Source: Luteitalea sp. TBR-22
GTDB lineage: Bacteria; Acidobacteriota; Vicinamibacteria; Vicinamibacterales; Vicinamibacteraceae
NCBI RefSeq assembly: GCF_016865485.1
Contig: NZ_AP024452.1
Span: forward strand, 2,006,501 to 2,070,500
Direction: 5' to 3'
Length of the DNA stretch: 64,000 nt
In this document: positions 1 through 64,000 of the stretch, piece after piece
Layout: each line of letters opens with the position of its first letter
Numbering within the stretch: position 1 is the first letter of the stretch
Notes under the pieces: model-generated
What the model saw: the letters and a program-made list of their open reading frames with translations, nothing else
What the model was told of the DNA's origin: nothing
Databases searched by the model: none
Translations under genes and position numbers: made by a program

Positions 1-2
1 CG

Positions 3-821
3 CGCCGCCTTGCGGGGCCGGAGGTGCCACTGTGGACGCGCGAGATGCCGCGTCCCGCCGCCTCGCTGCCCCGGACGTCGCGGGCCGACGTCGCCGCCGT
101 CTACCTGCCGGCGTGCGTCTCGCGCGTGTTCGGCCACGTGCCAGGCGAGGCGTCGACGCTCTCACTGCCGGACGCGCTGGTGGCGGTTGCCGCCCGGGCC
201 GGTCGTCCCGTGTGGATTCCTGACGACGTGCACGGGACGTGCTGCGGCACGCCGTTCTCGTCGAAGGGACTGGTCAGCGGGCACCGTCAGGCCGCCAATG
301 ACGCCATCGAGCGCTGCTGGACGTGGTCACAGGAGGGGAGGCTGCCCATCGTCGTCGACGCCAACTCGTGCACGCTCGGCCTGCGCGAGTGCGGCCCGGC
401 CCTGACGTCCGAGAACCGCGCCCGCCTGGCCTCGCTGCGCATCGTCGACAGCGTCGCGTTCGCCCGCCAGGACCTGCTGCCGCGCCTCGACGTGACGCGT
501 CGGGCCGGCCGCGTCGCGGCGCACCCGACCTGCTCACTCGCGCACCTCGGCCACGCCGACGACCTACTGGCCCTGGTGGCCGCCTGCGCCGAGCACGTGA
601 CCCTGCCCGCCAACGCCGGCTGCTGCGGCTTTGCCGGCGACCGTGGCTTCCTCTTCCCGGAACTCACGGCGAGTGCAACCCAGCGGGAGGCCGTCGAGGT
701 GCGGGCCGCCGCCTGCGACGATCACGTGTCGGCCAACCGGATGTGCGAGGTCGCGCTGACCAGCGCCACGGGACGTCCCTACAGGTCGGTGATCCACCTG
801 CTCGAGGAAGCGACCAGGTAG
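3..821 (+). CDS. FAD/Fe-S D-lactate (D-2-hydroxyacid) dehydrogenase, C-terminal part
   Basis: The frame is open to the left edge, so only the C-terminal 272 residues are present. They form a cysteine-rich CCG region of the GlpC/GlcF type: TCCGTPFSSKG, a later HPTCS segment and GCCGFAGDRG, which ligate a cluster or quinone-linked centre in this family. The stretch GPEVPLWTREMP just before the domain resembles the linker of large (about 950 aa) fused FAD-binding plus Fe-S D-lactate dehydrogenases. I infer that the missing part carries the FAD_binding_4 domain and a ferredoxin-like domain. Such enzymes oxidise D-lactate or D-2-hydroxyglutarate and feed electrons to the membrane. An insertion sequence begins about 10 bp after its stop codon. 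The general family is clear; the exact substrate is not. Confidence 0.75.
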   Translation, partial: RRLAGPEVPLWTREMPRPAASLPRTSRADVAAVYLPACVSRVFGHVPGEASTLSLPDALVAVAARAGRPVWIPDDVHGTCCGTPFSSKGLVSGHRQAANDAIERCWTWSQEGRLPIVVDANSCTLGLRECGPALTSENRARLASLRIVDSVAFARQDLLPRLDVTRRAGRVAAHPTCSLAHLGHADDLLALVAACAEHVTLPANAGCCGFAGDRGFLFPELTASATQREAVEVRAAACDDHVSANRMCEVALTSATGRPYRSVIHLLEEATR

Positions 822-830
822 GGCGCGAGT

Positions 831-845
831 ATGAAGTGGCTGGCC
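831..845 (+). repeat. Subterminal inverted repeat, transposase 3' side
   Basis: ATGAAGTGGCTGGCC, identical to the complement of 2180-2194. It lies 9 bp beyond the stop codon of the upstream dehydrogenase gene. Confidence 0.7.
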
Positions 846-1088
846 GGGTCAAGGGCAGATCAGTCCCGTCGCGGGGGCGCAGGCCCCCGCGCGGGGGGAT
901 ACATCGGTCCTGCCTCGGGGGATCGGGCTGCTCCAGTCGAGTATTCGCGCTCAGGGGCGCACTAGGTTGCTGCGGGGCGGGGTCGCACATCGGTTCCTCG
1001 TGGTCGCCCGAAGGCGCCAGAACCGCCCTACTCGCGATCACCCGCGCGTGGCAGCCGACCCCAGCAGGGCGGTGCCGCCGTGGCGCGG
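846..1088 (-). ncRNA. Candidate IS1111-type bridge RNA region
   Basis: This 243-nt non-coding stretch follows the transposase gene inside the element. IS110-family elements encode a bridge RNA that pairs with donor and target DNA, and in IS1111-type elements it lies on the 3' side of the recombinase. A 9-bp perfect hairpin (CGCGGGGGC / GCCCCCGCG, 870-891) lies within it, and the rest is rich in short GC stems. No guide loops were assigned by eye. The call rests on position and family knowledge. The hairpin could instead be a terminator for the dehydrogenase gene. Confidence 0.4.
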
Positions 1089-2108
1089 TTACCCGGCCAG
1101 CGGCGCGGCGTTGGTCCGGTGCGGGTCGAAGCGGGTGCCATCCCGCCAGATCGCATACAGGATGCCGGTCAACTTGCGCGCCAAGGCCACGACGGCGACC
1201 TGGCGCCCGCGCCGGTGCTGCACGGCGTCGACCCAGTCGCGGAGCGGCCCCGGCTTCAGCGTCCGTTTCGCGCAGTGCGCGGCCTGGACGAGGCACCAGC
1301 GCAGGCTGCGGCTCCCCGCTTTGGTAATCCCCAGGTGACGCGTCCGCGCGCCACTCGAGTCCTGGCCGGGCACCAGCCCGACATACGCCTCCACCGCGTG
1401 CGCGCCGTCGAAGCGCGTGTGGTCGTCGAGCGCCGCCACAAACCGCACGGCGGTCACCGGGCCGACTCCGGGGACCGTCAGCAAGCGGCGCGCGACCGGG
1501 TCGCCCGTGGCCCAGGCCGTCACCTCGCGGTCGGCGTCCGCGATGGCGGCATGCAGGTGCTCCAGCAGCTGCAGCTGCCGGGCCACGTAGCTCGGGAGGG
1601 GCTCGCCTACCGCGGCGCGGACGCGCGCCCCGAAGGTGTGCACGCTGCCACTCGCCAGCCGGCGGCCCTGCGTCCGCAGCCAGCCGCGCACGGTATTGAG
1701 CAGGAGCGTGCGACTGCGCACCAGCCCGTCGCGCATGCCGCAGAGCGTCTTGGCCGCCCGCGCCTCGGCGCTCGGGATATGCACCGACGGCAGGTCGATG
1801 CGGCAGGACACCTCGCTGAGCACCTGCGCATCACGCCGGTCCGTCTTCATCCGGCGCGCCCCCACGCCCAGGGTCGGCGCCAGGGTCGCCGGCACCACCC
1901 GCACCTCATGCCCGGCCGCCCGTGCCGCGTCGGCCACCCAGAAGGCCTCACTGCACGTCTCGACAATCACTCGGCTGCCGGGCCGCTCGCCCAGGTACCG
2001 CGGCACCTCCTGCGTCCGCAGCCGCCGCTCCTCGACGACGGTCCCGTCGGGCCGCCGCACGCAAATCTGGGATTCCCTTCCGCCGAGATCGATTGCAACA
2101 TGGTCCAT
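1089..2108 (-). CDS. IS110-family DEDD transposase
   Basis: The 339-residue protein has the two-domain layout of IS110-family recombinases. The N-terminal RuvC-like DEDD domain shows D7 (AIDLGG), E50 (VIVETC) and the D90/D93 pair (KTDRRDA). The C-terminal Transposase_20 domain begins near residue 208 with LLTVPGVGPVTA and includes the family-typical ITKAGSRSLRW segment (about 261-271), whose serines are candidates for the catalytic Ser. The length is normal and the frame intact, so the element may be active. The start ATG at 2108 gives the usual MDHVAIDLGG opening. These enzymes cut and paste or copy through an RNA-guided, serine-dependent mechanism. Confidence 0.92.
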   Translation of the reverse strand: MDHVAIDLGGRESQICVRRPDGTVVEERRLRTQEVPRYLGERPGSRVIVETCSEAFWVADAARAAGHEVRVVPATLAPTLGVGARRMKTDRRDAQVLSEVSCRIDLPSVHIPSAEARAAKTLCGMRDGLVRSRTLLLNTVRGWLRTQGRRLASGSVHTFGARVRAAVGEPLPSYVARQLQLLEHLHAAIADADREVTAWATGDPVARRLLTVPGVGPVTAVRFVAALDDHTRFDGAHAVEAYVGLVPGQDSSGARTRHLGITKAGSRSLRWCLVQAAHCAKRTLKPGPLRDWVDAVQHRRGRQVAVVALARKLTGILYAIWRDGTRFDPHRTNAAPLAG

Positions 2109-2179
2109 GGCTGGCTCCTCTCACTGTGTGCCTCGAGCACGTGTCAGTGTGAGCGACGGGCCTCCCGTCAGCTCGCGGG

Positions 2180-2194
2180 GGCCAGCCACTTCAT
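2180..2194 (-). repeat. Subterminal inverted repeat, transposase 5' side
   Basis: Complement of ATGAAGTGGCTGGCC, matching 831-845 over all 15 bases. It lies 72 bp upstream of the transposase start. Confidence 0.7.
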
Positions 2195-2262
2195 CCAATC
2201 TGTCTCCCCTTCGACGTCGCTCGGGGCCAGCGACTCGCGCCGTTGGTCACGGCGCCCCGGGT

Positions 2263-2288
2263 GTAGGCGTCGACCTTCAGGTCGACGC
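2263..2288 (+). repeat. Hairpin repeat, GTAG-CGTCGACCT family
   Basis: GTAG followed by a near-perfect palindrome with arms GTCGACCT and AGGTCGAC around a TC loop (2269-2286). The same 18-mer occurs at 16028 and 57486 and, inverted, at 57526. It lies outside the insertion sequence and upstream of the Nramp-like gene. Confidence 0.7.
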
Positions 2289-2330
2289 ACGACTGTTGCG
2301 ACGAAAGCGCATCGGCCATACCATCGCGCG

Positions 2331-3809
2331 ATGCACCACGCCTCCGAAGGGCTGCCCTCGGGTTCCGGGGCGGACGCCGCCACGCCGCATCCGCTGCCGC
2401 CGGCCGGTTGCCTGCCGCCGATGACGGTGCGCGACATGCCCGATCCGCTGCCGCTCACGAAGATCCTCGGACCGAGCGTGATCCTGGCCGGGCTCGGCGT
2501 GGGCTCCGGCGAGTACATCATCTGGCCCTTCATCACGGCCGCGGTCGGCCCCGCGTTCCTGTGGGCGGCGGCCGTCAGCGTCACGCTCCAGTACTTCATG
2601 AACATGGAGATCGAGCGCTACACGCTGGTGACCGGGGAGACGGCGATTGCCGGCTTCGTGCGGCGCTGGCGCCACTGGGGCTGGATCTTCTGCCTGTTCA
2701 CGCTGCTGCCCAACATGTGGCCCGGCTGGGCGACGGGCGGCGTCACGGCGCTGACCTTCCTGATGGGCGGCGGCAACGTCGGCTACATCACGGTTGGCGT
2801 GATGATCGCGATCGGCTTCGCGCTCACGATGTCGCCGGTCGTGTACAAGACGCTCGAGCGCGCGCAGTTCTTCAAGGTCGGGCTCACGCTGGTCTTCCTC
2901 TCGGTGGCGATCGTCGCGGCCATCAAGCCGTCGGCTTGGGCCGACCTGCCGCAGGCGATCACCGGCTTCGGGACGCTGCCCGACGCGACCGCCATTCCCA
3001 TCACGCTGCTGCTCAGTGCGCTCGTGTTCGCGGGCGCGGGCGGCGTGAACAACCTCGCGCAGAGCAACTGGATCCGCGACAAGGGATTCGGCATGGGCGC
3101 CTACATCCCGCGCATCGTGTCGCCGATCACCGGCGAGGATGTCGCGCTGCCGACAACGGGCGTGATGATGAGGACGGACGCGGCCAACCTGGCGCGGTTC
3201 GCCGTGTGGTGGAAGCGCGCCAATGTCGAGCAGCTGGTGAGCTTCTGGTTCATCTGCATCTTCTCGATCGCCATGTTCTCGCTGCTCGCGCACTCGACCA
3301 TCCCGGGGCAGCAGTTCGCCAGCCAGGCCACGCTCGCCTTCATCAAGTCGGAAGGAGAAGTCCTCCAGCAGGTCGTCGCGCCCTGGTTCGGCAAGTTCTT
3401 CTGGGTGTTCGGGGCGATGTCCCTCATCCTCGTGGCGCTCGGCACCGTCGACTACATCGCCCGCATCGTCGCCGACATCCTGCGGACGGTCTACCTGCAG
3501 GGGCACCCGTACTGGACCGAGAGCCGCATCTACTTCTTCGCGGTGTGGGCGGGGGTGGTGTCGGGCTCGGTCATCCTGCTGAGCGGCATGCAGCAGCCGC
3601 TGGTGCTGCTGATGACGGCCGCGTGCCTGAACGGGCTCGTGATGGTCGTGTACGGCGCCCTGCTCATCCAGTTGAACCTGCGCGGCCTGCCGCCGCCCCT
3701 GCGCATCGGCGGCCTGCGCCTGGTGATGCTGGTGCTCGCGACGGCGTTCTACGCCTTCTTCGGCGGCTGGCTGGTCATCGCGCAGGTGCGGACGTTCCTC
3801 GGCGTGTAG
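2331..3809 (+). CDS. Nramp-family-like membrane transporter
   Basis: This 492-residue polytopic protein has about 11-12 hydrophobic segments after a cytoplasmic N-terminus. It matches the Nramp (SLC11) superfamily subgroup with a GLGVGSGEYIIWP first membrane helix (residues about 53-65) and a sixth helix reading AGAGGVNNLAQSNW (about 234-247). True Nramp metal importers carry DPGN in TM1 and a metal-binding Met in TM6. Both are absent here, so divalent-metal transport should not be assumed and the substrate is unknown. A TACCAT hexamer 6 nt before the ATG, with no Shine-Dalgarno sequence, suggests a leaderless start. An internal ATG at 2421 (MTVRDMPDPLPLTK) is a second candidate. Confidence 0.8.
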   Translation: MHHASEGLPSGSGADAATPHPLPPAGCLPPMTVRDMPDPLPLTKILGPSVILAGLGVGSGEYIIWPFITAAVGPAFLWAAAVSVTLQYFMNMEIERYTLVTGETAIAGFVRRWRHWGWIFCLFTLLPNMWPGWATGGVTALTFLMGGGNVGYITVGVMIAIGFALTMSPVVYKTLERAQFFKVGLTLVFLSVAIVAAIKPSAWADLPQAITGFGTLPDATAIPITLLLSALVFAGAGGVNNLAQSNWIRDKGFGMGAYIPRIVSPITGEDVALPTTGVMMRTDAANLARFAVWWKRANVEQLVSFWFICIFSIAMFSLLAHSTIPGQQFASQATLAFIKSEGEVLQQVVAPWFGKFFWVFGAMSLILVALGTVDYIARIVADILRTVYLQGHPYWTESRIYFFAVWAGVVSGSVILLSGMQQPLVLLMTAACLNGLVMVVYGALLIQLNLRGLPPPLRIGGLRLVMLVLATAFYAFFGGWLVIAQVRTFLGV

Positions 3810-3839
3810 GCGGGGCGCACGGCGCGCCCCGGTCCCTGG

Positions 3840-5255
3840 CTAGGCGGGCAACCCGTACGGCGCGCGCTGCGGACGCGACAGCATCGCATTCGCCTCGTCG
3901 TCGTTGACGAAGCGCTCGTGCAGGGGATCCCACTGCAGGCGGCGCGGCAGCTTCATCGCGATGTGGTGGAGCAGGCACGCGCTGCAGGAGCGGTGCGCGA
4001 TCTCGACCGGGGCAATCACCTGGCGGCCGCTGCGGATGCACTCGAGCCAGTTGCCGTGATGGTCGCGGCTCTCGTACAGGTGGATGCCGTCCGGTCCGAT
4101 CACCGAGTCGAGGATGCGTGGGTCGCTCGCGGCGAGCGCCTGCGCGTCCTTCAGCTTCGCGCCCGGGTCGCTCGACGTGACCGATTCATTGCCGCGCGAC
4201 ACGAAGATCCAGCCCTCGGTGCCCTCGAAGCGGATGCCGTTGGGGAAGTCGCCGCTGACGATCATGTGCACGCCGTTGGCGTAGCGCGCCTCGGTTCTGA
4301 ACGGCCCGTGCACGTTCCACAGCCCCGACGTCGGGAACTCGGCCTTCCCCCACACCTCCACCGGCCCCGTGTGCTCGGTGCCCATGCCCCAGTGCGCCGT
4401 GTCGAGGTGGTGCGCGCCCCAGCCCGTGATCATGCCGGCGCCGAACTGCTCGCAGCGCAGCCAGCCGGGGCGGTCGTAGCCGACCTGCGGGTGCACGCGG
4501 GCCTCGGTGTAGTACACCTTCGGCGTCGACCCGAGCCACGCGTCGTAGTTGAAGTGCGCAGGCACGGGCATCTCGGGCTCATCCTTGCCCGACGGGTCGC
4601 CGGGCAGGCCGATCTGCACCGTCTTGACCTGGCCGATGCGCCCATTGCGCACCAGCTCGCATGCCCGGTGGAACTGCACGCCAGACCGCTGCTGGCTGCC
4701 GATCTGGAACGTGACCCCCGACTTGTGCACCTCGTTGCTCAGCGCCCGGCCCTCGGCGATCGTGAGCGAGGCCGGCTTCTGCAGGTAGATGTGCTTGCCG
4801 GCGCGCGCCGCGGCGATGGCGATGGCCGCGTGCCAGTGGTCGGGCGTGCTGATGATCACCGCGTCGATGTCGGGATTGGCCAGCAGCTCGCGGTAGTCCG
4901 CATAGCCCTTCACGCCGTCGTACGGGGCGCCGGTGGCCTTGGCGTAGTAGCCGTTCACCAGCGCCCGGGCGTCCTCCACGCGCCTGGCATCGAGATCACA
5001 GGCGGCGACGATGCGGGCCTGGGCGTGCTTCCACACGCCCGGCATGTCGTGGACGCGCGAGATGCGGCCGACGCCGATCGCGCCGATCGTGATCTGCTTG
5101 CTGGGCGCCTGCGCGCCGAGCACGGAGGCCGGCACGATGGCCGGGAACCCGTTCCCCGTCGCGCTGCGCGCTTCGGTGGGCATGGCTCCGGCCCCCAGGG
5201 CCGTCGTGGCAGCGGCGGCGGTTCGCGTGAGGAACTGGCGACGCGACGTGCTCAT
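3840..5255 (-). CDS. Exported Gfo/Idh/MocA-family oxidoreductase
   Basis: The 471-residue protein opens with a twin-arginine-type leader (SRRQFLTRTAAAATTALGAG). It continues with a Rossmann domain (IGAIGVGRISRVHD, near residue 55) and the family lysine in LQKPASLT (about K160, the usual EKP triad replaced by QKP). The C-terminal half holds the GFO_IDH_MocA sheet with GWGAHHLDTAHWGMG. Members oxidise or epimerise sugars with NAD(P) and are often exported in Acidobacteria and Planctomycetes. It lies 4 bp downstream of another Gfo/Idh/MocA gene on the same strand, so the two form an operon. The sugar substrate cannot be told from sequence. Confidence 0.88.
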   Translation of the reverse strand: MSTSRRQFLTRTAAAATTALGAGAMPTEARSATGNGFPAIVPASVLGAQAPSKQITIGAIGVGRISRVHDMPGVWKHAQARIVAACDLDARRVEDARALVNGYYAKATGAPYDGVKGYADYRELLANPDIDAVIISTPDHWHAAIAIAAARAGKHIYLQKPASLTIAEGRALSNEVHKSGVTFQIGSQQRSGVQFHRACELVRNGRIGQVKTVQIGLPGDPSGKDEPEMPVPAHFNYDAWLGSTPKVYYTEARVHPQVGYDRPGWLRCEQFGAGMITGWGAHHLDTAHWGMGTEHTGPVEVWGKAEFPTSGLWNVHGPFRTEARYANGVHMIVSGDFPNGIRFEGTEGWIFVSRGNESVTSSDPGAKLKDAQALAASDPRILDSVIGPDGIHLYESRDHHGNWLECIRSGRQVIAPVEIAHRSCSACLLHHIAMKLPRRLQWDPLHERFVNDDEANAMLSRPQRAPYGLPA

Positions 5256-5259
5256 GGCG

Positions 5260-6474
5260 TCAGCCCTTCATCACCGGCGACTGCGCCTTGGCCTGCGCCT
5301 CCAGCACGAGCTGCATGGCGAGGAAGCAGTGCGCCTGCGGCATCGCGGTGTCGGTGCGGTCGAGCACATCGCTGACGATCTGCCGTCCGTACGGGAGCTC
5401 GACGTTGGTCGTGTCGATGTACTTCGTCTCCTTCTGATCGGAGAGGAAGAGATGGCTGCCGCCGGGCCGCCCGGCGATGTCGACGTTCTTGCGGATCTCG
5501 ATGAAGCCCTCGGTGCCGAGAATCACGAGACGTCCGTCGCCCCACGTCGGCAGGCCGTCGGGCGTGAACCAGTCGACACGCACGTACCCGGTGCCGCCGT
5601 TGCCGCGCAGCATCATGTCGCCGAAGTCCTGGAACTTCGGGTACTGCGGCGTGTGGACGTTGCCGGCCTGCGACGCGACGACCTCGGCCTTCGTCGAGCC
5701 GGTGAAGTACAGGAACTGGTCGGCCTGGTGCGAGGCGATGTCGACGAGGATGCCGCCGTAGCGCGCGACGTCGAAGAACCACTCGGGGCGCCCCTTGTAG
5801 CCGGCGCGATGCGGCCCGGTGCCGATGGTCTGGAGCACCTTGCCGATGGCGCCCGCCTTCACCAGTTCGCCCGCCTTCACCGTCGCGCGGTTCTCGAAGC
5901 GCTCGCTGTAGGCGATCGAGTAGATCCGCTTCGTCTCGGCCTGCACCTTGCGGACTTCGGCCAGCTGCGCCAGCGAGGTGATGCCCGGCTTGTCGGCAAT
6001 GTAGTCCTTGCCGGCCTTCATCACCCGAATGCCGATCGGTCCGCGCTCGTCGGGAATCGCCGCGCTCAGCACCAGCTTGACCGAGGCATCGTCGAGCACC
6101 TCGGCCTCGCTCCGCGCGACCTTCACGCCGGGGTACCGCTCGGTGAACTGCTTCACCAGTTCCGGTTCCCTGGCGTACACCCAGGCGAGCTCGCCGCCGC
6201 CGCGCATCACGGCGTCGGACATGCCCATGATGTGGCCGTGGTTGATGCCGATGACGCCGAACTTCAGGCGGGGCGGGCCCTCCCACTTCGGCTGCGCGAC
6301 CTGGCGTTCGACGGTCGCCGCGCCGGCCATCCCCGGCTGCTGACCGGCCGCGGCCATGCCGGGCAGCATCGAAAGGGCGGCCATCGAGCCGGTGACGCTG
6401 TGGACGAAAGTGCGCCGGTCCACGGGCGGTTGCGCCGCAGCGTGGGGCCGGGGGGAGGTGTGTGACTCGTGCAC
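5260..6474 (-). CDS. Gfo/Idh/MocA-family oxidoreductase, exported
   Basis: A 404-residue protein whose N-terminus has DRRTFVHSVTGSMAALSM, a Tat-like leader after about 18 residues. The nucleotide-binding motif FGVIGINHGHIMG (near residue 73) and the catalytic-region ADKPG (about K162) are present, followed by a C-terminal domain with DIASHQADQFLYF. It is the first gene of a two-gene operon with the oxidoreductase downstream. The pair probably processes a sugar or polyol in the periplasm. The substrate is unknown and the family call is firm. Confidence 0.87.
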   Translation of the reverse strand: MHESHTSPRPHAAAQPPVDRRTFVHSVTGSMAALSMLPGMAAAGQQPGMAGAATVERQVAQPKWEGPPRLKFGVIGINHGHIMGMSDAVMRGGGELAWVYAREPELVKQFTERYPGVKVARSEAEVLDDASVKLVLSAAIPDERGPIGIRVMKAGKDYIADKPGITSLAQLAEVRKVQAETKRIYSIAYSERFENRATVKAGELVKAGAIGKVLQTIGTGPHRAGYKGRPEWFFDVARYGGILVDIASHQADQFLYFTGSTKAEVVASQAGNVHTPQYPKFQDFGDMMLRGNGGTGYVRVDWFTPDGLPTWGDGRLVILGTEGFIEIRKNVDIAGRPGGSHLFLSDQKETKYIDTTNVELPYGRQIVSDVLDRTDTAMPQAHCFLAMQLVLEAQAKAQSPVMKG

Positions 6475-6611
6475 GCGAACTCCGGGAAAGAAGGGGACGG
6501 CCGATCATACCGCCGAACCCGACGCGCCCCTTGATCGCCGACGCGGTCTGCTGCTAGGAAGGAAGGGAACACCTTGTCATCGCGAACCCTGCTTCCGGGA
6601 GGAGTGCGTCC

Positions 6612-6758
6612 ATGGGCGTCAAGTCCGCCGTCGTCGCGTTCGTGTCTCGTGTGTGCGTCGTGTCCCTCGTGATTGCCGGCCTGGCCTCGAGCGAAGGCTG
6701 CCGGTCGTCGTCCCCGTCGCCGCGGGCGGTGTCGCCAGGCGTCGGAGTCGCGCCGTGA
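6612..6758 (+). CDS. Small secreted or membrane peptide, hypothetical
   Basis: A 48-codon frame preceded by a good ribosome binding site (GGGAGGAG ending 7 nt before ATG). The peptide starts MGVKSAVVAFVSRVCVVSLV, a basic start and one hydrophobic segment, then a Cys (about residue 30) and a Ser/Pro-rich tail. This resembles small entericidin-like lipoproteins, but the lipobox is weak (SSEGC). It is the only candidate in the 350-bp gap between two minus-strand genes, and a strong hairpin follows it. Confidence 0.4.
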   Translation: MGVKSAVVAFVSRVCVVSLVIAGLASSEGCRSSSPSPRAVSPGVGVAP

Positions 6759-6781
6759 GACAGCCGCGTCACCGGGCCTGA

Positions 6782-6802
6782 GTGCCGGCCGTCGGCCGGC
6801 AC
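6782..6802. terminator. Bidirectional terminator-like hairpin
   Basis: GTGCCGGCC and GGCCGGCAC pair over 9 bp around a GTC loop, between the small plus-strand ORF (ends 6758) and the convergent SMP-30-like gene (ends 6826). There is no T tract, so factor-independent termination is uncertain. Confidence 0.5.
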
Positions 6803-6825
6803 CCCGGCCCCGGGGCGAGTCCGGC

Positions 6826-7887
6826 CTACTTCGGGTCGAGCGGCACGAACGCCAGCGCGTTGTTGGCATTCATCGGAATCACGAGCTGGTGGGCGCCGGC
6901 GTCGTAGCACATCGACGCGGCATTGGGGATGTTCTGCGCGATCAGCGTCGCCGGCTGCCCGGGGCGGAGCCGCGAGACGCCGCCGTTGAGCACGCTGCTC
7001 ACGTACGTGGTGCCGTCGCGCAGGATGACGATCCCGTCGTTGCCGGCCTGGGCCGCCTGCGCGGTCTTCAGGAGGCGCCCCGCGGGCGACAGCGTCAGCA
7101 CGTCGGGCGACAGCATGTTGACGACCACCAGGTTGCCGTCACCATCGATGGCAATCCCGTTGGGCCGCTTCAGCGGCGCGCCCTGCACGACGATGCTGGC
7201 CTCGCCCTGCGCGGGGATGCGCCACACCTGCCACGTCGCGGCGTCCGCGTCGGTGGCCCCGCCCGTGACCGTGCCGTACACGGTGCCGTCGGCCGCCACG
7301 GCGATGTCGTTGAACCACTCGACCGCCGGCACGCGGGTCTCGCCGGCCGGCGCGCCCGTGGCCAGCGTGAAGCGGCGGATCACCGCCACCCCCTTGTCCT
7401 GCGGGCTCGTGCTCCCGTCGCGATCGGCGAGGTAGAGCGTGCCGTTGGCGACGTCGCTGCCGTAGGGCTCGTTCAGCACCAGCGGCGGCGTGAGGGCCGC
7501 CCGCGGCGCGCCGGCGTTCTGCACGCCGATCCACCGCGCCGTGTGCACCGACCCGTCGTGATTGAGCAGCGACACCCACGCGTTGTTCTGCTGCACGTTC
7601 TGGGGCACGCCGCGATTGGGCACGATGATCAGGTTGCGGCTCGGGTCGTAGGCGCAGCTCTCGGCGGAGTAGATGGCCCCGTACACCTTCACCTGCGGCG
7701 ACATCGGCGCGAAGGGGCCAGGCGTGGTGGGCTCGATCGGCAACCCCAGGGCGTTGCCGACGAAGTAGGGCAGGGAGGGCGGGGTGGGCAGGGAGGGCGG
7801 GGTGGCGGGCGCCTGCGCGAGCAGCGCGCCGACGCTCACGCCCACCAGGAGCGCTGGCGCGCCCACGGTCAGGATGCGAGTGGTCAT
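6826..7887 (-). CDS. SMP-30/gluconolactonase-like beta-propeller protein, secreted
   Basis: The 353-residue protein has a signal peptide (MTTRILTVGAPALLVGVSVG, cleaved near AQAPA) and then a repetitive propeller with SMP-30/strictosidine-synthase-type blades. Typical phrases are NGIAIDGDGNLVVVN, WFNDIAVAADGTVYG and GNDGIVILRDGTTYV. Such proteins are lactonases or uncharacterised exported propellers. Catalytic metal ligands cannot be assigned with confidence. The mature N-terminus contains a duplicated TPPSLP encoded by an 18-bp tandem repeat (7768-7803). The gene is monocistronic and divergent from the sensor kinase. Confidence 0.75.
   Translation of the reverse strand: MTTRILTVGAPALLVGVSVGALLAQAPATPPSLPTPPSLPYFVGNALGLPIEPTTPGPFAPMSPQVKVYGAIYSAESCAYDPSRNLIIVPNRGVPQNVQQNNAWVSLLNHDGSVHTARWIGVQNAGAPRAALTPPLVLNEPYGSDVANGTLYLADRDGSTSPQDKGVAVIRRFTLATGAPAGETRVPAVEWFNDIAVAADGTVYGTVTGGATDADAATWQVWRIPAQGEASIVVQGAPLKRPNGIAIDGDGNLVVVNMLSPDVLTLSPAGRLLKTAQAAQAGNDGIVILRDGTTYVSSVLNGGVSRLRPGQPATLIAQNIPNAASMCYDAGAHQLVIPMNANNALAFVPLDPK
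7768..7803 (-). repeat. 18-bp tandem duplication inside coding sequence
   Basis: Two exact head-to-tail copies of an 18-mer (GGGCAGGGAGGGCGGGGT on the plus strand) encode a doubled TPPSLP linker just after the signal peptide. Confidence 0.8.
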
Positions 7888-7989
7888 GCGACGAGAGTAC
7901 CCGCGACGGCGCTCCGCGCGCTGACCAGCGGCGGATACCGGCAGGGCGAGCGATGATAGCGGCACCCCGCCGGACCGGCGGGCCAGACC

Positions 7990-9840
7990 ATGACCTCGTC
8001 CCCCGCCTCCGACGCCCGGCTGCGCGCCAGCGAGCAGCGGCTCGCCTTCCTCCTCGACCTCAGCGACCGACTGCGGCCGATCGCCGATCCGCGCGCCCTG
8101 CTCGACGAGGCCACGCGGGCCCTCGGCGTGGCGCTCGGCGCCGACCGCGCCGGCTACGCCGAGGACCACGGCGACGACGTGCACCTCGAGGTGTCGTGCG
8201 GCCACGCGGAGGGGCTCGACGACATCAGCGGGCTCCATCCGTACGAGAACCTCGGGCCTGCCCTGCTCGATGCGCTGCGCGCCGGGCAGGTGGTGGTGCG
8301 GCCCGACGTCACCGGCGACAGCTCGCTGCCTGCCCATGTGCGGGACGCGTACGTGCGCCTCGGCCTCGGCGCCACGCTGCACGTGCCGCTGGTGAAGGGC
8401 GGGCGGCTGGTGGCGTTCGTGTTCGCGCACACGCGCGCGCCGCGCCAGTGGACCCCCGAGGACGTGACGCTGCTCCAGGACACGGGCGAGCGGATCTGGG
8501 CCGCCGTCGAGCGGGCGCGTGCCGAGGCCCGCCTGCGGGCCAACGAGGCCCGGCTGAAGGCCCGCGCCGAGCTGCTGGAACACCTCGAGGGCGCGCTGGC
8601 CTCCAACGCCTCGTCGGCGTCGATGATCGCGGCAGCCGGTGATGCGATGACCCGCCACTTCATCGGCCGGCGCGTCAACATCATCGACGTCGACGAGGTG
8701 GCCGACGCGATGTACCGGCGGTACGACTCGCTGCAGCAGGGCGGCGCACCGCTCGGCATCGATACGGCCCGCTTCACCCACCTCGTGTCGCCCACCTTCG
8801 CGGCGCACCTGCGCTCGGGAGGCGTGCAGGCGCTCTCGGACGTGATGACCGACCCGCGGACGGAAGGGCGGCGGGAGCCGTACGCCGCCTGGAACGTCCG
8901 CGCCCAGTTGCTGGCACCGCTGGTGCGTGACGGCCAGGTGGCCCTCCTGGTGGCCCTGCATCACCACGAGCCGTGCACGTGGACCGAGCGCGAGATCGAG
9001 TTCGTGCGCGAGGTCGCCGCGCGCCTCTATCCCCGCCTCGAGCGGGCCCGCGCCGAGGAGGCCCTGCGCCGCGCCAACGAGGACCTCGACGCCCGCGTCG
9101 CCGCCCGCACCGCGGAACTGGCTGCCCTCAACGCCGCGCTGGCGCGGGAGGTGGGCGAGCGCCGCGCCGCGGAAGCCAGAATCCAGGCGCTCTACCAGCG
9201 GGTGCTGACGGCGCAGGAAGAGGAGCGGCGCCGCATCGCCCGCGACATCCACGACCACGTGGGCCAGCAGATCACCGCGCTGCGGCTCGCGCTGGAGGCC
9301 GCGTCGGCCGGCGGCGGCGATGGCCCGCCGCCGTCGGAACTGCTCGCGCGCAGCCGCGAGCTCGCGCACGAGGTCGATCAGGGGCTGGACGCCCTCACCT
9401 GGGAGTTGCGCCCGACGACCCTCGAGCACCTCGGGTTGGGCGCGGCGCTCGCGCACCTGGTCGAAGGATGGGCGAGCCGGTTCGGCGTGCCGGCAGAGTT
9501 CCATGCCGGTGTGCCCGACTCGCTGCGCCTCGCGCCGGAGGTCGAGAGTCACCTGTACCGGATTGCGCAGGAGGCGCTCCACAACGTCTTCAAGCACGCC
9601 CAGGCCACGTGCGCCGACGTGCTCCTCGAGAACCGCGACGGAGAGGTCGTGCTCATCGTGGAAGACGACGGGCGGGGCTTCGACGTGTCGGCCGAGTCGG
9701 CGGTGGCCACCGGGATGGGGCTCACGAGCCTGCGCGAGCGCGCGGCGCTCATCGGCGCCCGCGTCGAGATCGAGTCGGCCCCTGGCGAGGGGACCGCGAT
9801 CTACGTGCGCGTCCCGATGCCCACGGCGGCCCAGGCCTGA
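7990..9840 (+). CDS. NarL-type sensor histidine kinase with two GAF domains
   Basis: The 616-residue soluble protein has two GAF domains (about 20-170 and 190-345) and a coiled coil (about 345-405, RANEDLDARVAARTAELAALN). A HisKA_3 dimerisation domain follows, with phospho-acceptor H421 in RRIARDIHDHVGQQ, then a HATPase_c domain (about 510-612) with NVFKHA and the G box VEDDGRGFD. It therefore belongs to the NarX/DegS/LiaS class. No membrane segment is present, so it senses a cytoplasmic signal through GAF. No LuxR-type response regulator is adjacent; the partner must lie elsewhere. Confidence 0.92.
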   Translation: MTSSPASDARLRASEQRLAFLLDLSDRLRPIADPRALLDEATRALGVALGADRAGYAEDHGDDVHLEVSCGHAEGLDDISGLHPYENLGPALLDALRAGQVVVRPDVTGDSSLPAHVRDAYVRLGLGATLHVPLVKGGRLVAFVFAHTRAPRQWTPEDVTLLQDTGERIWAAVERARAEARLRANEARLKARAELLEHLEGALASNASSASMIAAAGDAMTRHFIGRRVNIIDVDEVADAMYRRYDSLQQGGAPLGIDTARFTHLVSPTFAAHLRSGGVQALSDVMTDPRTEGRREPYAAWNVRAQLLAPLVRDGQVALLVALHHHEPCTWTEREIEFVREVAARLYPRLERARAEEALRRANEDLDARVAARTAELAALNAALAREVGERRAAEARIQALYQRVLTAQEEERRRIARDIHDHVGQQITALRLALEAASAGGGDGPPPSELLARSRELAHEVDQGLDALTWELRPTTLEHLGLGAALAHLVEGWASRFGVPAEFHAGVPDSLRLAPEVESHLYRIAQEALHNVFKHAQATCADVLLENRDGEVVLIVEDDGRGFDVSAESAVATGMGLTSLRERAALIGARVEIESAPGEGTAIYVRVPMPTAAQA

Positions 9841-9882
9841 GCGCATCGGCCGCCGGCGCGGTCGCGGTGTACAGTGCGGCGC

Positions 9883-10761
9883 ATGGCCCGCCTGCCTCGC
9901 CGGTGTCTGCTCGCGCTGCTGTTCCTGGTGTCTGCCCGCGTGTCACACGCCCAATCGCTCGTCGCGTGCGGCTGGGACGAGGTGTTCGTGCTCGACGTGT
10001 CGGGCCCGCCCAGCCGGATCTGGCGCTGGAAGGCGGCCGACGCGCCGGAGTTGCCCGAGGCGTTCCGCTCGAAGTTCCGCACCACCGATGACTGCAAGCC
10101 GGTGGCCGGCGATCGCCTCCTGGTGACGGCCTCGAGCGACGGCGCGGCCCTCATCGACCGCGCCACGCGCCGCGCGGTGTGGTGGGCCTCCTGCGGCAAC
10201 ACGCACTCGGCCGAGCTGCTCCCCGGCGATCGCATCGTGCTGGCGTGCAGCGTGCGGCCGGAGACGGGCAACCGCCTCGCGCTGTTCGATGCCGCGACGC
10301 CGGTGCGCGAGCTGGCGTCGACCGAGCTCGAGTCGGCGCACGGCGTCGTGTGGGACGCGGCCCGCGAGCGGCTGTGGGCGCTCGGCCTGCACGAACTCCG
10401 CGCCTACCGGCTGAAGGACTGGGACGGGCCCTCGCCGTCGCTCGACCTCGACGCCCGCTATGCGCTGCCCGACGAGGGCGGCCACGAGCTGTCTGCGGTG
10501 CCCGGCACCGCGCACCTCATCGTCAGCACGCACGCCGGCGTGTGGCGCTTCGATCGCGACCTCCGCACCTTCTCACCGGACCCGGACCTGCGCGGCCTGC
10601 ACGACGTGAAGAGCGTGGTCATCCACCCCGTGACGCGTCGACTGGCGTACACGCAGGCCGAAGTGCCCGAGTGGTGGACCAGTCGCATCCGCTTCGCGCG
10701 CCCGGCCGGCGAGGTGGTCCTCGACGGCGAGCGGCTCTACAAGGTGCGGTGGATCCCGTAG
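9883..10761 (+). CDS. Secreted propeller-like protein (DUF6528-like)
   Basis: A 292-residue protein with a clear signal peptide (MARLPRRCLLALLFLVSARVSHAQ) and a WD/YVTN-like repetitive body beginning VACGWDEVFVLDVSG. That opening is what I associate with DUF6528 proteins of unknown function. The start was chosen at ATG 9883 rather than GTG 9874 because a TACAGT hexamer ends 7 nt before it and the signal peptide then begins properly. That arrangement implies a leaderless transcript. It is not overlapped by the upstream kinase gene and has no same-strand neighbour downstream. Confidence 0.68.
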   Translation: MARLPRRCLLALLFLVSARVSHAQSLVACGWDEVFVLDVSGPPSRIWRWKAADAPELPEAFRSKFRTTDDCKPVAGDRLLVTASSDGAALIDRATRRAVWWASCGNTHSAELLPGDRIVLACSVRPETGNRLALFDAATPVRELASTELESAHGVVWDAARERLWALGLHELRAYRLKDWDGPSPSLDLDARYALPDEGGHELSAVPGTAHLIVSTHAGVWRFDRDLRTFSPDPDLRGLHDVKSVVIHPVTRRLAYTQAEVPEWWTSRIRFARPAGEVVLDGERLYKVRWIP

Positions 10762-10764
10762 GCC

Positions 10765-10792
10765 GGCTCAGGGCTCACGGCTCAGGGCGAAG
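10765..10792. repeat. Heptamer array, GGCTCAG type
   Basis: Four 7-bp units, GGCTCAG, GGCTCAC, GGCTCAG, GGCGAAG, starting 4 bp after the stop codon of the preceding gene. It is one of about a dozen period-7 arrays in this window. Confidence 0.6.
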
Positions 10793-10827
10793 CGGGAGCG
10801 TGCGCGGGGCCAATCGGGGCCACATCG

Positions 10828-11205
10828 TCACGCACGGCCCAGGTCGACGACGAGGTCCAGCGCCACGCAGCCGACGATCGTGGCGGTGAAGGCGACCAGG
10901 TCGTAGGGGTCGAATGTGCCGGGCAGCCAGCGCTGGGCCACTTCGGTTGCCACGCAGCCCGCCAGGACGAACGCGCCGGCCACCCACGGGGCCATCGCCG
11001 GCCAGCGAAACGTGGTGCGTCCCTGGCGCACGATGGCGTAGACCCATGCCGTGCCGAACACGTCGGCGCCGTAGTTGGTGATCCAGCCGCCTCGCACGTG
11101 CTGCATCTGGAGCGCTCCGACGATCAGTGACGATGCGAACGCCGCGTGGTAGAACCACGCGCCTCGGCGTGATTCCGTGGCCCGCGAGGCTGTCGTATCG
11201 GCCAT
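10828..11205 (-). CDS. Small integral membrane protein, unknown
   Basis: The 125-residue protein is hydrophobic with about four membrane segments: WFYHAAFASSLIVGALQM, YGADVFGTAWVYAIV, WVAGAFVLAGCVATEV and LVAFTATIVGCVALDLVV. I do not recognise the family. The start at 11205 (MADTTASRATESRRG) gives a short hydrophilic lead. It is flanked by a heptamer array downstream and a 240-bp gap upstream, with no obvious operon partner. Confidence 0.6.
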   Translation of the reverse strand: MADTTASRATESRRGAWFYHAAFASSLIVGALQMQHVRGGWITNYGADVFGTAWVYAIVRQGRTTFRWPAMAPWVAGAFVLAGCVATEVAQRWLPGTFDPYDLVAFTATIVGCVALDLVVDLGRA

Positions 11206-11445
11206 GCCTCTCGGTAACGTCGAACTCGACGACCCAGAACGGTCGGGTGACAGGACGAGCGCTCCAGCCGTGGAGCTTGACCTCGGCTCGCGACGGGCGT
11301 AACGTCGCCGCCAGTCACCACAGTCCGTGAGCGAGGGCGACGGCCGTGCCGTGCGCCTCGCCCCGCCGTCGAGGCGCGCCGCTCGACGGCGGCAACCGTG
11401 TCGTCTGCCGACGCGGTACCCGGCGGCGCAGGCAGGAGTTCCTCG

Positions 11446-11880
11446 ATGACGACGCTCGTGAGGCACATGCTGGCCAACAAGTCCGACGTGCACACCGTCG
11501 ACCCCGACGACACCGTGCTCGAGGCCCTCCGGGTGATGGCCGACCACAACATCGGCGCGGTGCTGGTGATGAGCGGCGGCGCGCTGGCCGGGATCCTGTC
11601 CGAGCGTGACTACGCGCGCAAGATGGTGCTGCACGGCAAGGCATCGCGCGACACGCTGGTGCGCGAGGTGATGACCGGGGCGGTGGTGAGCGTCACGCCG
11701 GACTGGACGTGCGACCAGTGCATGGCGCTGATGACCGAGCGCCACGTGCGGCACCTGCCCGTGGTGGAGGAGGGCCGCGTGACCGGCGTGGTGTCGATCG
11801 GTGACGTCGTGCGCGCCGTGGTGCGCGAGCACGAGTTCACGATCAATCACCTCGAGCACTACATCATGAGCGGCGGGTAG
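11446..11880 (+). CDS. Tandem CBS-domain protein
   Basis: A 144-residue protein made almost entirely of two CBS motifs: residues about 8-62 (VHTVDPDDTVLEALRVMADH, then GILSERDY) and about 72-130 (VSVTPDWTCDQCMALMTERH, then GVVSIGDVVRAV). A Bateman pair normally binds adenosine nucleotides and regulates a partner. Stand-alone versions like this are common, and their partners are usually unknown. AGGAG 7 nt before the ATG supports the start. The 240 bp upstream show no other gene. Confidence 0.88.
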   Translation: MTTLVRHMLANKSDVHTVDPDDTVLEALRVMADHNIGAVLVMSGGALAGILSERDYARKMVLHGKASRDTLVREVMTGAVVSVTPDWTCDQCMALMTERHVRHLPVVEEGRVTGVVSIGDVVRAVVREHEFTINHLEHYIMSGG

Positions 11881-11887
11881 CACCGCG

Positions 11888-11918
11888 GTAGGGCCGCGTG
11901 TCCCACGCGGCCGCTGAT
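11888..11918 (+). repeat. GTAGGG hairpin repeat
   Basis: GGTAGGG followed by a 9-bp perfect stem GGCCGCGTG / CACGCGGCC with loop TCC (arms 11892-11900 and 11904-11912). It is a member of the covarying GTAGGG hairpin family. It lies 8 bp after the CBS gene and could act as its terminator. Confidence 0.65.
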
Positions 11919-11920
11919 GG

Positions 11921-12100
11921 CACAAGGGACCAGGGACACGTACGCAAGTCACGAGGGAGGCAAGGCGCAAGGGACCAGGGACACGTACGCAAGTCACAAG
12001 GGAGGCAAGGGAAGAGGGACAAGGGAGACAAGGGACGAGGGACGAGTACGCGAGTCCCCAGGATGTCCAGGGACGAGGGACAAGAGCAGCAAGGGACGAG
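11921..12100. repeat. 45-bp tandem duplication followed by AGGGAC heptamer-like tract
   Basis: Two 45-bp copies (11921-11965 and 11966-12010) differ at only two bases. They are built of AAGGGAC/CAGGGACACG words and are followed by a degenerate run of AGGGACA/AGGGACG units to about 12100. This fills the 333-bp gap between the CBS gene and the amidohydrolase. No gene is seen in it. Confidence 0.7.
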
Positions 12101-12134
12101 GGGCGAGGCCGGCAGTCACACGGGTGTCAAGGGG

Positions 12135-12163
12135 CACCGAAGGCCGACGGCCGCATGACGAAG
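12135..12163. repeat. CCGAAGGCCGACGGCCG repeat element
   Basis: This roughly 29-bp word (ACCGAAGGCCGACGGCCG then CATGACGAAG) recurs almost unchanged at 54403-54428 and, in shorter form, at 16085-16104. It lies 50 bp before the amidohydrolase start. Confidence 0.6.
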
Positions 12164-12213
12164 ACCGTGCGCCGTGACAGAATGCGCCGGTCTCGTTCCC
12201 GGAGCATTCCCGC

Positions 12214-13587
12214 ATGCGTCGCAGGTCCCTCTCCCTGCTGTCCCTCGCCGCCGGCCTCGCCGGCGTCGTCGTGGCCGGCTCGTCGTCCCTTCAGTCCCCG
12301 ATGTCGGCCCAGGCGCCGTCCGCGGCCCGTCCCAAGGCGCCCGACGTGCCGGTCGAGCGGCGCGCGCCCGCCGGCGTGAAGGAAGGCGGCACGTGGGTGC
12401 CGCCGATGCCGACGATGGAGGAGGTGGCGCCGCCGGCCGGGTGGCAGCAGCCTGGCGAGGAAGTGCCGGCGATGCCCCTCACGCTCCTCCGGTTGCCGCG
12501 CACCAACATCTGGCGCGCGAAGTATCCCGCCGTCGACTTCCACGTGCACGCGCGCGGCCTGACGTCGAAGGCCGCCTACGACGAGCTCGTCGCGCTGATG
12601 GACGACATCGGCATGGGCGCCATCGTCAACCTCAATGGCGGCACGGGCGCCGAGCTCGACAAGGTGCTGGCCGAGGGCGTGGCCTACAAGGACCGCGTCG
12701 CCAACTTCATCACCTTCAGCGCCGAGGGCATCAACGAGCCGGGGTGGTCGCAGAAGTTCGCCGCCGAGATGGAGCGCGCGTTCAAGGCCGGCGCCCAGGG
12801 CATGAAGGTGCACAAGACGCTCGGCCTCGGCGCGAAGAACCCCGACGGCAGCTTCATCCAGGCCGACGACCCGCGGCTCGACCCGATCTGGGACATGGCC
12901 GCCAGGTACGACAGGCCCGTGATGATCCACCTGAGCGACTCGATCGGCCGCTTCTACCCGATCGGGCCGAAGAACGAGCGCTACGAGGCCGGGCTCTGGC
13001 ACCAGAAGGGCGACGAGACCAACAACTACTTCAAGACGGGGCCGTCCAACGACGTCATCGAGCGGGCGCGCGAGAACATGCATCGCAAGCACCCGAAGAC
13101 GCGGTTCGTCAACGCGCACATGGCGATGCTGTACTACGACCCCGAGAAGCTGGCGAAGTTCCTCGACATGTACCCCAACGCCGACATCGAGCTCTCGGCC
13201 ACCTTCCAGGACCTCGGCCGCGCGCCGCGGTTCTGGCGGGAGTTCCTGATCAAGTACCAGGACCGCGTGTTGTTCGGCACCGACGGCAGCCAGTCGCGGG
13301 GCGCCGACGAGTTCTGGCGCCCGCACTGGCGCACCCTGGAGACGCTCGACGAGTACTTCGCGCACCCCGCGCAGGTGCGCACGCCGCTCGGCTCGCCCGG
13401 CCACGGCCGCTGGCACATCTCGGGCCTCGGCCTGCCCGACGCCGTGCTGCGGAAGATCTACTACGTGAACGCGCTGCGTCACCTGCCGGCGATGCGCGCC
13501 TCGATCGAGAAGCAGATGGCAGCGCGCGGGCTGCGCATGACGGCCACGCCCCGCCGCGCGGCGCCGGCGCGGCCGGCGGGGGAATGA
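12214..13587 (+). CDS. Exported amidohydrolase (Amidohydro_2 family)
   Basis: The 457-residue protein has an N-terminal signal sequence (MRRRSLSLLSLAAGLAGVVV) and a TIM-barrel metal-dependent hydrolase domain. Its metal motif is DFHVHAR (H110, H112), with later MIHLSD, NAHMAM and FGTDGS strands carrying further His/Asp ligands. The family includes aromatic-acid decarboxylases and lactone hydrolases; the substrate is unknown. Its TGA overlaps the ATG of the PQQ dehydrogenase (ATGA at 13584-13587), so the two are translationally coupled and probably act on one exported pathway. A related amidohydrolase lies at 56389. Confidence 0.87.
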   Translation: MRRRSLSLLSLAAGLAGVVVAGSSSLQSPMSAQAPSAARPKAPDVPVERRAPAGVKEGGTWVPPMPTMEEVAPPAGWQQPGEEVPAMPLTLLRLPRTNIWRAKYPAVDFHVHARGLTSKAAYDELVALMDDIGMGAIVNLNGGTGAELDKVLAEGVAYKDRVANFITFSAEGINEPGWSQKFAAEMERAFKAGAQGMKVHKTLGLGAKNPDGSFIQADDPRLDPIWDMAARYDRPVMIHLSDSIGRFYPIGPKNERYEAGLWHQKGDETNNYFKTGPSNDVIERARENMHRKHPKTRFVNAHMAMLYYDPEKLAKFLDMYPNADIELSATFQDLGRAPRFWREFLIKYQDRVLFGTDGSQSRGADEFWRPHWRTLETLDEYFAHPAQVRTPLGSPGHGRWHISGLGLPDAVLRKIYYVNALRHLPAMRASIEKQMAARGLRMTATPRRAAPARPAGE

Positions 13588-15953
13588 TGCGCATGGAAGC
13601 GCGGGCACCGGGCTCCGGGCACCGGGCACCGGGGCAGGAACGGGCACCGGGCAGCGGGCACCGGGCACCGGGGCAGGAGCGGGCAGCGCGCAGCGGGCAG
13701 CGGGTACCGGGGCAGGAACGGGCACCGGTCCCCGGGCGCCCGGCACTGGAACAGCCCGCGAGCGAACGGACACCGGGTGTCGGGTTCGGCGTGGCGGGGC
13801 GAGGCCGGGTAGCGGGCGGCGGCAGGACGCTGCTGGCAGGACTCGCGCTTGCGGTGATCGTCGCCGGCGGCGTCGCGCTGCTCGCCGGGCCGCGTGAGAC
13901 ACTCCAGGGCCCAGGGCCCAAGGCCGAAGGCCGAGCCAGTGCCGACCGTGACTGGCCCGTCTACGGCGGCGACGCCAACGGCTCGCACTACAGCCCGCTC
14001 GCGCAGGTCACGACGGAGAACGTCGCGCAGCTCGGACTCGCGTGGAGCACCGACCTCGAGACGTTCCCCGGCCAGATCGAGGGCACGCCGCTGATGGTCG
14101 ACGGCACGATCTACGTCACCGGGCCGTGGAGCGTGGTGGTGGCCATCGATGCGCGCACCGGCAAGGTCAAGTGGCGCTGGGATCCGCAGATCCCGCACCC
14201 GACGTTCAAGGTGGACGCGCGCGGCCTGCGCACCCGCCTCGGGCCGAGCCTGTGCTGCGGTCCCGTGAACCGCGGCGTGGCGTACCACGCGGGCAAGGTG
14301 TTCGTCGGCACGCTCGACAGCCGGCTCGTGGCCCTCGACGCGCGCACGGGGCGCACCGTGTGGAGCACGCAGGTCGCCAGCAAGGTGGACGACTACAGCA
14401 TCTCGAGCGCGCCGCGCGTCATCAAGGGCAAGGTGATCACCGGCATCAGCGGCTCGGAGTTCGGCGTCCGCGGGTTCGTGGCCGCCTACGACGCCGAGAC
14501 CGGCAAGCAGGCCTGGCGCTTCTGGACGGTGCCCGGTGACCCGTCGCTCGGCTTCGAGAACGCCGCCATGGAGCGCGCCGCCAGGACGTGGAACGGGCCG
14601 TGGTGGAAATACGGCGGCGGGGGCACGCCCTGGGACGGCATGGCGTACGACGCCGAGCTGGACCTGCTGTACGTGGGCACCGGCAACGGCTCGCCGTGGT
14701 CGCGCGAGCTGCGCAGTCCCGGCGGCGGCGACAACCTCTATCTCTGCTCCATCGTCGCGATCCGGCCGTCGACCGGCGAGTACGTGTGGCACTACCAGAC
14801 GACACCGGCCGACAACTGGGACTACGCGAGCACGCAGCCGATCGTGCTGGCCGACCTGCGCATCGACGGCCGCACGCGCAAGGTGCTGATGCAGGCGCCC
14901 AAGAACGGCTTCTTCTACGTGATCGATCGCGCGACCGGCGAGTTCATCTCGGCGCAGCCATTCGCGAAGGTCACGTGGGCGACGGGCGTCGATCCGAAGA
15001 CGGGACGGCCGATCGAGACGCCCGAGGCCAACTACGGGACCGAGGGCACGCGCCTGTCGCCCGGCTCCGACGGCGCGCACAGCTGGCATGCGATGGCCTA
15101 CCACCCCGGAGCGGGCCTGGCCTACATTCCCGGGCAGGAGACGACGGGGACCTACGCGTGGGACCCGGACTTCCAGCACCAGATGGGACGCATGAACACC
15201 GGACGTCCGCGCAATCGTCCGGCCCCTGTCGATGCCGCCACGCATCAGGGCGGGGCCACGACCGCGCCTGTCGCCCCGCCACCTACGCCGACTCCACCGG
15301 TTCGACGCGGCCCGCAGATCGTCGGCGCCGGCGGCGGCCAGCAGCAGGGGGCGTTTCTCGCCGCGTGGGATCCGATCGCGCAGAAGGAGCGCTGGCGTCT
15401 GGTGTTCGACAAGCCCGGCATCACCAGCGGGACACTCGCGACGGCGGGCAACCTGCTGTTCCATGGGTCGAACGACGGCACCTTCAACGCGTACACGGCC
15501 GACACGGGGAAGAAGCTGTGGTCCGTACCGCTCGCGCCCGGATTCGCCAACCCGATCACCTACACGCTCGACGGCGTGCAGTACGTGACGGTGGCCACGG
15601 GCCGCAGTGGCGCGCAGGCGCCTGGACGCCTCTACACGTTCAAGGTCGGCGGCGCCACGCCGGTGCCCTCGATGACGCCCGTCGCGCCTCCGGAGGATCC
15701 GTCAGGCATCAACACGGCCGAGGCGATTCGCGCCGAGTTCGATCGCGTGGGCCTGCCCGATGAACCCGCGCGTACGCTCGTGCAGCAGATGTGCGCCGGG
15801 TGCCACCCGCCCACCGTCGTCACGCGCGTGCGACAGCCGGAGGACGGCTGGCGCGAGACGGTGGCCGCGATGGCCGGTCGCGGCATGCCGGCGACGCCCG
15901 AGCAGCGCGAGACGATCATCAGGTATCTGGCCAGGCACAGAGGACCTCAGTAA
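13584..15953 (+). CDS. PQQ-type beta-propeller dehydrogenase with C-terminal haem c
   Basis: As drawn, the protein is 789 residues long. It has a repetitive N-terminus, a membrane anchor or signal (LLAGLALAVIVAGGVALLAG, about residues 80-100), a propeller of eight PQQ/DWPVYGGD-type blades, and one CAGCH haem motif (C737, C740, H741). Adjacent cysteines C224-C225 in PSLCCGPVN match the vicinal disulfide of quinoprotein alcohol dehydrogenases. It probably oxidises an alcohol or sugar in the periplasm and passes electrons to its own cytochrome. Residues about 7-50 are translated from a 39-bp repeat array, so the true start may be a later codon near 13790. Confidence 0.85.
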   Translation: MMRMEARAPGSGHRAPGQERAPGSGHRAPGQERAARSGQRVPGQERAPVPGRPALEQPASERTPGVGFGVAGRGRVAGGGRTLLAGLALAVIVAGGVALLAGPRETLQGPGPKAEGRASADRDWPVYGGDANGSHYSPLAQVTTENVAQLGLAWSTDLETFPGQIEGTPLMVDGTIYVTGPWSVVVAIDARTGKVKWRWDPQIPHPTFKVDARGLRTRLGPSLCCGPVNRGVAYHAGKVFVGTLDSRLVALDARTGRTVWSTQVASKVDDYSISSAPRVIKGKVITGISGSEFGVRGFVAAYDAETGKQAWRFWTVPGDPSLGFENAAMERAARTWNGPWWKYGGGGTPWDGMAYDAELDLLYVGTGNGSPWSRELRSPGGGDNLYLCSIVAIRPSTGEYVWHYQTTPADNWDYASTQPIVLADLRIDGRTRKVLMQAPKNGFFYVIDRATGEFISAQPFAKVTWATGVDPKTGRPIETPEANYGTEGTRLSPGSDGAHSWHAMAYHPGAGLAYIPGQETTGTYAWDPDFQHQMGRMNTGRPRNRPAPVDAATHQGGATTAPVAPPPTPTPPVRRGPQIVGAGGGQQQGAFLAAWDPIAQKERWRLVFDKPGITSGTLATAGNLLFHGSNDGTFNAYTADTGKKLWSVPLAPGFANPITYTLDGVQYVTVATGRSGAQAPGRLYTFKVGGATPVPSMTPVAPPEDPSGINTAEAIRAEFDRVGLPDEPARTLVQQMCAGCHPPTVVTRVRQPEDGWRETVAAMAGRGMPATPEQRETIIRYLARHRGPQ
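13603..13746 (+). repeat. 39-bp higher-order array of GGGCACC heptamers, in frame
   Basis: Three 39-bp copies (13603-13719) are each built of four GGGCACC-like heptamers plus GGGGCAGGAAC, followed by a decayed fourth. Because 39 is a multiple of 3, the array reads in frame as a 13-residue repeat (RAPGSGHRAPGQE and variants) at the start of the dehydrogenase. Confidence 0.8.
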
Positions 15954-16006
15954 CGCCTGACGCTTGACGCTTAACGCCGAACGCTGAACGGCGAACGCCG
16001 ATCGTG
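15951..16006. repeat. Heptamer array, GAACGCC type
   Basis: Eight consecutive 7-bp units: TAACGCC, TGACGCT, TGACGCT, TAACGCC, GAACGCT, GAACGGC, GAACGCC, GATCGTG. The first unit starts with the TAA stop codon of the PQQ dehydrogenase. Confidence 0.75.
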
Positions 16007-16022
16007 CAACCGCTATCGGACG

Positions 16023-16047
16023 TAGCCGTCGACCTTCAGGTCGACGG
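16023..16047 (+). repeat. Hairpin repeat, GTAGCC-GTCGACCT family
   Basis: GTAGCC followed by GTCGACCT, TC, AGGTCGAC (16028-16045) and GG. It matches 57480-57505 over more than 20 bases. Confidence 0.7.
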
Positions 16048-16063
16048 TCTCGCGCAGCTATCG

Positions 16064-16083
16064 GCGTCGCCCTTGGGCGACGC
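16064..16083. repeat. Hairpin GCGTCGCCC-TT-GGGCGACGC
   Basis: A 9-bp perfect stem with a TT loop. It resembles the GTAGCC hairpins in length and loop but has different stem bases. It lies between the convergent ends of the PQQ dehydrogenase and the DUF72 gene and may terminate both. Confidence 0.6.
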
Positions 16084-16084
16084 A

Positions 16085-16104
16085 CCCGAAGGCCGACGGC
16101 CGAA
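16085..16104. repeat. CCGAAGGCCGACGGCCG repeat element, short copy
   Basis: CCCGAAGGCCGACGGCCGAA, the shared core of the elements at 12135 and 54403, without the ATGACGAAG tail. Confidence 0.55.
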
Positions 16105-16155
16105 CTCGCCGCGCGCCGGCAGGCGCACATCGGCGAGTCTTCAATGACGACGGCG

Positions 16156-16896
16156 TCAACGCGCCGCCAGTTGTTGTTGCAGCTGCCACGCGTTGTCGAG
16201 CGCGGCGCCGGTCGCGGTGTTGTCGAAGATGCACCACGCGTCGGTGTCTGCCGGCAGCGAACGCACGGTGGCCGCGAGGCGCTCGATGACGTCGTGCTCG
16301 TAGCGCGACCAGTACATGCGCGGGGAACCGTGCAGGCGGTAGTACACCAGGCCCGGCCAACCGCCCGGTTGGCCGGCCAGCTCCACCACAGCCGGGTCGG
16401 CAGCAACGCGCGCGACGACGTGGCTCGCGAGCAGGGCATCGGCGCGCGGCGTGAACCACGTCGGGTGTCGCGGCTCGCACACGACGGCATCGTCGTGGAG
16501 TTCCCGCAGCAGCGAGAAGAACCGTGCAGCGGCGCGTGGGTCGAACGCCAGCGACGGCGGCAGCTGCACCAGCAGCGGTCCTCGCTTCTCCCCGAGGCCG
16601 CTGGACTCGTCGAGAAAGCGCTGCAGCGGCGCGCGGGCCCGCGCCAACCGCTGGTCGTGCGTGATCGTGCGCGGCAGCTTCACGGCGAAGCGGAACGTCG
16701 GCGGTGTCGCGTCGGCCCACTTCGCATAGGTCGATGCCGCGTGCGGGCGATGGAACGAGGAGTTGATCTCGGCGCAGGGGAGACGCCGGGCGTAGCGCTG
16801 CAGGTGCGTGCCGTCGCCGGCGAACTCCTCGGCCATGGCGCGCGGGATGGACCAGCCGGCCGTGCCCACCACGCGTGCTCCGCGCGAGTGCTCCAT
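16156..16896 (-). CDS. DUF72 (YecE-like) protein
   Basis: The 246-residue protein has the DUF72 signature throughout: VVGTAGWSIPR near the start, EINSSFHRPH, FRFAVKLPRTITHDQRL, GPLLVQLPPSLAFD, CEPRHPTWF and a C-terminal WCIFDNTATGAALDNAWQL. YecE-type TIM barrels are widespread and have no settled function. I place the start at ATG 16896 because a CACAAT hexamer lies 5 nt upstream and the family usually begins a few residues before GTSGW. An in-frame ATG at 16917 would add seven residues. No operon partner is present. Confidence 0.85.
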   Translation of the reverse strand: MEHSRGARVVGTAGWSIPRAMAEEFAGDGTHLQRYARRLPCAEINSSFHRPHAASTYAKWADATPPTFRFAVKLPRTITHDQRLARARAPLQRFLDESSGLGEKRGPLLVQLPPSLAFDPRAAARFFSLLRELHDDAVVCEPRHPTWFTPRADALLASHVVARVAADPAVVELAGQPGGWPGLVYYRLHGSPRMYWSRYEHDVIERLAATVRSLPADTDAWCIFDNTATGAALDNAWQLQQQLAAR

Positions 16897-16988
16897 GGGC
16901 GATTGTGGCACCGACATCGCTGACGGGCTTGTCGGCTCGCTCCCCGACCCGCCTCACACCGTGGCGCGCCTCGTGTCATCCTGAGCGC

Positions 16989-17579
16989 ATGGGCATGTCG
17001 ATGGAGGCGGTGGTCGGCGTTGCCGTGGGCATCGGACTCGCGGCGGCGACCGGGTTCCGGGTGTTCCTGCCGTTCCTCGTGGCCGGGCTGGCGGCGCGGT
17101 GGGGCGTGCTCCCGTTGTCGGACGGCTTCCAGTGGCTGGCGAGCACCGGCGCCCTCGTCGCGCTCGCCACGGCGAGCCTTGTCGAGACGGCGGCGTACTA
17201 CGTGCCCGGCATCGACCACGCGCTCGACGTGCTCGCCGGTCCGGCTGCCGTCATCGCCGGCATCGTCGCCAGCGCGTCGGCGATGGCCGACATCCCGCCA
17301 GCCATCCTGTGGCCCGTCGCGATCATCGGCGGTGGCGGCGTCGCGGGGCTCACCAAGGCGACGAGCGCGGTCACGCGGGCCTCCTCCGGCGTGGCCACCG
17401 TCGGCCTGGCCAACCCACTCGTGGCCACGGGCGAGATTGCGGGGGCGCTCGGCATCTCGATTGCGGCCATCGTCATCCCGATCATCTGCGCCATCGTCGT
17501 CCTGGTGATGCTCGCGTGGCTGGCGCTGCGGGCGCGGCGCTTCCTGCGCCGGCGCAGCGTTCGTCCGGCGACGTTCTGA
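16989..17579 (+). CDS. DUF4126 membrane protein
   Basis: A 196-residue hydrophobic protein beginning MEAVVGVAVGIGLAAATGFR after three residues and ending in a basic tail (ALRARRFLRRRSV). Glycine-rich membrane segments, with LVETAAYYVPGIDHALDVLAGPAAV and GGGVAGLTKATSAVTRASS in between, are typical of DUF4126. Its function is unknown. It is divergent from DUF72 and is followed 30 bp later by another small membrane-anchored gene on the same strand, which may be co-transcribed. Confidence 0.78.
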   Translation: MGMSMEAVVGVAVGIGLAAATGFRVFLPFLVAGLAARWGVLPLSDGFQWLASTGALVALATASLVETAAYYVPGIDHALDVLAGPAAVIAGIVASASAMADIPPAILWPVAIIGGGGVAGLTKATSAVTRASSGVATVGLANPLVATGEIAGALGISIAAIVIPIICAIVVLVMLAWLALRARRFLRRRSVRPATF

Positions 17580-17608
17580 GCACGGGATGCACCGGGACAG
17601 GAGGGGCG

Positions 17609-18235
17609 ATGGCAGGGCTGGCTGACGTCGGCTGGGGCTGGTGGGCGTTCCTCGGACCGCTGTTCGCGTTCGTGGTCTGGACCGTGATCGACACGCTGGT
17701 GGTGTCGCCCCGCCGGGCCACCTCGAAGTTCGCCGGCGTTCAGGGGGCGTTACAGCGTCCCGTCGTCCGGGAGTCCGAGTACCTCTCGTCGATCACATGG
17801 CCGGTGGACGACCGCCCCGTCACGGTGCGGAGCACGTTCATCGGTGGTGAGGCGAGCGTCCGCGGCATGGGCGGGCACCTGTTCGTGCTCGCCACCCCCT
17901 TGCGCGTCCCCGCGTGGGCGATGCACGACGTCGAGGTCCGCCAGCGCCGTCGGCAGGGCGACTGGGACGAGCGCTTCAAGCGCGTCGAGTCCGGCATCCC
18001 CGTGCGCGAGGGCTGGGCGACCGACCCGCTTCGCGCGGCGATTGCGCACTTCTTCGATCATCCGCTGGCGGTCGGCACCCTGCGCACCGACCGCGGTGAG
18101 TTGCAGCACGTGGCGTCGTGGTCGGCAGTCGGCGACACGCGCGATCCGGCCGCGGTGCGCGACCTGCTGACCAGGTTCGCGGGCGTGGCCGTCGCCTTCG
18201 ATCGTGCGGCCGTCCGTCCCCACCCGATGGCGTGA
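17609..18235 (+). CDS. Membrane-anchored protein of unknown function
   Basis: A 208-residue protein with one N-terminal membrane segment (GWWAFLGPLFAFVVWTVIDTLVV) and a soluble domain that I do not recognise. The motifs SITWPVDDRPVTVRSTFIGG and HFFDHPLAVGTLRTDRG stand out. GGAGG just upstream of the ATG (ACAGGAGGGGCG) supports the start. It sits 29 bp after the DUF4126 gene, suggesting a two-gene unit, and is convergent with the PAS-domain gene 28 bp away. Confidence 0.65.
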   Translation: MAGLADVGWGWWAFLGPLFAFVVWTVIDTLVVSPRRATSKFAGVQGALQRPVVRESEYLSSITWPVDDRPVTVRSTFIGGEASVRGMGGHLFVLATPLRVPAWAMHDVEVRQRRRQGDWDERFKRVESGIPVREGWATDPLRAAIAHFFDHPLAVGTLRTDRGELQHVASWSAVGDTRDPAAVRDLLTRFAGVAVAFDRAAVRPHPMA

Positions 18236-18263
18236 GCGCATCGGCGACGCAGCAGGCGTCGGG

Positions 18264-18926
18264 CTAGCTGTTGACCTGGTCGGCGTCGGCCAGGTGCTCC
18301 GCCATCACGTGGTCGAAGCACTCGGGGCAGATCCCGTGGCTGAAGCGGGTGGCGGTGTGCCGGGCGATGTAGCTCTCGACGCTGTGCCAGTAGTTCTCGT
18401 CGTCTCGCACCTTGCGGCAGTAGGAGCAGAGCGGCAGGAAGTCACGCAACGTCTTCACCTCGGTGACCGCCGCCTGCAGATCGGCCAGCAAGCGCTCGCG
18501 CTCGGCTTCGGCGGCCTTGCGTTCGGTGATGTCGCGGGCGATCGAGTAGATGACGCGCCGCTCCATGTCGGGCCGGGCGTTCCACAGCAGCCAGCGGTAC
18601 GAGCCGTCCTTGCAGCGATAGCGGTTCTCGAAGGCGCGGGCCTGGTTGCCTGAGCGGACGAGGCGCTGCTGCTCGAGCGTCCGTTCGCGGTCATCCGGGT
18701 GGATGAACTCCGCCAGGGGACGGCTCATGAGTTCCTCCAGCGTGTAGCCGAGCGTCACTTCCCAGGCCGGATTCAGGCGCCGGAAATAGCCCGAGAAGTC
18801 GGCAAAGCACAGGAGGTCGAGCGACAGTTCGAAGAAGCGGTGATCGGCCTCGTCCCCGGCGACCGCGGGCGGCGTGAAGGCGGGCAAGACGAGGGACGGG
18901 GCACCCGGCGCAGGATGGTCGTTCAT
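18264..18926 (-). CDS. PAS-domain protein with C-terminal four-cysteine motif
   Basis: A 220-residue protein with one PAS/PAC domain (residues about 32-155; HRFFELSLDLLCFADFSGYF, then FIHPDDRERT, SIARDITERKA). A coiled coil and a terminal region LPLCSYCRKVRDDENYWHSV then GICPECFDHV follow. The CxxC pairs look zinc-binding, and the same tail is common at the end of PAS and response-regulator proteins, but I know of no assigned activity. There is no kinase, cyclase or DNA-binding output domain. The protein may therefore pass its signal by protein contact. Confidence 0.78.
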   Translation of the reverse strand: MNDHPAPGAPSLVLPAFTPPAVAGDEADHRFFELSLDLLCFADFSGYFRRLNPAWEVTLGYTLEELMSRPLAEFIHPDDRERTLEQQRLVRSGNQARAFENRYRCKDGSYRWLLWNARPDMERRVIYSIARDITERKAAEAERERLLADLQAAVTEVKTLRDFLPLCSYCRKVRDDENYWHSVESYIARHTATRFSHGICPECFDHVMAEHLADADQVNS

Positions 18927-19094
18927 GGCGGAGGCGGACGAACCCTCAGGGTAATCGGCCGCAGCCGGACGTTCCTGCAGGCCCTCGGCCGGTGCTCCGG
19001 AGGCGACCACACGCCGAGGCGTCTCACCCTGGTCCCCCAGGGGTGCCTGTTCGTCCCAGGCAAATGGGGGGCGGCATTGACGGCGCCCGCTGGC

Positions 19095-19127
19095 GCGAAT
19101 ATCTTCGCCGTGCGCGAAAAAATTCGC
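19095..19127 (+). promoter_or_regulatory. Two tandem inverted-repeat operators upstream of blaI-like gene
   Basis: Two identical-arm dyads, GCGAA-TATC-TTCGC (19095-19108) and GCGAA-AAAA-TTCGC (19114-19127), are centred 19 bp apart. They are the only AT-rich spot in the region and end 21 bp before the start of the regulator gene. BlaI/MecI proteins bind short dyads in their own promoters, so autoregulation is likely. Confidence 0.65.
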
Positions 19128-19148
19128 CCAGCGCTGGAGACCACCCGC

Positions 19149-19538
19149 ATGCCGAGGACCACCTCGCTCGACCTGACGCGGCGCGAAAGCCAGATCATGG
19201 ACATCCTGTACCGGCGCCGCCGCGCCTCGGTGGAGGACATCCGCGCCGAGCTTCCCGATGCGCCCAGCCCGTCGAGCGTCCGCAAGCTGCTCGAGATCAT
19301 GATCGAGCGCGGCCTGCTCGCCCGCGAATACGACGGCCCGCGCTTCGTCTACTTCCCGGCCGTCCGCCAGGAGGACGCCAGCCGTTCGGCGTTGCGCCGC
19401 CTGGTGCGCACGTTCTTCGACGACTCGCCCGGCGCAGCTGCCGCCGCCCTCCTCGGCATGAGCACCTCGACGCTCTCACCCGAGGAATACAAACGCCTTC
19501 GCGCGCTGCTCGATCGGGCGCGCTCCCAGGGAGCCTGA
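19149..19538 (+). CDS. blaI: BlaI/MecI/CopY-family transcriptional repressor
   Basis: The 129-residue protein has an N-terminal winged helix (residues about 8-75; LTRRESQIMDILYRRRRASV, SPSSVRKLLEIMIERGLL) and a short dimerisation tail ending YKRLRALLDRARSQGA. This family represses genes next to an M56 sensor protease, which cleaves it on induction. The TGA overlaps the ATG of the downstream M56 gene (ATGA at 19538), the classical blaI-blaR1 order. Two GCGAA-N4-TTCGC dyads lie just upstream. No beta-lactamase gene is adjacent, so the inducing signal and regulon are open. Confidence 0.9.
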   Translation: MPRTTSLDLTRRESQIMDILYRRRRASVEDIRAELPDAPSPSSVRKLLEIMIERGLLAREYDGPRFVYFPAVRQEDASRSALRRLVRTFFDDSPGAAAAALLGMSTSTLSPEEYKRLRALLDRARSQGA

Positions 19539-21856
19539 TGATGACCTCGACGCTGCTCGATTCGTTCGCGCCGTTCCTGGCTGGCCTGCTCGTGAAGGCC
19601 ACCCTCGTCGTGGCCATCGCGGCCCTGGTCCAGGGGCTGGCGCGACGATGGCTGTCGGCCGCGGGTCGACACCTCGTCACGCTGGTGGCGACGTCGATGC
19701 TCCTGGCGCTGCCGCTGCTGTCGCTGGCGCTGCCGCGCTGGGCACCCACGATGCCCGAGCGCGCGGCCGCGCTGATGCCGGCCCGCCAGTCGCAGGCGTC
19801 GACCCTAGACGTCGCGTTGGCCGACCTCGTCGATCGGTCCGTCGGCCTCCAGCCCCTCGAGACCGTCAAGTCGACGGTCTCCCGCGAGGCCGCGTCGACT
19901 CCCGTGCCGGTAGAGCCGGTCGCGCGCCTGTCGTGGCGCGCCGCGGGCGTGGCGTTCTACCTGGCGGGCGTGAGCGCGATGGTCGTCCACCTGCTCGTGC
20001 AGCGGCGACGCGTGCGCCGCCTGGCACGCGAGGCTCGCGCCGTGGACGACCCGAGCTGGCTGACCCTGGTGGCCGATGGCGCCCGCGTCCTCGGCGTCCG
20101 CCGGTCGGTGCGCACCTTGCGCGGACGCCGCAGCACGATGCCGATGACCTTCGGAACGATCCGGCCGGCGATCCTGCTGCCGGTCACCGCCGACACGTGG
20201 ACCGACGACCGCCGCCGGGCGGTGATCCTGCACGAACTGGCGCATGTTGCCCGAGCCGACTGTTTCACGCAGTGGGTCGCGTGCGTGATGCGCGCCGTCT
20301 ACTGGTGCCATCCGGGCGCGTGGTGGTTGGTCGGACGCCTGCAGGTCGACAGCGAGTTCGCCTCTGACGACCTGGTGCTGGCCGCCGGCACCCCGGCCCG
20401 AGCCTACGCCGGGCATCTGCTCGACATCGCCTACGCCCACGGCGGCGGCCGCGCCCCGGCCGTCGCGGTGCCGATGGCGCGCCGCTCCCAGATCGAGACC
20501 CGGTTGCGCGCCCTGCTCGACGACTCCCGCCGGCGCCGCGGCCCGTCGCGGCCGGCCCGCCTGGCCACGACCGCCGGCGCCTTCGCCGTGCTCCTGCCCC
20601 TGGCCAGCGCGACCCAGCCGGCGGCGCCCGCGCCCACCGTCGCCGCTCCCGCCCCTGTCGTTGCGGCCTCGGCCCCGACACCCGTCTCCACGCCGGCAGT
20701 GCCCCGTGTCGCCATGCCCGTCACGACGCCGATGCACGTGGCGACCCCGATGGTCGCGCCCTCACCGGCCGTCGCGGCGATGCAGACGCCCGCACCAGCG
20801 CCCGTCGTCGCGCGATCACCCGCCCCGACCGGATCGGCCGGGGGCTGCACCTGGGAGGTCGGCGAGGGCAAGGAAGGCGCGTTGTACCTGTCGATGCAGT
20901 TCGGGCGGTCCCAGAGCGGTCGTTCGGTGCCCCTCCAGCAGTTCGAGGGCCTGACGACGACCCAGCTGACGACGGGCGGTTCGGTGCGGTTCACCATCCG
21001 CCGCGATGCTGGCACCTTCACGTTCGAGGGCGTGGCGCGCAGCGGGGCTGCGGCCGGCGTGTGCAGCTTCGCGCCGTCGCCGACCTTCGGGCCGGAACTC
21101 GCCAGGCGCGGAATCACAGGTCTGACGGCAGCCGACCAGGAGCAGATGGCCCGCCACGACGTCGGCCTGGCGCTGGTCGACGAGTTGCGCACGCAGAAGT
21201 ACGCGACGCCGACGGTGGCCGAGCTGGTCAAGGCCGGCCAGCACGGCGTGCACGTCGCGTACGTCCGCGGCATGGGGGCGCTCGGATACGCCACGGGTTC
21301 GATCGGGCCGCTCATCGCGCTTCGCGACCACGGCGTCACGCCCGATTACGCCCAGGCGCTCGCGTCGCTCGGCTACGCGAGGCTGCCGATCGATGAGCTG
21401 CAGCGCGCCCGCGATCACGGTGTGACGGCCGACTACGTCCGGGGCATGCGCGAGGCCGGCCACGGCACGCTCACCCTGGACCAGCTGATCACGACCCGCG
21501 ATCACGGCGTCACCGCGGGCTACCTGCGCGAGATGAAGGCGCTCGGCATCGGCGGGTCGCTCGAGACGCTCGTGAACGCGCGCGATCACGGCATCACGTC
21601 CTCGTACGTCCGCGACCTCGGGGCGCTCGGCGTGGCGGGGCCGCTCGACACGCTCGTCCGCCTGCGCGACCACGGCGTCACGCCGAACTACGTCGAGGAG
21701 TTGCGCAAGATCGGCTACACCGGGCTGTCGGTGGACGAACTCGTGCGGCTGCGCGATCACGGCATGACGGCCTCGCGGATCGGCCAGGCCAACACGCGCG
21801 CCGGCAGCCGCCAGTCGGTAGAGGCGCTGCTCGACGGCGCACGTCGCGGGCGCTGA
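19538..21856 (+). CDS. M56 (BlaR1-like) membrane metalloprotease with helical repeats
   Basis: The 772-residue protein has four membrane helices and a cytoplasmic gluzincin domain with HELAH (H232-H236) in the family context ILHELAHVARADC. A Pro/Ala/Thr-rich periplasmic linker follows (about 345-430). In place of a penicillin-binding sensor it ends with about seven copies of a 28-29-residue repeat (about 565-745) with consensus RDHGVTxxYxxxLxxLG. The RDHG positions are residues 596, 625, 654, 682, 710 and 739. The repeats probably form an alpha-solenoid that binds the signal. Translation is coupled to the repressor gene. A membrane protease cleaving the repressor is inferred from the BlaR1 family. 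Confidence 0.85.
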   Translation: MMTSTLLDSFAPFLAGLLVKATLVVAIAALVQGLARRWLSAAGRHLVTLVATSMLLALPLLSLALPRWAPTMPERAAALMPARQSQASTLDVALADLVDRSVGLQPLETVKSTVSREAASTPVPVEPVARLSWRAAGVAFYLAGVSAMVVHLLVQRRRVRRLAREARAVDDPSWLTLVADGARVLGVRRSVRTLRGRRSTMPMTFGTIRPAILLPVTADTWTDDRRRAVILHELAHVARADCFTQWVACVMRAVYWCHPGAWWLVGRLQVDSEFASDDLVLAAGTPARAYAGHLLDIAYAHGGGRAPAVAVPMARRSQIETRLRALLDDSRRRRGPSRPARLATTAGAFAVLLPLASATQPAAPAPTVAAPAPVVAASAPTPVSTPAVPRVAMPVTTPMHVATPMVAPSPAVAAMQTPAPAPVVARSPAPTGSAGGCTWEVGEGKEGALYLSMQFGRSQSGRSVPLQQFEGLTTTQLTTGGSVRFTIRRDAGTFTFEGVARSGAAAGVCSFAPSPTFGPELARRGITGLTAADQEQMARHDVGLALVDELRTQKYATPTVAELVKAGQHGVHVAYVRGMGALGYATGSIGPLIALRDHGVTPDYAQALASLGYARLPIDELQRARDHGVTADYVRGMREAGHGTLTLDQLITTRDHGVTAGYLREMKALGIGGSLETLVNARDHGITSSYVRDLGALGVAGPLDTLVRLRDHGVTPNYVEELRKIGYTGLSVDELVRLRDHGMTASRIGQANTRAGSRQSVEALLDGARRGR

Positions 21857-21874
21857 AGGGCCTGAGGCACACGA

Positions 21875-21894
21875 GGCCGACGTGACAGTCGGCC
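21875..21894. terminator. Hairpin between convergent genes
   Basis: GGCCGAC and GTCGGCC pair over 7 bp around GTGACA. It lies between the end of the M56 gene (21856) and the stop codon of the JAMM gene (21896). No T tract is present. Confidence 0.45.
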
Positions 21895-21895
21895 C

Positions 21896-22345
21896 TTACG
21901 TGCGCCCGGGAGGTCCTCCGTCAGGAGTGCCGACCTGCTCCTCGTCGAAGCCCGAGCGATCCTCGCGCAGTTGCCAGGAGCGCAGGTCGCCGGTGCTGTC
22001 GGCGTGCGAGGTGACGATGACGTACGAATACACCGGCCATGCGTGATCGAGGTCGAACTGCGAGGGCACCGCCGGGACGTCCGGGTGCGAGTGGTAGATG
22101 CCGACGACGTCGAGGCCGCGGGCCCGGGCCTCGCGTTCGCCCTTGAGCATCTCCATCGGCCCGATCAGGAAGCGGTTGTGGCGCGCCTCGCTTTCCCGGG
22201 CGTTGGAGATCGGCAGCAGCTCGCGCACCACCCGATCGCCCCCGTCGTCGAACGTGCCGAGCATCAGGCCGCAGCACTCTTCCGGATGCGCCTCCACGGC
22301 GTGCGCCGCGATCGCGGTGCGATGGTCCTGTGGCAGCACGATCAC
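21896..22345 (-). CDS. JAMM/MPN+ metalloprotease (Mec-like)
   Basis: The 149-residue protein is a single JAB1/MPN domain with complete zinc ligands: an upstream Glu (EE at 22-23, in HPEECCGLMLG), H85-S-H87 and the S95..D98 end of the JAMM motif (HSHPDVPAVPSQFD). In mycobacteria the homologue Mec removes cysteine from the sulfur carrier CysO after CysM has loaded it. Here the GTG start overlaps the TGA of the cysteine synthase gene (GTGA, 22342-22345), so the pair is coupled. No CysO/ThiS-like carrier gene is adjacent, so the carrier must be elsewhere or the protease has another substrate. Confidence 0.85.
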   Translation of the reverse strand: MIVLPQDHRTAIAAHAVEAHPEECCGLMLGTFDDGGDRVVRELLPISNARESEARHNRFLIGPMEMLKGEREARARGLDVVGIYHSHPDVPAVPSQFDLDHAWPVYSYVIVTSHADSTGDLRSWQLREDRSGFDEEQVGTPDGGPPGRT

Positions 22346-23355
22346 GCGAGGTCTCCGGTCCAGAAGTCGTCGGTCAGGTAGCGGCTGCCGCCGTCGCAGA
22401 GCACCGTCACGACGACCGACCCCGGCGGCAGATCCCTCGCGAGCCGCAGCGCCGCGACCACGTTGGCGCCGGCGCTGACTCCGACCAGCAGGCCTTCCTC
22501 GCGGGCCAGGCGGCGTGCCATCTCCTGCGCCTCCGTCGTGCCCACCTCCACGGCGTCATCGGCCACCGACGGATCGTAGATGCCCGGCACCACGGCCGTC
22601 GGCATGTGCTTCATGCCCTCGATGCCGTGCAGGGGCAGGTCGGGCTGCATCGAGATGCAGCGGATGGCGGGGTTGAAGTGCTTCAGCCGGCGCGAGGTGC
22701 CGACGAACGTGCCGGAAGTGCCGAGCCCGGCCAGGAAGTGGGTGACGCGGCCCTGCGTCTGCGCCCAGATCTCGGCACCGGTGTGCTCGAAGTGCGCCTG
22801 CCAGTTGGCGGCGTTGTTGTACTGGTCGGCGTAGAAGTACCGATCGGGATCGCGTTCGACCAGGCGCCTGGCTTCGCGCTGCGCGCCATCGGTGGCCGAC
22901 AGCGGGTCGGTTTCGATCACCTCGGCGCCATAGATGTGCAGCAGGCGCTTGCGTTCCGGACTGGCCGTGGCCGGCAGGCAGACGGTGACCGGATAGCCGA
23001 GCGCGGCGCCAATCATGGCGTAGGCGATGCCGGTGTTGCCGCTGGTCGCGTCGAGGATGGTCTTGCCGGGCCTCAGGTCGCCGCTGCGAAGCCCATCGAG
23101 CAGCATCGCCAGGGCGGCGCGGTCCTTCACCGAGCCGCTCGGGTTGAGGTGCTCGGCCTTGGCGTGCACTTCCACGCCGTCGGGAATGCCTGCCTGCGGC
23201 CCGGCCACGTGCCGCAGGCGCAGCAACGGGGTGTTGCCGACCTGCTCGATGATGCTGCCCGCGCCCGGGCGCGCAGCGCTCGCCGACGGCAACCCGAACG
23301 TCGGGATGCCCGGCGGGCGCGTCGCCATGACCGGCGTGATCGCTGAAGGGGTCAC
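22342..23355 (-). CDS. cysM: PLP-dependent cysteine synthase (CysK/CysM family)
   Basis: The 337-residue fold-type II PLP enzyme has IIEQVGNTPLLRL, the PLP lysine K77 in NPSGSVKDRAA, the phosphate/asparagine loop SGNTGIA (105-111) and GLGTSGTFVGTSRRLK. It replaces the beta-substituent of O-acetyl- or O-phosphoserine with sulfide or a thiocarboxylate to give cysteine. Coupling to a Mec-like JAMM protease favours a CysM-type role. I chose the GTG at 23355 because AGAGGA lies 6-7 nt upstream. ATG 23328 has no such site. Upstream lie a polycysteine leader ORF and an intrinsic terminator, so attenuation by cysteine supply is likely. Confidence 0.88.
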   Translation of the reverse strand: MTPSAITPVMATRPPGIPTFGLPSASAARPGAGSIIEQVGNTPLLRLRHVAGPQAGIPDGVEVHAKAEHLNPSGSVKDRAALAMLLDGLRSGDLRPGKTILDATSGNTGIAYAMIGAALGYPVTVCLPATASPERKRLLHIYGAEVIETDPLSATDGAQREARRLVERDPDRYFYADQYNNAANWQAHFEHTGAEIWAQTQGRVTHFLAGLGTSGTFVGTSRRLKHFNPAIRCISMQPDLPLHGIEGMKHMPTAVVPGIYDPSVADDAVEVGTTEAQEMARRLAREEGLLVGVSAGANVVAALRLARDLPPGSVVVTVLCDGGSRYLTDDFWTGDLA

Positions 23356-23453
23356 GTGGTGTCCTCTCGGGCCCCACCCGCCGACGTGCGACGACTGGGG
23401 GAAGTCAAGGAGGTCACCGACCGGATGAGGGGGAGGCGGCCCGTGCAGGCCCG

Positions 23454-23489
23454 GAAACACGAAAGCCACCATCCCTTCCGGATGATGGC
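23454..23489 (-). terminator. Attenuator terminator upstream of cysM
   Basis: On the minus strand GCCATCATCC, loop GGAAG, GGATGGTGGC form a 10-bp stem (one G-U), followed directly by TTTCGTGTTT. It lies between the leader stop codon (23525) and the cysM start (23355), so it must be read through for expression. The tail is the same as in the attenuator at 52855-52890. An alternative pairing of CGGATGA (23525-23531, leader end) with TCATCCG (23479-23485) would break it. Confidence 0.75.
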
Positions 23490-23524
23490 CTCGCGGTGGT
23501 GCCGGTGCTACTGGCGCCTGGGTC

Positions 23525-23599
23525 TCATCCGTACACGACGTCCTGCCTGCGACAGCAGGCGGGACAACAGCACGGACAAGCGCAGGCGCGGACGAGCAT
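23525..23599 (-). CDS. Polycysteine leader peptide of the cysM operon
   Basis: A 24-codon ORF starts MLVRACACPCCCPACC and then runs RRQDVVYG to its stop. Seven of the first 16 residues are cysteine, far above chance. A 6-bp hairpin (GCCTGC / GCAGGC, 23545-23560) overlaps the last Cys codons and could act as a pause site. An intrinsic terminator begins 35 nt after the stop codon. This is the layout of an amino-acid attenuator: scarce Cys-tRNA stalls the ribosome on the Cys run and frees CGGATGA to form the antiterminator. Polycysteine leader ORFs acting this way are known in mycobacteria. The regulation here is inferred. Confidence 0.72.
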   Translation of the reverse strand: MLVRACACPCCCPACCRRQDVVYG

Positions 23600-23611
23600 G
23601 GCGACGGATCG

Positions 23612-23617
23612 ATGATA
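23612..23617 (-). promoter_or_regulatory. -10-like element for the cysM leader transcript
   Basis: TATCAT on the minus strand, 12 nt before the leader ATG, which predicts a 5' untranslated region of only about 5-6 nt. No convincing -35 is visible. The space where it would be overlaps a GGGAGGC heptamer array. Confidence 0.4.
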
Positions 23618-23628
23618 CACCCCCTGCC

Positions 23629-23656
23629 GGGAGTCGGGAGGCGGGAGGCGGGAGGC
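23629..23656. repeat. Heptamer array, GGGAGGC type
   Basis: Four exact 7-bp units: GGGAGTC, GGGAGGC, GGGAGGC, GGGAGGC. It lies in the divergent region between the cysM leader and the plus-strand oxidoreductase. Confidence 0.65.
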
Positions 23657-23803
23657 GCGCCCGGTGCCCGGTGCCCGACTCGACCCAGTTGCCGTCCGGA
23701 GCGTTCCGCAGCAGAATGCGCGCATCGGTTCCGGAATCGACCGTCGCGCCGACCCGTCCTTCCACGGGCACGCACGGCCAGCCGATGCGGTCAGGAGCAC
23801 ACA

Positions 23804-25285
<1,482 letters not shown>

Positions 25286-25293
25286 GGCAAGCC

Positions 25294-25329
25294 GCGGATC
25301 GGCGATCGGGGGATCGCGGATCGGGGATC
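25294..25329. repeat. Heptamer array, GCGGATC type
   Basis: GCGGATC, GGCGATC, GGGGGATC (one extra base), GCGGATC, GGGGATC in a row, starting 9 bp after the stop codon of the oxidoreductase. Confidence 0.6.
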
Positions 25330-25335
25330 GGCACG

Positions 25336-25368
25336 GGGGCGCTCCTTCGCGGGGCGCCCCGTTGTTTT
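25336..25368 (+). terminator. Rho-independent terminator
   Basis: GGGGCGC (25336-25342) pairs with GCGCCCC (25354-25360) and is followed by GTTGTTTT. It terminates the oxidoreductase transcript before the sensor kinase gene. Confidence 0.75.
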
Positions 25369-25426
25369 CCGGACCGGCATCGGGTGGGTCGCGCGGATCG
25401 CGCCGGCGCGCTAGCATCGACATGCC

Positions 25427-27478
25427 ATGGCCGAGTCGGAACCTTCCCTGCTGCCTGCACAGCGAGTCGTACGACTCGCGAAGCGCTCCCGCCGGGCGCT
25501 GGTGCGCCTGTCGGAGGAGGCGGCGCTGCTCGACGAGATCTGCCGCGCGGCCGTCGAGGACGGCGGCTACCGCTTCGCCTGGGTCGGACTGGCCGAGCAC
25601 GACACGCCGCGGCGCGTGCGTCCAGTGGCACAGGCCGGCGAGAGCGCAGGGTACCTGGAGTCGGCCGTCATCCTCTGGGACGACTCACCCGAGGGCCGTG
25701 GCCCCACCGGTACGGCGGTCCGCACCGGCGTCCCGCAATGGACGCGCGACGTCGCCACCGACCCGCTGATGACCCCGTGGCGGGAACTCCTGCTGGCCCG
25801 CAGCTTCAGGTCGTCGATTGCGCTGCCGCTGAGCGCCGCCGGCGGCGTGCTCGGGGCGCTGACCATCTACGCGGACACGCCCGACGCCTTCGACGCGGAG
25901 GAAGTGGAGATCCTGTCGGAACTGGCCGGCGACCTCGCCTTCGGCCTCGACACGCTCCGCACCCGCCAGGCTCATCGCATGATGGCCCTGGCCGTCGAGC
26001 AGAGTCCCGCCGTGGTCGTCATCACGGACCTCGAGGGGCGCATCCAGTACGTGAATCCCCGCTTCACCGAACTCACCGGCTACACGCTTGACGAGGTGCG
26101 CGGGCGCAACCCGCGCATCCTGAAGTCCGGGGTCACGCCACCGGAGGAGTACGCGCGGCTCTGGCGGACGGTGACCTCCGGCGGCCGCTGGAGTGGCGAG
26201 TTCCACCAGCGCTGCAAGGACGGGCGTACCTACATCGAGCGAGCCGAGATCCTGCCGATGCTGGGTCCGAGCGGACAACTGGTCGGGTACCTCAAGGTCG
26301 CCGAGGACATCAGCGCCAGGGCCGCGCTCGAGGAGCAGCTCCGACAGGCCCAGAAGATGGAGGCGGTGGGGCGCCTGGCCGGCGGGATCGCCCACGACTT
26401 CAACAACGTGCTCACGGTGATCCAGGGCTTCACCGAGCTGGCGCGCCTGCAGGTGCCGCAGGGCGATCCGCTGCGAGCCGACCTGGAGCAGGTGCTCGAC
26501 GCAGCGGGCCGTGCCGCGACGCTGACGCGGCAACTGCTCGCCTTCAGTCGCCAGCGGGTGCTGGTGCGGGCCGAGATCGACGTCGCCGCCGTCGCGCGCG
26601 ACGCGGCGCCGATGCTGCGCCGCCTGGCCGGCGAAGACATCGCCTTCGACATCGATGTGCCTGACGCGGCGCTGGTGGTGGGCGCCGAGCCGGGCAACGT
26701 CGAGCAGATCCTGATGAACCTGGTGGTCAACGCGCGAGACGCGATGCCCAACGGCGGCACGCTCTCGCTCGCCGTCGGCACCGTCGCGTCGGTCGACAGG
26801 CCCACCGTCCTGGCCGCACCCGCTCCCGGTCCCTACGTCCAGGTGGAAGTTCGCGACACGGGCTGCGGGATGGACGAGGCGACGGTGGCTCGGATCTTCG
26901 AGCCGTTCTTCACGACCAAGCCGGCCGGCAAGGGCACCGGCCTCGGCCTCTCGACCGTGTACGGCATCGTCAAGCAGGGCAAGGGCGCCCTCGACGTCAG
27001 CAGCGCGCCGGGCGTCGGCACCGCGATCCGGGTCTACCTCCCCCTCAGTCGGGACTGCCTGGCGCCGGTCGCCGTCCCGGTCGCCCATAGCGCGAGGGAC
27101 GTGCGCGGGTCCGAGACGGTCCTCGTGGTCGACGATGATGGAGGGGTCGGGCAGTTCGCGGCGCGGACGCTGCGCCGGGCCGGCTTCACGGTGCTCGTTG
27201 CAGACAACCCCGGCGAGGCGCTCCTGGCCGTGGAGCAACGCCAGGGCAAGGTGGACCTGCTCCTGACCGACGTGGTGATGTCGTACATGACCGGTCCCGA
27301 ACTCTGGCGCCGCCTGGCGCAGGCGAAGCCCGACCTGCAGTGCCTCTTCATGTCCGGCTATCCCGACGACGTACTCACCGAGAAGAGCCTGGACGCCAGT
27401 GCCGTGCGGCTCATTCGCAAGCCGTTCACCGGCGACGAGCTGGTCAGACGCGTGCGCCAGATGCTCGACGAGGCGTGA
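25427..27478 (+). CDS. Hybrid sensor histidine kinase (GAF-PAS-HisKA-HATPase-REC)
   Basis: The 683-residue soluble protein reads, in order: GAF (about 30-180), PAS/PAC (about 185-305; AVEQSPAVVVITDLEGRIQY), HisKA with phospho-acceptor H323 in GGIAHDFNN, HATPase_c (about 430-550; LVVNARDAM, DTGCGMD, GTGLGLS), and a C-terminal receiver (about 562-680). The receiver has acidic pocket VVDDD, phospho-acceptor D615 (LLLTDVVM) and K665 (RKPF). It is cytoplasmic, so it senses a soluble ligand or redox state. It stands alone, and no separate output regulator is adjacent. Confidence 0.92.
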   Translation: MAESEPSLLPAQRVVRLAKRSRRALVRLSEEAALLDEICRAAVEDGGYRFAWVGLAEHDTPRRVRPVAQAGESAGYLESAVILWDDSPEGRGPTGTAVRTGVPQWTRDVATDPLMTPWRELLLARSFRSSIALPLSAAGGVLGALTIYADTPDAFDAEEVEILSELAGDLAFGLDTLRTRQAHRMMALAVEQSPAVVVITDLEGRIQYVNPRFTELTGYTLDEVRGRNPRILKSGVTPPEEYARLWRTVTSGGRWSGEFHQRCKDGRTYIERAEILPMLGPSGQLVGYLKVAEDISARAALEEQLRQAQKMEAVGRLAGGIAHDFNNVLTVIQGFTELARLQVPQGDPLRADLEQVLDAAGRAATLTRQLLAFSRQRVLVRAEIDVAAVARDAAPMLRRLAGEDIAFDIDVPDAALVVGAEPGNVEQILMNLVVNARDAMPNGGTLSLAVGTVASVDRPTVLAAPAPGPYVQVEVRDTGCGMDEATVARIFEPFFTTKPAGKGTGLGLSTVYGIVKQGKGALDVSSAPGVGTAIRVYLPLSRDCLAPVAVPVAHSARDVRGSETVLVVDDDGGVGQFAARTLRRAGFTVLVADNPGEALLAVEQRQGKVDLLLTDVVMSYMTGPELWRRLAQAKPDLQCLFMSGYPDDVLTEKSLDASAVRLIRKPFTGDELVRRVRQMLDEA

Positions 27479-27497
27479 GGCGGACCGCGCGTCGGGC

Positions 27498-27908
27498 TCA
27501 GCGCGCCGCCACCTGCGTCAGCGCCTGCTGCAGGCGCGCGTCGGCGTCGCGCATCACCTCGTCGAGCGCCTCGGACTGCACGACCTGGAACATCGCGCTC
27601 GGCTTGACGATCGACACCACCGAGCCGCCCTCCTCCTCCCAGACGCAGACATTGCACGGCAGCATGAGTCCGATGCCGAGCTCGGCCGAGAGCGCCTTGA
27701 ACGCCAGGGCCGGGTTGCAGGCGCCCAGGATCACGTACTGGCGGAAGTCCTTGTCGAGCTTGGCCTTCAGCGTTGCCGTGACGTCGATCTCGGTGAGCAC
27801 CCCGAAGCCCTGCGCCTTGAGGGCGTCGGTGACGCGGGTCCGCGCCTCGGCGAACGGGATGCCGGGCAGGTGGGTCGTGTATCCGTAGGCGGGATCGGTC
27901 TGGCTCAT
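27498..27908 (-). CDS. DUF302-domain protein
   Basis: A 136-residue protein dominated by one DUF302 domain (GYTTHLPGIPFAEARTRVTD, VTATLKAKLDKDFRQYVILG, ACNPALAFKALSAELGIGLM, LPCNVCVWEEEG). These small proteins are widespread and of unknown function, sometimes linked with redox or sulfur metabolism. Two cysteines lie in the conserved ACNP and PCNVCV segments. AGAGGA lies before the ATG. It is 60 bp from the methyltransferase gene on the same strand, but no overlap ties them together. Confidence 0.85.
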   Translation of the reverse strand: MSQTDPAYGYTTHLPGIPFAEARTRVTDALKAQGFGVLTEIDVTATLKAKLDKDFRQYVILGACNPALAFKALSAELGIGLMLPCNVCVWEEEGGSVVSIVKPSAMFQVVQSEALDEVMRDADARLQQALTQVAAR

Positions 27909-27971
27909 GGTCGGGTCCTCTGGGTGACTGAGAGCCAGGATGCGACTTTCCGGCCTGAGGTGACAGCCCGC

Positions 27972-29012
27972 TCAGGCCTTCCGGGCGGTCATCACGCCGC
28001 GGTCGGCGACGGTGTCGGCGTGCGTCACGTCGACGAAGCCGGCGTCGGCCAGGTGCTTCGCGTACTCCGACGTCGCGTAGCACTTGCCCTGCGAGGCATG
28101 CATCAGCAGGGCGGAATACTCGGCGACGGCCACCGGGCCGGTCTTGTCGGCGTTGACGAACGCGTCATGGATCACCAGCAGCCCGCCTGGAGGGAGGGCC
28201 GCGAACGACGCCGACAGCAGGTGTCGCACCTGCGGCGCGTCCCAGTCGTGCAGGACGTTCGAGTACAGGTGCACGTCGTGGCCGCCGGGCAGCGGCTCGG
28301 CGAAGAAGTTGGCCGCGTGCACGTCGATGGCGCTGGCGAAGCCGCGTTCCTCGACGAGCAGGCCGGCGATGCGGGTGACCGGCGCCTGGTCCAGCACGGT
28401 GGCGCGCAGGTGCGGGTGTCTGGCGACCAAGGCGCACGCGTAGATGCCCGACCCGCCGCCGACGTCGAGCAACCGCTGGTGCCCGGAGAGATCAACGGTG
28501 CGCGCCAGCGCCTCGCCGAGGTACAGCCCGCGACAATCCATCGCCGCCGTGAACCGTCGGGCGAAGGCGTCGTCCTCCATCGCCGTATGCCAGTCCTGCC
28601 CGTGCGCGCCGCCGCCCCAGGTGGCGGGCTGCCCGGTGCGCAGCACCCGGGCGAAATCCTGCACGAACGGCCGTTCCTTGAGCGCGGCGTAGTAGGGGCC
28701 CAGGGACCACGGCGAGCCCGCCACCAGGTGCTCACGCGCCAGCGCCGTGGTGCGCAGCACCTCGCCGTCGCGCGCCAGATAGTCACGCGACACGAGCAGG
28801 GTCACCAGCACGTCGGCGGCGCGCCGATCGAAGCCGAAGTGCGCGCACAGGGCCTCGATCGTCGACGGGTGGGCGTCGATCCACGTGAAGAGGTCGAACT
28901 CGACGATCGCCGCCGTCAGCAGGTCGGCGGCGTAGAGGCCGTCGCGGTAGCGATACAGGGACGCCGGCGAGGTGACCGGCGCTTCGAAGGGCTGCGGGGC
29001 CATGGGCGTCAT
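27972..29012 (-). CDS. SAM-dependent O-methyltransferase-like protein
   Basis: The 346-residue protein has an N-terminal winged-helix dimerisation region (LTAAIVEFDLFTWIDAHPST) and a class I SAM-binding domain with LLDVGGGSGIYACAL, DQAPV, SNVLHDWD and GGLLVIHDAF. This matches the methyltransferase_2 / acetylserotonin-type O-methyltransferases. Its ATG (29012) overlaps the TGA of the D-aminoacylase-like gene (29009-29012), so it is translationally coupled as the last gene of that operon. The acceptor substrate is not predictable. Confidence 0.82.
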   Translation of the reverse strand: MTPMAPQPFEAPVTSPASLYRYRDGLYAADLLTAAIVEFDLFTWIDAHPSTIEALCAHFGFDRRAADVLVTLLVSRDYLARDGEVLRTTALAREHLVAGSPWSLGPYYAALKERPFVQDFARVLRTGQPATWGGGAHGQDWHTAMEDDAFARRFTAAMDCRGLYLGEALARTVDLSGHQRLLDVGGGSGIYACALVARHPHLRATVLDQAPVTRIAGLLVEERGFASAIDVHAANFFAEPLPGGHDVHLYSNVLHDWDAPQVRHLLSASFAALPPGGLLVIHDAFVNADKTGPVAVAEYSALLMHASQGKCYATSEYAKHLADAGFVDVTHADTVADRGVMTARKA

Positions 29013-30436
29013 GCTCCTGGCGTGCTGACGGCAGCGCGGATGGCACGACCCGGACGGGCGGCCGTCACCTGCCCGTTGTCGACGACGACCTCGCCGTTGA
29101 CGACGACCCAGGGGATCCCTGCCGAGGGGATGCTCGCGTCCTCGTAGGTGGCGCGGTCGATCACGGTGGCCGGATCGAAGACGGTGATGTCGGCGTCGGC
29201 GCCGACCGCGAGACGCCCCTTGGTCTTCATGGCCGGTACACGTCCCTCGAGCCGGCGGGCCGGCGCGATGGTCATGCGGCGAAGCGCTTCCTTCAGGTCG
29301 ATCGCCTTTTCCTCGCGCACGTACCGCCCGAGTACCTTCGCGAAGGTCCCGGAGGTGCGTGGATGACCCTTGCCGTGCTCGATGAAGCCGTCGCTGGCGA
29401 CGATCGACAGCGGGCTGGTGATCGCGGTGCGTGTCTGGGCCTCCGAGCGGGAGTGGATGATGATCGTGCCGCCGGCCTTGCGCGCCGCCGCGAATGTCGC
29501 GCGCGTCAGGCGCTCCCCGGTGGACACGAGCTGGTGCTGGCCGAACTTGTCGTCGGGCCACGTCTGCCAGTCGTCGAACAGCGCCGAGGTGATCTCGGTC
29601 ATGCCGGCGCCGTACGGATACGCCTCGGTCGTCACGTCGTGCCCGGCGGCCTGCGCGGCAGCGATGGCTGACAGGAACGCGTCGATGTCGTCGCCTGCCA
29701 CCGAGTTCACGTGGACGATGTGCAGCGAGGCGCCAGCCGCCTTCGCGGCCGCAATCGTCTCCTGCAGGCCGGCGAGGCCCCCGCGCATGTGGATGTGCGC
29801 CGACGCGCGTCCCTGCGCGGCGACGCGGAACATCCGCTCGAACTCGGCCATCGGCGCGCCCGGCGTGTAGGCGCTCCCGAATCCGACCGCCACGGCGCCC
29901 TCGGCGAGCCCCTTGCGCAGCAGGGCCTCCATCGCGGCGAGCTGCGCCTCGCTCGCCGTGCCGCTGCCGCCGATGCCCGTCGGCAGGAGTCCCCGACTCG
30001 GATCGCCGAGCACCTGCATGCGCGCCTTGATGTGGCCGATGGCGACGCCGTGGTTGACGATCTGGCCCTTCGCGCGTTCGGCATACCAGCCGGCGACATC
30101 GGCCGTGCCGACCTCGAGCTCGAAGGCCGACGTGACGCCGTCGCGGACCATCATCCGGTACGACTCTTCCTGCTGGCCGTGCTCGTGCAGGTCGATGAAC
30201 CCCGGCGCGACGACGTGCCGCGCCGCGTCGATGACCCGCGTGCCGGTCAGCGGCGACTCCGAGATCGCGGCGATGCGCCCGTCGCGCACCCCGACGTGCC
30301 GAACGGCATCGAGGCCCGAAGCCGGGTCGATCACGCGGCCGTTGGCGATGACCAGGTCGTAGGTGGGGGTGGGTGGCCGCGAGCAGGCCGCGGCGAGGAC
30401 CAGGCAGCCAATCGCGCCCAGGCGTCTGCGGGTCAT
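29009..30436 (-). CDS. Lipoprotein amidohydrolase, D-aminoacylase-like
   Basis: The 475-residue protein has a lipoprotein leader with lipobox LAAAC (lipidated C18). The amidohydrolase fold begins YDLVIANGRVIDPASG and has metal ligands H84 and H86 in DLHEHG, a later HIVHVNS and IIIHSRSE, and a terminal VVVNGEVVV strand. Such proteins hydrolyse N-acyl-D-amino acids or related amides. It sits 10 bp after the M20 peptidase gene and is coupled to the methyltransferase downstream, so the three form an operon that likely handles peptides or acylated amino acids at the envelope. Confidence 0.83.
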   Translation of the reverse strand: MTRRRLGAIGCLVLAAACSRPPTPTYDLVIANGRVIDPASGLDAVRHVGVRDGRIAAISESPLTGTRVIDAARHVVAPGFIDLHEHGQQEESYRMMVRDGVTSAFELEVGTADVAGWYAERAKGQIVNHGVAIGHIKARMQVLGDPSRGLLPTGIGGSGTASEAQLAAMEALLRKGLAEGAVAVGFGSAYTPGAPMAEFERMFRVAAQGRASAHIHMRGGLAGLQETIAAAKAAGASLHIVHVNSVAGDDIDAFLSAIAAAQAAGHDVTTEAYPYGAGMTEITSALFDDWQTWPDDKFGQHQLVSTGERLTRATFAAARKAGGTIIIHSRSEAQTRTAITSPLSIVASDGFIEHGKGHPRTSGTFAKVLGRYVREEKAIDLKEALRRMTIAPARRLEGRVPAMKTKGRLAVGADADITVFDPATVIDRATYEDASIPSAGIPWVVVNGEVVVDNGQVTAARPGRAIRAAVSTPGA

Positions 30437-30446
30437 GAGGGTCTCC

Positions 30447-31868
30447 TTACCGCGCGCGAGCGAGCCGCGTCACGACGTCCCAGTTGAAGCGCACGAAGGC
30501 GTGCAGCGACGACTCGAGAATCCGCTCCTGGTCGCTGTGGGCGCCGAAGCCCTTCGGGCCATCCTCGCTGTCGGTGAGCGGGCCGACGCCGTAGCACTGC
30601 ATGCCCTTCGAGCGCAGGAACGCCATGTCGGTGGCCCCGGTGCTCATCGTCGGCAGCGTGGTGACCTTGCCGTACGTCTCGACCGTCGCCGCCTCGATGG
30701 CCGCGAAGGCCTCCGAGTCGATGCGCGAGGGCGGCGCGCCCGGACGCGTGTTGCGCTGGTTGCGCGCCACCTCGACGGCCGGATCGGCGATCACCTTGCG
30801 CAACTGATCGAGGAAGGCGTCGAGATCCTCGTCGGGCAGGGCGCGCACGTCGAGCGTCGCCTTCGCCTCCGACGGGATGACGTTCACCTGGAAGCCGCCT
30901 TCGAGGATGTTGGGCGACACCGAGGTGCGCAGCATCGAGTGGTGGCGCGGCTCGCGCTCGGCGAGGTGGTCCTGCACGGAGGCCGCCCGCTGCGGGTCGA
31001 GCAGGGCGCGATAGCGCCGTGCATCCTCGGCGCTGCTGATCGTCGCGAGGCGCTCGAAGTAGGCCCGCGTCGTGTCGTTGAGCCGCATCGTCGACTGCCA
31101 GTCGGCGATCTTCGTCACGGCCCGCGCCAGGTGCACGACCGCGTTGGTGCGGAGCGGCACCGACCCGTGTCCCGACGGGCCCTTCGCCGTCAGGGTGACG
31201 CCGTAAGGAATCTTCTCGGACGACTGGACGGTCGCGAAGCGTACCTGCCCGCCCGTGCGCGTCACGCCGCCGCCCTCCGCCAGGCAGTACTCGGCCTCGA
31301 TCTCCGGCCAGTGCTGCTCGACCATGAACTTGATCCCGACCTGCGTGCTGGCTTCCTCGCCGGCCTCGGCCAGGAAGATCACGTCGCGGTCGAGCGGCAC
31401 GTTCAGCCGCTTCAACTGCAGCATCACCATCAGCGCGGCGACGACGTTGTCCTTGTCGTCGACGGTGCCGCGCCCGTACACGTAGCCGCCCTCGCGGGTC
31501 GCCGAGAAGGGCGGATGGGACCACTTCGACGCGTCGACCTTCACCACGTCGGTGTGTCCCATGATCAGCAGCGGCTTCTTCTTCCCCGAGCCCTTGAGCC
31601 GTGCCACGAGGTTGGGGCGCGCGGGATCGTTCGCGAAGCGCTTCGTCTCGATGCCCGCCTGCTTCAGCACGCCCTCGAGGTAGTCGACGACCACGCCCTC
31701 GTTGCCGGGCGGATTGCTGGTGTCGAGCCGCAGGATGGCCTGGAAGTGCCGCATCGTCTCGTCTTCCAGGGCCGTCCAGTCGGGAGTGGTCGCCTGGGCG
31801 CGGAGTGGCGCGTGGCCGAGCGAGGGAAGCGCGAGGAGGAGGAGCAGCGCAGCGAGACGTCTGAGCAT
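30447..31868 (-). CDS. Exported M20-family metallopeptidase
   Basis: A 473-residue protein with a signal peptide (MLRRLAALLLLLALPSLGHA) and the M20/ArgE fold. It has H105-T-D107 in MGHTDVV, GRGTVDDKD, the catalytic base pair EAGEEAS (near 170) and a lid domain with GPSGHGSVP. The family cleaves dipeptides or N-acyl amino acids with two zinc ions. A GATCAT hexamer lies 7 nt before the ATG without a Shine-Dalgarno sequence, again suggesting a leaderless mRNA. It is the first gene of a three-gene operon. Confidence 0.87.
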   Translation of the reverse strand: MLRRLAALLLLLALPSLGHAPLRAQATTPDWTALEDETMRHFQAILRLDTSNPPGNEGVVVDYLEGVLKQAGIETKRFANDPARPNLVARLKGSGKKKPLLIMGHTDVVKVDASKWSHPPFSATREGGYVYGRGTVDDKDNVVAALMVMLQLKRLNVPLDRDVIFLAEAGEEASTQVGIKFMVEQHWPEIEAEYCLAEGGGVTRTGGQVRFATVQSSEKIPYGVTLTAKGPSGHGSVPLRTNAVVHLARAVTKIADWQSTMRLNDTTRAYFERLATISSAEDARRYRALLDPQRAASVQDHLAEREPRHHSMLRTSVSPNILEGGFQVNVIPSEAKATLDVRALPDEDLDAFLDQLRKVIADPAVEVARNQRNTRPGAPPSRIDSEAFAAIEAATVETYGKVTTLPTMSTGATDMAFLRSKGMQCYGVGPLTDSEDGPKGFGAHSDQERILESSLHAFVRFNWDVVTRLARAR

Positions 31869-31890
31869 GGGGGAAATGATCGCACGTCGG

Positions 31891-31952
31891 GTAGGGCGGG
31901 GTGTCCCACCCCGCCGCTATCGACAACGGCGCGGTCGGAGACCGCGCCCTAC
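31891..31952. repeat. Inverted pair of GTAGGG hairpins
   Basis: The left copy (plus) is GTAGGG with stem GGCGGGGTG / CACCCCGCC, loop TCC (31895-31915). The right copy (minus) has stem GGCGCGGTC / GACCGCGCC, loop TCC (31928-31948), followed by CTAC. The CTA at 31949-31951 is the complement of the glcF stop codon, so the gene ends inside the repeat. Confidence 0.75.
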
Positions 31953-33205
31953 CCGCCGAGCAACGCGTCGGCGAGGATCTCCACCGTGTGCCTGACGGCG
32001 ATGGCCGGCGTCCCCGCCTGCAGGTGCGTGGCGATCTGCACAAGGCAGCCGATGTTGCCGGCCGTGACGATGGTCGCTCCCGTCGAACGAATCGCGTCGG
32101 CCTTCCGTCGCCCGAGCTCGGCGGCCAGCTCCGGCTGCTCCACGTTGTAGAGCCCCGCCGACCCGCAGCACAGGTCGCCTTGCGGGATCTCCACCAGCCG
32201 CAGACCCTCCACCTGCGTCAGCAGCGCGCGCGGCGCGCGGCGGATGCCCTGCGCATGCGACAGGTGACAGGCGTCGTGGTAGGCCACGACGCTCGCGCCC
32301 GTGGCCCGCATCGGCGCCACGAGCCCCACGGCATCGAGGAACTCCGCGACGTCCTGCACGCGCGACCCGCAGGCGGCCACGGCGAGCGCCTGGTCGCGGC
32401 CGGCGAACGCGTGACCGTACTCCTTCATCGCCGACCCGCACCCGGCGGCGGTGGTGACGATGGCATCGACGTCGGTGGGCAGGGCACGGGCCAGCGTGGT
32501 GGCGTGTGCATACGCCCGGTCGTCGTCGCCCACATGCAGTGCGAGGGCGCCGCAGCAGCCCTGGCCGCGTGGCACGACGACCTCGATCCCGTTGGCCGCC
32601 AGCACCTGCAGTGCCGCGTGGTTGATGCCTGGCGACAGCACCTGCTGTGCGCACCCGGCCAGAAGCGCCACGCGCGCGCGGCGCGTCCCTCTCGCCGGCA
32701 CGTGGGCCGGCAGCGGCGCTGCCGGCGGCAGGGCCGTGGGCAGGAGGGCGAGCATCGGCTGGACGGCGGCCGGGAGCAGCGGGGCGGCGCGCTGCGCGAA
32801 CTGGCCGAGGCGGACCGCCGTACGGAAACGGGCCGGCGATTCCAACGTGTCGAGCAGCACGCGGCGCCGGACGCGCGCGACCAGCGAGGTGGCCTGTTCA
32901 CCGGCGGCCGCGCGGAACGGGGTGAGCAACTCGCCGTACGGCACGCCGGACGGACAGGCGGTGACGCACGCGAGGCACCCGAGGCAGCGGTCGACGTGCG
33001 GGCGCGCCTCGTCGAGCGCAAGGTCACCCTCGAGCACCTGCTTCATCAGCACGATGCGGCCACGCGGCGAGTCGCGCTCCTCGCCGAGCACCTGGTAGGT
33101 GGGACACGCGGCGAGGCAGAAGCCGCAGTGGACGCAGGTCTCGATGGCGTGGGCCATCGAGGCGCGGGCGGGCGTGGCCGGCGAGGCGGGGATGCGGTGC
33201 TGCAT
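31949..33205 (-). CDS. glcF: Glycolate oxidase iron-sulfur subunit
   Basis: The 418-residue protein has two [4Fe-4S] ferredoxin motifs, CVHCGFCLAACP (near 24-35) and CLGCLACVTACP (near 74-85). Two CCG domains follow, with GCCGALALHVG and LCCGSAGLYN. That is the GlcF/GlpC layout. It carries electrons from the GlcD flavin to the quinone pool. It starts 1 bp after the glcE stop codon and is the last gene of glcDEF. Its TAG stop codon is part of a GTAGGG hairpin repeat. Confidence 0.9.
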   Translation of the reverse strand: MQHRIPASPATPARASMAHAIETCVHCGFCLAACPTYQVLGEERDSPRGRIVLMKQVLEGDLALDEARPHVDRCLGCLACVTACPSGVPYGELLTPFRAAAGEQATSLVARVRRRVLLDTLESPARFRTAVRLGQFAQRAAPLLPAAVQPMLALLPTALPPAAPLPAHVPARGTRRARVALLAGCAQQVLSPGINHAALQVLAANGIEVVVPRGQGCCGALALHVGDDDRAYAHATTLARALPTDVDAIVTTAAGCGSAMKEYGHAFAGRDQALAVAACGSRVQDVAEFLDAVGLVAPMRATGASVVAYHDACHLSHAQGIRRAPRALLTQVEGLRLVEIPQGDLCCGSAGLYNVEQPELAAELGRRKADAIRSTGATIVTAGNIGCLVQIATHLQAGTPAIAVRHTVEILADALLGG

Positions 33206-33206
33206 G

Positions 33207-34273
33207 TCAGAAGCGCCCGTCAGGATCGAGGACGGCCTTGAGTCGCGCCTCGACGGGGGAATCAACGTGCGCACCGAGGAACGGCCGCCCACTCGCGCCG
33301 CGCAGGACCTGCCCCACCAGTCCCCGATCGCGCAGGCACGCGTCGAGGCCGTCCAGGCTCGACGCCTCGCACGCGATCCACAGCAGGTGGCCGCCGACGC
33401 TGATCCGGCGTGCGTGTCCCGCCAGCGCCACGGCGGTGTCGAGGTCGGCGACCGATGACGGCGAGGTCGGCACGCGCACCAGCGCGGCGTCGGCGGGCGC
33501 CCACGTGAACTCGCCTGCCTCGCTCCAGGCGCGCGCCTCCTCGGCGCCGTCGAGCAGCTCGGCCGAGCTGCCGAGCACGCGGCGGAGGGCGTCGACCCTC
33601 GCCGGCAGTGCCTCAGGGAAGCCGCCGATGCGCACGTGCACCCGCCGCCCCTGATCGACGTCGAGGGCCTCGGCGTCGACGCGTGCCGCCTGCACCGCGG
33701 CCAGCATGCGCAGCGCCGACCCCACGTCTTCCACCTCGGCACGCATCGTCACGTGCGCCGGCGGCGCCGGGAAGACCTTGAAGGTGAGTTCGGCCAGCAC
33801 GCCCAGCCGCCCGCAACTGCCGACCAGCGCCTGATGGATCAGGAAGCCCGCGGCGTTCTTGACCACCGCCCCGCCGCCCCGCAGGACTCGCCCGCAGCCA
33901 TCGACGATCCGGGCGCCGATCACGAAGTCGCGGATGCCGCCGAAGCGGTAGCGACACGCGCCGTTGACGCCCGCGGCCACCGTGCCGCCGAGCGTCGCGC
34001 CGGCGGCCACGAGCGGCGGATCGAAGGGCAGCGCATGGCCGTGCGACGAAAGCGCCGCGATCACGTCGGCGACCGGCGTCCCGGCCAGCGCCGTGAACGT
34101 GCACTCGGCCGGCGTGTACTCGGTGACGCCACGCAGGGCGGACAGGTCCATTGTGACGGCGCCTTCGGTGTCATGCGCGAGTCCGGGCTTGGTGCCGGAC
34201 CCCCGGATGCGCAGGCGGGCGTGCGCGGGCACGGCCGCCGCGAGCGCCTCGATCGAGTCGGGACGGATCGTCG

Positions 34274-34277
<4 letters not shown>
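33207..34277 (-). CDS. glcE: Glycolate oxidase FAD-binding subunit
   Basis: The 356-residue protein contains an FAD_binding_4 (PCMH) domain with [63 protein letters not shown] and [17 protein letters not shown]. It is the shorter of the two flavin subunits. Its ATG overlaps the TGA of glcD (34274-34277) and glcF follows 1 bp later, so the three subunits are made together. The assignment rests on order and domain content. Confidence 0.88.
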
Positions 34278-35722
<1,445 letters not shown>

Positions 35723-35760
35723 CCCGGCAGTCTATACTGCGCGGCGCTACCCGAAGCCTC

Positions 35761-35788
35761 GGCCGTCGGCAGTCGGCAATCGGCAGTC
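35761..35788. repeat. Heptamer array, GGCAGTC type
   Basis: GGCCGTC, GGCAGTC, GGCAATC, GGCAGTC in direct succession. It lies in the divergent region between glcD and the permease. Confidence 0.65.
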
Positions 35789-35847
35789 AGATCACAGCGT
35801 TCCCCGGCGCCTCGCGCCGGACCATCCCGACCGGAGAGCATGCCCTG

Positions 35848-37482
<1,635 letters not shown>

Positions 37483-37485
37483 GCA

Positions 37486-37528
37486 GGCTCACGGGCTCAC
37501 GGCTCACGGCTCACGGCTCACGGCTCAG
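37486..37528. repeat. Heptamer array, GGCTCAC type
   Basis: Six GGCTCAC/GGCTCAG units with one inserted G after the first. Two inverted units (CTGAGCC) follow at 37564-37577, so the last unit can pair with them as a long hairpin after the permease gene. Confidence 0.75.
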
Positions 37529-37596
37529 AAAGCTTCCCGACGTTGCGACATGCTCTTTGAACCCTGAGCCCTGAGCCCGACGACACCGCATCGCGA

Positions 37597-37602
37597 TAGA
37601 AT
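37597..37602 (+). promoter_or_regulatory. -10-like element next to the aminotransferase start
   Basis: TAGAAT ends 7 nt before the GTG start codon, so transcription would begin at or within a base of the start codon. No Shine-Dalgarno sequence is present. Confidence 0.5.
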
Positions 37603-37609
37603 CCCGCGC

Positions 37610-38701
37610 GTGAGCCTGCTGCCGACCACCCCGCGCCTGCTGCTCGGTCCCGGACCGAGTCCCGTCCTGCCCCGTGTCCTGAACGCGATGGTCGCGCCCC
37701 AGCGCAGCCACCTCGATCCCGACATGATCGCGCTGCTCGACGACATCCGTCGTCGGCTGCACGGGCTGTTCAACGTGAGCGCGGAAGGCATCGCCCTGGC
37801 CGTGCCGGGCACCGGCTCGTCGGGCCTCGAGGCGGCGGTGGCCAACGTGGTCTCCGAGGGCGATGCCGTCCTGTGCGTCGTCACCGGCTACTTCGGCGAT
37901 CGGCTGGCGCAGGTGTGCGAGCGATACGGCGCCAACGTGACGCGTCTCACGGGCGAGTGGGGCCGGGCGATCGATCCCGCCGCCGTGAAGACCGCGCTGG
38001 AGCACGCCGCGTTCAAGGTCGTCACCATCGTCCACGCCGAGACGTCGACGGGTGTCCTGCAGCCGGTGCAGGACGTGGCGGCGCTCGCCCGCGCGCACGG
38101 CGCGACGATCATCGTCGACGCGGTGACGTCGTTCGGCGCGCATCCGGTGGACGTGGACGGCTGGGGCCTCGACGTCGTGTACAGCTGCAGCCAGAAGGGC
38201 GTCGGCGCGCCGTCGGGCTTTGCGCCCATCGCCTTCAACGCCGCGACGCGCGCCACGGCGAAGAGCCGGAGCTTCTACCTCGACCTGCCGCTGCTCGAGG
38301 GCTACTGGATCAAGCGCGGGTACCACCACACGATCTCGACGCCGCTCGTGTACGCGCTGCACGAGGCGCTCAGCGTGATCGACGAAGAGGGCATGGAGGC
38401 GCGGTCGGCGCGCCACGCCCGCGTCCACGGGGAGTTCGTCGCGGCTCTCGCCGAGATGGGGCTGTCGCTGCTGCCGCCCGAGGGCGAGCGGCTCTGGACG
38501 CTCAACACGGTGCGCGTGCCGGAACGGGTGACCGACGAAGCGAAGGTGCGCGTGGCCCTGCGCGACACGCACGGCATCGAGATCGGCGCAGGCCTCGGCC
38601 CGCTCGCCGGCAAGATCTGGCGGGTCGGCCTGATGGGCGCCGGCGCGACCAGCGAGAACGTCGAGCGTCTGATTACGGCCCTGAAGGCGGAGATCGGGTG
38701 A
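37610..38701 (+). CDS. Class V aminotransferase (serine/alanine-glyoxylate type)
   Basis: The 363-residue fold-type I PLP enzyme has LLLGPGPSPVLPRVLNAM, the PLP phosphate region PGTGSSGLEAAV, DAVTSFG and the Schiff-base lysine K196 in SCSQKGVGAPSG. This is typical of serine-pyruvate / alanine-glyoxylate aminotransferases. Close to glcDEF and the permease, it would convert the glyoxylate made by glycolate oxidase to glycine. This reading is inference from context. The start is the GTG at 37610. Its TGA stop codon is the first word of a heptamer array. Confidence 0.88.
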   Translation: MSLLPTTPRLLLGPGPSPVLPRVLNAMVAPQRSHLDPDMIALLDDIRRRLHGLFNVSAEGIALAVPGTGSSGLEAAVANVVSEGDAVLCVVTGYFGDRLAQVCERYGANVTRLTGEWGRAIDPAAVKTALEHAAFKVVTIVHAETSTGVLQPVQDVAALARAHGATIIVDAVTSFGAHPVDVDGWGLDVVYSCSQKGVGAPSGFAPIAFNAATRATAKSRSFYLDLPLLEGYWIKRGYHHTISTPLVYALHEALSVIDEEGMEARSARHARVHGEFVAALAEMGLSLLPPEGERLWTLNTVRVPERVTDEAKVRVALRDTHGIEIGAGLGPLAGKIWRVGLMGAGATSENVERLITALKAEIG

Positions 38702-38754
38702 CGCTTAACGCCTAACGTCAAACGTCAAACGTCAAACGTTAGACGTCAAACGTT
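38699..38754. repeat. Heptamer array, AAACGTC type, between convergent genes
   Basis: Eight uninterrupted 7-bp units: TGACGCT, TAACGCC, TAACGTC, AAACGTC, AAACGTC, AAACGTT, AGACGTC, AAACGTT. It contains the stop codons of both flanking genes and encodes the last four residues (TFDV) of the cupin-like gene on the other strand. Confidence 0.8.
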
Positions 38755-39965
38755 GCCTGTCCCCCAGGGCCGAAGCAGCGCAGCGTGACCAACGGCTCGG
38801 TGCGTGACGTGTTGGTGAACGTCACGCCCTGCCGCGCGCCCGACTCGCTGCAGAACCACTCGTCGTCCGAGAGTTCGTTCACCCGGAGCATCGACGGGCT
38901 CGAGATCGGCTCGCCGTTGATCGTGCCGGTCCCCTGCACGCAGACCAGCGTCCAGGCACTCGCATCGCGTACGGTGCACGTCGCACCGGGCTCGAGTGAC
39001 AGCTCCTTGGCCGAGAACAGGTCGCCCTCGAGGAACCGGCCGTAGACCACCCAGCGGTCGACGAAGCCGGTCCCCTCTCGGGCGACGCGCGGCCTCAGCA
39101 GGTGCCGCTCCCGGAACGTCGGGTCGAGGTTCAGTTCCCAGTCCAGCTGCTCGACCAGGTAGTCGAGATCGTCGTGATGCTCCGGCGGTACGTCCTGCAC
39201 GAGCAGGTCGCGCGGCACGGCCTGCCCGTCGACGAGCGACTGGTACATCGACTTGACGTCCGAGGCCCACTGCGGCTCGTAGGTGCAGAGCGAGCCTGGC
39301 GCGTGCAGCATGCGGGGCGGCACCAGCCATCCGGTGCCGAGCTCGAGGCGCGACGCCTGGCTGAAGTCGAGGATGCCGTTGTCGCCGTCGTGCCACCGTT
39401 CGAGGCAGCGGCGGACGTCGGCCTTCGTCGTGCCGGGCGCCAGGCCGAAGAACGTGTACGGGAAGTCGTTGGCGCGCAGGTTCATCTGCGCGGGGAAGTA
39501 GTAACCCTCCGGCTTGGCCTCACGGCCGACGCGCGCGGCCTGCGCCGCGTCCTGGTGCAGGTGATGGGGAATGGGGCCCTGGTTGTCGAAGAACTTCGAG
39601 AACACGGGCCAGCGGCCGTAGCGCTGCCAGGTGGCCTCACCGACCAGCACCGCACCGCACTCGGCTACCGCGTCGCGCAGCAGCAGGCGCTCGTCGCCGA
39701 TGACCGCGTACGAGAGTCCCTCGTCGTCCCGCCGGCCCGGGTTCATCGCCTCGACCGTCGATCCGAGCCAGCGTTCGTCGATGCCGCCCCGGTCGAGACC
39801 GAAGGCGTAGAGGTCGTCGGGATGCAGCTTGAGGCGCTGCCCGGGACGCACGAAGCGGCGCGGCACCCAGCACGGGGCCAGGCGCAGCAGCCCGCCGGTG
39901 CGGGCCAGTTCGTGCTCGACCACCGGACCCACGTCGGTCGAACGCGTGGTGAGATGTCGCGTCAT
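38739..39965 (-). CDS. Cupin-type protein, phosphomannose-isomerase-like
   Basis: The 408-residue protein looks like a double-cupin. A central PIPHHLHQD carries a His-rich metal site, and a later GTGWLVPPRMLHAPGSLCTYEPQW is typical of sugar-isomerase-like cupins. A second barrel follows, with GATCTVRDASAWTLVCVQGTG. It resembles class I mannose-6-phosphate isomerase relatives, but I cannot fix the substrate. Its ATG overlaps the TGA of the TIM-barrel gene upstream (39962-39965), so they are coupled and likely share a carbohydrate task. Its C-terminus runs into a heptamer array. Confidence 0.65.
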   Translation of the reverse strand: MTRHLTTRSTDVGPVVEHELARTGGLLRLAPCWVPRRFVRPGQRLKLHPDDLYAFGLDRGGIDERWLGSTVEAMNPGRRDDEGLSYAVIGDERLLLRDAVAECGAVLVGEATWQRYGRWPVFSKFFDNQGPIPHHLHQDAAQAARVGREAKPEGYYFPAQMNLRANDFPYTFFGLAPGTTKADVRRCLERWHDGDNGILDFSQASRLELGTGWLVPPRMLHAPGSLCTYEPQWASDVKSMYQSLVDGQAVPRDLLVQDVPPEHHDDLDYLVEQLDWELNLDPTFRERHLLRPRVAREGTGFVDRWVVYGRFLEGDLFSAKELSLEPGATCTVRDASAWTLVCVQGTGTINGEPISSPSMLRVNELSDDEWFCSESGARQGVTFTNTSRTEPLVTLRCFGPGGQATFDV

Positions 39966-41086
39966 TGCGTTGCTCCCATGGCGCGGAAGGTACGGCCGAT
40001 GGCCTCGATCTTCTCGGGCTGCGAACGCAGCCCGCCCCAGGCGAAGACCATCACGCCGGTGGCCGGGCGGCGCGCCCCTGCCTCGAGCACCGTGCCGACC
40101 TGCGCCAGCGGCACGGGCTCGCCCCAATCCGAGATCTGGACGATTGGCCAGATGCGATGGCGCTCGCCGGGCTTGCCGGCGATGCCCAGGTACCGCCCGA
40201 GCCAGCTCACCTGTCGCGCGATCCACGCCGGGTCGTTCGCATGTCCGAAGCGCGCATGGTAGGGCATCGGGCTGAAGACGTCGATGTAGGCGGCCTGCGC
40301 CCGCAGGTCGATGGCCAGCGTCTTCAGTCGCGCGCCGCCGAAGTCCTCGTCGGTCCACGGATTGTGGAACGTGCCCAGCAGGGCGGCGGGGCGTACCTGG
40401 TCGCGGATGGCATCGAACTCCCTGACCCAGTCGGTGAACACACCGAGTCGCCATCGCACCCAGGCGTCACGGTGCGTGGTCAGCAAGCCGCGGGCGCGAT
40501 CGCGCGTCGCGCCGGCCGGCAGCGTGATTCCGGTCGCCTTCTGGAAGCGGTCGAGGCAGCGCGCGCAGAAGCACGTGTCGGGCATGTTGGGCGTGGCCTG
40601 TTCCCAGCTCGCATGGGCGTGGTGGTAGTCGAGCCACACGCCGTCGATGGCGAACCTGGTGAGCAGCGTCCTGAAGGCCTCCATCCGTTGTGCCCGATAG
40701 CCCTCGTGGGTCGGGCAGACGCCCTGCCAGCCATCGGGCGGCGGGCTGACCTCGCCGTCGGCGCCGACTGGCGCGGCATCCGGGTGGCTCTTGACGTACT
40801 CGGCGACGTGCAGCGTGTTGAACTCGGCGTACACCTGCACGCCCTCGGCGCGCAGCAGCGCCAACCGCTCCGTGGTGATGCTGCCGGAGCCGAGCCACAC
40901 CGCGTCGATGCCGAAGGCACGCAGCGAACGCCCGGAGTCGAGTACTTCCTGGGGGATGCCGCCGTAGATGCCGCGCAGCGGCACCCTCGGCGCCGGTGCC
41001 TGCCGGGCCGAGGCGACGACGCCGCACAGGGCGACGGCGAGGACGACAGCGGTCGCTGCGTGGCGGGAGCCGGGAAGCCTGCGCAT
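39962..41086 (-). CDS. Secreted TIM-barrel glycosidase-like protein
   Basis: A 374-residue protein with a signal peptide (MRRLPGSRHAATAVVLAVAL) and a barrel reminiscent of putative glycoside hydrolases. Relevant segments are GIDAVWLGSGSITTERLALL, VQVYAEFNTLHVAEYV, FAIDGVWLDYHHAHASWEQ, CFCARCLDRFQKATGI and DVFSPMPYHARFG. The D/E residues on strand ends would be candidates for catalysis, but no family motif is decisive. TAGGAT lies 7 nt before the ATG at 41086, so a leaderless start is preferred over the in-frame ATG at 41095. It is coupled to the cupin gene downstream. Confidence 0.65.
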   Translation of the reverse strand: MRRLPGSRHAATAVVLAVALCGVVASARQAPAPRVPLRGIYGGIPQEVLDSGRSLRAFGIDAVWLGSGSITTERLALLRAEGVQVYAEFNTLHVAEYVKSHPDAAPVGADGEVSPPPDGWQGVCPTHEGYRAQRMEAFRTLLTRFAIDGVWLDYHHAHASWEQATPNMPDTCFCARCLDRFQKATGITLPAGATRDRARGLLTTHRDAWVRWRLGVFTDWVREFDAIRDQVRPAALLGTFHNPWTDEDFGGARLKTLAIDLRAQAAYIDVFSPMPYHARFGHANDPAWIARQVSWLGRYLGIAGKPGERHRIWPIVQISDWGEPVPLAQVGTVLEAGARRPATGVMVFAWGGLRSQPEKIEAIGRTFRAMGATQ

Positions 41087-41286
41087 GGGCTCCATCCTAA
41101 GCCGTGATCTCCCGCAGCGGGTGCCGGCGCTTCGGCCCACAGTGAGTCGAAGCACGGCGCGTCCGACCACGAGCAGTGGCCGGCGCGGATCGATATGATG
41201 GGCCCGCCGATGACAGGCACCGCGTGATGGTGAGCGGCGCCAGCGGCAGGCTCGGGCGCGCGGTGGCGCCAACTCGTGGAGGCACA

Positions 41287-42360
41287 GTGAATCGTCGTCA
41301 TTTCCTCTCGTCCTCGGCCGGCATGGCCGCCGGACTCGGTCTCGGCGCGCGCACCACGGCCGCTCAGGCGCCGGCGCCGACGCCGGCATCGCCGGCCGCC
41401 GGCAGGGCACCGCAGCCGCCCGTGTCGTCGCTGGCGTTCACCACGAAGCCGCGCAAGGCGCTCATCGCCGAGCCGACCGAAGACGATCTCAAGAAGATGA
41501 AGGACGCCGGCTTCGACGGCGTCGAAGGTCGCGTCATCCCGGAGGCGCAGGCTGCGAAGATGCGCGAAGCGGCCGACCGACTCGGGATGAAGATCCACTC
41601 GGTGCTCTACGGGTGGGCGGAGTTCAACAGCCCCGACCGCAGCGAGGTCGAGCGGACGTTCGCCGAGAGCGAGGCTGCGCTCCGCACCGCGAAGGCGTTC
41701 GGCGCCGAGACCGTGCTGCTCGTGCCGTGCCGCATCGGTGGCCAGGGCGCCGGCCCGAGGCGGCAAACCGGCACGTTCGCCGGTGGGCCGCCGCTGCGGA
41801 TGCCGCGTCCATGGGAGTTCCGCATCCGCTTCGACGAGGCGACCGGCCACCTCACCCAGGTGGTCTACGGCGACAACGCGCCGTATGCCGACTACATCAA
41901 GGCCCACAACCACGCCACCGACGCCTCGCGCGAGTGGGTGACGCGGCTGATCCCGGCCGCGGAGAAGGCCGGCGTGGTGATCGCCCTCGAGAACGTGAGC
42001 AACAACCTGTGGGTGCAGCCGGAGATCTTCCGGCACTTCGTGGCCTCGTTCAGGAGCCCGTGGGTGAAGGCCTACTACGACATCGGCAACCACGTGCGCT
42101 TCGCGCCGCCGGAGCAGTGGATCCTCACGCTCGGCGACCTGATCGCCAAGATCCACGTCAAGGATTACCTGCTCGACCCCGCCGATCCGGACGGCCGTGG
42201 CCGATCGGTCAACATCCGCGAGGGCAGCGTGCGCTGGCCGGTGCTCCGTCAGGCGCTGGAAACCATCAAGTACGACGGCTGGTTGACCATCGAGAGCAAC
42301 GGCGACATCCCGTTCGAGGAGCGCAATCGCCGCCTCGACCTGATCATCGCCGGCACGTAG
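41287..42360 (+). CDS. Exported sugar phosphate isomerase/epimerase-like TIM barrel
   Basis: The 357-residue protein has a Tat-like leader (NRRHFLSSSAGMAAGLGLG) and an AP_endonuc_2/xylose-isomerase-like barrel: LKKMKDAGFDGVEGR, GAETVLLVPCRI, GVVIALENVSNN, KAYYDIGNH, KIHVKDYL and DGWLTIESNG. Family members isomerise or epimerise sugars with a divalent metal ion; E and H ligands fit the ALENV, YYDIGNH and HVKD strands. I chose GTG 41287 because GGAGG lies 4-5 nt upstream and the leader then starts correctly. An in-frame ATG at 41227 would add 20 residues without improving the leader. Confidence 0.8.
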   Translation: MNRRHFLSSSAGMAAGLGLGARTTAAQAPAPTPASPAAGRAPQPPVSSLAFTTKPRKALIAEPTEDDLKKMKDAGFDGVEGRVIPEAQAAKMREAADRLGMKIHSVLYGWAEFNSPDRSEVERTFAESEAALRTAKAFGAETVLLVPCRIGGQGAGPRRQTGTFAGGPPLRMPRPWEFRIRFDEATGHLTQVVYGDNAPYADYIKAHNHATDASREWVTRLIPAAEKAGVVIALENVSNNLWVQPEIFRHFVASFRSPWVKAYYDIGNHVRFAPPEQWILTLGDLIAKIHVKDYLLDPADPDGRGRSVNIREGSVRWPVLRQALETIKYDGWLTIESNGDIPFEERNRRLDLIIAGT

Positions 42361-42403
42361 CCGCCGGAACGGGTGCAGGAGCGGGCTGGCGTTCAGCCAC
42401 ACA

Positions 42404-42536
42404 GGGCGCGGTCCGCCGACCGGGCGCTCGACATAAAGCAGGGCGCGGTCTGCCGACCAGGCGCCCCACATAGGGTAGGGCGCGGTCTGCCGACCAGGCG
42501 CCCCACATAGGGTAGGGCGCGGTCTCCGACCGCGCC
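42404..42536. repeat. 37-bp tandem array ending in a GTAGGG hairpin
   Basis: Three 37-bp copies (42404-42440, 42441-42477, 42478-42514; the last two identical) are followed by a partial fourth. The fourth is a perfect hairpin GGCGCGGTC-TCC-GACCGCGCC (42516-42536). Each copy begins with GGGCGCGGTC and holds a decayed version of that stem. There are no unique spacers, so it is not a CRISPR. It fills most of the 194-bp gap. Confidence 0.8.
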
Positions 42537-42554
42537 GTTGGTCCGGAGTCCTCC

Positions 42555-44132
42555 ATGCCTACAGACGCGTCCCACGGCATCTCGCGCCGACACTTCCTCT
42601 CCACCGCCGCCGGCACCGGGGCCGCCCTCAGCATCGTGCCCAGGCACGTCCTCGGGCGTGGCCTGCAGGCGCCGAGCGATCTCGTCAACGTCGCCGTGGT
42701 CGGCGTGAGCGGGATGGGTGCCAACAACACCCGCGCGGTGATGAGCCAGAACGTCGTCGCGTTCTGCGACGTCGACATGGCGTTGCTCGACGCGCGCATC
42801 GCGCGCTGGGCGCAGGAAGCGGCGCCGGGCGGGGCCGCCGGCGGGCCGCGTGGCGGCCAGCGGCCGACGGTGCCCGGCTGGTCGGCGTGGCAGGACTGGG
42901 GACCCTCGAAGGCCCAGCAGGACGCCAACGCGCGCGTGCCGGCCGAGGATGCCGCGGCGAACCTGCAGAAGTTCGTCGCCTCGTCGTCGCGCATCCGCAA
43001 GTACGCCGACTACCGGGAGATGTTCGAGCGACAGAAGGACATCGACGCGGTGATCGTCGCGACGCCCGATCACATGCACGCGCCGATCGCGCTGGCCGCC
43101 ATGGACCTCGGCAAGCACGTCTACGTGCAGAAGCCGATGGCGTGGTGCGTGTCGGAGGCGCGGCAACTGGCGAGGCGGGCCGCCGAGACGAAGGTGCAGG
43201 CGCAGTGCGGCAACCAGCGGCACTCGGCCGACGAGAACCGCCGCGGCGTCGACTACATCACCTCGGGTGTCATCGGCGACGTCACGCAGGTGCACGTGTG
43301 GACCAACCGGCCGATCTGGCCGCAGGGGATTCCGCGCCCGGCGCCGCTGCCGGCCGACGCCCGTGCCGGACGCGTGTCGCAGCAGTCGCTGATGCAGGCG
43401 GGGGTGTCGACGCTGGCGGCGACGGCGGCACCGCCATCGACACTGTCGTGGAACCTGTTCCTCGGCGTGGCGCCGGCCGTCGAGTACAGCCCGCTGTACC
43501 ACCCGTTCAACTGGCGCGGCTGGGTGGACTGGGGCCAGGGCGCGCTCGGCGACATGGGCGCGCACCTGATCGATTTCCCGGTGTGGGCGCTCGACCTCGA
43601 CTTGCCGACGGCGGTCGAGACCACGTCGACGCCGTTCAACGACGTCACGTTCCCCCTTGCGACGATGACGCATTACGACTTCCCGGCCAAGGGGGCGCGC
43701 AAGGCGGTGCGGCTGACGTGGTACGACGGTGGGTTCCTCCCGCCGACCCCGGAGGAGCTCGAGGGCGACGCGCGGCTCGTCGCGTCGGGCGGGATCCTCT
43801 ACATCGGAACGAAAGGCAAGCTGCTCTGCAACGAGGGCATGCCGCCGCGCCTGCTGCCGTCGGCCCTGCACAACGCGACCGGTGCCCCGAAGGAGCGGCT
43901 CGCGCGCGTGCCGCACCAGGGCCACGAGATGAACTGGATCCGGGCGATCAAGGGACAGGAAACGCTGTCCAGCCCCTTCTCCTACGCCGCGCACCTGCAC
44001 GAGATCATGCTGCTCGGCCTGGTGTCGCTGCGCGCCAGGTCGAAGATCCTCTACGACGGCCCGAACATGCGCGTGACCAACAACGCCGCCGCCAACCAGT
44101 TCCTCACGCGGGAGTACCGGACGGGGTGGTAG
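42555..44132 (+). CDS. Gfo/Idh/MocA-family oxidoreductase, large exported subgroup
   Basis: The 525-residue protein has a Tat-like leader (SRRHFLSTAAGTGAALSIVP), the nucleotide motif VAVVGVSGMGANNTRAV and a QKP in VQKPMAW (K193). Its C-terminal domain contains WGQGALGDMGAHLIDFPVW. A Gly/Pro-rich insert sits near residues 95-110. GGAG lies upstream of the ATG. It follows the isomerase-like gene on the same strand, and both probably act on sugars in the periplasm, but a 37-bp repeat array separates them. Substrate unknown. Confidence 0.87.
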   Translation: MPTDASHGISRRHFLSTAAGTGAALSIVPRHVLGRGLQAPSDLVNVAVVGVSGMGANNTRAVMSQNVVAFCDVDMALLDARIARWAQEAAPGGAAGGPRGGQRPTVPGWSAWQDWGPSKAQQDANARVPAEDAAANLQKFVASSSRIRKYADYREMFERQKDIDAVIVATPDHMHAPIALAAMDLGKHVYVQKPMAWCVSEARQLARRAAETKVQAQCGNQRHSADENRRGVDYITSGVIGDVTQVHVWTNRPIWPQGIPRPAPLPADARAGRVSQQSLMQAGVSTLAATAAPPSTLSWNLFLGVAPAVEYSPLYHPFNWRGWVDWGQGALGDMGAHLIDFPVWALDLDLPTAVETTSTPFNDVTFPLATMTHYDFPAKGARKAVRLTWYDGGFLPPTPEELEGDARLVASGGILYIGTKGKLLCNEGMPPRLLPSALHNATGAPKERLARVPHQGHEMNWIRAIKGQETLSSPFSYAAHLHEIMLLGLVSLRARSKILYDGPNMRVTNNAAANQFLTREYRTGW

Positions 44133-44179
44133 GCGTTGGAACGTCGAACGCCGAACGCCGACGGCGAACGCGGAAGGCG
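44132..44179. repeat. Heptamer array, GAACGCC type
   Basis: GGCGTTG, GAACGTC, GAACGCC, GAACGCC, a six-base GACGGC, GAACGCG, GAAGGCG. It begins at the last base of the oxidoreductase stop codon. Confidence 0.65.
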
Positions 44180-44202
44180 TAGCCGTCGGCCTTGGCCGAC
44201 GG
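44179..44202 (+). repeat. Hairpin repeat, GTAGCC-GTCGGCC
   Basis: GTAG followed by a 9-bp perfect stem CCGTCGGCC / GGCCGACGG with TT loop. It is a stem variant of the GTAGCC hairpin family. Confidence 0.7.
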
Positions 44203-44231
44203 TCAGTGATCGTTTGCGAAGCATCGCTGAC

Positions 44232-44324
44232 CCGTTGCCCAAGGGCAACGGCTACGTCCCCTGGGGCTACGGCTACGTCCTCAAGGGCAACGGCTACGTC
44301 CGGCCAGGCGACGGCTACACCGTC
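44232..44324 (-). repeat. 21-bp tandem array with GTAGCC hairpin
   Basis: Starts with a perfect inverted-orientation hairpin CCGTTGCCC-AA-GGGCAACGG (44232-44251) followed by CTAC. It continues as four 21-bp units (44241, 44262, 44283, 44304), each centred on CGGCTAC spaced exactly 21 bp apart. It lies just before the stop codon of the minus-strand oxidoreductase. Confidence 0.75.
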
Positions 44325-45339
44325 AGCCCAGGATCTCCGCCAGGCGCACGGGACGCTTCTCGGCCAGTGACTGGAGGGTGGCGGCGATCATCGCCGTGTT
44401 GACGAGGCCGTCATGGCCCGTGGACTCCGGCGTCACGCCCCTGGCGATGCAGTCGACGAAGTAGCGGATCGGCTCGTACTGGTAGCCCCAGGCCTTGCCG
44501 TACCGCGTCACCGACGTGGACGAAAACGGCGTGTGGTAACGGTCGGTGAACGCCCACAGCGACGGCTCGTTCTTCACCTCCAGCCCGCCCTTCTCGCCAT
44601 ACACCGAGATGCGGTTGTCCACCACGTTGGTGAAGCTGTCGGGCAGGATCCACGACGTCTCGAAGGTGCAGATGGCGCCCCCCTCGAACTCGACGAGGGC
44701 CTGGATGGTGTCCCAGCACGGGATGCCGCGTCCCTCGAGCACGCCGCGCGTGCCCTTGGCGTACACCTCGACGGGCTCGCGCTGGAACAGCCAGCGGATC
44801 AGGTCCATGGTGTGCGGGAACAGGAACCACTCGGGACCCGACTGGCCGCCCCAGGACAGCATCGACGTCGGCACGTGGATCGTGTCGCTGAGGCGCGCGT
44901 AGGCCATCACCGGGGCGCCCAGGTCGCCCCGCTCGACGTAGGCCTTCGCGCCCATGTACAGGGGGTGCCACCGCGCGTGGAAGTCCACCATCAACGATCG
45001 CCCGGCGCGCGCCGCGGTCTCCACCATCGCCCGCGCCTCGGCCACCGTCGTCGCCAGTGGCTTCTCGACCAGCACGTGCTTGCCCGCTTCCAGCATCGCG
45101 ATCACCGGCGCGGCATGCAGGTGATCCGGTGTCGCGACCGTCACGGCATCGACGTCGCTGTCGGCCACCTCGGCGACCTCTGTCGTCCAGCGGCACCCCA
45201 ACCGGCCCGCGACCGCCTCGGCCCGGCGCGCGTCGCGGTCGCACACCAGCACCACATCGCAGCCCGGGTGGTCCTGCAAGGCCACCGCATGATTGTTGCC
45301 CCAGAGCCCCGCCCCGATGATCGCCACACGCACCGACAT
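44323..45339 (-). CDS. Cytoplasmic Gfo/Idh/MocA-family oxidoreductase
   Basis: The 338-residue protein has no export signal, unlike the other four members in this window. It begins directly with the Rossmann motif [19 protein letters not shown] and has the classical EKP in VEKPLATT (K93). Its C-terminal domain has [14 protein letters not shown] and [22 protein letters not shown] lies 6-8 nt before the ATG. It is probably an NAD-dependent sugar or inositol-type dehydrogenase. It is divergent from the small exported protein gene at 45470. Confidence 0.87.
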
Positions 45340-45415
45340 TCGTCCTCCCGGCTGAGTCGTGCGCGAGTGTACCGGACTCGCCCTTCAGCGAGGCATCTCT
45401 TTCGGCAGGGATTGG

Positions 45416-45421
45416 TATAGT
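45416..45421 (+). promoter_or_regulatory. -10-like element
   Basis: TATAGT preceded by TTGG, about 49 nt upstream of the next gene's start. No clear -35 is visible. Confidence 0.35.
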
Positions 45422-45469
45422 GCCAAGCACCGCCTGACTGGCGGGGACTTTTCCTCAGGAGGGATGCGG

Positions 45470-46084
45470 ATGAAGAAGCTGCTCATGGCGACGTTGGGCG
45501 TCGTCCTGACTGCCCTCGCGGTCGTGCCTGCGCAGGCGCAGACGGCGGCCGTCGAGCCGACCAAGAAGGATCCGGTGCGGTTCGAGGCCGTGGCGATGAA
45601 CCTGCAGGGCGGCCGCGCCGGGCGCCTGGACATCGTCATCGAACGGTGGACGACCGATCCCGAGCGCGCGGTCCTTGTCGACATGCTCATGGGCACCAAG
45701 GACCTGCGCCGCGACCAGGACAAGCTGCGGGACAAGCTGCAGGACATCGAGCCGCGCACGGGCTACATCCGCAGCCCGCAGAGCATCGGCTGGGACCTGA
45801 AGTACGCCCGCCAGAACAAGCTGCCCGACGGTTCCACGCAGATCGTCGTCGTGACCGACAAGCCGGTGTCGTTCTTCGCCGCCCGGAACCAGACGCGCAC
45901 CACCGACTATCCCTTCACCCTGATCGAGATGCGCTTCCCGGCCGGCAGCACCAAGGGCGAGGGCAAGCTGCTCACCCAGACCAACATCTCGGTCAAGGAC
46001 GGCCGTCTCGAGCTCGAGATCTACGGCCAGGAGCCGACGCGCCTGACGACGATCGAGCGCAAGGATCCGAAGCCGAAGAAGTAG
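45470..46084 (+). CDS. Secreted protein of unknown function
   Basis: The 204-residue protein has a textbook signal peptide (MKKLLMATLGVVLTALAVVP, cleaved after AQA). The mature part is a beta-rich domain that I do not recognise by name (FEAVAMNLQGGRAGRLDIVI, FTLIEMRFPAGSTKGEGKLL, SVKDGRLELEIYG). AGGAGG is 7 nt from this ATG but only 1 nt from an earlier in-frame ATG (45464), which decides the start. It converges with the siroheme gene 6 bp away, with no terminator in the gap. Confidence 0.75.
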   Translation: MKKLLMATLGVVLTALAVVPAQAQTAAVEPTKKDPVRFEAVAMNLQGGRAGRLDIVIERWTTDPERAVLVDMLMGTKDLRRDQDKLRDKLQDIEPRTGYIRSPQSIGWDLKYARQNKLPDGSTQIVVVTDKPVSFFAARNQTRTTDYPFTLIEMRFPAGSTKGEGKLLTQTNISVKDGRLELEIYGQEPTRLTTIERKDPKPKK

Positions 46085-46090
46085 CCCTGC

Positions 46091-46933
46091 CTAGGCGCGC
46101 CGGCGGGCGGCAACCCTCGCCGCCGCTGGCGCCCGGCGGTGTTCGCGCGGCGACAGCGCCGCTGCCACCGGCCACGCGGGCTGGCCTGCCTGCAGCGCCC
46201 GCACCGTCTCCCGCACCGCCACCACCTCGCCAACCACGATCGTCGCCGGCGGCCGCACGTCCCTGGTGCGCGCCAGGATGGTGCCCAGCGTGCCGGTGGT
46301 CACGCGCTCGCCGTCGGTCGTGCCCTGCTCGACCACTGCGATCGGCGTATCGACGCGGCGTCCGTGCGCCACCAGCTTCGACACGATCACCGGCAATCGC
46401 TCGACCCCCATCAGGAACACCGCCGTCGGCACGCGGGCCGCCACGACCCAGTCGACCGGCCCGGCCGTCGCGTCTTCCGCCTCGTGCGCGGTGAACACGG
46501 CGAAGGCCGTCGACGCGCCGCGGTGCGTGACCGGGATCCCGGCCACGCCGGGGACGCCGATTGACGAGGTGACGCCAGGCACGACCTCGAACGGCACGCC
46601 GGCCTCGGCCAGCGCAAGCATCTCCTCGCCGCCACGCCCGAACACGAACGGGTCGCCACCCTTCAGCCGCACGACCACGCGACCGGCGCGCGCGTGCTCG
46701 ATCAGCTGTGCGTGGATGGTCTCCTGGCGGTCGTCGCCCGGCGCCCCCGGGGCTCGCCCGGCGTAGCAGCGCAATGCGTGCGCGGGCGCGTGCTCCAGGA
46801 GCGCCGGGTGCGTGAGCCGGTCGTACAGCACCACGTCGGCCTGCCGCAGCGCCTCGACGCCTCGCAGCGTGATCAGGTCCGGCGCGCCGGGGCCGGCGCC
46901 CACCAGATAGGCCTTGCCAGTCACTTCACTCAC
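46091..46933 (-). CDS. cobA: Uroporphyrinogen-III C-methyltransferase
   Basis: The 280-residue protein is a SUMT of the tetrapyrrole methylase family: [77 protein letters not shown] and [10 protein letters not shown]. It methylates uroporphyrinogen III twice to precorrin-2, the first step to sirohaem. It starts at GTG 46933, 1 bp after the precorrin-2 dehydrogenase gene. As the last gene of the sulfur operon, it supplies the sirohaem needed by the sulfite reductase encoded upstream. The C-terminus is a basic tail. Confidence 0.92.
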
Positions 46934-46934
46934 G

Positions 46935-47648
46935 TCACACTCCCTTGCATGCCCTGCACACGTCGGGCCGGTCGGACCCGACCACGCACCGGGCCTGCTG
47001 ATCGCTCTGGCGCGTCGCGCGCGCCAGGAACTCCCGCATCGCCGCGTCGGCCCGCACGCGGTCACCCTCGGCGACCAGCGCGGGCACGCAGCCCTCGAGG
47101 ACGCCTTCCCACAAGGCCTGGCGGCGCTCGTAGGTGTCCACGTGGTTCCTCACCTCAGGCCGCCAGCTGCCGAGATACTCGGCGAGGACGCCCGTCTGCG
47201 GCGTCAGCACCTCGTCCCGGATGCGATCGCGAATCTGCTTGGCGAGCGCCGGACTCGTGCCCGCGGTCGACACCGCCACCTGCACCGGGCCTTGCCGCAC
47301 GATCGCCGGCGCGATGAAGTTGCAGTGGTCGAGGTCGTCCACCGCGTTGGCCACGCGCCCGGCCTGCTCCGCGAGCCGATAGATGCGCGCGTTGAGATCC
47401 CGGTCGTCGGTTGCGGCGTACGACAGGAACTGCCCGTCGAGGTCAGCGGGCTCGAATGCCCGGCGGTGCCACGTCACCGCCTGCTCGGCGGCCCACGCCG
47501 TGATGTCCTGACCCGCCTCCGGCGCGACCACCGTGACCAGGGCGCCGGCCTCGATCAACCCGCGCACCTTGCCCGTCGCGATCGGCCCGCCGCCGACGAC
47601 GAGGCAGGCGCGCCCGTGGAGATCGAGGTAGACGGGGTAGAAGGGCAT
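46935..47648 (-). CDS. Precorrin-2 dehydrogenase/ferrochelatase (CysG N-terminal type)
   Basis: A 237-residue protein with the NAD-binding CysG_N domain: YLDLHGRACLVVGGGPIATGKVRGLIEAGA, then FLSYAATDDRDLNARIYRLAEQ and NFIAPAIVRQGPVQVAVSTAGTSPALAKQIRD. It oxidises precorrin-2 to sirohydrochlorin and inserts iron. Most relatives are MET8-like proteins of about 200 residues. The Cys-containing tail (VVGSDRPDVCRACKG) is an extra. I chose ATG 47648 (MPFYPVYLDL); a GTG at 47660 would overlap the sulfite reductase gene. Confidence 0.88.
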   Translation of the reverse strand: MPFYPVYLDLHGRACLVVGGGPIATGKVRGLIEAGALVTVVAPEAGQDITAWAAEQAVTWHRRAFEPADLDGQFLSYAATDDRDLNARIYRLAEQAGRVANAVDDLDHCNFIAPAIVRQGPVQVAVSTAGTSPALAKQIRDRIRDEVLTPQTGVLAEYLGSWRPEVRNHVDTYERRQALWEGVLEGCVPALVAEGDRVRADAAMREFLARATRQSDQQARCVVGSDRPDVCRACKGV

Positions 47649-47652
47649 GGGG

Positions 47653-49323
47653 TCACGCACCCGCGACGGCGGCCTCCGTGATGGTGGCCTTGAGCACGTC
47701 GAAGCCGACGCGATCGCAGAAGTCGCCGAAACCCTCGTCGCCCTGGCGCTCGTCGCGATACCGCGAGAACAGCGGCTTCAACGTGTCGGCCACCTGGCCG
47801 AGTGGGACCAGGTCCTGGAACGGCCGCGCGAGGCGCGTGCCCGCCCGGTCGCCGCCCAGGTACAACAGGTACTTGTCGAGCGACCGACCGACGAGCGCGA
47901 CTTCCGCCACGTACGGTCGGGCGCAGCCGTTGGGGCAGCCGGTCATCCGGAACACGATCGGCAGCCCAGCCAGTCCCTCGTCGGCCAGCGCCGCGTCGAT
48001 GTCACCCATCACGCGGGGCAGCACGCGCTCGGCCTCGCTGATGGCCAGGCCGCACGTCGGCAGGGCGGGACAGGCGAGGCTGTTGCGGCGCACGCCACTG
48101 ATGCGCTCGACGGTGACGATGCCGTGAGCGGCCAGCAGGGCCTCGACGGCGCCGCGGTCCGCGTCGCGCAGGCCCGACAGCAGGATGTTCTGCTGCGCGG
48201 TCAACTGCACGCTCGCCCCGAAGCGCGAGACGACCTCGCGGATTCCGGTGCGCAGGCGCCGGGGCCCGACGTCGGCGATGCGCCCGGAGTCCACCGGCAG
48301 GCCGATCGACCAGGTGTCGGGCGAGGTCTCGGTCCATCCGAGGTGGTCGAGCACCACGAAGGGCGGCATCGGCCGCGGGTCCTCGATCGCGAACGGCACG
48401 CGGGCCTGCAGTTCGCGGCGGAACCACTCGACGCCCTGCTCCTCGAGCACGTACTTGAGCCGCGCGTGCTTGCGGTTGGTGCGGTCGCCGAAGTCGCGAT
48501 GCACCGTCACGATGGCCTTCACGACGTCGACGGCATGCTCGGGGGCGACAAAGCCGATCACGTCGGCCAGGCGCGCGAACGTCGCCTCCTTGTTGTGGGT
48601 CACGCCCATCCCGCCGCCGGCCACCACGTTGAAGCCGGCGAGTGCGCCATCCTCCCCGAACAGCGCGATGAGGCCCGCGTCGTTGGTGAAGATGTCCATG
48701 CAGTTGTCGCCCGCGAAGGCGATCGCGGCCTTGAACTTGCGCGGCAGGTAGGTGGTGCCGTAGAGCGGGTCCTCCTCGTCGGCGACGATGGCCTCGCCGT
48801 CCACCCAGATCTGGTGGTACGCCTTCGTGCGCGGCAGGGTCGCGGCGCTCAACTGGTCGGCGATGCGCTGCACGGCGACGCGGCGCGGGTCGTCGGAGGG
48901 CGCGGGACAGCACATCACGTTGCGCACCACGTCGCCGCACGCGCCGAACGTCGTCACCAGCGCGTGGTTGAGGCTGCGGATGGTGTCGCGCAGGTGCCCT
49001 TTCACCACGCCGTGGAACTGGATGCCCTGCCGCGTCGTGATGCGCAGCGTGCCGTTGCCGAAGCGGGTGGCGATGTCGTCGTGCGCGAGGTACTGCGCGG
49101 CGGTGAGCCGGCCGCCGGGCAGCTTGCTGCGCACCATGAAGATGTATTCCTTGGCGGCCGCACCCCGCTTGTCCCGGTTGGTCTGCTCGTACGACCCGTG
49201 GAACTTGATCAGGACCTTGCCGGCCTCGCTCAGGTACGCGTCGGCGCTCTCGAGATCTCCGGCCAACGGACCGCGGAGCCCGTGGCTCTCGGCCTTGACC
49301 TGTTCGACGTTCAGCTTGCTCAT
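47653..49323 (-). CDS. cysI: Assimilatory sulfite reductase (sirohaem, 4Fe-4S)
   Basis: The 556-residue protein is a duplicated nitrite/sulfite reductase ferredoxin-like hemoprotein. Cluster and sirohaem cysteines are present as CPALPTC (about 418 and 424) and GCPNGC (about 462 and 466). RITTRQGIQFHG and DIFTNDAGL are typical substrate-side segments. It reduces sulfite to sulfide with six electrons, probably from ferredoxin because no CysJ flavoprotein lies nearby. Its ATG overlaps the cysH stop codon (49320-49323). Confidence 0.92.
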   Translation of the reverse strand: MSKLNVEQVKAESHGLRGPLAGDLESADAYLSEAGKVLIKFHGSYEQTNRDKRGAAAKEYIFMVRSKLPGGRLTAAQYLAHDDIATRFGNGTLRITTRQGIQFHGVVKGHLRDTIRSLNHALVTTFGACGDVVRNVMCCPAPSDDPRRVAVQRIADQLSAATLPRTKAYHQIWVDGEAIVADEEDPLYGTTYLPRKFKAAIAFAGDNCMDIFTNDAGLIALFGEDGALAGFNVVAGGGMGVTHNKEATFARLADVIGFVAPEHAVDVVKAIVTVHRDFGDRTNRKHARLKYVLEEQGVEWFRRELQARVPFAIEDPRPMPPFVVLDHLGWTETSPDTWSIGLPVDSGRIADVGPRRLRTGIREVVSRFGASVQLTAQQNILLSGLRDADRGAVEALLAAHGIVTVERISGVRRNSLACPALPTCGLAISEAERVLPRVMGDIDAALADEGLAGLPIVFRMTGCPNGCARPYVAEVALVGRSLDKYLLYLGGDRAGTRLARPFQDLVPLGQVADTLKPLFSRYRDERQGDEGFGDFCDRVGFDVLKATITEAAVAGA

Positions 49324-50084
49324 GACTGTTCCTGGGCGTCGCGCGCCGCCACCGGCGTGAGGACGCGATGCAGTCCGCACTCCTTCTTGGAGGCCTCCCA
49401 CCACCACCGGCCGGCGCGCGGGTCCTCGCCCGGCGCGATGGGGCGGGTGCATGGCGCGCAGCCGATGCTCACGTAACCCTGGGCGTGCAGGGGGTTGTCG
49501 GGCACGTCGTGCTCGTCGAGGTAGGCGACGACCTCGTCGAGCGACCACTCGATGAGCGGGTTCAACTTGAGCAGGCCGTAGCCCTCGTCCCACTCCACGA
49601 TGCGCATGCCCTGCCGGTTGGCCGACTGCTCGCGCCGCAGGCCGGTCACCCACACGCGCACGCCCTGGAGCGCCCTCGCCAGCGGCCGCACCTTGCGCAA
49701 CTCGCAGCAGGCCTTGCGGTCGTCCACCGACGCGCGGAAGCTGTGGTGGCCCCGCGTGCCGACGAACACCTCGACCTCGGCCGCGTCCGGGAAGTAGACC
49801 TCGATCTGGCGCCCGTACCGCTCGCGTGTCGCGTCGATGAGCGCGTGGGTCTCCTCGAAGAGGCGGCCGGTGTCGAGCGTGAAGATGCGGATCGGGATGT
49901 CGTGGGTCCAGATCGCGTCGGTGATCACCTGGTCTTCCTGGCCGAGCGACGTCGAGAACGCCACCGTGCCGGGGAAGCGGTCGGCCACCAGGCGGAGGCG
50001 GCCGGGAAGGTCGAGGGCCTCGAGCGCCGAGGCGAGGGCATGCAGGTCGTGGGTGTCGTGGTGTGTGGCCATGGGAGAAGTCAT
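49320..50084 (-). CDS. cysH: APS reductase (CysH family, Fe-S type)
   Basis: The 254-residue protein has the PAPS_reduct fold with VAFSTSLGQEDQVI (P-loop-like), TLDTGRLFEETH, the catalytic KKECGLH near the C-terminus (C about 236), and two cysteine pairs (KACCELRK near 126-127, CAPC near 208-211). The paired CC...CxxC binds a [4Fe-4S] cluster and marks enzymes that use APS rather than PAPS. It makes sulfite from APS with thioredoxin. The ATG overlaps the permease stop codon (50081-50084). ATP sulfurylase genes are not in this window. Confidence 0.92.
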   Translation of the reverse strand: MTSPMATHHDTHDLHALASALEALDLPGRLRLVADRFPGTVAFSTSLGQEDQVITDAIWTHDIPIRIFTLDTGRLFEETHALIDATRERYGRQIEVYFPDAAEVEVFVGTRGHHSFRASVDDRKACCELRKVRPLARALQGVRVWVTGLRREQSANRQGMRIVEWDEGYGLLKLNPLIEWSLDEVVAYLDEHDVPDNPLHAQGYVSIGCAPCTRPIAPGEDPRAGRWWWEASKKECGLHRVLTPVAARDAQEQS

Positions 50085-50986
50085 GCGCCGGCGGCGCCAA
50101 GGCCCCAGCGCGTCGCGACGCGGCGCTCGAGGGGCGCGAAGATCCACTGGTTGAACGCCACGCCGATGGCGACGATGAGCACCATCACCGCCATCACGCG
50201 CGCGGCGTCGTTGAGGTCACGTCCGGTCTGCAGGAGGTTGCCGAGCGACAGCGAGTAGTAGAGGAGTTCGGCGGCCATCAGCGACCGCCACGCGAAGGCC
50301 CAGCCCTGCTTCAGCCCGGCGAGCACGGTCGGGAACGCGGCAGGCAACACCACCTCGACGTAGAGGCGCCAGCCGGAGGCGCCGAGGTTGCGCGCGGCCT
50401 TCACGAACACGGGTGGCGTGTTGGCGATGCCGTCGCGCACGCCGAGCACGATCGAGAACAGCGAGCCCATCACCACCACGAACACGATGGCGCGCTCGCT
50501 GAGGCCGAACCACAGGATGGCGAGCGGCAGCCAGCACACGCTCGGCAGCGCCTGCAGGCCGACCATGAGGGTGCCGAGCGTCTCGCGGAGGCCGCGGAAG
50601 CGCGCCAGCAGCAAGCCGAGCCCGACGCCGCCGATCAGCGAGATGCCGTATCCCACAACGAGCCGCAGCAGGCTCGAGGCCGCCCCACGCACGAACACGC
50701 CGCTGCGGATGCCCTCGGCCAGCGACGCGCCCACGGCCACCGGGCCGGGCAGCAGGTAGTCGGGCCACGGCCCGAACCGCGACAGCGCCTCCCAGCCGAC
50801 GAGCAGCAGCGCGAAGAACACCGCGCGGCGCGCCGTGGCCGGCGAGACGAGCCCGGCAATCGGCCCGCCAGGCCGGCCAGCGAGTGCCTCGGTCCCGCTC
50901 GATCGTCGGTCTGCCCGGCTCGAATGTGGGTAGGGTCGGCTCTGCGAGCCGGCCGTCAGCGTTGCCGTCTGGCTGGGATTGTTCAT
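50081..50986 (-). CDS. ABC transporter permease, NitT/TauT/SsuC type
   Basis: A 301-residue BPD_transp_1 permease with about six membrane helices after a roughly 50-residue hydrophilic N-terminus. The EAA-type loop KAARNLGASGWRLYVEVVLP contacts the ATPase. It is closest in look to the sulfonate/taurine/nitrate permeases (FGPWPDYLLPGP, LQALPSVCWLPLAILWFGLS). Its position directly upstream of cysH argues that the imported solute is sulfate or another sulfur source. It begins 1 bp after the ATPase gene. Confidence 0.88.
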   Translation of the reverse strand: MNNPSQTATLTAGSQSRPYPHSSRADRRSSGTEALAGRPGGPIAGLVSPATARRAVFFALLLVGWEALSRFGPWPDYLLPGPVAVGASLAEGIRSGVFVRGAASSLLRLVVGYGISLIGGVGLGLLLARFRGLRETLGTLMVGLQALPSVCWLPLAILWFGLSERAIVFVVVMGSLFSIVLGVRDGIANTPPVFVKAARNLGASGWRLYVEVVLPAAFPTVLAGLKQGWAFAWRSLMAAELLYYSLSLGNLLQTGRDLNDAARVMAVMVLIVAIGVAFNQWIFAPLERRVATRWGLGAAGA

Positions 50987-50987
50987 G

Positions 50988-51779
50988 TCAGGCCTCGAGC
51001 AGGCTCGGCTCGGTCGTCGCGTCGAGCGCTTGCCGCAGGACGGTCATCACCTCGGCTGCCCGTTCGAGGACCGCGATGTCCTCGAGCGCGCGCGGGCGGG
51101 GCAGGTCGATCCGGAAGTCGCCGACGACGCGGCCGGGGCGAGGCGACAGGACGATCACGCGATCGCCGAGCGCCACGGCCTCGCGCACGTTGTGGGTCAC
51201 GAACACCACGGTCTTGCCCGTGGCGGCCCACAGCGATTCGAGCTCGTGGTGCAGGCGGTCGCGGGTGAGCGCGTCGAGCGCCCCGAAGGGCTCGTCCATC
51301 AGCAGCACCGACGGGTCGGTCGCAAGGGCGCGCGCCAGCGCGGCCCGCTGGCGCATGCCGCCCGACAACTGGTGCACCCAGGCCCGCTCGAAGCCCTCGA
51401 GGTGGACGCGGGCGATCCAGTCGCACGCGATGTCGTGCTGTTCCGCCACCGGTCGCGACGAGTGCCGGAGGCCGAAGCGGACGTTCTCCTCGACGGTGAG
51501 CCACGGGAAGAGCGCCGCGTCCTGGAAGAGCAGGACGCGGTCGGGCGAAGTGCCGGTGACCGGCGTGTCGCCGACCGTCACCGTGCCGCTGGTCGGCGTG
51601 TCGAGGCCCGCGATGAGCTGCAGGAGCGTCGACTTGCCGCAGCCACTGGCGCCGAGCAGGCACACGAACTCGCCGGCGGCGACCTCGAGGTCGGTCGGGG
51701 CGAGCGCCTCGACGACGCGGTCGCCCGACGCGTACGTCCGCTGCACGCCCGACAGGCGCAGCGATCGGCCGGCGCTCAT
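50988..51779 (-). CDS. ABC transporter ATP-binding protein, NitT/TauT/SsuB type
   Basis: The 263-residue ATPase has Walker A GASGCGKST, Q-loop LLFQDAALFPWL, signature LSGGMRQRAALARAL, Walker B VLLMDEPFGALD and switch His in VFVTHN. It energises the permease encoded next. Length and sequence are those of the SsuB/TauB group. Its ATG overlaps the TGA of the binding-protein gene (51776-51779). Confidence 0.92.
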   Translation of the reverse strand: MSAGRSLRLSGVQRTYASGDRVVEALAPTDLEVAAGEFVCLLGASGCGKSTLLQLIAGLDTPTSGTVTVGDTPVTGTSPDRVLLFQDAALFPWLTVEENVRFGLRHSSRPVAEQHDIACDWIARVHLEGFERAWVHQLSGGMRQRAALARALATDPSVLLMDEPFGALDALTRDRLHHELESLWAATGKTVVFVTHNVREAVALGDRVIVLSPRPGRVVGDFRIDLPRPRALEDIAVLERAAEVMTVLRQALDATTEPSLLEA

Positions 51780-52813
51780 CGCGATCCTCCCGCCACGGGC
51801 GGCAAGCCCTTCTCCTTCAGCACGGCGTTCAACGGCTCGAGGGCGTACAGGGCCGACAGGTCCGGCGTGCTGGTGCCCAGGAACCCGAGCTGGAACGCGT
51901 GGTCGGCCATCACCGCGACCGTCGAGGCCAGAGGGTCCCAGGTGTAGTCCACGTGGCGGAACGCGGTCTCGAGGACCGCCGGCGGCAGGGCCGCCGTCGT
52001 GATGCGGGCGATCTCGCGGTTGGCCAGCGCTGCGGCCTCGGTCTGGTGCCCGTCGATCCACTGGACGGCGTCGACGTGGGCGCGCAGGAACGCGCGAACG
52101 AGGTCCGGATGCGCCTCGAGGAAGCGGGTGGCGACGATCACGTGCGTCGTCGCGAAGCGTTCGCCCGGCCACTTGCTGCGCTCGTCGAACCACACCGTGG
52201 CGCCGGCTTCCTGGATCAGCCGTGTACCCCACGGTTCGGCCACCCAGGCGCCGTCGATCTGGCCTCGCTGGAAGGACGTGAGGATGTCGGCCGGCTGTGT
52301 CGGGACGATGGCGAAGGTGCCGCCCTCGTCGGCCGTCTTCAGGCCGGCATCGCGGGCGAGAACCCGCAGCGCGATGTCCTGGGTGCCGCCGCGTTGCGGC
52401 GTCGCGATGCGCTTGCCCGCCAGGTCGGCCGGCGTGCGGATGCCCGCCTCCGGTCGGATCACGAACAACGCGCCGCCGCTCGACGCGCCGGCGATCACGC
52501 GCAGGGCCTCGCCGCGGCTCTTCACGTACCCGTTCACCGCCGGACTGGGGCCCACGTAGGCGATGTCGATCTCGCCGGCCAGCAGCGCCTCGATGGCCTG
52601 CGGGCCGGTACCGAAGGTCTTCACCTCGACGGTGTTGGGGGCGAGCGCCGTGCGCACGCCGCCATTGGCGAGCGCGACCATCGCCACGGCATGGGTGAGG
52701 TTGGGGAAGTGCGCCACGCGCACCGTCACCGTGCCGCCGGTCGGCGCCGACGACGATCCACCGCAGGCGGCAGTGACGATGAGGACGAGCAGCAGGCTGA
52801 AGCGCGTGATCAC
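51776..52813 (-). CDS. ABC transporter substrate-binding lipoprotein (SsuA/NMT1-like)
   Basis: The 345-residue protein starts at GTG 52813 (GGGGA 5 nt upstream). It has a lipoprotein leader with lipidated C17 (LIVTAACGG), followed by an NMT1/SsuA-like binding fold: VRVAHFPNLTHAVAMVALANG, EIDIAYVGPSPAVNGY and DGAWVAEPWGTRLI. It would capture the sulfur solute outside the cell. It is the first structural gene of a seven-gene sulfur operon. An intrinsic terminator and a leader ORF with clustered Cys codons lie between it and the promoter. No sulfonate monooxygenase gene is present, so sulfate or thiosulfate is as likely as a sulfonate. Confidence 0.85.
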   Translation of the reverse strand: MITRFSLLLVLIVTAACGGSSSAPTGGTVTVRVAHFPNLTHAVAMVALANGGVRTALAPNTVEVKTFGTGPQAIEALLAGEIDIAYVGPSPAVNGYVKSRGEALRVIAGASSGGALFVIRPEAGIRTPADLAGKRIATPQRGGTQDIALRVLARDAGLKTADEGGTFAIVPTQPADILTSFQRGQIDGAWVAEPWGTRLIQEAGATVWFDERSKWPGERFATTHVIVATRFLEAHPDLVRAFLRAHVDAVQWIDGHQTEAAALANREIARITTAALPPAVLETAFRHVDYTWDPLASTVAVMADHAFQLGFLGTSTPDLSALYALEPLNAVLKEKGLPPVAGGSR

Positions 52814-52854
52814 GTAGGTCCCCGACAGGGCGGCCCGGTCGTCGACATGGCCGC

Positions 52855-52890
52855 AGAAACACGAAAGCCCGGAAGGTGTGCTTCCGGGCT
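52855..52890 (-). terminator. Attenuator terminator upstream of the sulfur operon
   Basis: On the minus strand AGCCCGGAAG, loop CACAC, CTTCCGGGCT form a perfect 10-bp stem followed by TTCGTGTTTC. It lies 42 nt upstream of the binding-protein gene, which it would silence. Bases from GGC to the T tract (GGCTTTCGTGTTTC) are identical to those of the cysM attenuator. TGCTTCC in the leader (52952-52958) can pair with GGAAGCA (52879-52885) as an alternative. Confidence 0.75.
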
Positions 52891-52927
52891 GCGGCAACGA
52901 CGAGGGCTGGACGTCAGAGACGGCGTG

Positions 52928-53038
52928 TCAGCAGGTGGTCGCGGTCGGCGAGGAAGCAGGAGGCATGGCGGGGCGACAACAGGCGCACATACGACGCCCC
53001 CGGCCCTCGTTTGCCATCCGCATGCTCCGGCGCGACAT
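52928..53038 (-). CDS. Cysteine-cluster leader peptide of the sulfur operon
   Basis: The ORF has 36 codons if it starts at ATG 53038, where a CAGGAT -10-like box ends 6 nt upstream. It has 29 codons from ATG 53017, which has CGGAG 7 nt upstream. Either way it contains MCACCRP (Cys at 18, 20, 21) and ends with a Cys codon directly before the TGA. Ribosome stalling on these Cys codons would control the terminator 37 nt downstream. The Cys content is lower than in the cysM leader, but spacing and terminator tail match it. The function is inferred from the parallel. Confidence 0.62.
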   Translation of the reverse strand: MSRRSMRMANEGRGRRMCACCRPAMPPASSPTATTC

Positions 53039-53044
53039 GCAGAC

Positions 53045-53073
53045 ATCCTGCGTGCGGCGCGCGCGGCGTGCAA
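53045..53073 (-). promoter_or_regulatory. Putative promoter of the sulfur operon leader
   Basis: TTGCAC (53068-53073) and CAGGAT (53045-53050) on the minus strand are separated by 17 bp. The predicted start point is at or next to the leader ATG (53038). Confidence 0.45.
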
Positions 53074-53083
53074 GCACGGCAGG

Positions 53084-53095
53084 TGTCATATGACA
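53084..53095. promoter_or_regulatory. 12-bp palindrome TGTCATATGACA
   Basis: A perfect palindrome in the divergent region between the sulfur operon leader and the D-cysteine desulfhydrase gene, 11 bp upstream of the putative -35. It is AT-rich against the local background and could be a regulator site. Confidence 0.4.
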
Positions 53096-53101
53096 GGGAT
53101 C

Positions 53102-53243
53102 GGGCACCGGGCACCGGGCACCGAACACCGGGCACCGGGTGCCGGGCGCCGGGCGCCGGGAGCGGGCCCTGACTGCCGACAGCCTGCTGCGACCGACTGC
53201 CGACTGCCGACTGCCGACCGCCGACTGCCCACTACCGACTGCC
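53102..53243. repeat. Two adjacent heptamer arrays, GGGCACC and GACTGCC types
   Basis: 53102-53164 has eight units of GGGCACC and variants plus a decayed ninth. 53171-53243 has GACTGCC units (about nine, with one 10-bp interruption). Together they fill the gap before the D-cysteine desulfhydrase gene. The first heptamer is the same word as in the array at 13603. Confidence 0.75.
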
Positions 53244-53263
53244 CTGCTGTAAGGTGTGCAGCC

Positions 53264-54301
53264 ATGGATCTGTCGCGCTTTCCTCGTCGCCGGTACTCCC
53301 ACGCCCCCACGCCCATCGAGCGTCTGCCGCACTTCACCGCGGCGCTGGCGGCGCAGTGCCCGGCGGGACATCGACCCGAGATCTGGATCAAGCGCGACGA
53401 CATGCTGGGGCTGTTCCCGGGTGGCAACAAGACGCGCAAGCTCGAGTTCCTCGTCGCCGATGCGCTCGCCCAGGGGGCCGACACGCTGGTGACGTGCGGG
53501 GCGCCGCAGAGCAACCACTGCCGCATCACGCTGTCGGCGGCGGTGAAGGAAGGGCTGCGGTGCCGCTTCGTGATCGAGGAGCGGGTGCCGCACAGCTTCC
53601 GAGAGGATGCCAGCGGCAACCACTTCCTGTTCCGCCTCATGGGCGTGGAGTCGATGCGCGTGGTGCCGGCGGGCACCGACATGGCGGCGGAGATGCAGCG
53701 GGAGGTCGAGGCGCTCGCCGGTGAGGGACGCAAGGGCTACGCCATCCCCGGCGGCGGGTCGAACGCGATTGGCGGGCTCGGCTACGTCGCGTGCGTGCAG
53801 GAACTCATGGCCCAGAGCCTCGACATGGGTGTCCGTTTCGACCACGTGATCGTCGGCTCCGGCAGCTCCGGGACGCACGGCGGCATGCTCGCGGGGTTCG
53901 TCGGGCATCGCTACGACGCGACGCTGACCGGCATCGGCGTGAGCCGCGACCCGCAGGATCAGGTGCCGCTCGTGCTCAAGGAGGCGCAGGCGGTGCACGA
54001 CCTGCTCGGCACCGGCGTGCAGGTGCCCGTCGAGGCGGTCCGTTGCGTCGGCGGCTACTGGCAGCCGAAGTACTCGGTGCCCAACGCCCGCATGGTCGAG
54101 GCGACGCAGTGGCTCGCGCGCACGGAAGGCGTCATCCTCGACCCGGTGTACACCGGCAAGATCATGGCCGGCCTCATCGGGCTCGCACGTGAGGGCCACT
54201 TCCGCGACGGCGAGCAGGTGCTGTTCATGCACACCGGCGGCCTGCCGGGCGTGTTCGCCTACGAGCGCGAGCTCCTCGGGCAGGTGGAGATGGCGCCCTG
54301 A
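53264..54301 (+). CDS. dcyD: D-cysteine desulfhydrase / ACC deaminase family
   Basis: The 345-residue fold-type II PLP enzyme has PIERLPHFTAAL, PLP lysine K56 in GGNKTRKLEF, CGAPQSNHCRITLSAAV and a glycine loop GSGSSGTHGGML. D-cysteine desulfhydrases and ACC deaminases share this fold. I prefer the former because it faces the sulfur assimilation operon, where it could recover sulfide from D-cysteine. The start codon has no Shine-Dalgarno sequence. Heptamer arrays fill its upstream region. Confidence 0.8.
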   Translation: MDLSRFPRRRYSHAPTPIERLPHFTAALAAQCPAGHRPEIWIKRDDMLGLFPGGNKTRKLEFLVADALAQGADTLVTCGAPQSNHCRITLSAAVKEGLRCRFVIEERVPHSFREDASGNHFLFRLMGVESMRVVPAGTDMAAEMQREVEALAGEGRKGYAIPGGGSNAIGGLGYVACVQELMAQSLDMGVRFDHVIVGSGSSGTHGGMLAGFVGHRYDATLTGIGVSRDPQDQVPLVLKEAQAVHDLLGTGVQVPVEAVRCVGGYWQPKYSVPNARMVEATQWLARTEGVILDPVYTGKIMAGLIGLAREGHFRDGEQVLFMHTGGLPGVFAYERELLGQVEMAP

Positions 54302-54339
54302 TCATTCGGCGCCCTGGGAATGCCGCGATGCCGTCGGGG

Positions 54340-54364
54340 GTAGGGCGCGGTGTCTCACCGCGCC
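54340..54364 (+). repeat. GTAGGG hairpin repeat
   Basis: GTAGGG with 9-bp stem GGCGCGGTG / CACCGCGCC, loop TCT (arms 54344-54352 and 54356-54364), 38 bp after the desulfhydrase gene. Confidence 0.7.
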
Positions 54365-54402
54365 GTGATGATGTCGTGATGCCGGGGATGCCGAGGAAGC
54401 AT

Positions 54403-54428
54403 CCGAAGGCCGACGGCCGAATGACGAA
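54403..54428. repeat. CCGAAGGCCGACGGCCG repeat element
   Basis: Same element as 12135-12163, differing at one internal base, with the full ATGACGAAG tail. Confidence 0.6.
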
Positions 54429-54449
54429 GGCCGCACCGTTGTCGACAGT

Positions 54450-54474
54450 GGCGGCGTGGGACACGCCGCCCTAC
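54450..54474 (-). repeat. GTAGGG hairpin repeat, inverted copy
   Basis: Stem GGCGGCGTG / CACGCCGCC with GGA loop, followed by CTAC. It is the reverse orientation of the copy at 54340 and overlaps the last codons of the LamG gene. Confidence 0.7.
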
Positions 54475-55151
54475 CTCTGTGTGCCCTCGAACTCGCTGGG
54501 CGCCAGCGCTCGACGCGTGAAGCGGGCCGAGTGGATCGCGCCCTTGAAGTAGTTCACCAGCGTGATGCGCACGCCGACCGACGTGCGGCCGGCCTTCAGC
54601 GGCGCGATCTCGAGCGGGAAGTCGAGCTGCTTCACGCCGTCCACGTAGCTGCTGAACGTGGTGCCGTCGTACACCGCGGCGACGTGGTACCAGCGGCCCA
54701 CCGGGTGCAGCGCTTCACGGTTGATGAGCGCCTTCTCATTGCCGTTGGAGAACGCGAACGCGTCGAGGAACCACTGCTCGCCGGCGACGCGGATCTCGAA
54801 CAGCCGGCGATTGTCCGATCCGTCCTCCTGCAGGTGGAACCAGCGCTGCTCGCGGGCGCCGCCGTCGGGGCGGAACACTGCCTCCCACGTGAAGGCCTGG
54901 GCGCCCTCGAGGGGATGGCCTGCCACCAGCAGCGCGTCGTCCACGCCATCGAACTCGACGACCCGGCCCAGTGGGGAGTCGACGACCCGCGGGTCGCCGA
55001 GCCGCGTGACGTCGCGGCCGCCGATTCGGTCGACGCGATCGAAGCGCCACGTCTCCGAAGGCGGAGCGGTGACCTGCGCCGGCGCGGTCATGGGACGCAT
55101 CGCCACGAGCGCGACGACGAGGATGGCGAGGACGGCTGGGCACGCATGCAT
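54471..55151 (-). CDS. Secreted LamG-like (concanavalin-type) domain protein
   Basis: A 226-residue protein with a signal peptide (CPAVLAILVVALVAM) and a LamG/laminin-G-like jelly roll: VEFDGVDDALLVAGHPL, FTWEAVFRPDGG, RWYHVAAVYDGTTFSSYVDG and ALAPSEFEGTQ. Such domains bind carbohydrate or other surface ligands. It begins 12 bp after the YVTN lipoprotein gene, so they are co-transcribed. The C-terminal codons extend into a GTAGGG hairpin repeat. Confidence 0.8.
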   Translation of the reverse strand: MHACPAVLAILVVALVAMRPMTAPAQVTAPPSETWRFDRVDRIGGRDVTRLGDPRVVDSPLGRVVEFDGVDDALLVAGHPLEGAQAFTWEAVFRPDGGAREQRWFHLQEDGSDNRRLFEIRVAGEQWFLDAFAFSNGNEKALINREALHPVGRWYHVAAVYDGTTFSSYVDGVKQLDFPLEIAPLKAGRTSVGVRITLVNYFKGAIHSARFTRRALAPSEFEGTQR

Positions 55152-55162
55152 GGAGTGCACGA

Positions 55163-56275
55163 TCAGCGCACGGCCGAGATGACCAGGCCCCACGGGCTGC
55201 CGTCGGTGGGGATCTTCGTCACCGCCCCCGACTCCAGGTCGATCGCCGACACGTCAGCCCCCGGCCCATTGGCCGTGTAGGCGGTGCGGCCGTCGGCGCT
55301 CAGCGCCAGGCCCCAGGGGCGCTCGCCGACCTCGGCATACGTGCGCGTGACGGCGCGCGTCGCGACGTCGATGGCCGCGATCGACCGGCCGCGGCCGTTG
55401 GACACGTACAGCGTCTTCGCGTCAGCCGACAGCACCGCGCCCATCGGGCGGGCCGGGAGCTTGCCGCCCTCTCCCGCCGGCATGTCGATGGTCGTGACGA
55501 CCTTCTTCGTGGCGGCGTCGACCACCGACACCGCGAACCCGAACTCGCCGGTCACGAACATCGTCGCGCCGTCGGGCGTGAACACGATGGTGCGCGGTCG
55601 CTTGGCCGTCGTCACCCGGCCGACCACCTTCAGCGTCGTGGTGTCGACGCCGACGATCTCGTGCTCTTCCTCGCAGGTGACCCACACGGTCTTCCCGTCG
55701 GGACTCACGGTGACGCCCTCGGGCTCCTCGCCGACCTTGACGCGCGCCTTGATCTCGCCCGAGGCGAGATCGAGCACCGTCATCTCCGCCGTCTCCTCGT
55801 TGGAGACGTACAGGGTGCGCCCGTCGGTCGAGAGGTCGAAGCTCTCGGGATCCTGGCCGCTGTCGTAGCGGCGCGCGACGGCACCCGTGGCGAGGTCGAT
55901 CACGCCGATGCCGTCGGCGGACCGGTCAGGCGGGGGCAGCGTCGATTCGTCCACCCCCGGCGGCGCGATCGGCGAACCCGAGAGCGCCACGTACAACTGC
56001 GTGCCGTCCTTGGAGAGCTTCAGCCCGCGCGGGCGCTTGCCCACGGCGATGCGCTGCACGACCTGCCGCGTCGCGGTGTCGATCACGACGATCTGCCCCT
56101 GTGTCTCGTTGGACACGTAGAGGCGCGGCCCGGCCGATGGGCTCGGCGCGGCAGGGGCCGGCGCGGCCGCGGGCGTGCCTTGCGTGGCCGGCTCGGGGGA
56201 GCGGCCGCAGGCCGCGGCCAGCGTGAGGAGCGTCGCGGCGAGGAGTGGGGAAGCGGACGAGAAGCGAATCCTCAT
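55163..56275 (-). CDS. YVTN-family beta-propeller lipoprotein
   Basis: The 370-residue protein has a lipoprotein leader (LLTLAAACGRS, lipidated C23), an Ala/Pro-rich linker, and seven propeller blades of the YVTN type. Blade phrases such as LYVSNETQGQIVVIDTATRQ, TLYVSNEETAEMTVLDLASG and GLALSADGRTAYTANGPG recur about every 42 residues. These are surface-exposed, often adhesive or electron-transfer-associated proteins without known catalysis. CACAAT lies 6 nt before the ATG, so the transcript may be leaderless. It is the first gene of the pair with LamG. Confidence 0.85.
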   Translation of the reverse strand: MRIRFSSASPLLAATLLTLAAACGRSPEPATQGTPAAAPAPAAPSPSAGPRLYVSNETQGQIVVIDTATRQVVQRIAVGKRPRGLKLSKDGTQLYVALSGSPIAPPGVDESTLPPPDRSADGIGVIDLATGAVARRYDSGQDPESFDLSTDGRTLYVSNEETAEMTVLDLASGEIKARVKVGEEPEGVTVSPDGKTVWVTCEEEHEIVGVDTTTLKVVGRVTTAKRPRTIVFTPDGATMFVTGEFGFAVSVVDAATKKVVTTIDMPAGEGGKLPARPMGAVLSADAKTLYVSNGRGRSIAAIDVATRAVTRTYAEVGERPWGLALSADGRTAYTANGPGADVSAIDLESGAVTKIPTDGSPWGLVISAVR

Positions 56276-56388
56276 GCGCGCATTGTGACCCGACCGGCGC
56301 GTTGGCGTCACGGCAACCGTCGGCACGCAGGTCGAGCGACGGTGCGTTGCTGCGGGCGCGCTCGACGACCCCGACCATAATGGCGCGC

Positions 56389-57483
56389 ATGCGCACCCGA
56401 CCGGTCCTCTCGCTGGCTGCCCTCGCCCTGCTCCTTACCGTGCACGCGGCGTCCGGCCAGTCGTCCACGCCACCACCCGCTCCCACGCCTCCCGATCAAC
56501 TGCTGCTCAAGGACTACCGGCCGATCTCCATCTACCGCATCCCCCAGACCGCGGTGCCGAAGGCGAAGTTCCCGGTCATCGACGTGCACTCCCATGCCTA
56601 CGTGCAGACGCCGGAAGCCGCCGCGGCCTGGGTGAAGACGATGGACGACGTGGGCATCGAGAAGACGGTCGTGATGGTCGGCGGCACGGGCAAGCGGCTC
56701 GACGACGCGATCGCGCTCTTCAAGGCGTATCCGGGGCGGTTCGAGGTGTGGTCGGGGCTCGACCTGAGTGGCGCGGACCAACCCGACTTCGCGGCCCGCG
56801 TCATCGCCGAACTCGAGCGCGGTGTCAGGCTGGGCGTCCGCGGCGTCGGCGAGTTGAGCGACAAGGGGCGCGGCCTGCGCAACTCCGGCGGCATGCACGT
56901 CGACGACCCGCGCATGGATCCGATCTTCGAGAAGCTGGCCGACCTCGGCCTGCCGGTCAACATCCACGTCGGCGAGGACCAGTGGATGTACGAGGCCATG
57001 GACGGGTCCAACGACGGCCTGATGAACGCTTTCAAGTGGAAGATCCCGGCCGATCCCGCCGTGCTCGGCCACGACGAGGTCATCGCGACGCTGGCCCGCG
57101 CGGTCAAGAAGCACCCGCGCACGACGTTCATCGCCTGCCACTTCGCGAACACGACCGCGGACCTGTCGATGCTGGCCCGGATGCTCGACGCGTCGCCGAA
57201 CCTCTACGCGGACATCGCCGCGCGCTTCGGCGAGACCTCGCCGATCCCGCGCACCATGCGGAAGTTCTACGAGAAGTACCAGGATCGGCTGCTCTACGGC
57301 ACCGACATGGGCACGGACGCCGACATGTACCGTTCGACGTTCCGCATCCTCGAGACCGAGGACGAGCACTTCTACCTGGAGACCCTGCGGCTGTACCACT
57401 GGCCGTATCACGGCTTCGGCCTGCCGGACCGGATCCTGAAGAAGGTGTACCGCGACAACGCGCGGAAGATCCTGCGCAGGTAG
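56389..57483 (+). CDS. Exported amidohydrolase (Amidohydro_2 family)
   Basis: A 364-residue protein with a signal peptide (MRTRPVLSLAALALLLTVHA) and a metal-dependent hydrolase barrel: H67/H69 in DVHSHAY, VNIHVGED, FIACHFANT and LYGTDMGTDAD. It is related to the amidohydrolase at 12214 but shorter. CATAAT lies 7 nt before ATG 56389, so I prefer it over the in-frame ATG at 56380. The TAG stop codon is part of a GTAGCC hairpin repeat. It converges with the PQQ dehydrogenase gene; the two amidohydrolase-PQQ neighbourhoods in this window suggest related pathways. Confidence 0.85.
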   Translation: MRTRPVLSLAALALLLTVHAASGQSSTPPPAPTPPDQLLLKDYRPISIYRIPQTAVPKAKFPVIDVHSHAYVQTPEAAAAWVKTMDDVGIEKTVVMVGGTGKRLDDAIALFKAYPGRFEVWSGLDLSGADQPDFAARVIAELERGVRLGVRGVGELSDKGRGLRNSGGMHVDDPRMDPIFEKLADLGLPVNIHVGEDQWMYEAMDGSNDGLMNAFKWKIPADPAVLGHDEVIATLARAVKKHPRTTFIACHFANTTADLSMLARMLDASPNLYADIAARFGETSPIPRTMRKFYEKYQDRLLYGTDMGTDADMYRSTFRILETEDEHFYLETLRLYHWPYHGFGLPDRILKKVYRDNARKILRR

Positions 57484-57590
57484 CCGTCGACCTTCAGGTC
57501 GACGGGGCTCGAGGGAAGGGTATGCGTCGACCTGAAGGTCGACGCCCACGAACTGGTCAATCCGTGGCGGTCGACCTTCAGGCCGACCGT
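57480..57590. repeat. Cluster of three GTCGACCT hairpins
   Basis: Copies at 57486-57503 (perfect), 57526-57543 (reverse orientation, loop GA) and 57570-57587 (one arm changed to AGGCCGAC). The first carries GTAGCC in which TAG is the stop codon of the amidohydrolase. The cluster fills the 132-bp gap between convergent genes. Confidence 0.8.
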
Positions 57591-57615
57591 CGGTCAAGCC
57601 CGACGGTCGCCTCGC

Positions 57616-59328
57616 CTACTCGTACAGCGCGAAGGCGTACAGCGTGTCGCCCGAGGCGACCAGGATGTGCTGGCGTCCGTCGAGCATGTACGTGACCGCC
57701 GCGTTGCTCACGTTGCCGATGCGCGAGTGCCACAGCGGCTTGCCCGTCTCGGCGTCGTAGGCGACGAAGTTGCCGCCCGCGTCGCCCGCGAACACGAGCT
57801 TGCCCGCCGTGGTCAGCAGGCCGCCGCCACCACCGTTGCCGAAGCCGGCGCTCGGATACGGCCGTCGCCACACGATCTTCCCGGTGGTCGGGTCGATGGC
57901 CGTGAGGAAGTTGCCCGTCGAGCCGACCGACACTTCCTCCTTGCCGCCGAGGCCCATCGAGCCGCGCGGGTCGGGGTCGGTGAGGTAGTAGATCGAGTAG
58001 CCGTTCCGCTCGGTCACGTAGAAGTACTTGGTGAGGGGGTTGTAGGCTGGCGGCTCCCAGTTGATCGTGCCGCCCGATGTCGGGTTGGTCAGCGCGCCCG
58101 GCACGGTCGGATCCTTGACCGGGTTGCGGCGCACGGCGCCCTTCTTGTCGACTTCCTTGGCCCAGTTGGCGTCGCCGCCGAACTTGGACGTCACCACGTG
58201 CTCACCGGTGACGCGATCGAGCGTGAAGAAGTAGCCGTTGCGCGCCGCCGTCGACACGAGCTTGCGCATCTTGCCGTTGACCAGGCCCTCGAACAGGATC
58301 GGCGTCTGCGCCGAGTCCCAGTCGTGCATGTCGTGCGGCGAGGTCTGGAAGGCCCAGGCCATCTTGCCGGTGTCGACGTTGATCGCCACGAGCGAGCACG
58401 TGTAGAGGTTGTCGCCCTCGCCGCGGCCGGCGGTGTAGGCCGGGATCGGGTTGCCGGTGCCGAAGATGTAGAGGCGCGTCTCCGGGTCGTACACGCCCGG
58501 CAGCCACGGGTGGCCGCCGCCGTACTTGGCCGACTGCAGGCTCGGCCAGGTGTCGAGGCCGGGGTCGCCCTGCTTCATCGGCACCGTGTAGAAGCGCCAC
58601 TGTACCTCGCCGGTCTCCGGATCGAACGACTGGATGTAGCCGGGCGAGTCGATGTCGTTGCCGGTGCCGAGCAGCACGTGGTTGTCGACGACGATCGGCG
58701 CCATCGTCGAGAAGTACTGCTGGTCGAAGTCGGCGTGCTCCTTGTTCCAGCGCTCCTTGCCCGTCCTGGCGTCGAGTGACACGAAGAAGTTGTCGGGCGT
58801 GACGAAGTACAGGTAGTCCTTCCAGATGCCGACGCCGCGGTTGGCAATCGGCGTGCTGCCCTTGGTGCGCCAGAAGTAGTGCCAGAGCTCGCGGCCGTCG
58901 CGCGCGTCGAGCGCCCACACGTTGTCGGGCGAGGTCACGTACAGCGTGCCGTTGACCATCAGCGGCGTGCCCTTGACGTTGGCGGGCACGGCCGGCAGGT
59001 CCTGGGGACCGTTGCCGCCGACGATGACCGGCGCGCCACCGGGGGCGCGGAAGCGGCCACCGCCGCCCGCGCCGGTGCCGGCGGTGAGCCGGGCCGTCCA
59101 CGCCAGCGACAGGTGCTTGACGGTGGTGCGATCGACCTGCGTCAGCGAGCTGAAGCGCTTGCCGGTGTAGTCGCCCGAGTACGTCGGCCAGTCCTCGCCG
59201 ACCGGTTGCACGAGGCGCTTCGGATCGAGCGACGGGGCGGGCGCCGACGACGGGGCGGGGGCCTGGCCAGCCAGCACGATCGGCGCCGCCGCCAGGGCGA
59301 CGGTCAGGATCAGTCGGTTCGTTCTCAT
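57616..59328 (-). CDS. PQQ-type beta-propeller dehydrogenase
   Basis: The 570-residue protein has a signal peptide (MRTNRLILTVALAAAPIVLA) and an eight-bladed quinoprotein propeller starting EDWPTYSGDYTGKRFSSLTQV, with LYVTSPDNVWALDARDGREL, WDSAQTPILFEG and a terminal LVASGDTLYAFAL. It lacks the vicinal Cys pair and the C-terminal haem seen in the 13584 protein. Electrons probably go to the cytochrome c encoded just upstream, whose TGA overlaps this ATG (59325-59328). A Gly-rich insert lies near residues 85-110. The substrate is unknown. Confidence 0.87.
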   Translation of the reverse strand: MRTNRLILTVALAAAPIVLAGQAPAPSSAPAPSLDPKRLVQPVGEDWPTYSGDYTGKRFSSLTQVDRTTVKHLSLAWTARLTAGTGAGGGGRFRAPGGAPVIVGGNGPQDLPAVPANVKGTPLMVNGTLYVTSPDNVWALDARDGRELWHYFWRTKGSTPIANRGVGIWKDYLYFVTPDNFFVSLDARTGKERWNKEHADFDQQYFSTMAPIVVDNHVLLGTGNDIDSPGYIQSFDPETGEVQWRFYTVPMKQGDPGLDTWPSLQSAKYGGGHPWLPGVYDPETRLYIFGTGNPIPAYTAGRGEGDNLYTCSLVAINVDTGKMAWAFQTSPHDMHDWDSAQTPILFEGLVNGKMRKLVSTAARNGYFFTLDRVTGEHVVTSKFGGDANWAKEVDKKGAVRRNPVKDPTVPGALTNPTSGGTINWEPPAYNPLTKYFYVTERNGYSIYYLTDPDPRGSMGLGGKEEVSVGSTGNFLTAIDPTTGKIVWRRPYPSAGFGNGGGGGLLTTAGKLVFAGDAGGNFVAYDAETGKPLWHSRIGNVSNAAVTYMLDGRQHILVASGDTLYAFALYE

Positions 59329-60320
59329 TTCAGCGTCACCAGGTAGGCGGTCACGTTGTGCATGTCGGCGTCGGTCAGCACGCGCAGCAGGTCGCGGTGG
59401 CCGGCCAGCGGGTCGGTCACTTCGACCCTGGGCACGTCGCCGTTGCGGCGGAACGTGCGCTGCGAGCCGTCGGCCTGCGCGATGGTGACGGTGAAGTCGT
59501 CGAGCCGCACCAGCGTGCCGGTGACCTTCTCGCCGGCCGCCGTGGTGATCGTGGCCGTCGTCACGGCGCGCTGGCGGGGTGCGCCGGCGCCAGGCGCCGG
59601 CGGGCCGAACCGGGCCATGCGGCCGCCCGACACCCAGGCGTTCTGCAGCATCTTCGGCTCGGCATAGCGCGTGGCGATGCCGGCGAGGTCACCCGTGGGC
59701 TGGTGGCAACTGGCGCACTTCGCGGTGAAGTAGGCCGCGCCGGCCTTGGCGTCGCCGACAACGATGTCGAGCTTCACTTCCTCGCCGGGCGGCGGGTTGC
59801 CCTGGCCGCCGATCTTGCTCTGGAGGTCGTGGACGAACGCGATGACGGCGCGGATGTCCTCGTCGGGCAGCGGGCTGGCCACCATCTGCGTGCCCGGGCG
59901 GCCGTTCTTGATGACCGGGTACATCAGCTCGCCGGCCTTGTCGTTGAGGGCCAGCTCCGAGCGGAGCAGGTTCGGGCCGCCGAGCTGGCCACCGCGCGCG
60001 TCGGCGCCGTGGCAGGGGCCGCATGCTCCCGCGAAGATGCCGCGGCCGCGCTGGATGACGTCCGGGTCACCCTTCGGCCGCTGCTGGGCCGGGAAGCGAC
60101 CCTGGCCGCCGCCCGGTCCACCCTGGCCACCGCCACCGGCGGGCCGAGGGGCCGGGGTCGCGGGCGCCTGCGGCGCCTGCGTGCCTGGAGGGGGCGGACC
60201 CCCGTGTCCTTCGATCACCGGCGGTTGCGCCGGTGCCTGCGGCCCTTCGGTGGCGCGGACGCCGACCGACAGCGCCACCCCGATCGCCGCCGCGGCGACC
60301 CATGCTGAACCAGCTCTCAT
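59325..60320 (-). CDS. Dihaem cytochrome c, exported
   Basis: The 331-residue protein has a signal peptide, a Gly/Pro/Gln-rich linker (about 30-80), and two class I cytochrome c motifs: CGPCH (C100, C103, H104) and CASCH (C202, C205, H206). A small beta-domain follows that begins TITTAAGEKVTGTLVRLDDF and may cap the second haem. It is translationally coupled to the PQQ dehydrogenase and is the likely electron acceptor for it. GGGAGA lies upstream of the ATG. It is divergent from the TonB receptor gene. Confidence 0.87.
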   Translation of the reverse strand: MRAGSAWVAAAAIGVALSVGVRATEGPQAPAQPPVIEGHGGPPPPGTQAPQAPATPAPRPAGGGGQGGPGGGQGRFPAQQRPKGDPDVIQRGRGIFAGACGPCHGADARGGQLGGPNLLRSELALNDKAGELMYPVIKNGRPGTQMVASPLPDEDIRAVIAFVHDLQSKIGGQGNPPPGEEVKLDIVVGDAKAGAAYFTAKCASCHQPTGDLAGIATRYAEPKMLQNAWVSGGRMARFGPPAPGAGAPRQRAVTTATITTAAGEKVTGTLVRLDDFTVTIAQADGSQRTFRRNGDVPRVEVTDPLAGHRDLLRVLTDADMHNVTAYLVTLK

Positions 60321-60425
60321 GTGTCCGTGTCTCCCTGGATGCGGGCAGCCGCGGGGGCGCCCGATCCTGTCGTGACTATCGACGCGTGTACGACTGAAAA
60401 GGGTGGCACGTTTCGGTGGGGCCGC

Positions 60426-60441
60426 GCCACTGTGCAGTGGC
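60426..60441. promoter_or_regulatory. Inverted repeat in the receptor promoter
   Basis: GCCACTG-TG-CAGTGGC, perfect arms, ending 12 bp before the TonB receptor ATG and abutting a CAGAAT hexamer that lies 7 nt before the start. It is positioned to act as an operator. Confidence 0.4.
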
Positions 60442-60453
60442 AGAATCGACGGG

Positions 60454-62682
60454 ATGCGCCTCGTGCTGGCGGCCACGCTCCTCCTCATCCCCCTGATGGC
60501 GTACGCGCAGGAGCCGGCGCCCCCCACATCGACGTCGACCACACCGGCGCCTGCTCGCCCCCCGGCCCCGGCCACCGCGACCGAGACCGTCGACGTGATC
60601 GCCGTGACGCCGCTGCATGGCTCGGGGCTGCCGCGCACGCACCTGCCCGCCAACGTGCAGGTGATCGACGCCAGGACGGCTCCCGGGCCGGTCACCGACC
60701 TCGGGGCCCTGCTGACCCAGGGGCTCACGACCCTGCAGGCCAGCGAGGCCCAGGGCGGCCTGTTCCAGCCTGACGTCGTGTTCCGCGGGTTCTCGGCCTC
60801 CCCCTTGCTCGGGGCCTCCGAGGGGCTCGCCATCTACGTCGATGGGGTGCGCGCCAACGAGCCCTTCGGCGACGTCATGAACTGGGACAGCCTGCCGCCG
60901 GGGGCGCTGGCGACCGTCAACGTGATGCCCGGGTCCAACCCGATGTTCGGCCTCAACGCGCTCGGCGGCGCGATCTCGGTGCGGACCCGCGACGGGTTCT
61001 CGAGCCGTGGCGGCCGCCTGGCCATGTCGGCTGGCGCGTTCGGGCGGGTGCGCGGCGATGGTGAGGTCGGCGGGGCGCGGGGGCCGTGGGCCGGATTCCT
61101 GGCCGGCTCGTGGCTCGACGAGCAGGGCTGGCGGGATCACTCGCCGTCGGCCTTGCGACGCGCGTTCGGGCGAGGGTCCTGGCGGGGCGCCTCGACGATG
61201 GTCGACGTGGCGGCGACGGTGGCCAGCAACGACCTCAGTGGCAACGGCACCGCGCCCGAGAGCCTGCTCGAGGTCGACCGGAGTGCCGTCTTCACCTACC
61301 CCGATCGGACCGATCACGATCTCGTGTCGGTCACCGGGCGTGCCGACCACCTCTTCGCACCGACTCTCCGGCTCGAGGCGATGGCTTCCGTGCGCGACGT
61401 GCGGTTGCGGACGCTCAACGGCGATGCTGCCGATGACGACGCCGGGCTGGGCGAGGACGCCGGCCTCCTGAATCGCAGCCGGACCGACAGCGTCGCCGGC
61501 AGCGCCATGGCGCAACTGGTGTGGACCAGGCCAGTGAAGGGACGGGCGCAGCACGCGACCGTCGGGCTGTCGGCCGACCTGTCCGACAGCGGCTTCGCGT
61601 TGGTGAGCGAGTTCGGCACCCTGACCGAGGACCGGCAGGTGATCGGCACGGGCGTGCTGGACCCGGAGGCCTCGGTAGGTCTGGATGCGCGCACGCGGAC
61701 GCTCTCGGTGTTTGCCAGCGACACGATCGACGTGACCCGGCGCGTCCACCTCACGGCCGCGGCGCGGGTCAACTGGTCCTCGGTGGTCCTGCGCGATCGG
61801 CTCGGCGACGACCTCGACGGCGATCACGCCTTCGCACGCCTCAACCCGGCGGCCGGCGTCACCTGGGACGTCACCGATCGCCTCAACCTCTTTGCCGGCC
61901 TGTCGCAGGCCTCGCGCGTGCCGACGCCCGTCGAGCTCACATGCGCCGATCCCGACGATCCCTGTCGCCTGCCGAACGCCTTCGTGTCGGACCCGCCGCT
62001 GGACATGCCCGTGGCGCGCACCCTCGAGGCCGGCGCCCGCGGGCACGCATCGCGGGGCAGCTGGAGCGTCGCCGCATTTGCCACGCAGGTGCGTGACGAC
62101 CTGATCTTCGTCAGCAGCGGACGTCTCCGCGGCACCGGTCACTTCGAGAACGTCGCGCGGACCCGGCGGCACGGCATCGAGGCGGCCGGCGACTGGCGCA
62201 TCGCCGGGCTCACCGTGTCGGGCAGTTATGCATGGCAGGCGGCCACCTACGGCGCCGACCTGCTCGTCCCCAGCGCCCTGCATCCGGACGCCGACGGCGG
62301 CGCGTTGCCCGTCGAGGAGGGCGACACGCTGCCTGGTGTGCCGCGGCACGTCGGGCGGGCGATGCTCGCCGCGCGCCCCGTGGCCGCCCTCGACCTCGGC
62401 GTGCAGTGGCGCGCCCAGTCGAGCCAGATGCTGCGCGGTGACGAGGGCAACCGGCTCGCCCCGGTCCCCGGGTTCATGACGGTGGATGCGCAGGCCCGGT
62501 GGCGTCTCGGGCGGCGGCTTTCGCTGGTGGCCCAGCTCGTGAACGTGTTCGACGCCGAGTACGCCACCTTCGGCACGCTGGGCGATGCCGGGATTCTCGA
62601 CGAGCCCTACGACGACGAGTTCCGGTTCGTCAGTCCTGGCGCGCCGCGGGCCGCGTGGGTCGGCCTCGAGGCGCGTTTCTGA
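60454..62682 (+). CDS. TonB-dependent outer-membrane receptor
   Basis: A 742-residue protein with a signal peptide (MRLVLAATLLLIPLMAYAQE), a Pro/Thr-rich linker, a plug domain (about 55-165; VQVIDARTAPGPVTDLGALL, FRGFSASPLLG, VYVDGVRANEPFGD-like, LNALGGAISVRTRDG) and a 22-strand barrel ending in LEARF with C-terminal Phe. Such receptors import iron chelates, vitamins or oligosaccharides. No ligand hint is present. CAGAAT 7 nt before the ATG and no Shine-Dalgarno sequence suggest a leaderless transcript. A second receptor gene converges 4 bp after its stop codon. Confidence 0.92.
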   Translation: MRLVLAATLLLIPLMAYAQEPAPPTSTSTTPAPARPPAPATATETVDVIAVTPLHGSGLPRTHLPANVQVIDARTAPGPVTDLGALLTQGLTTLQASEAQGGLFQPDVVFRGFSASPLLGASEGLAIYVDGVRANEPFGDVMNWDSLPPGALATVNVMPGSNPMFGLNALGGAISVRTRDGFSSRGGRLAMSAGAFGRVRGDGEVGGARGPWAGFLAGSWLDEQGWRDHSPSALRRAFGRGSWRGASTMVDVAATVASNDLSGNGTAPESLLEVDRSAVFTYPDRTDHDLVSVTGRADHLFAPTLRLEAMASVRDVRLRTLNGDAADDDAGLGEDAGLLNRSRTDSVAGSAMAQLVWTRPVKGRAQHATVGLSADLSDSGFALVSEFGTLTEDRQVIGTGVLDPEASVGLDARTRTLSVFASDTIDVTRRVHLTAAARVNWSSVVLRDRLGDDLDGDHAFARLNPAAGVTWDVTDRLNLFAGLSQASRVPTPVELTCADPDDPCRLPNAFVSDPPLDMPVARTLEAGARGHASRGSWSVAAFATQVRDDLIFVSSGRLRGTGHFENVARTRRHGIEAAGDWRIAGLTVSGSYAWQAATYGADLLVPSALHPDADGGALPVEEGDTLPGVPRHVGRAMLAARPVAALDLGVQWRAQSSQMLRGDEGNRLAPVPGFMTVDAQARWRLGRRLSLVAQLVNVFDAEYATFGTLGDAGILDEPYDDEFRFVSPGAPRAAWVGLEARF

Positions 62683-62686
62683 GCGC

Positions 62687-64000
62687 TCACAACCCGAGCG
62701 TGATCCGGAGCGAGAAGGTGCGGCCGTCCTGGCCGATGAGTTCCTGGCGGAACTCCGCGCCGACGGGGTCGGCGTAGGAGACGTCGAACAGGTTGTAGAC
62801 CGAGGCGGCGATGGACCCGCGCAGCCCGCGCGGCGTGACGCGGAACGTGAGGTTGGTCAGCGCATACGCGTCGGCGATCGCCCCGAGGTCCGAGTGACGC
62901 TCCCCGACGTACTGCCAGTCGAGCGCCAGTGTCGCCCGCCGCGTCACGATGGGACTCTCGAGCCGGAACAGGCCGAGCATCCCCGGCGAGTTCGACAGCC
63001 GTTCGTGCGTGGTGCCATCGTCGGTGTCCTGGGCGACGACGCTGCCGCGCAGGAGCACACCGTTGACCCACCGGCGTTCGGCCTCGAACTCCGCCCCCAC
63101 CGCGTGGGCCGAGGACGCGTTGGCGTAGGTGGCCGAATCGCCGATCGCCACCTGGGAGATCAGCTTCTCGATCCGCGTCACGTACACCGAGGTCGACAGC
63201 CGGAGTCGTCCACCCACGTAGCGCTCGGCGACGACCTCGCCGGTGCGCAACGTTTCCGGCTTCAGGGCAGGATTGGCGACGAAATCCTCCTGCGTGTAGA
63301 AGCGCTCGTAGGCGTTCGGCGCGCGGTATGCCCCGCCGTACAGGAACTTCAACGAGGTGTCGGCATCCGGCCGGACGATGAGGCCGAGCCGCGGATGGGC
63401 GCTCCAGCCGTCGAGGCTCCAGTAGTCGGCGCGTGCCCCGAGCACGGCGCTCACCTTCTCGCCGAGGCGCACCTCGTCCTGCACGTAGACACCGAGCTGC
63501 CGCGATCGATGGTTGTCCTCCTCCGGTCCGGCGCCCCGGTCGATCAACTGCATCTGCCGGAGATGCTCACGATACTCGGAGCCGAACGTCAGGCGGTGCC
63601 GTGGCGACAGCCGTCGCGAGGCGGTGAGCTCGCCCACGAGCCAGTCACCGCCGGAGTACTCCGCGTAGGTGTCTTCCTCGCCGACGTAGGTCCCCTCGTA
63701 GCGCATGTGGTCGTAGAAGCCGCGCACCGTCAGGTTGGTCGTGCCGACGTCGCCGCGCCAGGTCGCGCCGAACCAGGCGCGCCTGTCGATGGTCTGCGAG
63801 GCGGGCTCGCTGAGCGCCGTACCCCACGCGCCGGTCGGGAGGTGCTTCTCGCGCTCGACCATCGTGCCCTCCAGCGCCAGGCGTCCCAGACGCACGCTGG
63901 CCAGCAGCGAGCTCGCGCGGTCGCCGTCGGCGCCGACGCTGATGCCGGGGCCGGTGACCGGATCGTCGTATTCCGGATAGTGGAGCGTGCTGGCGCCATC
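62687..64000 (-). CDS. TonB-dependent receptor, C-terminal part
   Basis: The frame is open to the right edge, so only the last 437 residues are present; the start lies outside. They form an outer-membrane beta-barrel with alternating strands (LTVRGFYDHMRYEGTYVG-like, RRLSPRHRLTFGSEYREHLR, LKFLYGGAYRAPNAYERF, FRVTPRGLRGSIAASVYNLF) and end ITLGL. RAPNAYERF is typical of receptor barrels. The substrate is unknown. It is convergent with the receptor at 60454 and different in sequence, so it is not a duplicate. Confidence 0.88.
   Translation of the reverse strand, partial: DGASTLHYPEYDDPVTGPGISVGADGDRASSLLASVRLGRLALEGTMVEREKHLPTGAWGTALSEPASQTIDRRAWFGATWRGDVGTTNLTVRGFYDHMRYEGTYVGEEDTYAEYSGGDWLVGELTASRRLSPRHRLTFGSEYREHLRQMQLIDRGAGPEEDNHRSRQLGVYVQDEVRLGEKVSAVLGARADYWSLDGWSAHPRLGLIVRPDADTSLKFLYGGAYRAPNAYERFYTQEDFVANPALKPETLRTGEVVAERYVGGRLRLSTSVYVTRIEKLISQVAIGDSATYANASSAHAVGAEFEAERRWVNGVLLRGSVVAQDTDDGTTHERLSNSPGMLGLFRLESPIVTRRATLALDWQYVGERHSDLGAIADAYALTNLTFRVTPRGLRGSIAASVYNLFDVSYADPVGAEFRQELIGQDGRTFSLRITLGL

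Follow-up and report, generated by a model that had tools for sequence, protein, structure and literature searches.

Polycysteine leaders of cys genes were predicted in Actinobacteria in 2005, with no conserved terminators found (PMC1262725). Those of M. smegmatis are reported to act on translation (Canestrari 2020, as that work is cited in PMC9031893 and PMC13236596). An earlier note on the DNA studied here, which held that mycobacterial polycysteine ORFs work by terminator-based attenuation, is contradicted by these reports as far as the cited accounts go. The uORFC-8-2 motif, located upstream of cysS in Rhodobacterales, carries tandem Cys codons in its first stem and has an intrinsic terminator downstream of that stem, and ribosome-mediated transcription attenuation on Cys-tRNA has been proposed for it (PMC8632094). 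A 2010 survey found that almost no predicted attenuators of Acidobacteria have known functions (PMC2965389), and nothing further on cysteine leaders in this group was found among open-licence papers.

The window analyzed here is a stretch of 64,000 nucleotides from Luteitalea sp. TBR-22 (Acidobacteriota), whose genome is a single contig of 6.47 Mb. The earlier note had described in it an ORF of 24 codons, seven of the first 16 coding for Cys, a 6-bp hairpin across the final Cys codons, a 10-bp stem with a tail 35 nt later, and complementary CGGATGA and TCATCCG motifs, all upstream of cysM and a JAMM partner gene. All of these features are present, at the positions given below.

Leader ORF, hairpins and downstream genes

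The leader ORF (MLVRACACPCCCPACCRRQDVVYG, followed by the stop) has 24 codons and lies on the minus strand at 23525..23599, running from the ATG at 23599 to the TGA at 23525. Its codons (minus 23599-23525) are ATG CTC GTC CGC GCC TGC GCT TGT CCG TGC TGT TGT CCC GCC TGC TGT CGC AGG CAG GAC GTC GTG TAC GGA TGA. The putative regulatory stretch of codons 6-16 (23552..23584, minus) includes seven Cys, at codons 6, 8, 10, 11, 12, 15, and 16. Searches of NCBIfam, Pfam, and Rfam gave no match for the leader peptide or the RNA region, and no T-box or riboswitch assignment resulted from the Rfam search at E values up to 1. The hexamer TATCAT (23612..23617, minus), 18 nt before the leader ATG, is a possible -10 element, although a weak one that stands without a -35 and is not above chance. 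A strict consensus scan of the window region revealed no promoter, no Shine-Dalgarno sequence is evident for the leader, and -10 motifs upstream of leaders across the set of leader loci were at chance level (3.5 vs 3.3 in shuffles).

Directly upstream of the leader is a C-rich stretch (CGCCTCCCGCCTCCCGCCTCCCGACTCCCG, 23628-23657, minus). It has approximately 50 further genomic matches at 83-100% identity and therefore appears to be a short tandem repeat dispersed through intergenic DNA. Apart from the leader, the window has a single short ORF dense in Cys (MPASCGAGATGAGSSACSRCCPTCGPAGRRAASRR, 2647-2754, plus), which is probably within coding DNA. A PAPS-reductase-family gene (CysH/CysD type) at 49440-49964 (minus) follows an ABC-transporter permease-like gene, and a search of its surroundings within the window gave no Cys-run leader.

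The putative regulated gene, cysM (22342..23355, minus), has a GTG start at 23355, approximately 100 nt downstream of the terminator-like hairpin. It is predicted to encode a CysO-type cysteine synthase (PALP, E 4e-70), with a TIGR01138 score of 356 bits, below the family's cut-off of 394 bits. The next gene (21896..22345, minus) matches Prok-JAB and encodes a JAMM/Prok-JAB protein, a Mec-like partner of cysM. CysM, CysO, and Mec constitute a sulfur-carrier route to cysteine known from mycobacteria. The operon in relatives consists of cysM, the JAMM gene, and a ThiS/ThiF/rhodanese fusion, and an alternative operon (L116) contains cysM, the JAMM gene, and sulfate adenylyltransferase-type genes.

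The 6-bp hairpin spanning the final Cys codons (GCCTGC-TGTC-GCAGGC; 23545..23560, minus) is placed by folding at the apex of a larger leader hairpin of the pause or 1:2-like type (23514..23589, minus). The Cys codons would pair there with the leader stop region, and CGGATGAG is predicted to be sequestered when no ribosome is present. An intrinsic-terminator-like hairpin of 10-13 bp with its tail (23455..23489, minus) begins 35 nt past the leader stop. Its stem (23465-23489), GCCATCATCC-ggaag-GGATGGTGGC, has 10 bp with one G-U pair and is followed by the tail TTTCGTGTTT (23455-23464), and the G+C content of either 10-bp arm is just 60%. The candidate antiterminator combines a 5' strand, CGGATGA, at the leader stop codon (23525..23531, minus) with its complement TCATCCG, located within the 5' arm and loop of the terminator (23479..23485, minus). 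The fold of 23620-23440 has an energy of -92.5 kcal/mol (z -3.9) and is better than 200 of 200 shuffles, and the terminator hairpin alone has a z of -3.3 against shuffles. A strict terminator consensus scan of the window region did not detect the hairpin at 23455-23489, because its U-tract is interrupted.

Distribution in the genus, the order and other phyla

A second genome of the genus, G002, shares 81% CysM identity with the window. No leader was found in the sequence immediately upstream of its cysM, and scanning farther upstream revealed an orthologue of the same length (MTAPSRTCPLCCLACCCRTDFVCG) that precedes a redoxin-family gene and cysM and lies more than 1 kb from cysM. At this locus (L228, G002:C48, approximately 480-1806, minus), the redoxin/AhpC-TSA family gene sits between the Cys leader with its terminator and cysM, indicating that the attenuator there would head a longer operon. 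The two leaders, of 24 codons each, align with zero indels and have Cys codons 8, 11, 12, 15, and 16 in common, one of them via a synonymous TGT/TGC change. CGGATGAGACCC is identical in the two genomes, as are CGGATGA and TCATCCG. The terminator GCGAGGCCATCATCCGGA..GGATGGTGGC is nearly unchanged while the flanks diverge, and the U-tract is interrupted in G002 as well.

The leader appears to be patchily distributed within the genus and order. No Cys-run ORF was found within the 7 kb examined in a third same-genus genome (G001, 7,480,314 bases), which we take to be the L. pratensis type genome. The leaders in a sister genus are MSRQPFVLASHRDSACRCRCACRLPR and MLSESFVLAHSGPRACRCCRCACRSPR (L012 and L013), and no U-tract hairpin or recognisable terminator was found with them. 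Among the cysM loci of the order, 7 of 75, the window counted, have at least four Cys in eight codons. The earlier note would have counted cysM orthologues without the Cys codons and the terminator against the element. Such orthologues occur in L. pratensis and most Vicinamibacterales, but since others, including the same-genus one in G002, have both, we read their absence as patchy distribution and not as absent function.

A survey was performed on 213 distinct cysM upstream regions, the sources being named genome contigs together with whole genomes belonging to the phylum and order. A leader was defined as a short ORF with at least four Cys in eight codons located 60-420 nt upstream of cysM, and the antisense strand served as control. 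Such ORFs were present in 26 of the 213 regions on the sense strand and in 2 on the antisense strand (Fisher p 1.5e-6), and at least five Cys in eight codons were found in 18 and 1, respectively. Examples are MNKPCYCFCCCVCCVCCWGRDRQSICGGEVEQIS (a Blastocatellia MAG), MSKTRLQNQICCCCCGKHRLRFGVEKM (Pyrinomonadaceae), MRFITRCCCCCCPCCCTAGPGQRRGRTAPA (Roseithermus), MINRAVYACCCCRICVDYPILVRTLQRR (an Ignavibacteriae MAG), and MIVVPCPCCCPCAGEALSISRRCMPVS (a Bacteroidota MAG). Outside the Cys runs the peptides are wholly different between lineages, and terminator sequences also vary from lineage to lineage; retained features are the Cys-codon count and the arrangement of the hairpins.

Sense-strand intrinsic terminators were identified at 20 of the 26 leader loci compared with 17 of the 187 other loci (Fisher p 3.6e-13). 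The distance from leader stop to terminator start is 21-56 nt, with a median of 30. Many of these terminators are textbook-like, such as GCCTCTCCCGGTTCACCGAGAGAGGCTTTTTTT in Roseithermus. Mapped onto the CysM tree, presence of the leader requires 10 changes, with 6 or more of them on well-supported branches, indicating that the leader was gained or lost repeatedly. Phylogenetically independent pairs in which the leader goes with the terminator show the expected direction (3.2 vs 0.2), with too few pairs for a test.

Within the phylum, 5 of 23 cysH/cysD-type loci likewise have a Cys-run leader, with none on the antisense strand (p 0.05), which suggests a cysteine regulon in which the same leader at times occurs without a terminator. 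Clear terminators follow the leaders at two of these loci (L291 and L296), and no U-tract hairpin or obvious terminator was found after the leader at two others (L297 and L299). The Cys-run leaders of the latter two (MASPVICACCCCRMVFACCPR and MVVFVNRACCCCRMLPCPCPRCCR) lie approximately 210-290 nt upstream of cysH/cysD-type genes and are possible translational attenuators of sulfate assimilation genes. Within the same phylum, cysE and cysS loci were also considered as leader targets and rejected, as Cys-rich ORFs in 1 and 2 of 30 loci were not convincing.

Proposed mechanism and rival explanations

Folding with ribosome masks, as the earlier note had proposed, gave a terminator probability of 1.0 at every ribosome position under equilibrium conditions with the complete terminator present. 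Any switch must therefore be kinetic and act while the 3' arm of the terminator is still to be transcribed. The antiterminator model was rerun with ribosome masks on nascent RNA without this arm. For the window, the modelled antiterminator probability was 0.71 with the ribosome at the last Cys codon, 0.26 at the stop, and 0.12 without a ribosome. Over the representatives, modelled pairing of the terminator 5' arm with upstream sequence averaged 0.66 for a ribosome stalled on the final Cys codon, against 0.24 for one that has reached the stop (Wilcoxon 2e-6), a difference of which part is a plain effect of masking. The no-ribosome state over all loci (0.62) is no different from the stalled state, so that sequestration by the leader hairpin would apply only to the window and some relatives.

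In 21 representatives, dinucleotide shuffles served as the baseline for how well the RNA downstream of the final Cys codon pairs with the terminator 5' arm. This pairing was stronger than in shuffles with a combined p of 1e-12, an upper estimate of its strength because related loci are not independent. Perfect antiterminator pairs number 10-12 at some loci (e.g., L103 and L157). Taken singly, the duplex was stronger than shuffles in G002 (p 0.012) and not above shuffles in the window (p 0.21), L035, and L048. The leaders of L152 and L157 start with MCCC (Cys codons 2-4), approximately 180-240 nt upstream of cysM, so that stalling would come almost at initiation; a near-perfect antiterminator match of approximately 12 bp and then a strong terminator follow at both loci.

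We consider the element to be a ribosome-mediated transcription attenuator ahead of cysM that senses charged tRNA-Cys, with a probability of approximately 0.78. This mechanism is favoured by the statistical coupling of Cys leader, terminator, and alternative pairing at cysM loci in several phyla, by the retention of the parts in G002, and by the role of the cysM product in making cysteine. Transcription would start from a promoter close to the ATG and the leader would be translated. When cysteine is plentiful, the ribosome would pass the Cys codons to the TGA and cover CGGATGA, and on RNA without a ribosome this motif would be sequestered by the leader hairpin. In either case the terminator 5' arm would be free to pair with the 3' arm, and transcription would end near 23455. 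Under cysteine shortage, the ribosome would halt on the Cys codons and open the leader hairpin, leaving CGGATGA exposed to pair with TCATCCG once this is transcribed. Terminator formation would thereby be delayed, and RNA polymerase would reach cysM and its JAMM partner. The attenuation logic of the earlier note is upheld to the extent that comparison supports a terminator/antiterminator choice, and has to be narrowed in that the antiterminator cannot win at equilibrium and could act only kinetically.

Given the imperfect U-tract in the window and the lack of a terminator in the sister genus, the main rival is a real cysteine-responsive leader with a translational or Rho-dependent readout, the hairpin before cysM not being an efficient terminator in Luteitalea. 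Interrupted U-tracts in both the window and G002, sister-genus leaders without a terminator, and cysH leaders without a U-tract hairpin (L297 and L299) are all consistent with it, as are the mycobacterial polycysteine ORFs, which are described in the cited accounts as lacking terminators and acting on translation (PMC1262725, PMC9031893). We nevertheless regard this explanation as unlikely, since the terminator stem is almost unchanged between the window and G002 amid diverging DNA, and 20 of the 26 leader loci, for the most part from other organisms, have a clear terminator at a fixed distance. Moreover, more than 1 kb and one redoxin-like gene separate the G002 element from cysM, so in that genome the element cannot work by masking the ribosome site of cysM.

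The Cys-rich peptide might itself sense a metal or a thiol/redox signal, with its folding or stalling controlling cysM. Its CC and CxC runs could bind metal and the G002 operon includes a redoxin-family protein, but a peptide that differs completely between lineages outside the Cys runs, while Cys-codon number and hairpin layout persist, and downstream genes that make cysteine or assimilate sulfate make this very improbable. Slightly less probable still is a chance ORF in intergenic DNA with an unrelated hairpin. The high G+C content of the DNA and the many orthologous cysM loci without a leader would fit such an origin, against which stand the antisense controls (only 1-2 of 213) and the retention of frame length, five Cys positions, and the hairpin in G002.

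The element is very probably a switch turning cysM on when cysteine runs short. We think it somewhat likely that it belongs to an undescribed multi-phylum class of cysteine attenuators, found in Acidobacteriota, Rhodothermales and other Bacteroidota, Ignavibacteriota, and some Chloroflexota. Members of this class would control cysteine synthesis through a sulfur carrier (cysM-mec-cysO) and, in part of the lineages, also the assimilation of sulfate. The leader would have been gained or lost repeatedly and would exist in terminator-type and terminator-less versions. No description of such a cysM switch in the other phyla was found in the open-licence literature. To our knowledge, almost nothing is known about the control of amino-acid synthesis in Acidobacteriota and related soil phyla. 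The element provides a concrete cysteine switch candidate with conserved parts in Acidobacteriota that is open to testing, and it connects such a switch with the CysO/Mec route, of which mycobacteria are the best-known case. One Luteitalea with the leader and one without it offer natural pairs for studying the gain, movement, and loss of attenuators.

Comparison with known systems

The mycobacterial leaderless polycysteine ORFs resemble the Luteitalea element in being short, in carrying runs of Cys codons ahead of cysteine or sulfur genes, and in responding to cysteine (Canestrari 2020, as cited in later papers). In those accounts they lack conserved terminators and act on translation, whereas the Luteitalea element has a conserved terminator-like hairpin with alternative pairing and in G002 lies more than 1 kb from cysM, which does not fit a leaderless ORF controlling downstream translation without a terminator. 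The cysteine leader peptides described here would instead feed a terminator.

The uORFC-8-2 motif is similar in having a short Cys-codon uORF in the first stem, an intrinsic terminator behind it, and a proposed attenuation on Cys-tRNA. It differs in belonging to cysS of alphaproteobacteria and in having just two conserved Cys codons, whereas the present leaders, with a run of 4-9 Cys codons, stand ahead of cysM operons in Acidobacteriota as well as in further phyla. The element lies upstream of cysM and matches none of the Rfam families searched, and for lack of such a match we do not claim homology to uORFC-8-2.

A further parallel in organization is with the classical attenuators of the trp, his, leu, and ilv operons, which share the regulatory codons and alternative hairpins of the 1:2, 2:3, and 3:4 type and have a terminator soon after the leader stop, where the window has its terminator-like hairpin. 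Their short leader, in which codons for the amino acid being made are frequent, appears to have its counterpart in the seven Cys among 24 codons, kept in G002. The intrinsic terminator would correspond to a stable conserved hairpin whose U-tract is interrupted in the window, and clear terminators are present in most of the distant homologous arrangements. A mutually exclusive antiterminator freed by stalling is predicted by modelling across 21 loci, as a kinetic effect only and with p 0.21 for the window singly. Compared with these classical attenuators, the amino acid is cysteine and the host phylum is Acidobacteriota.
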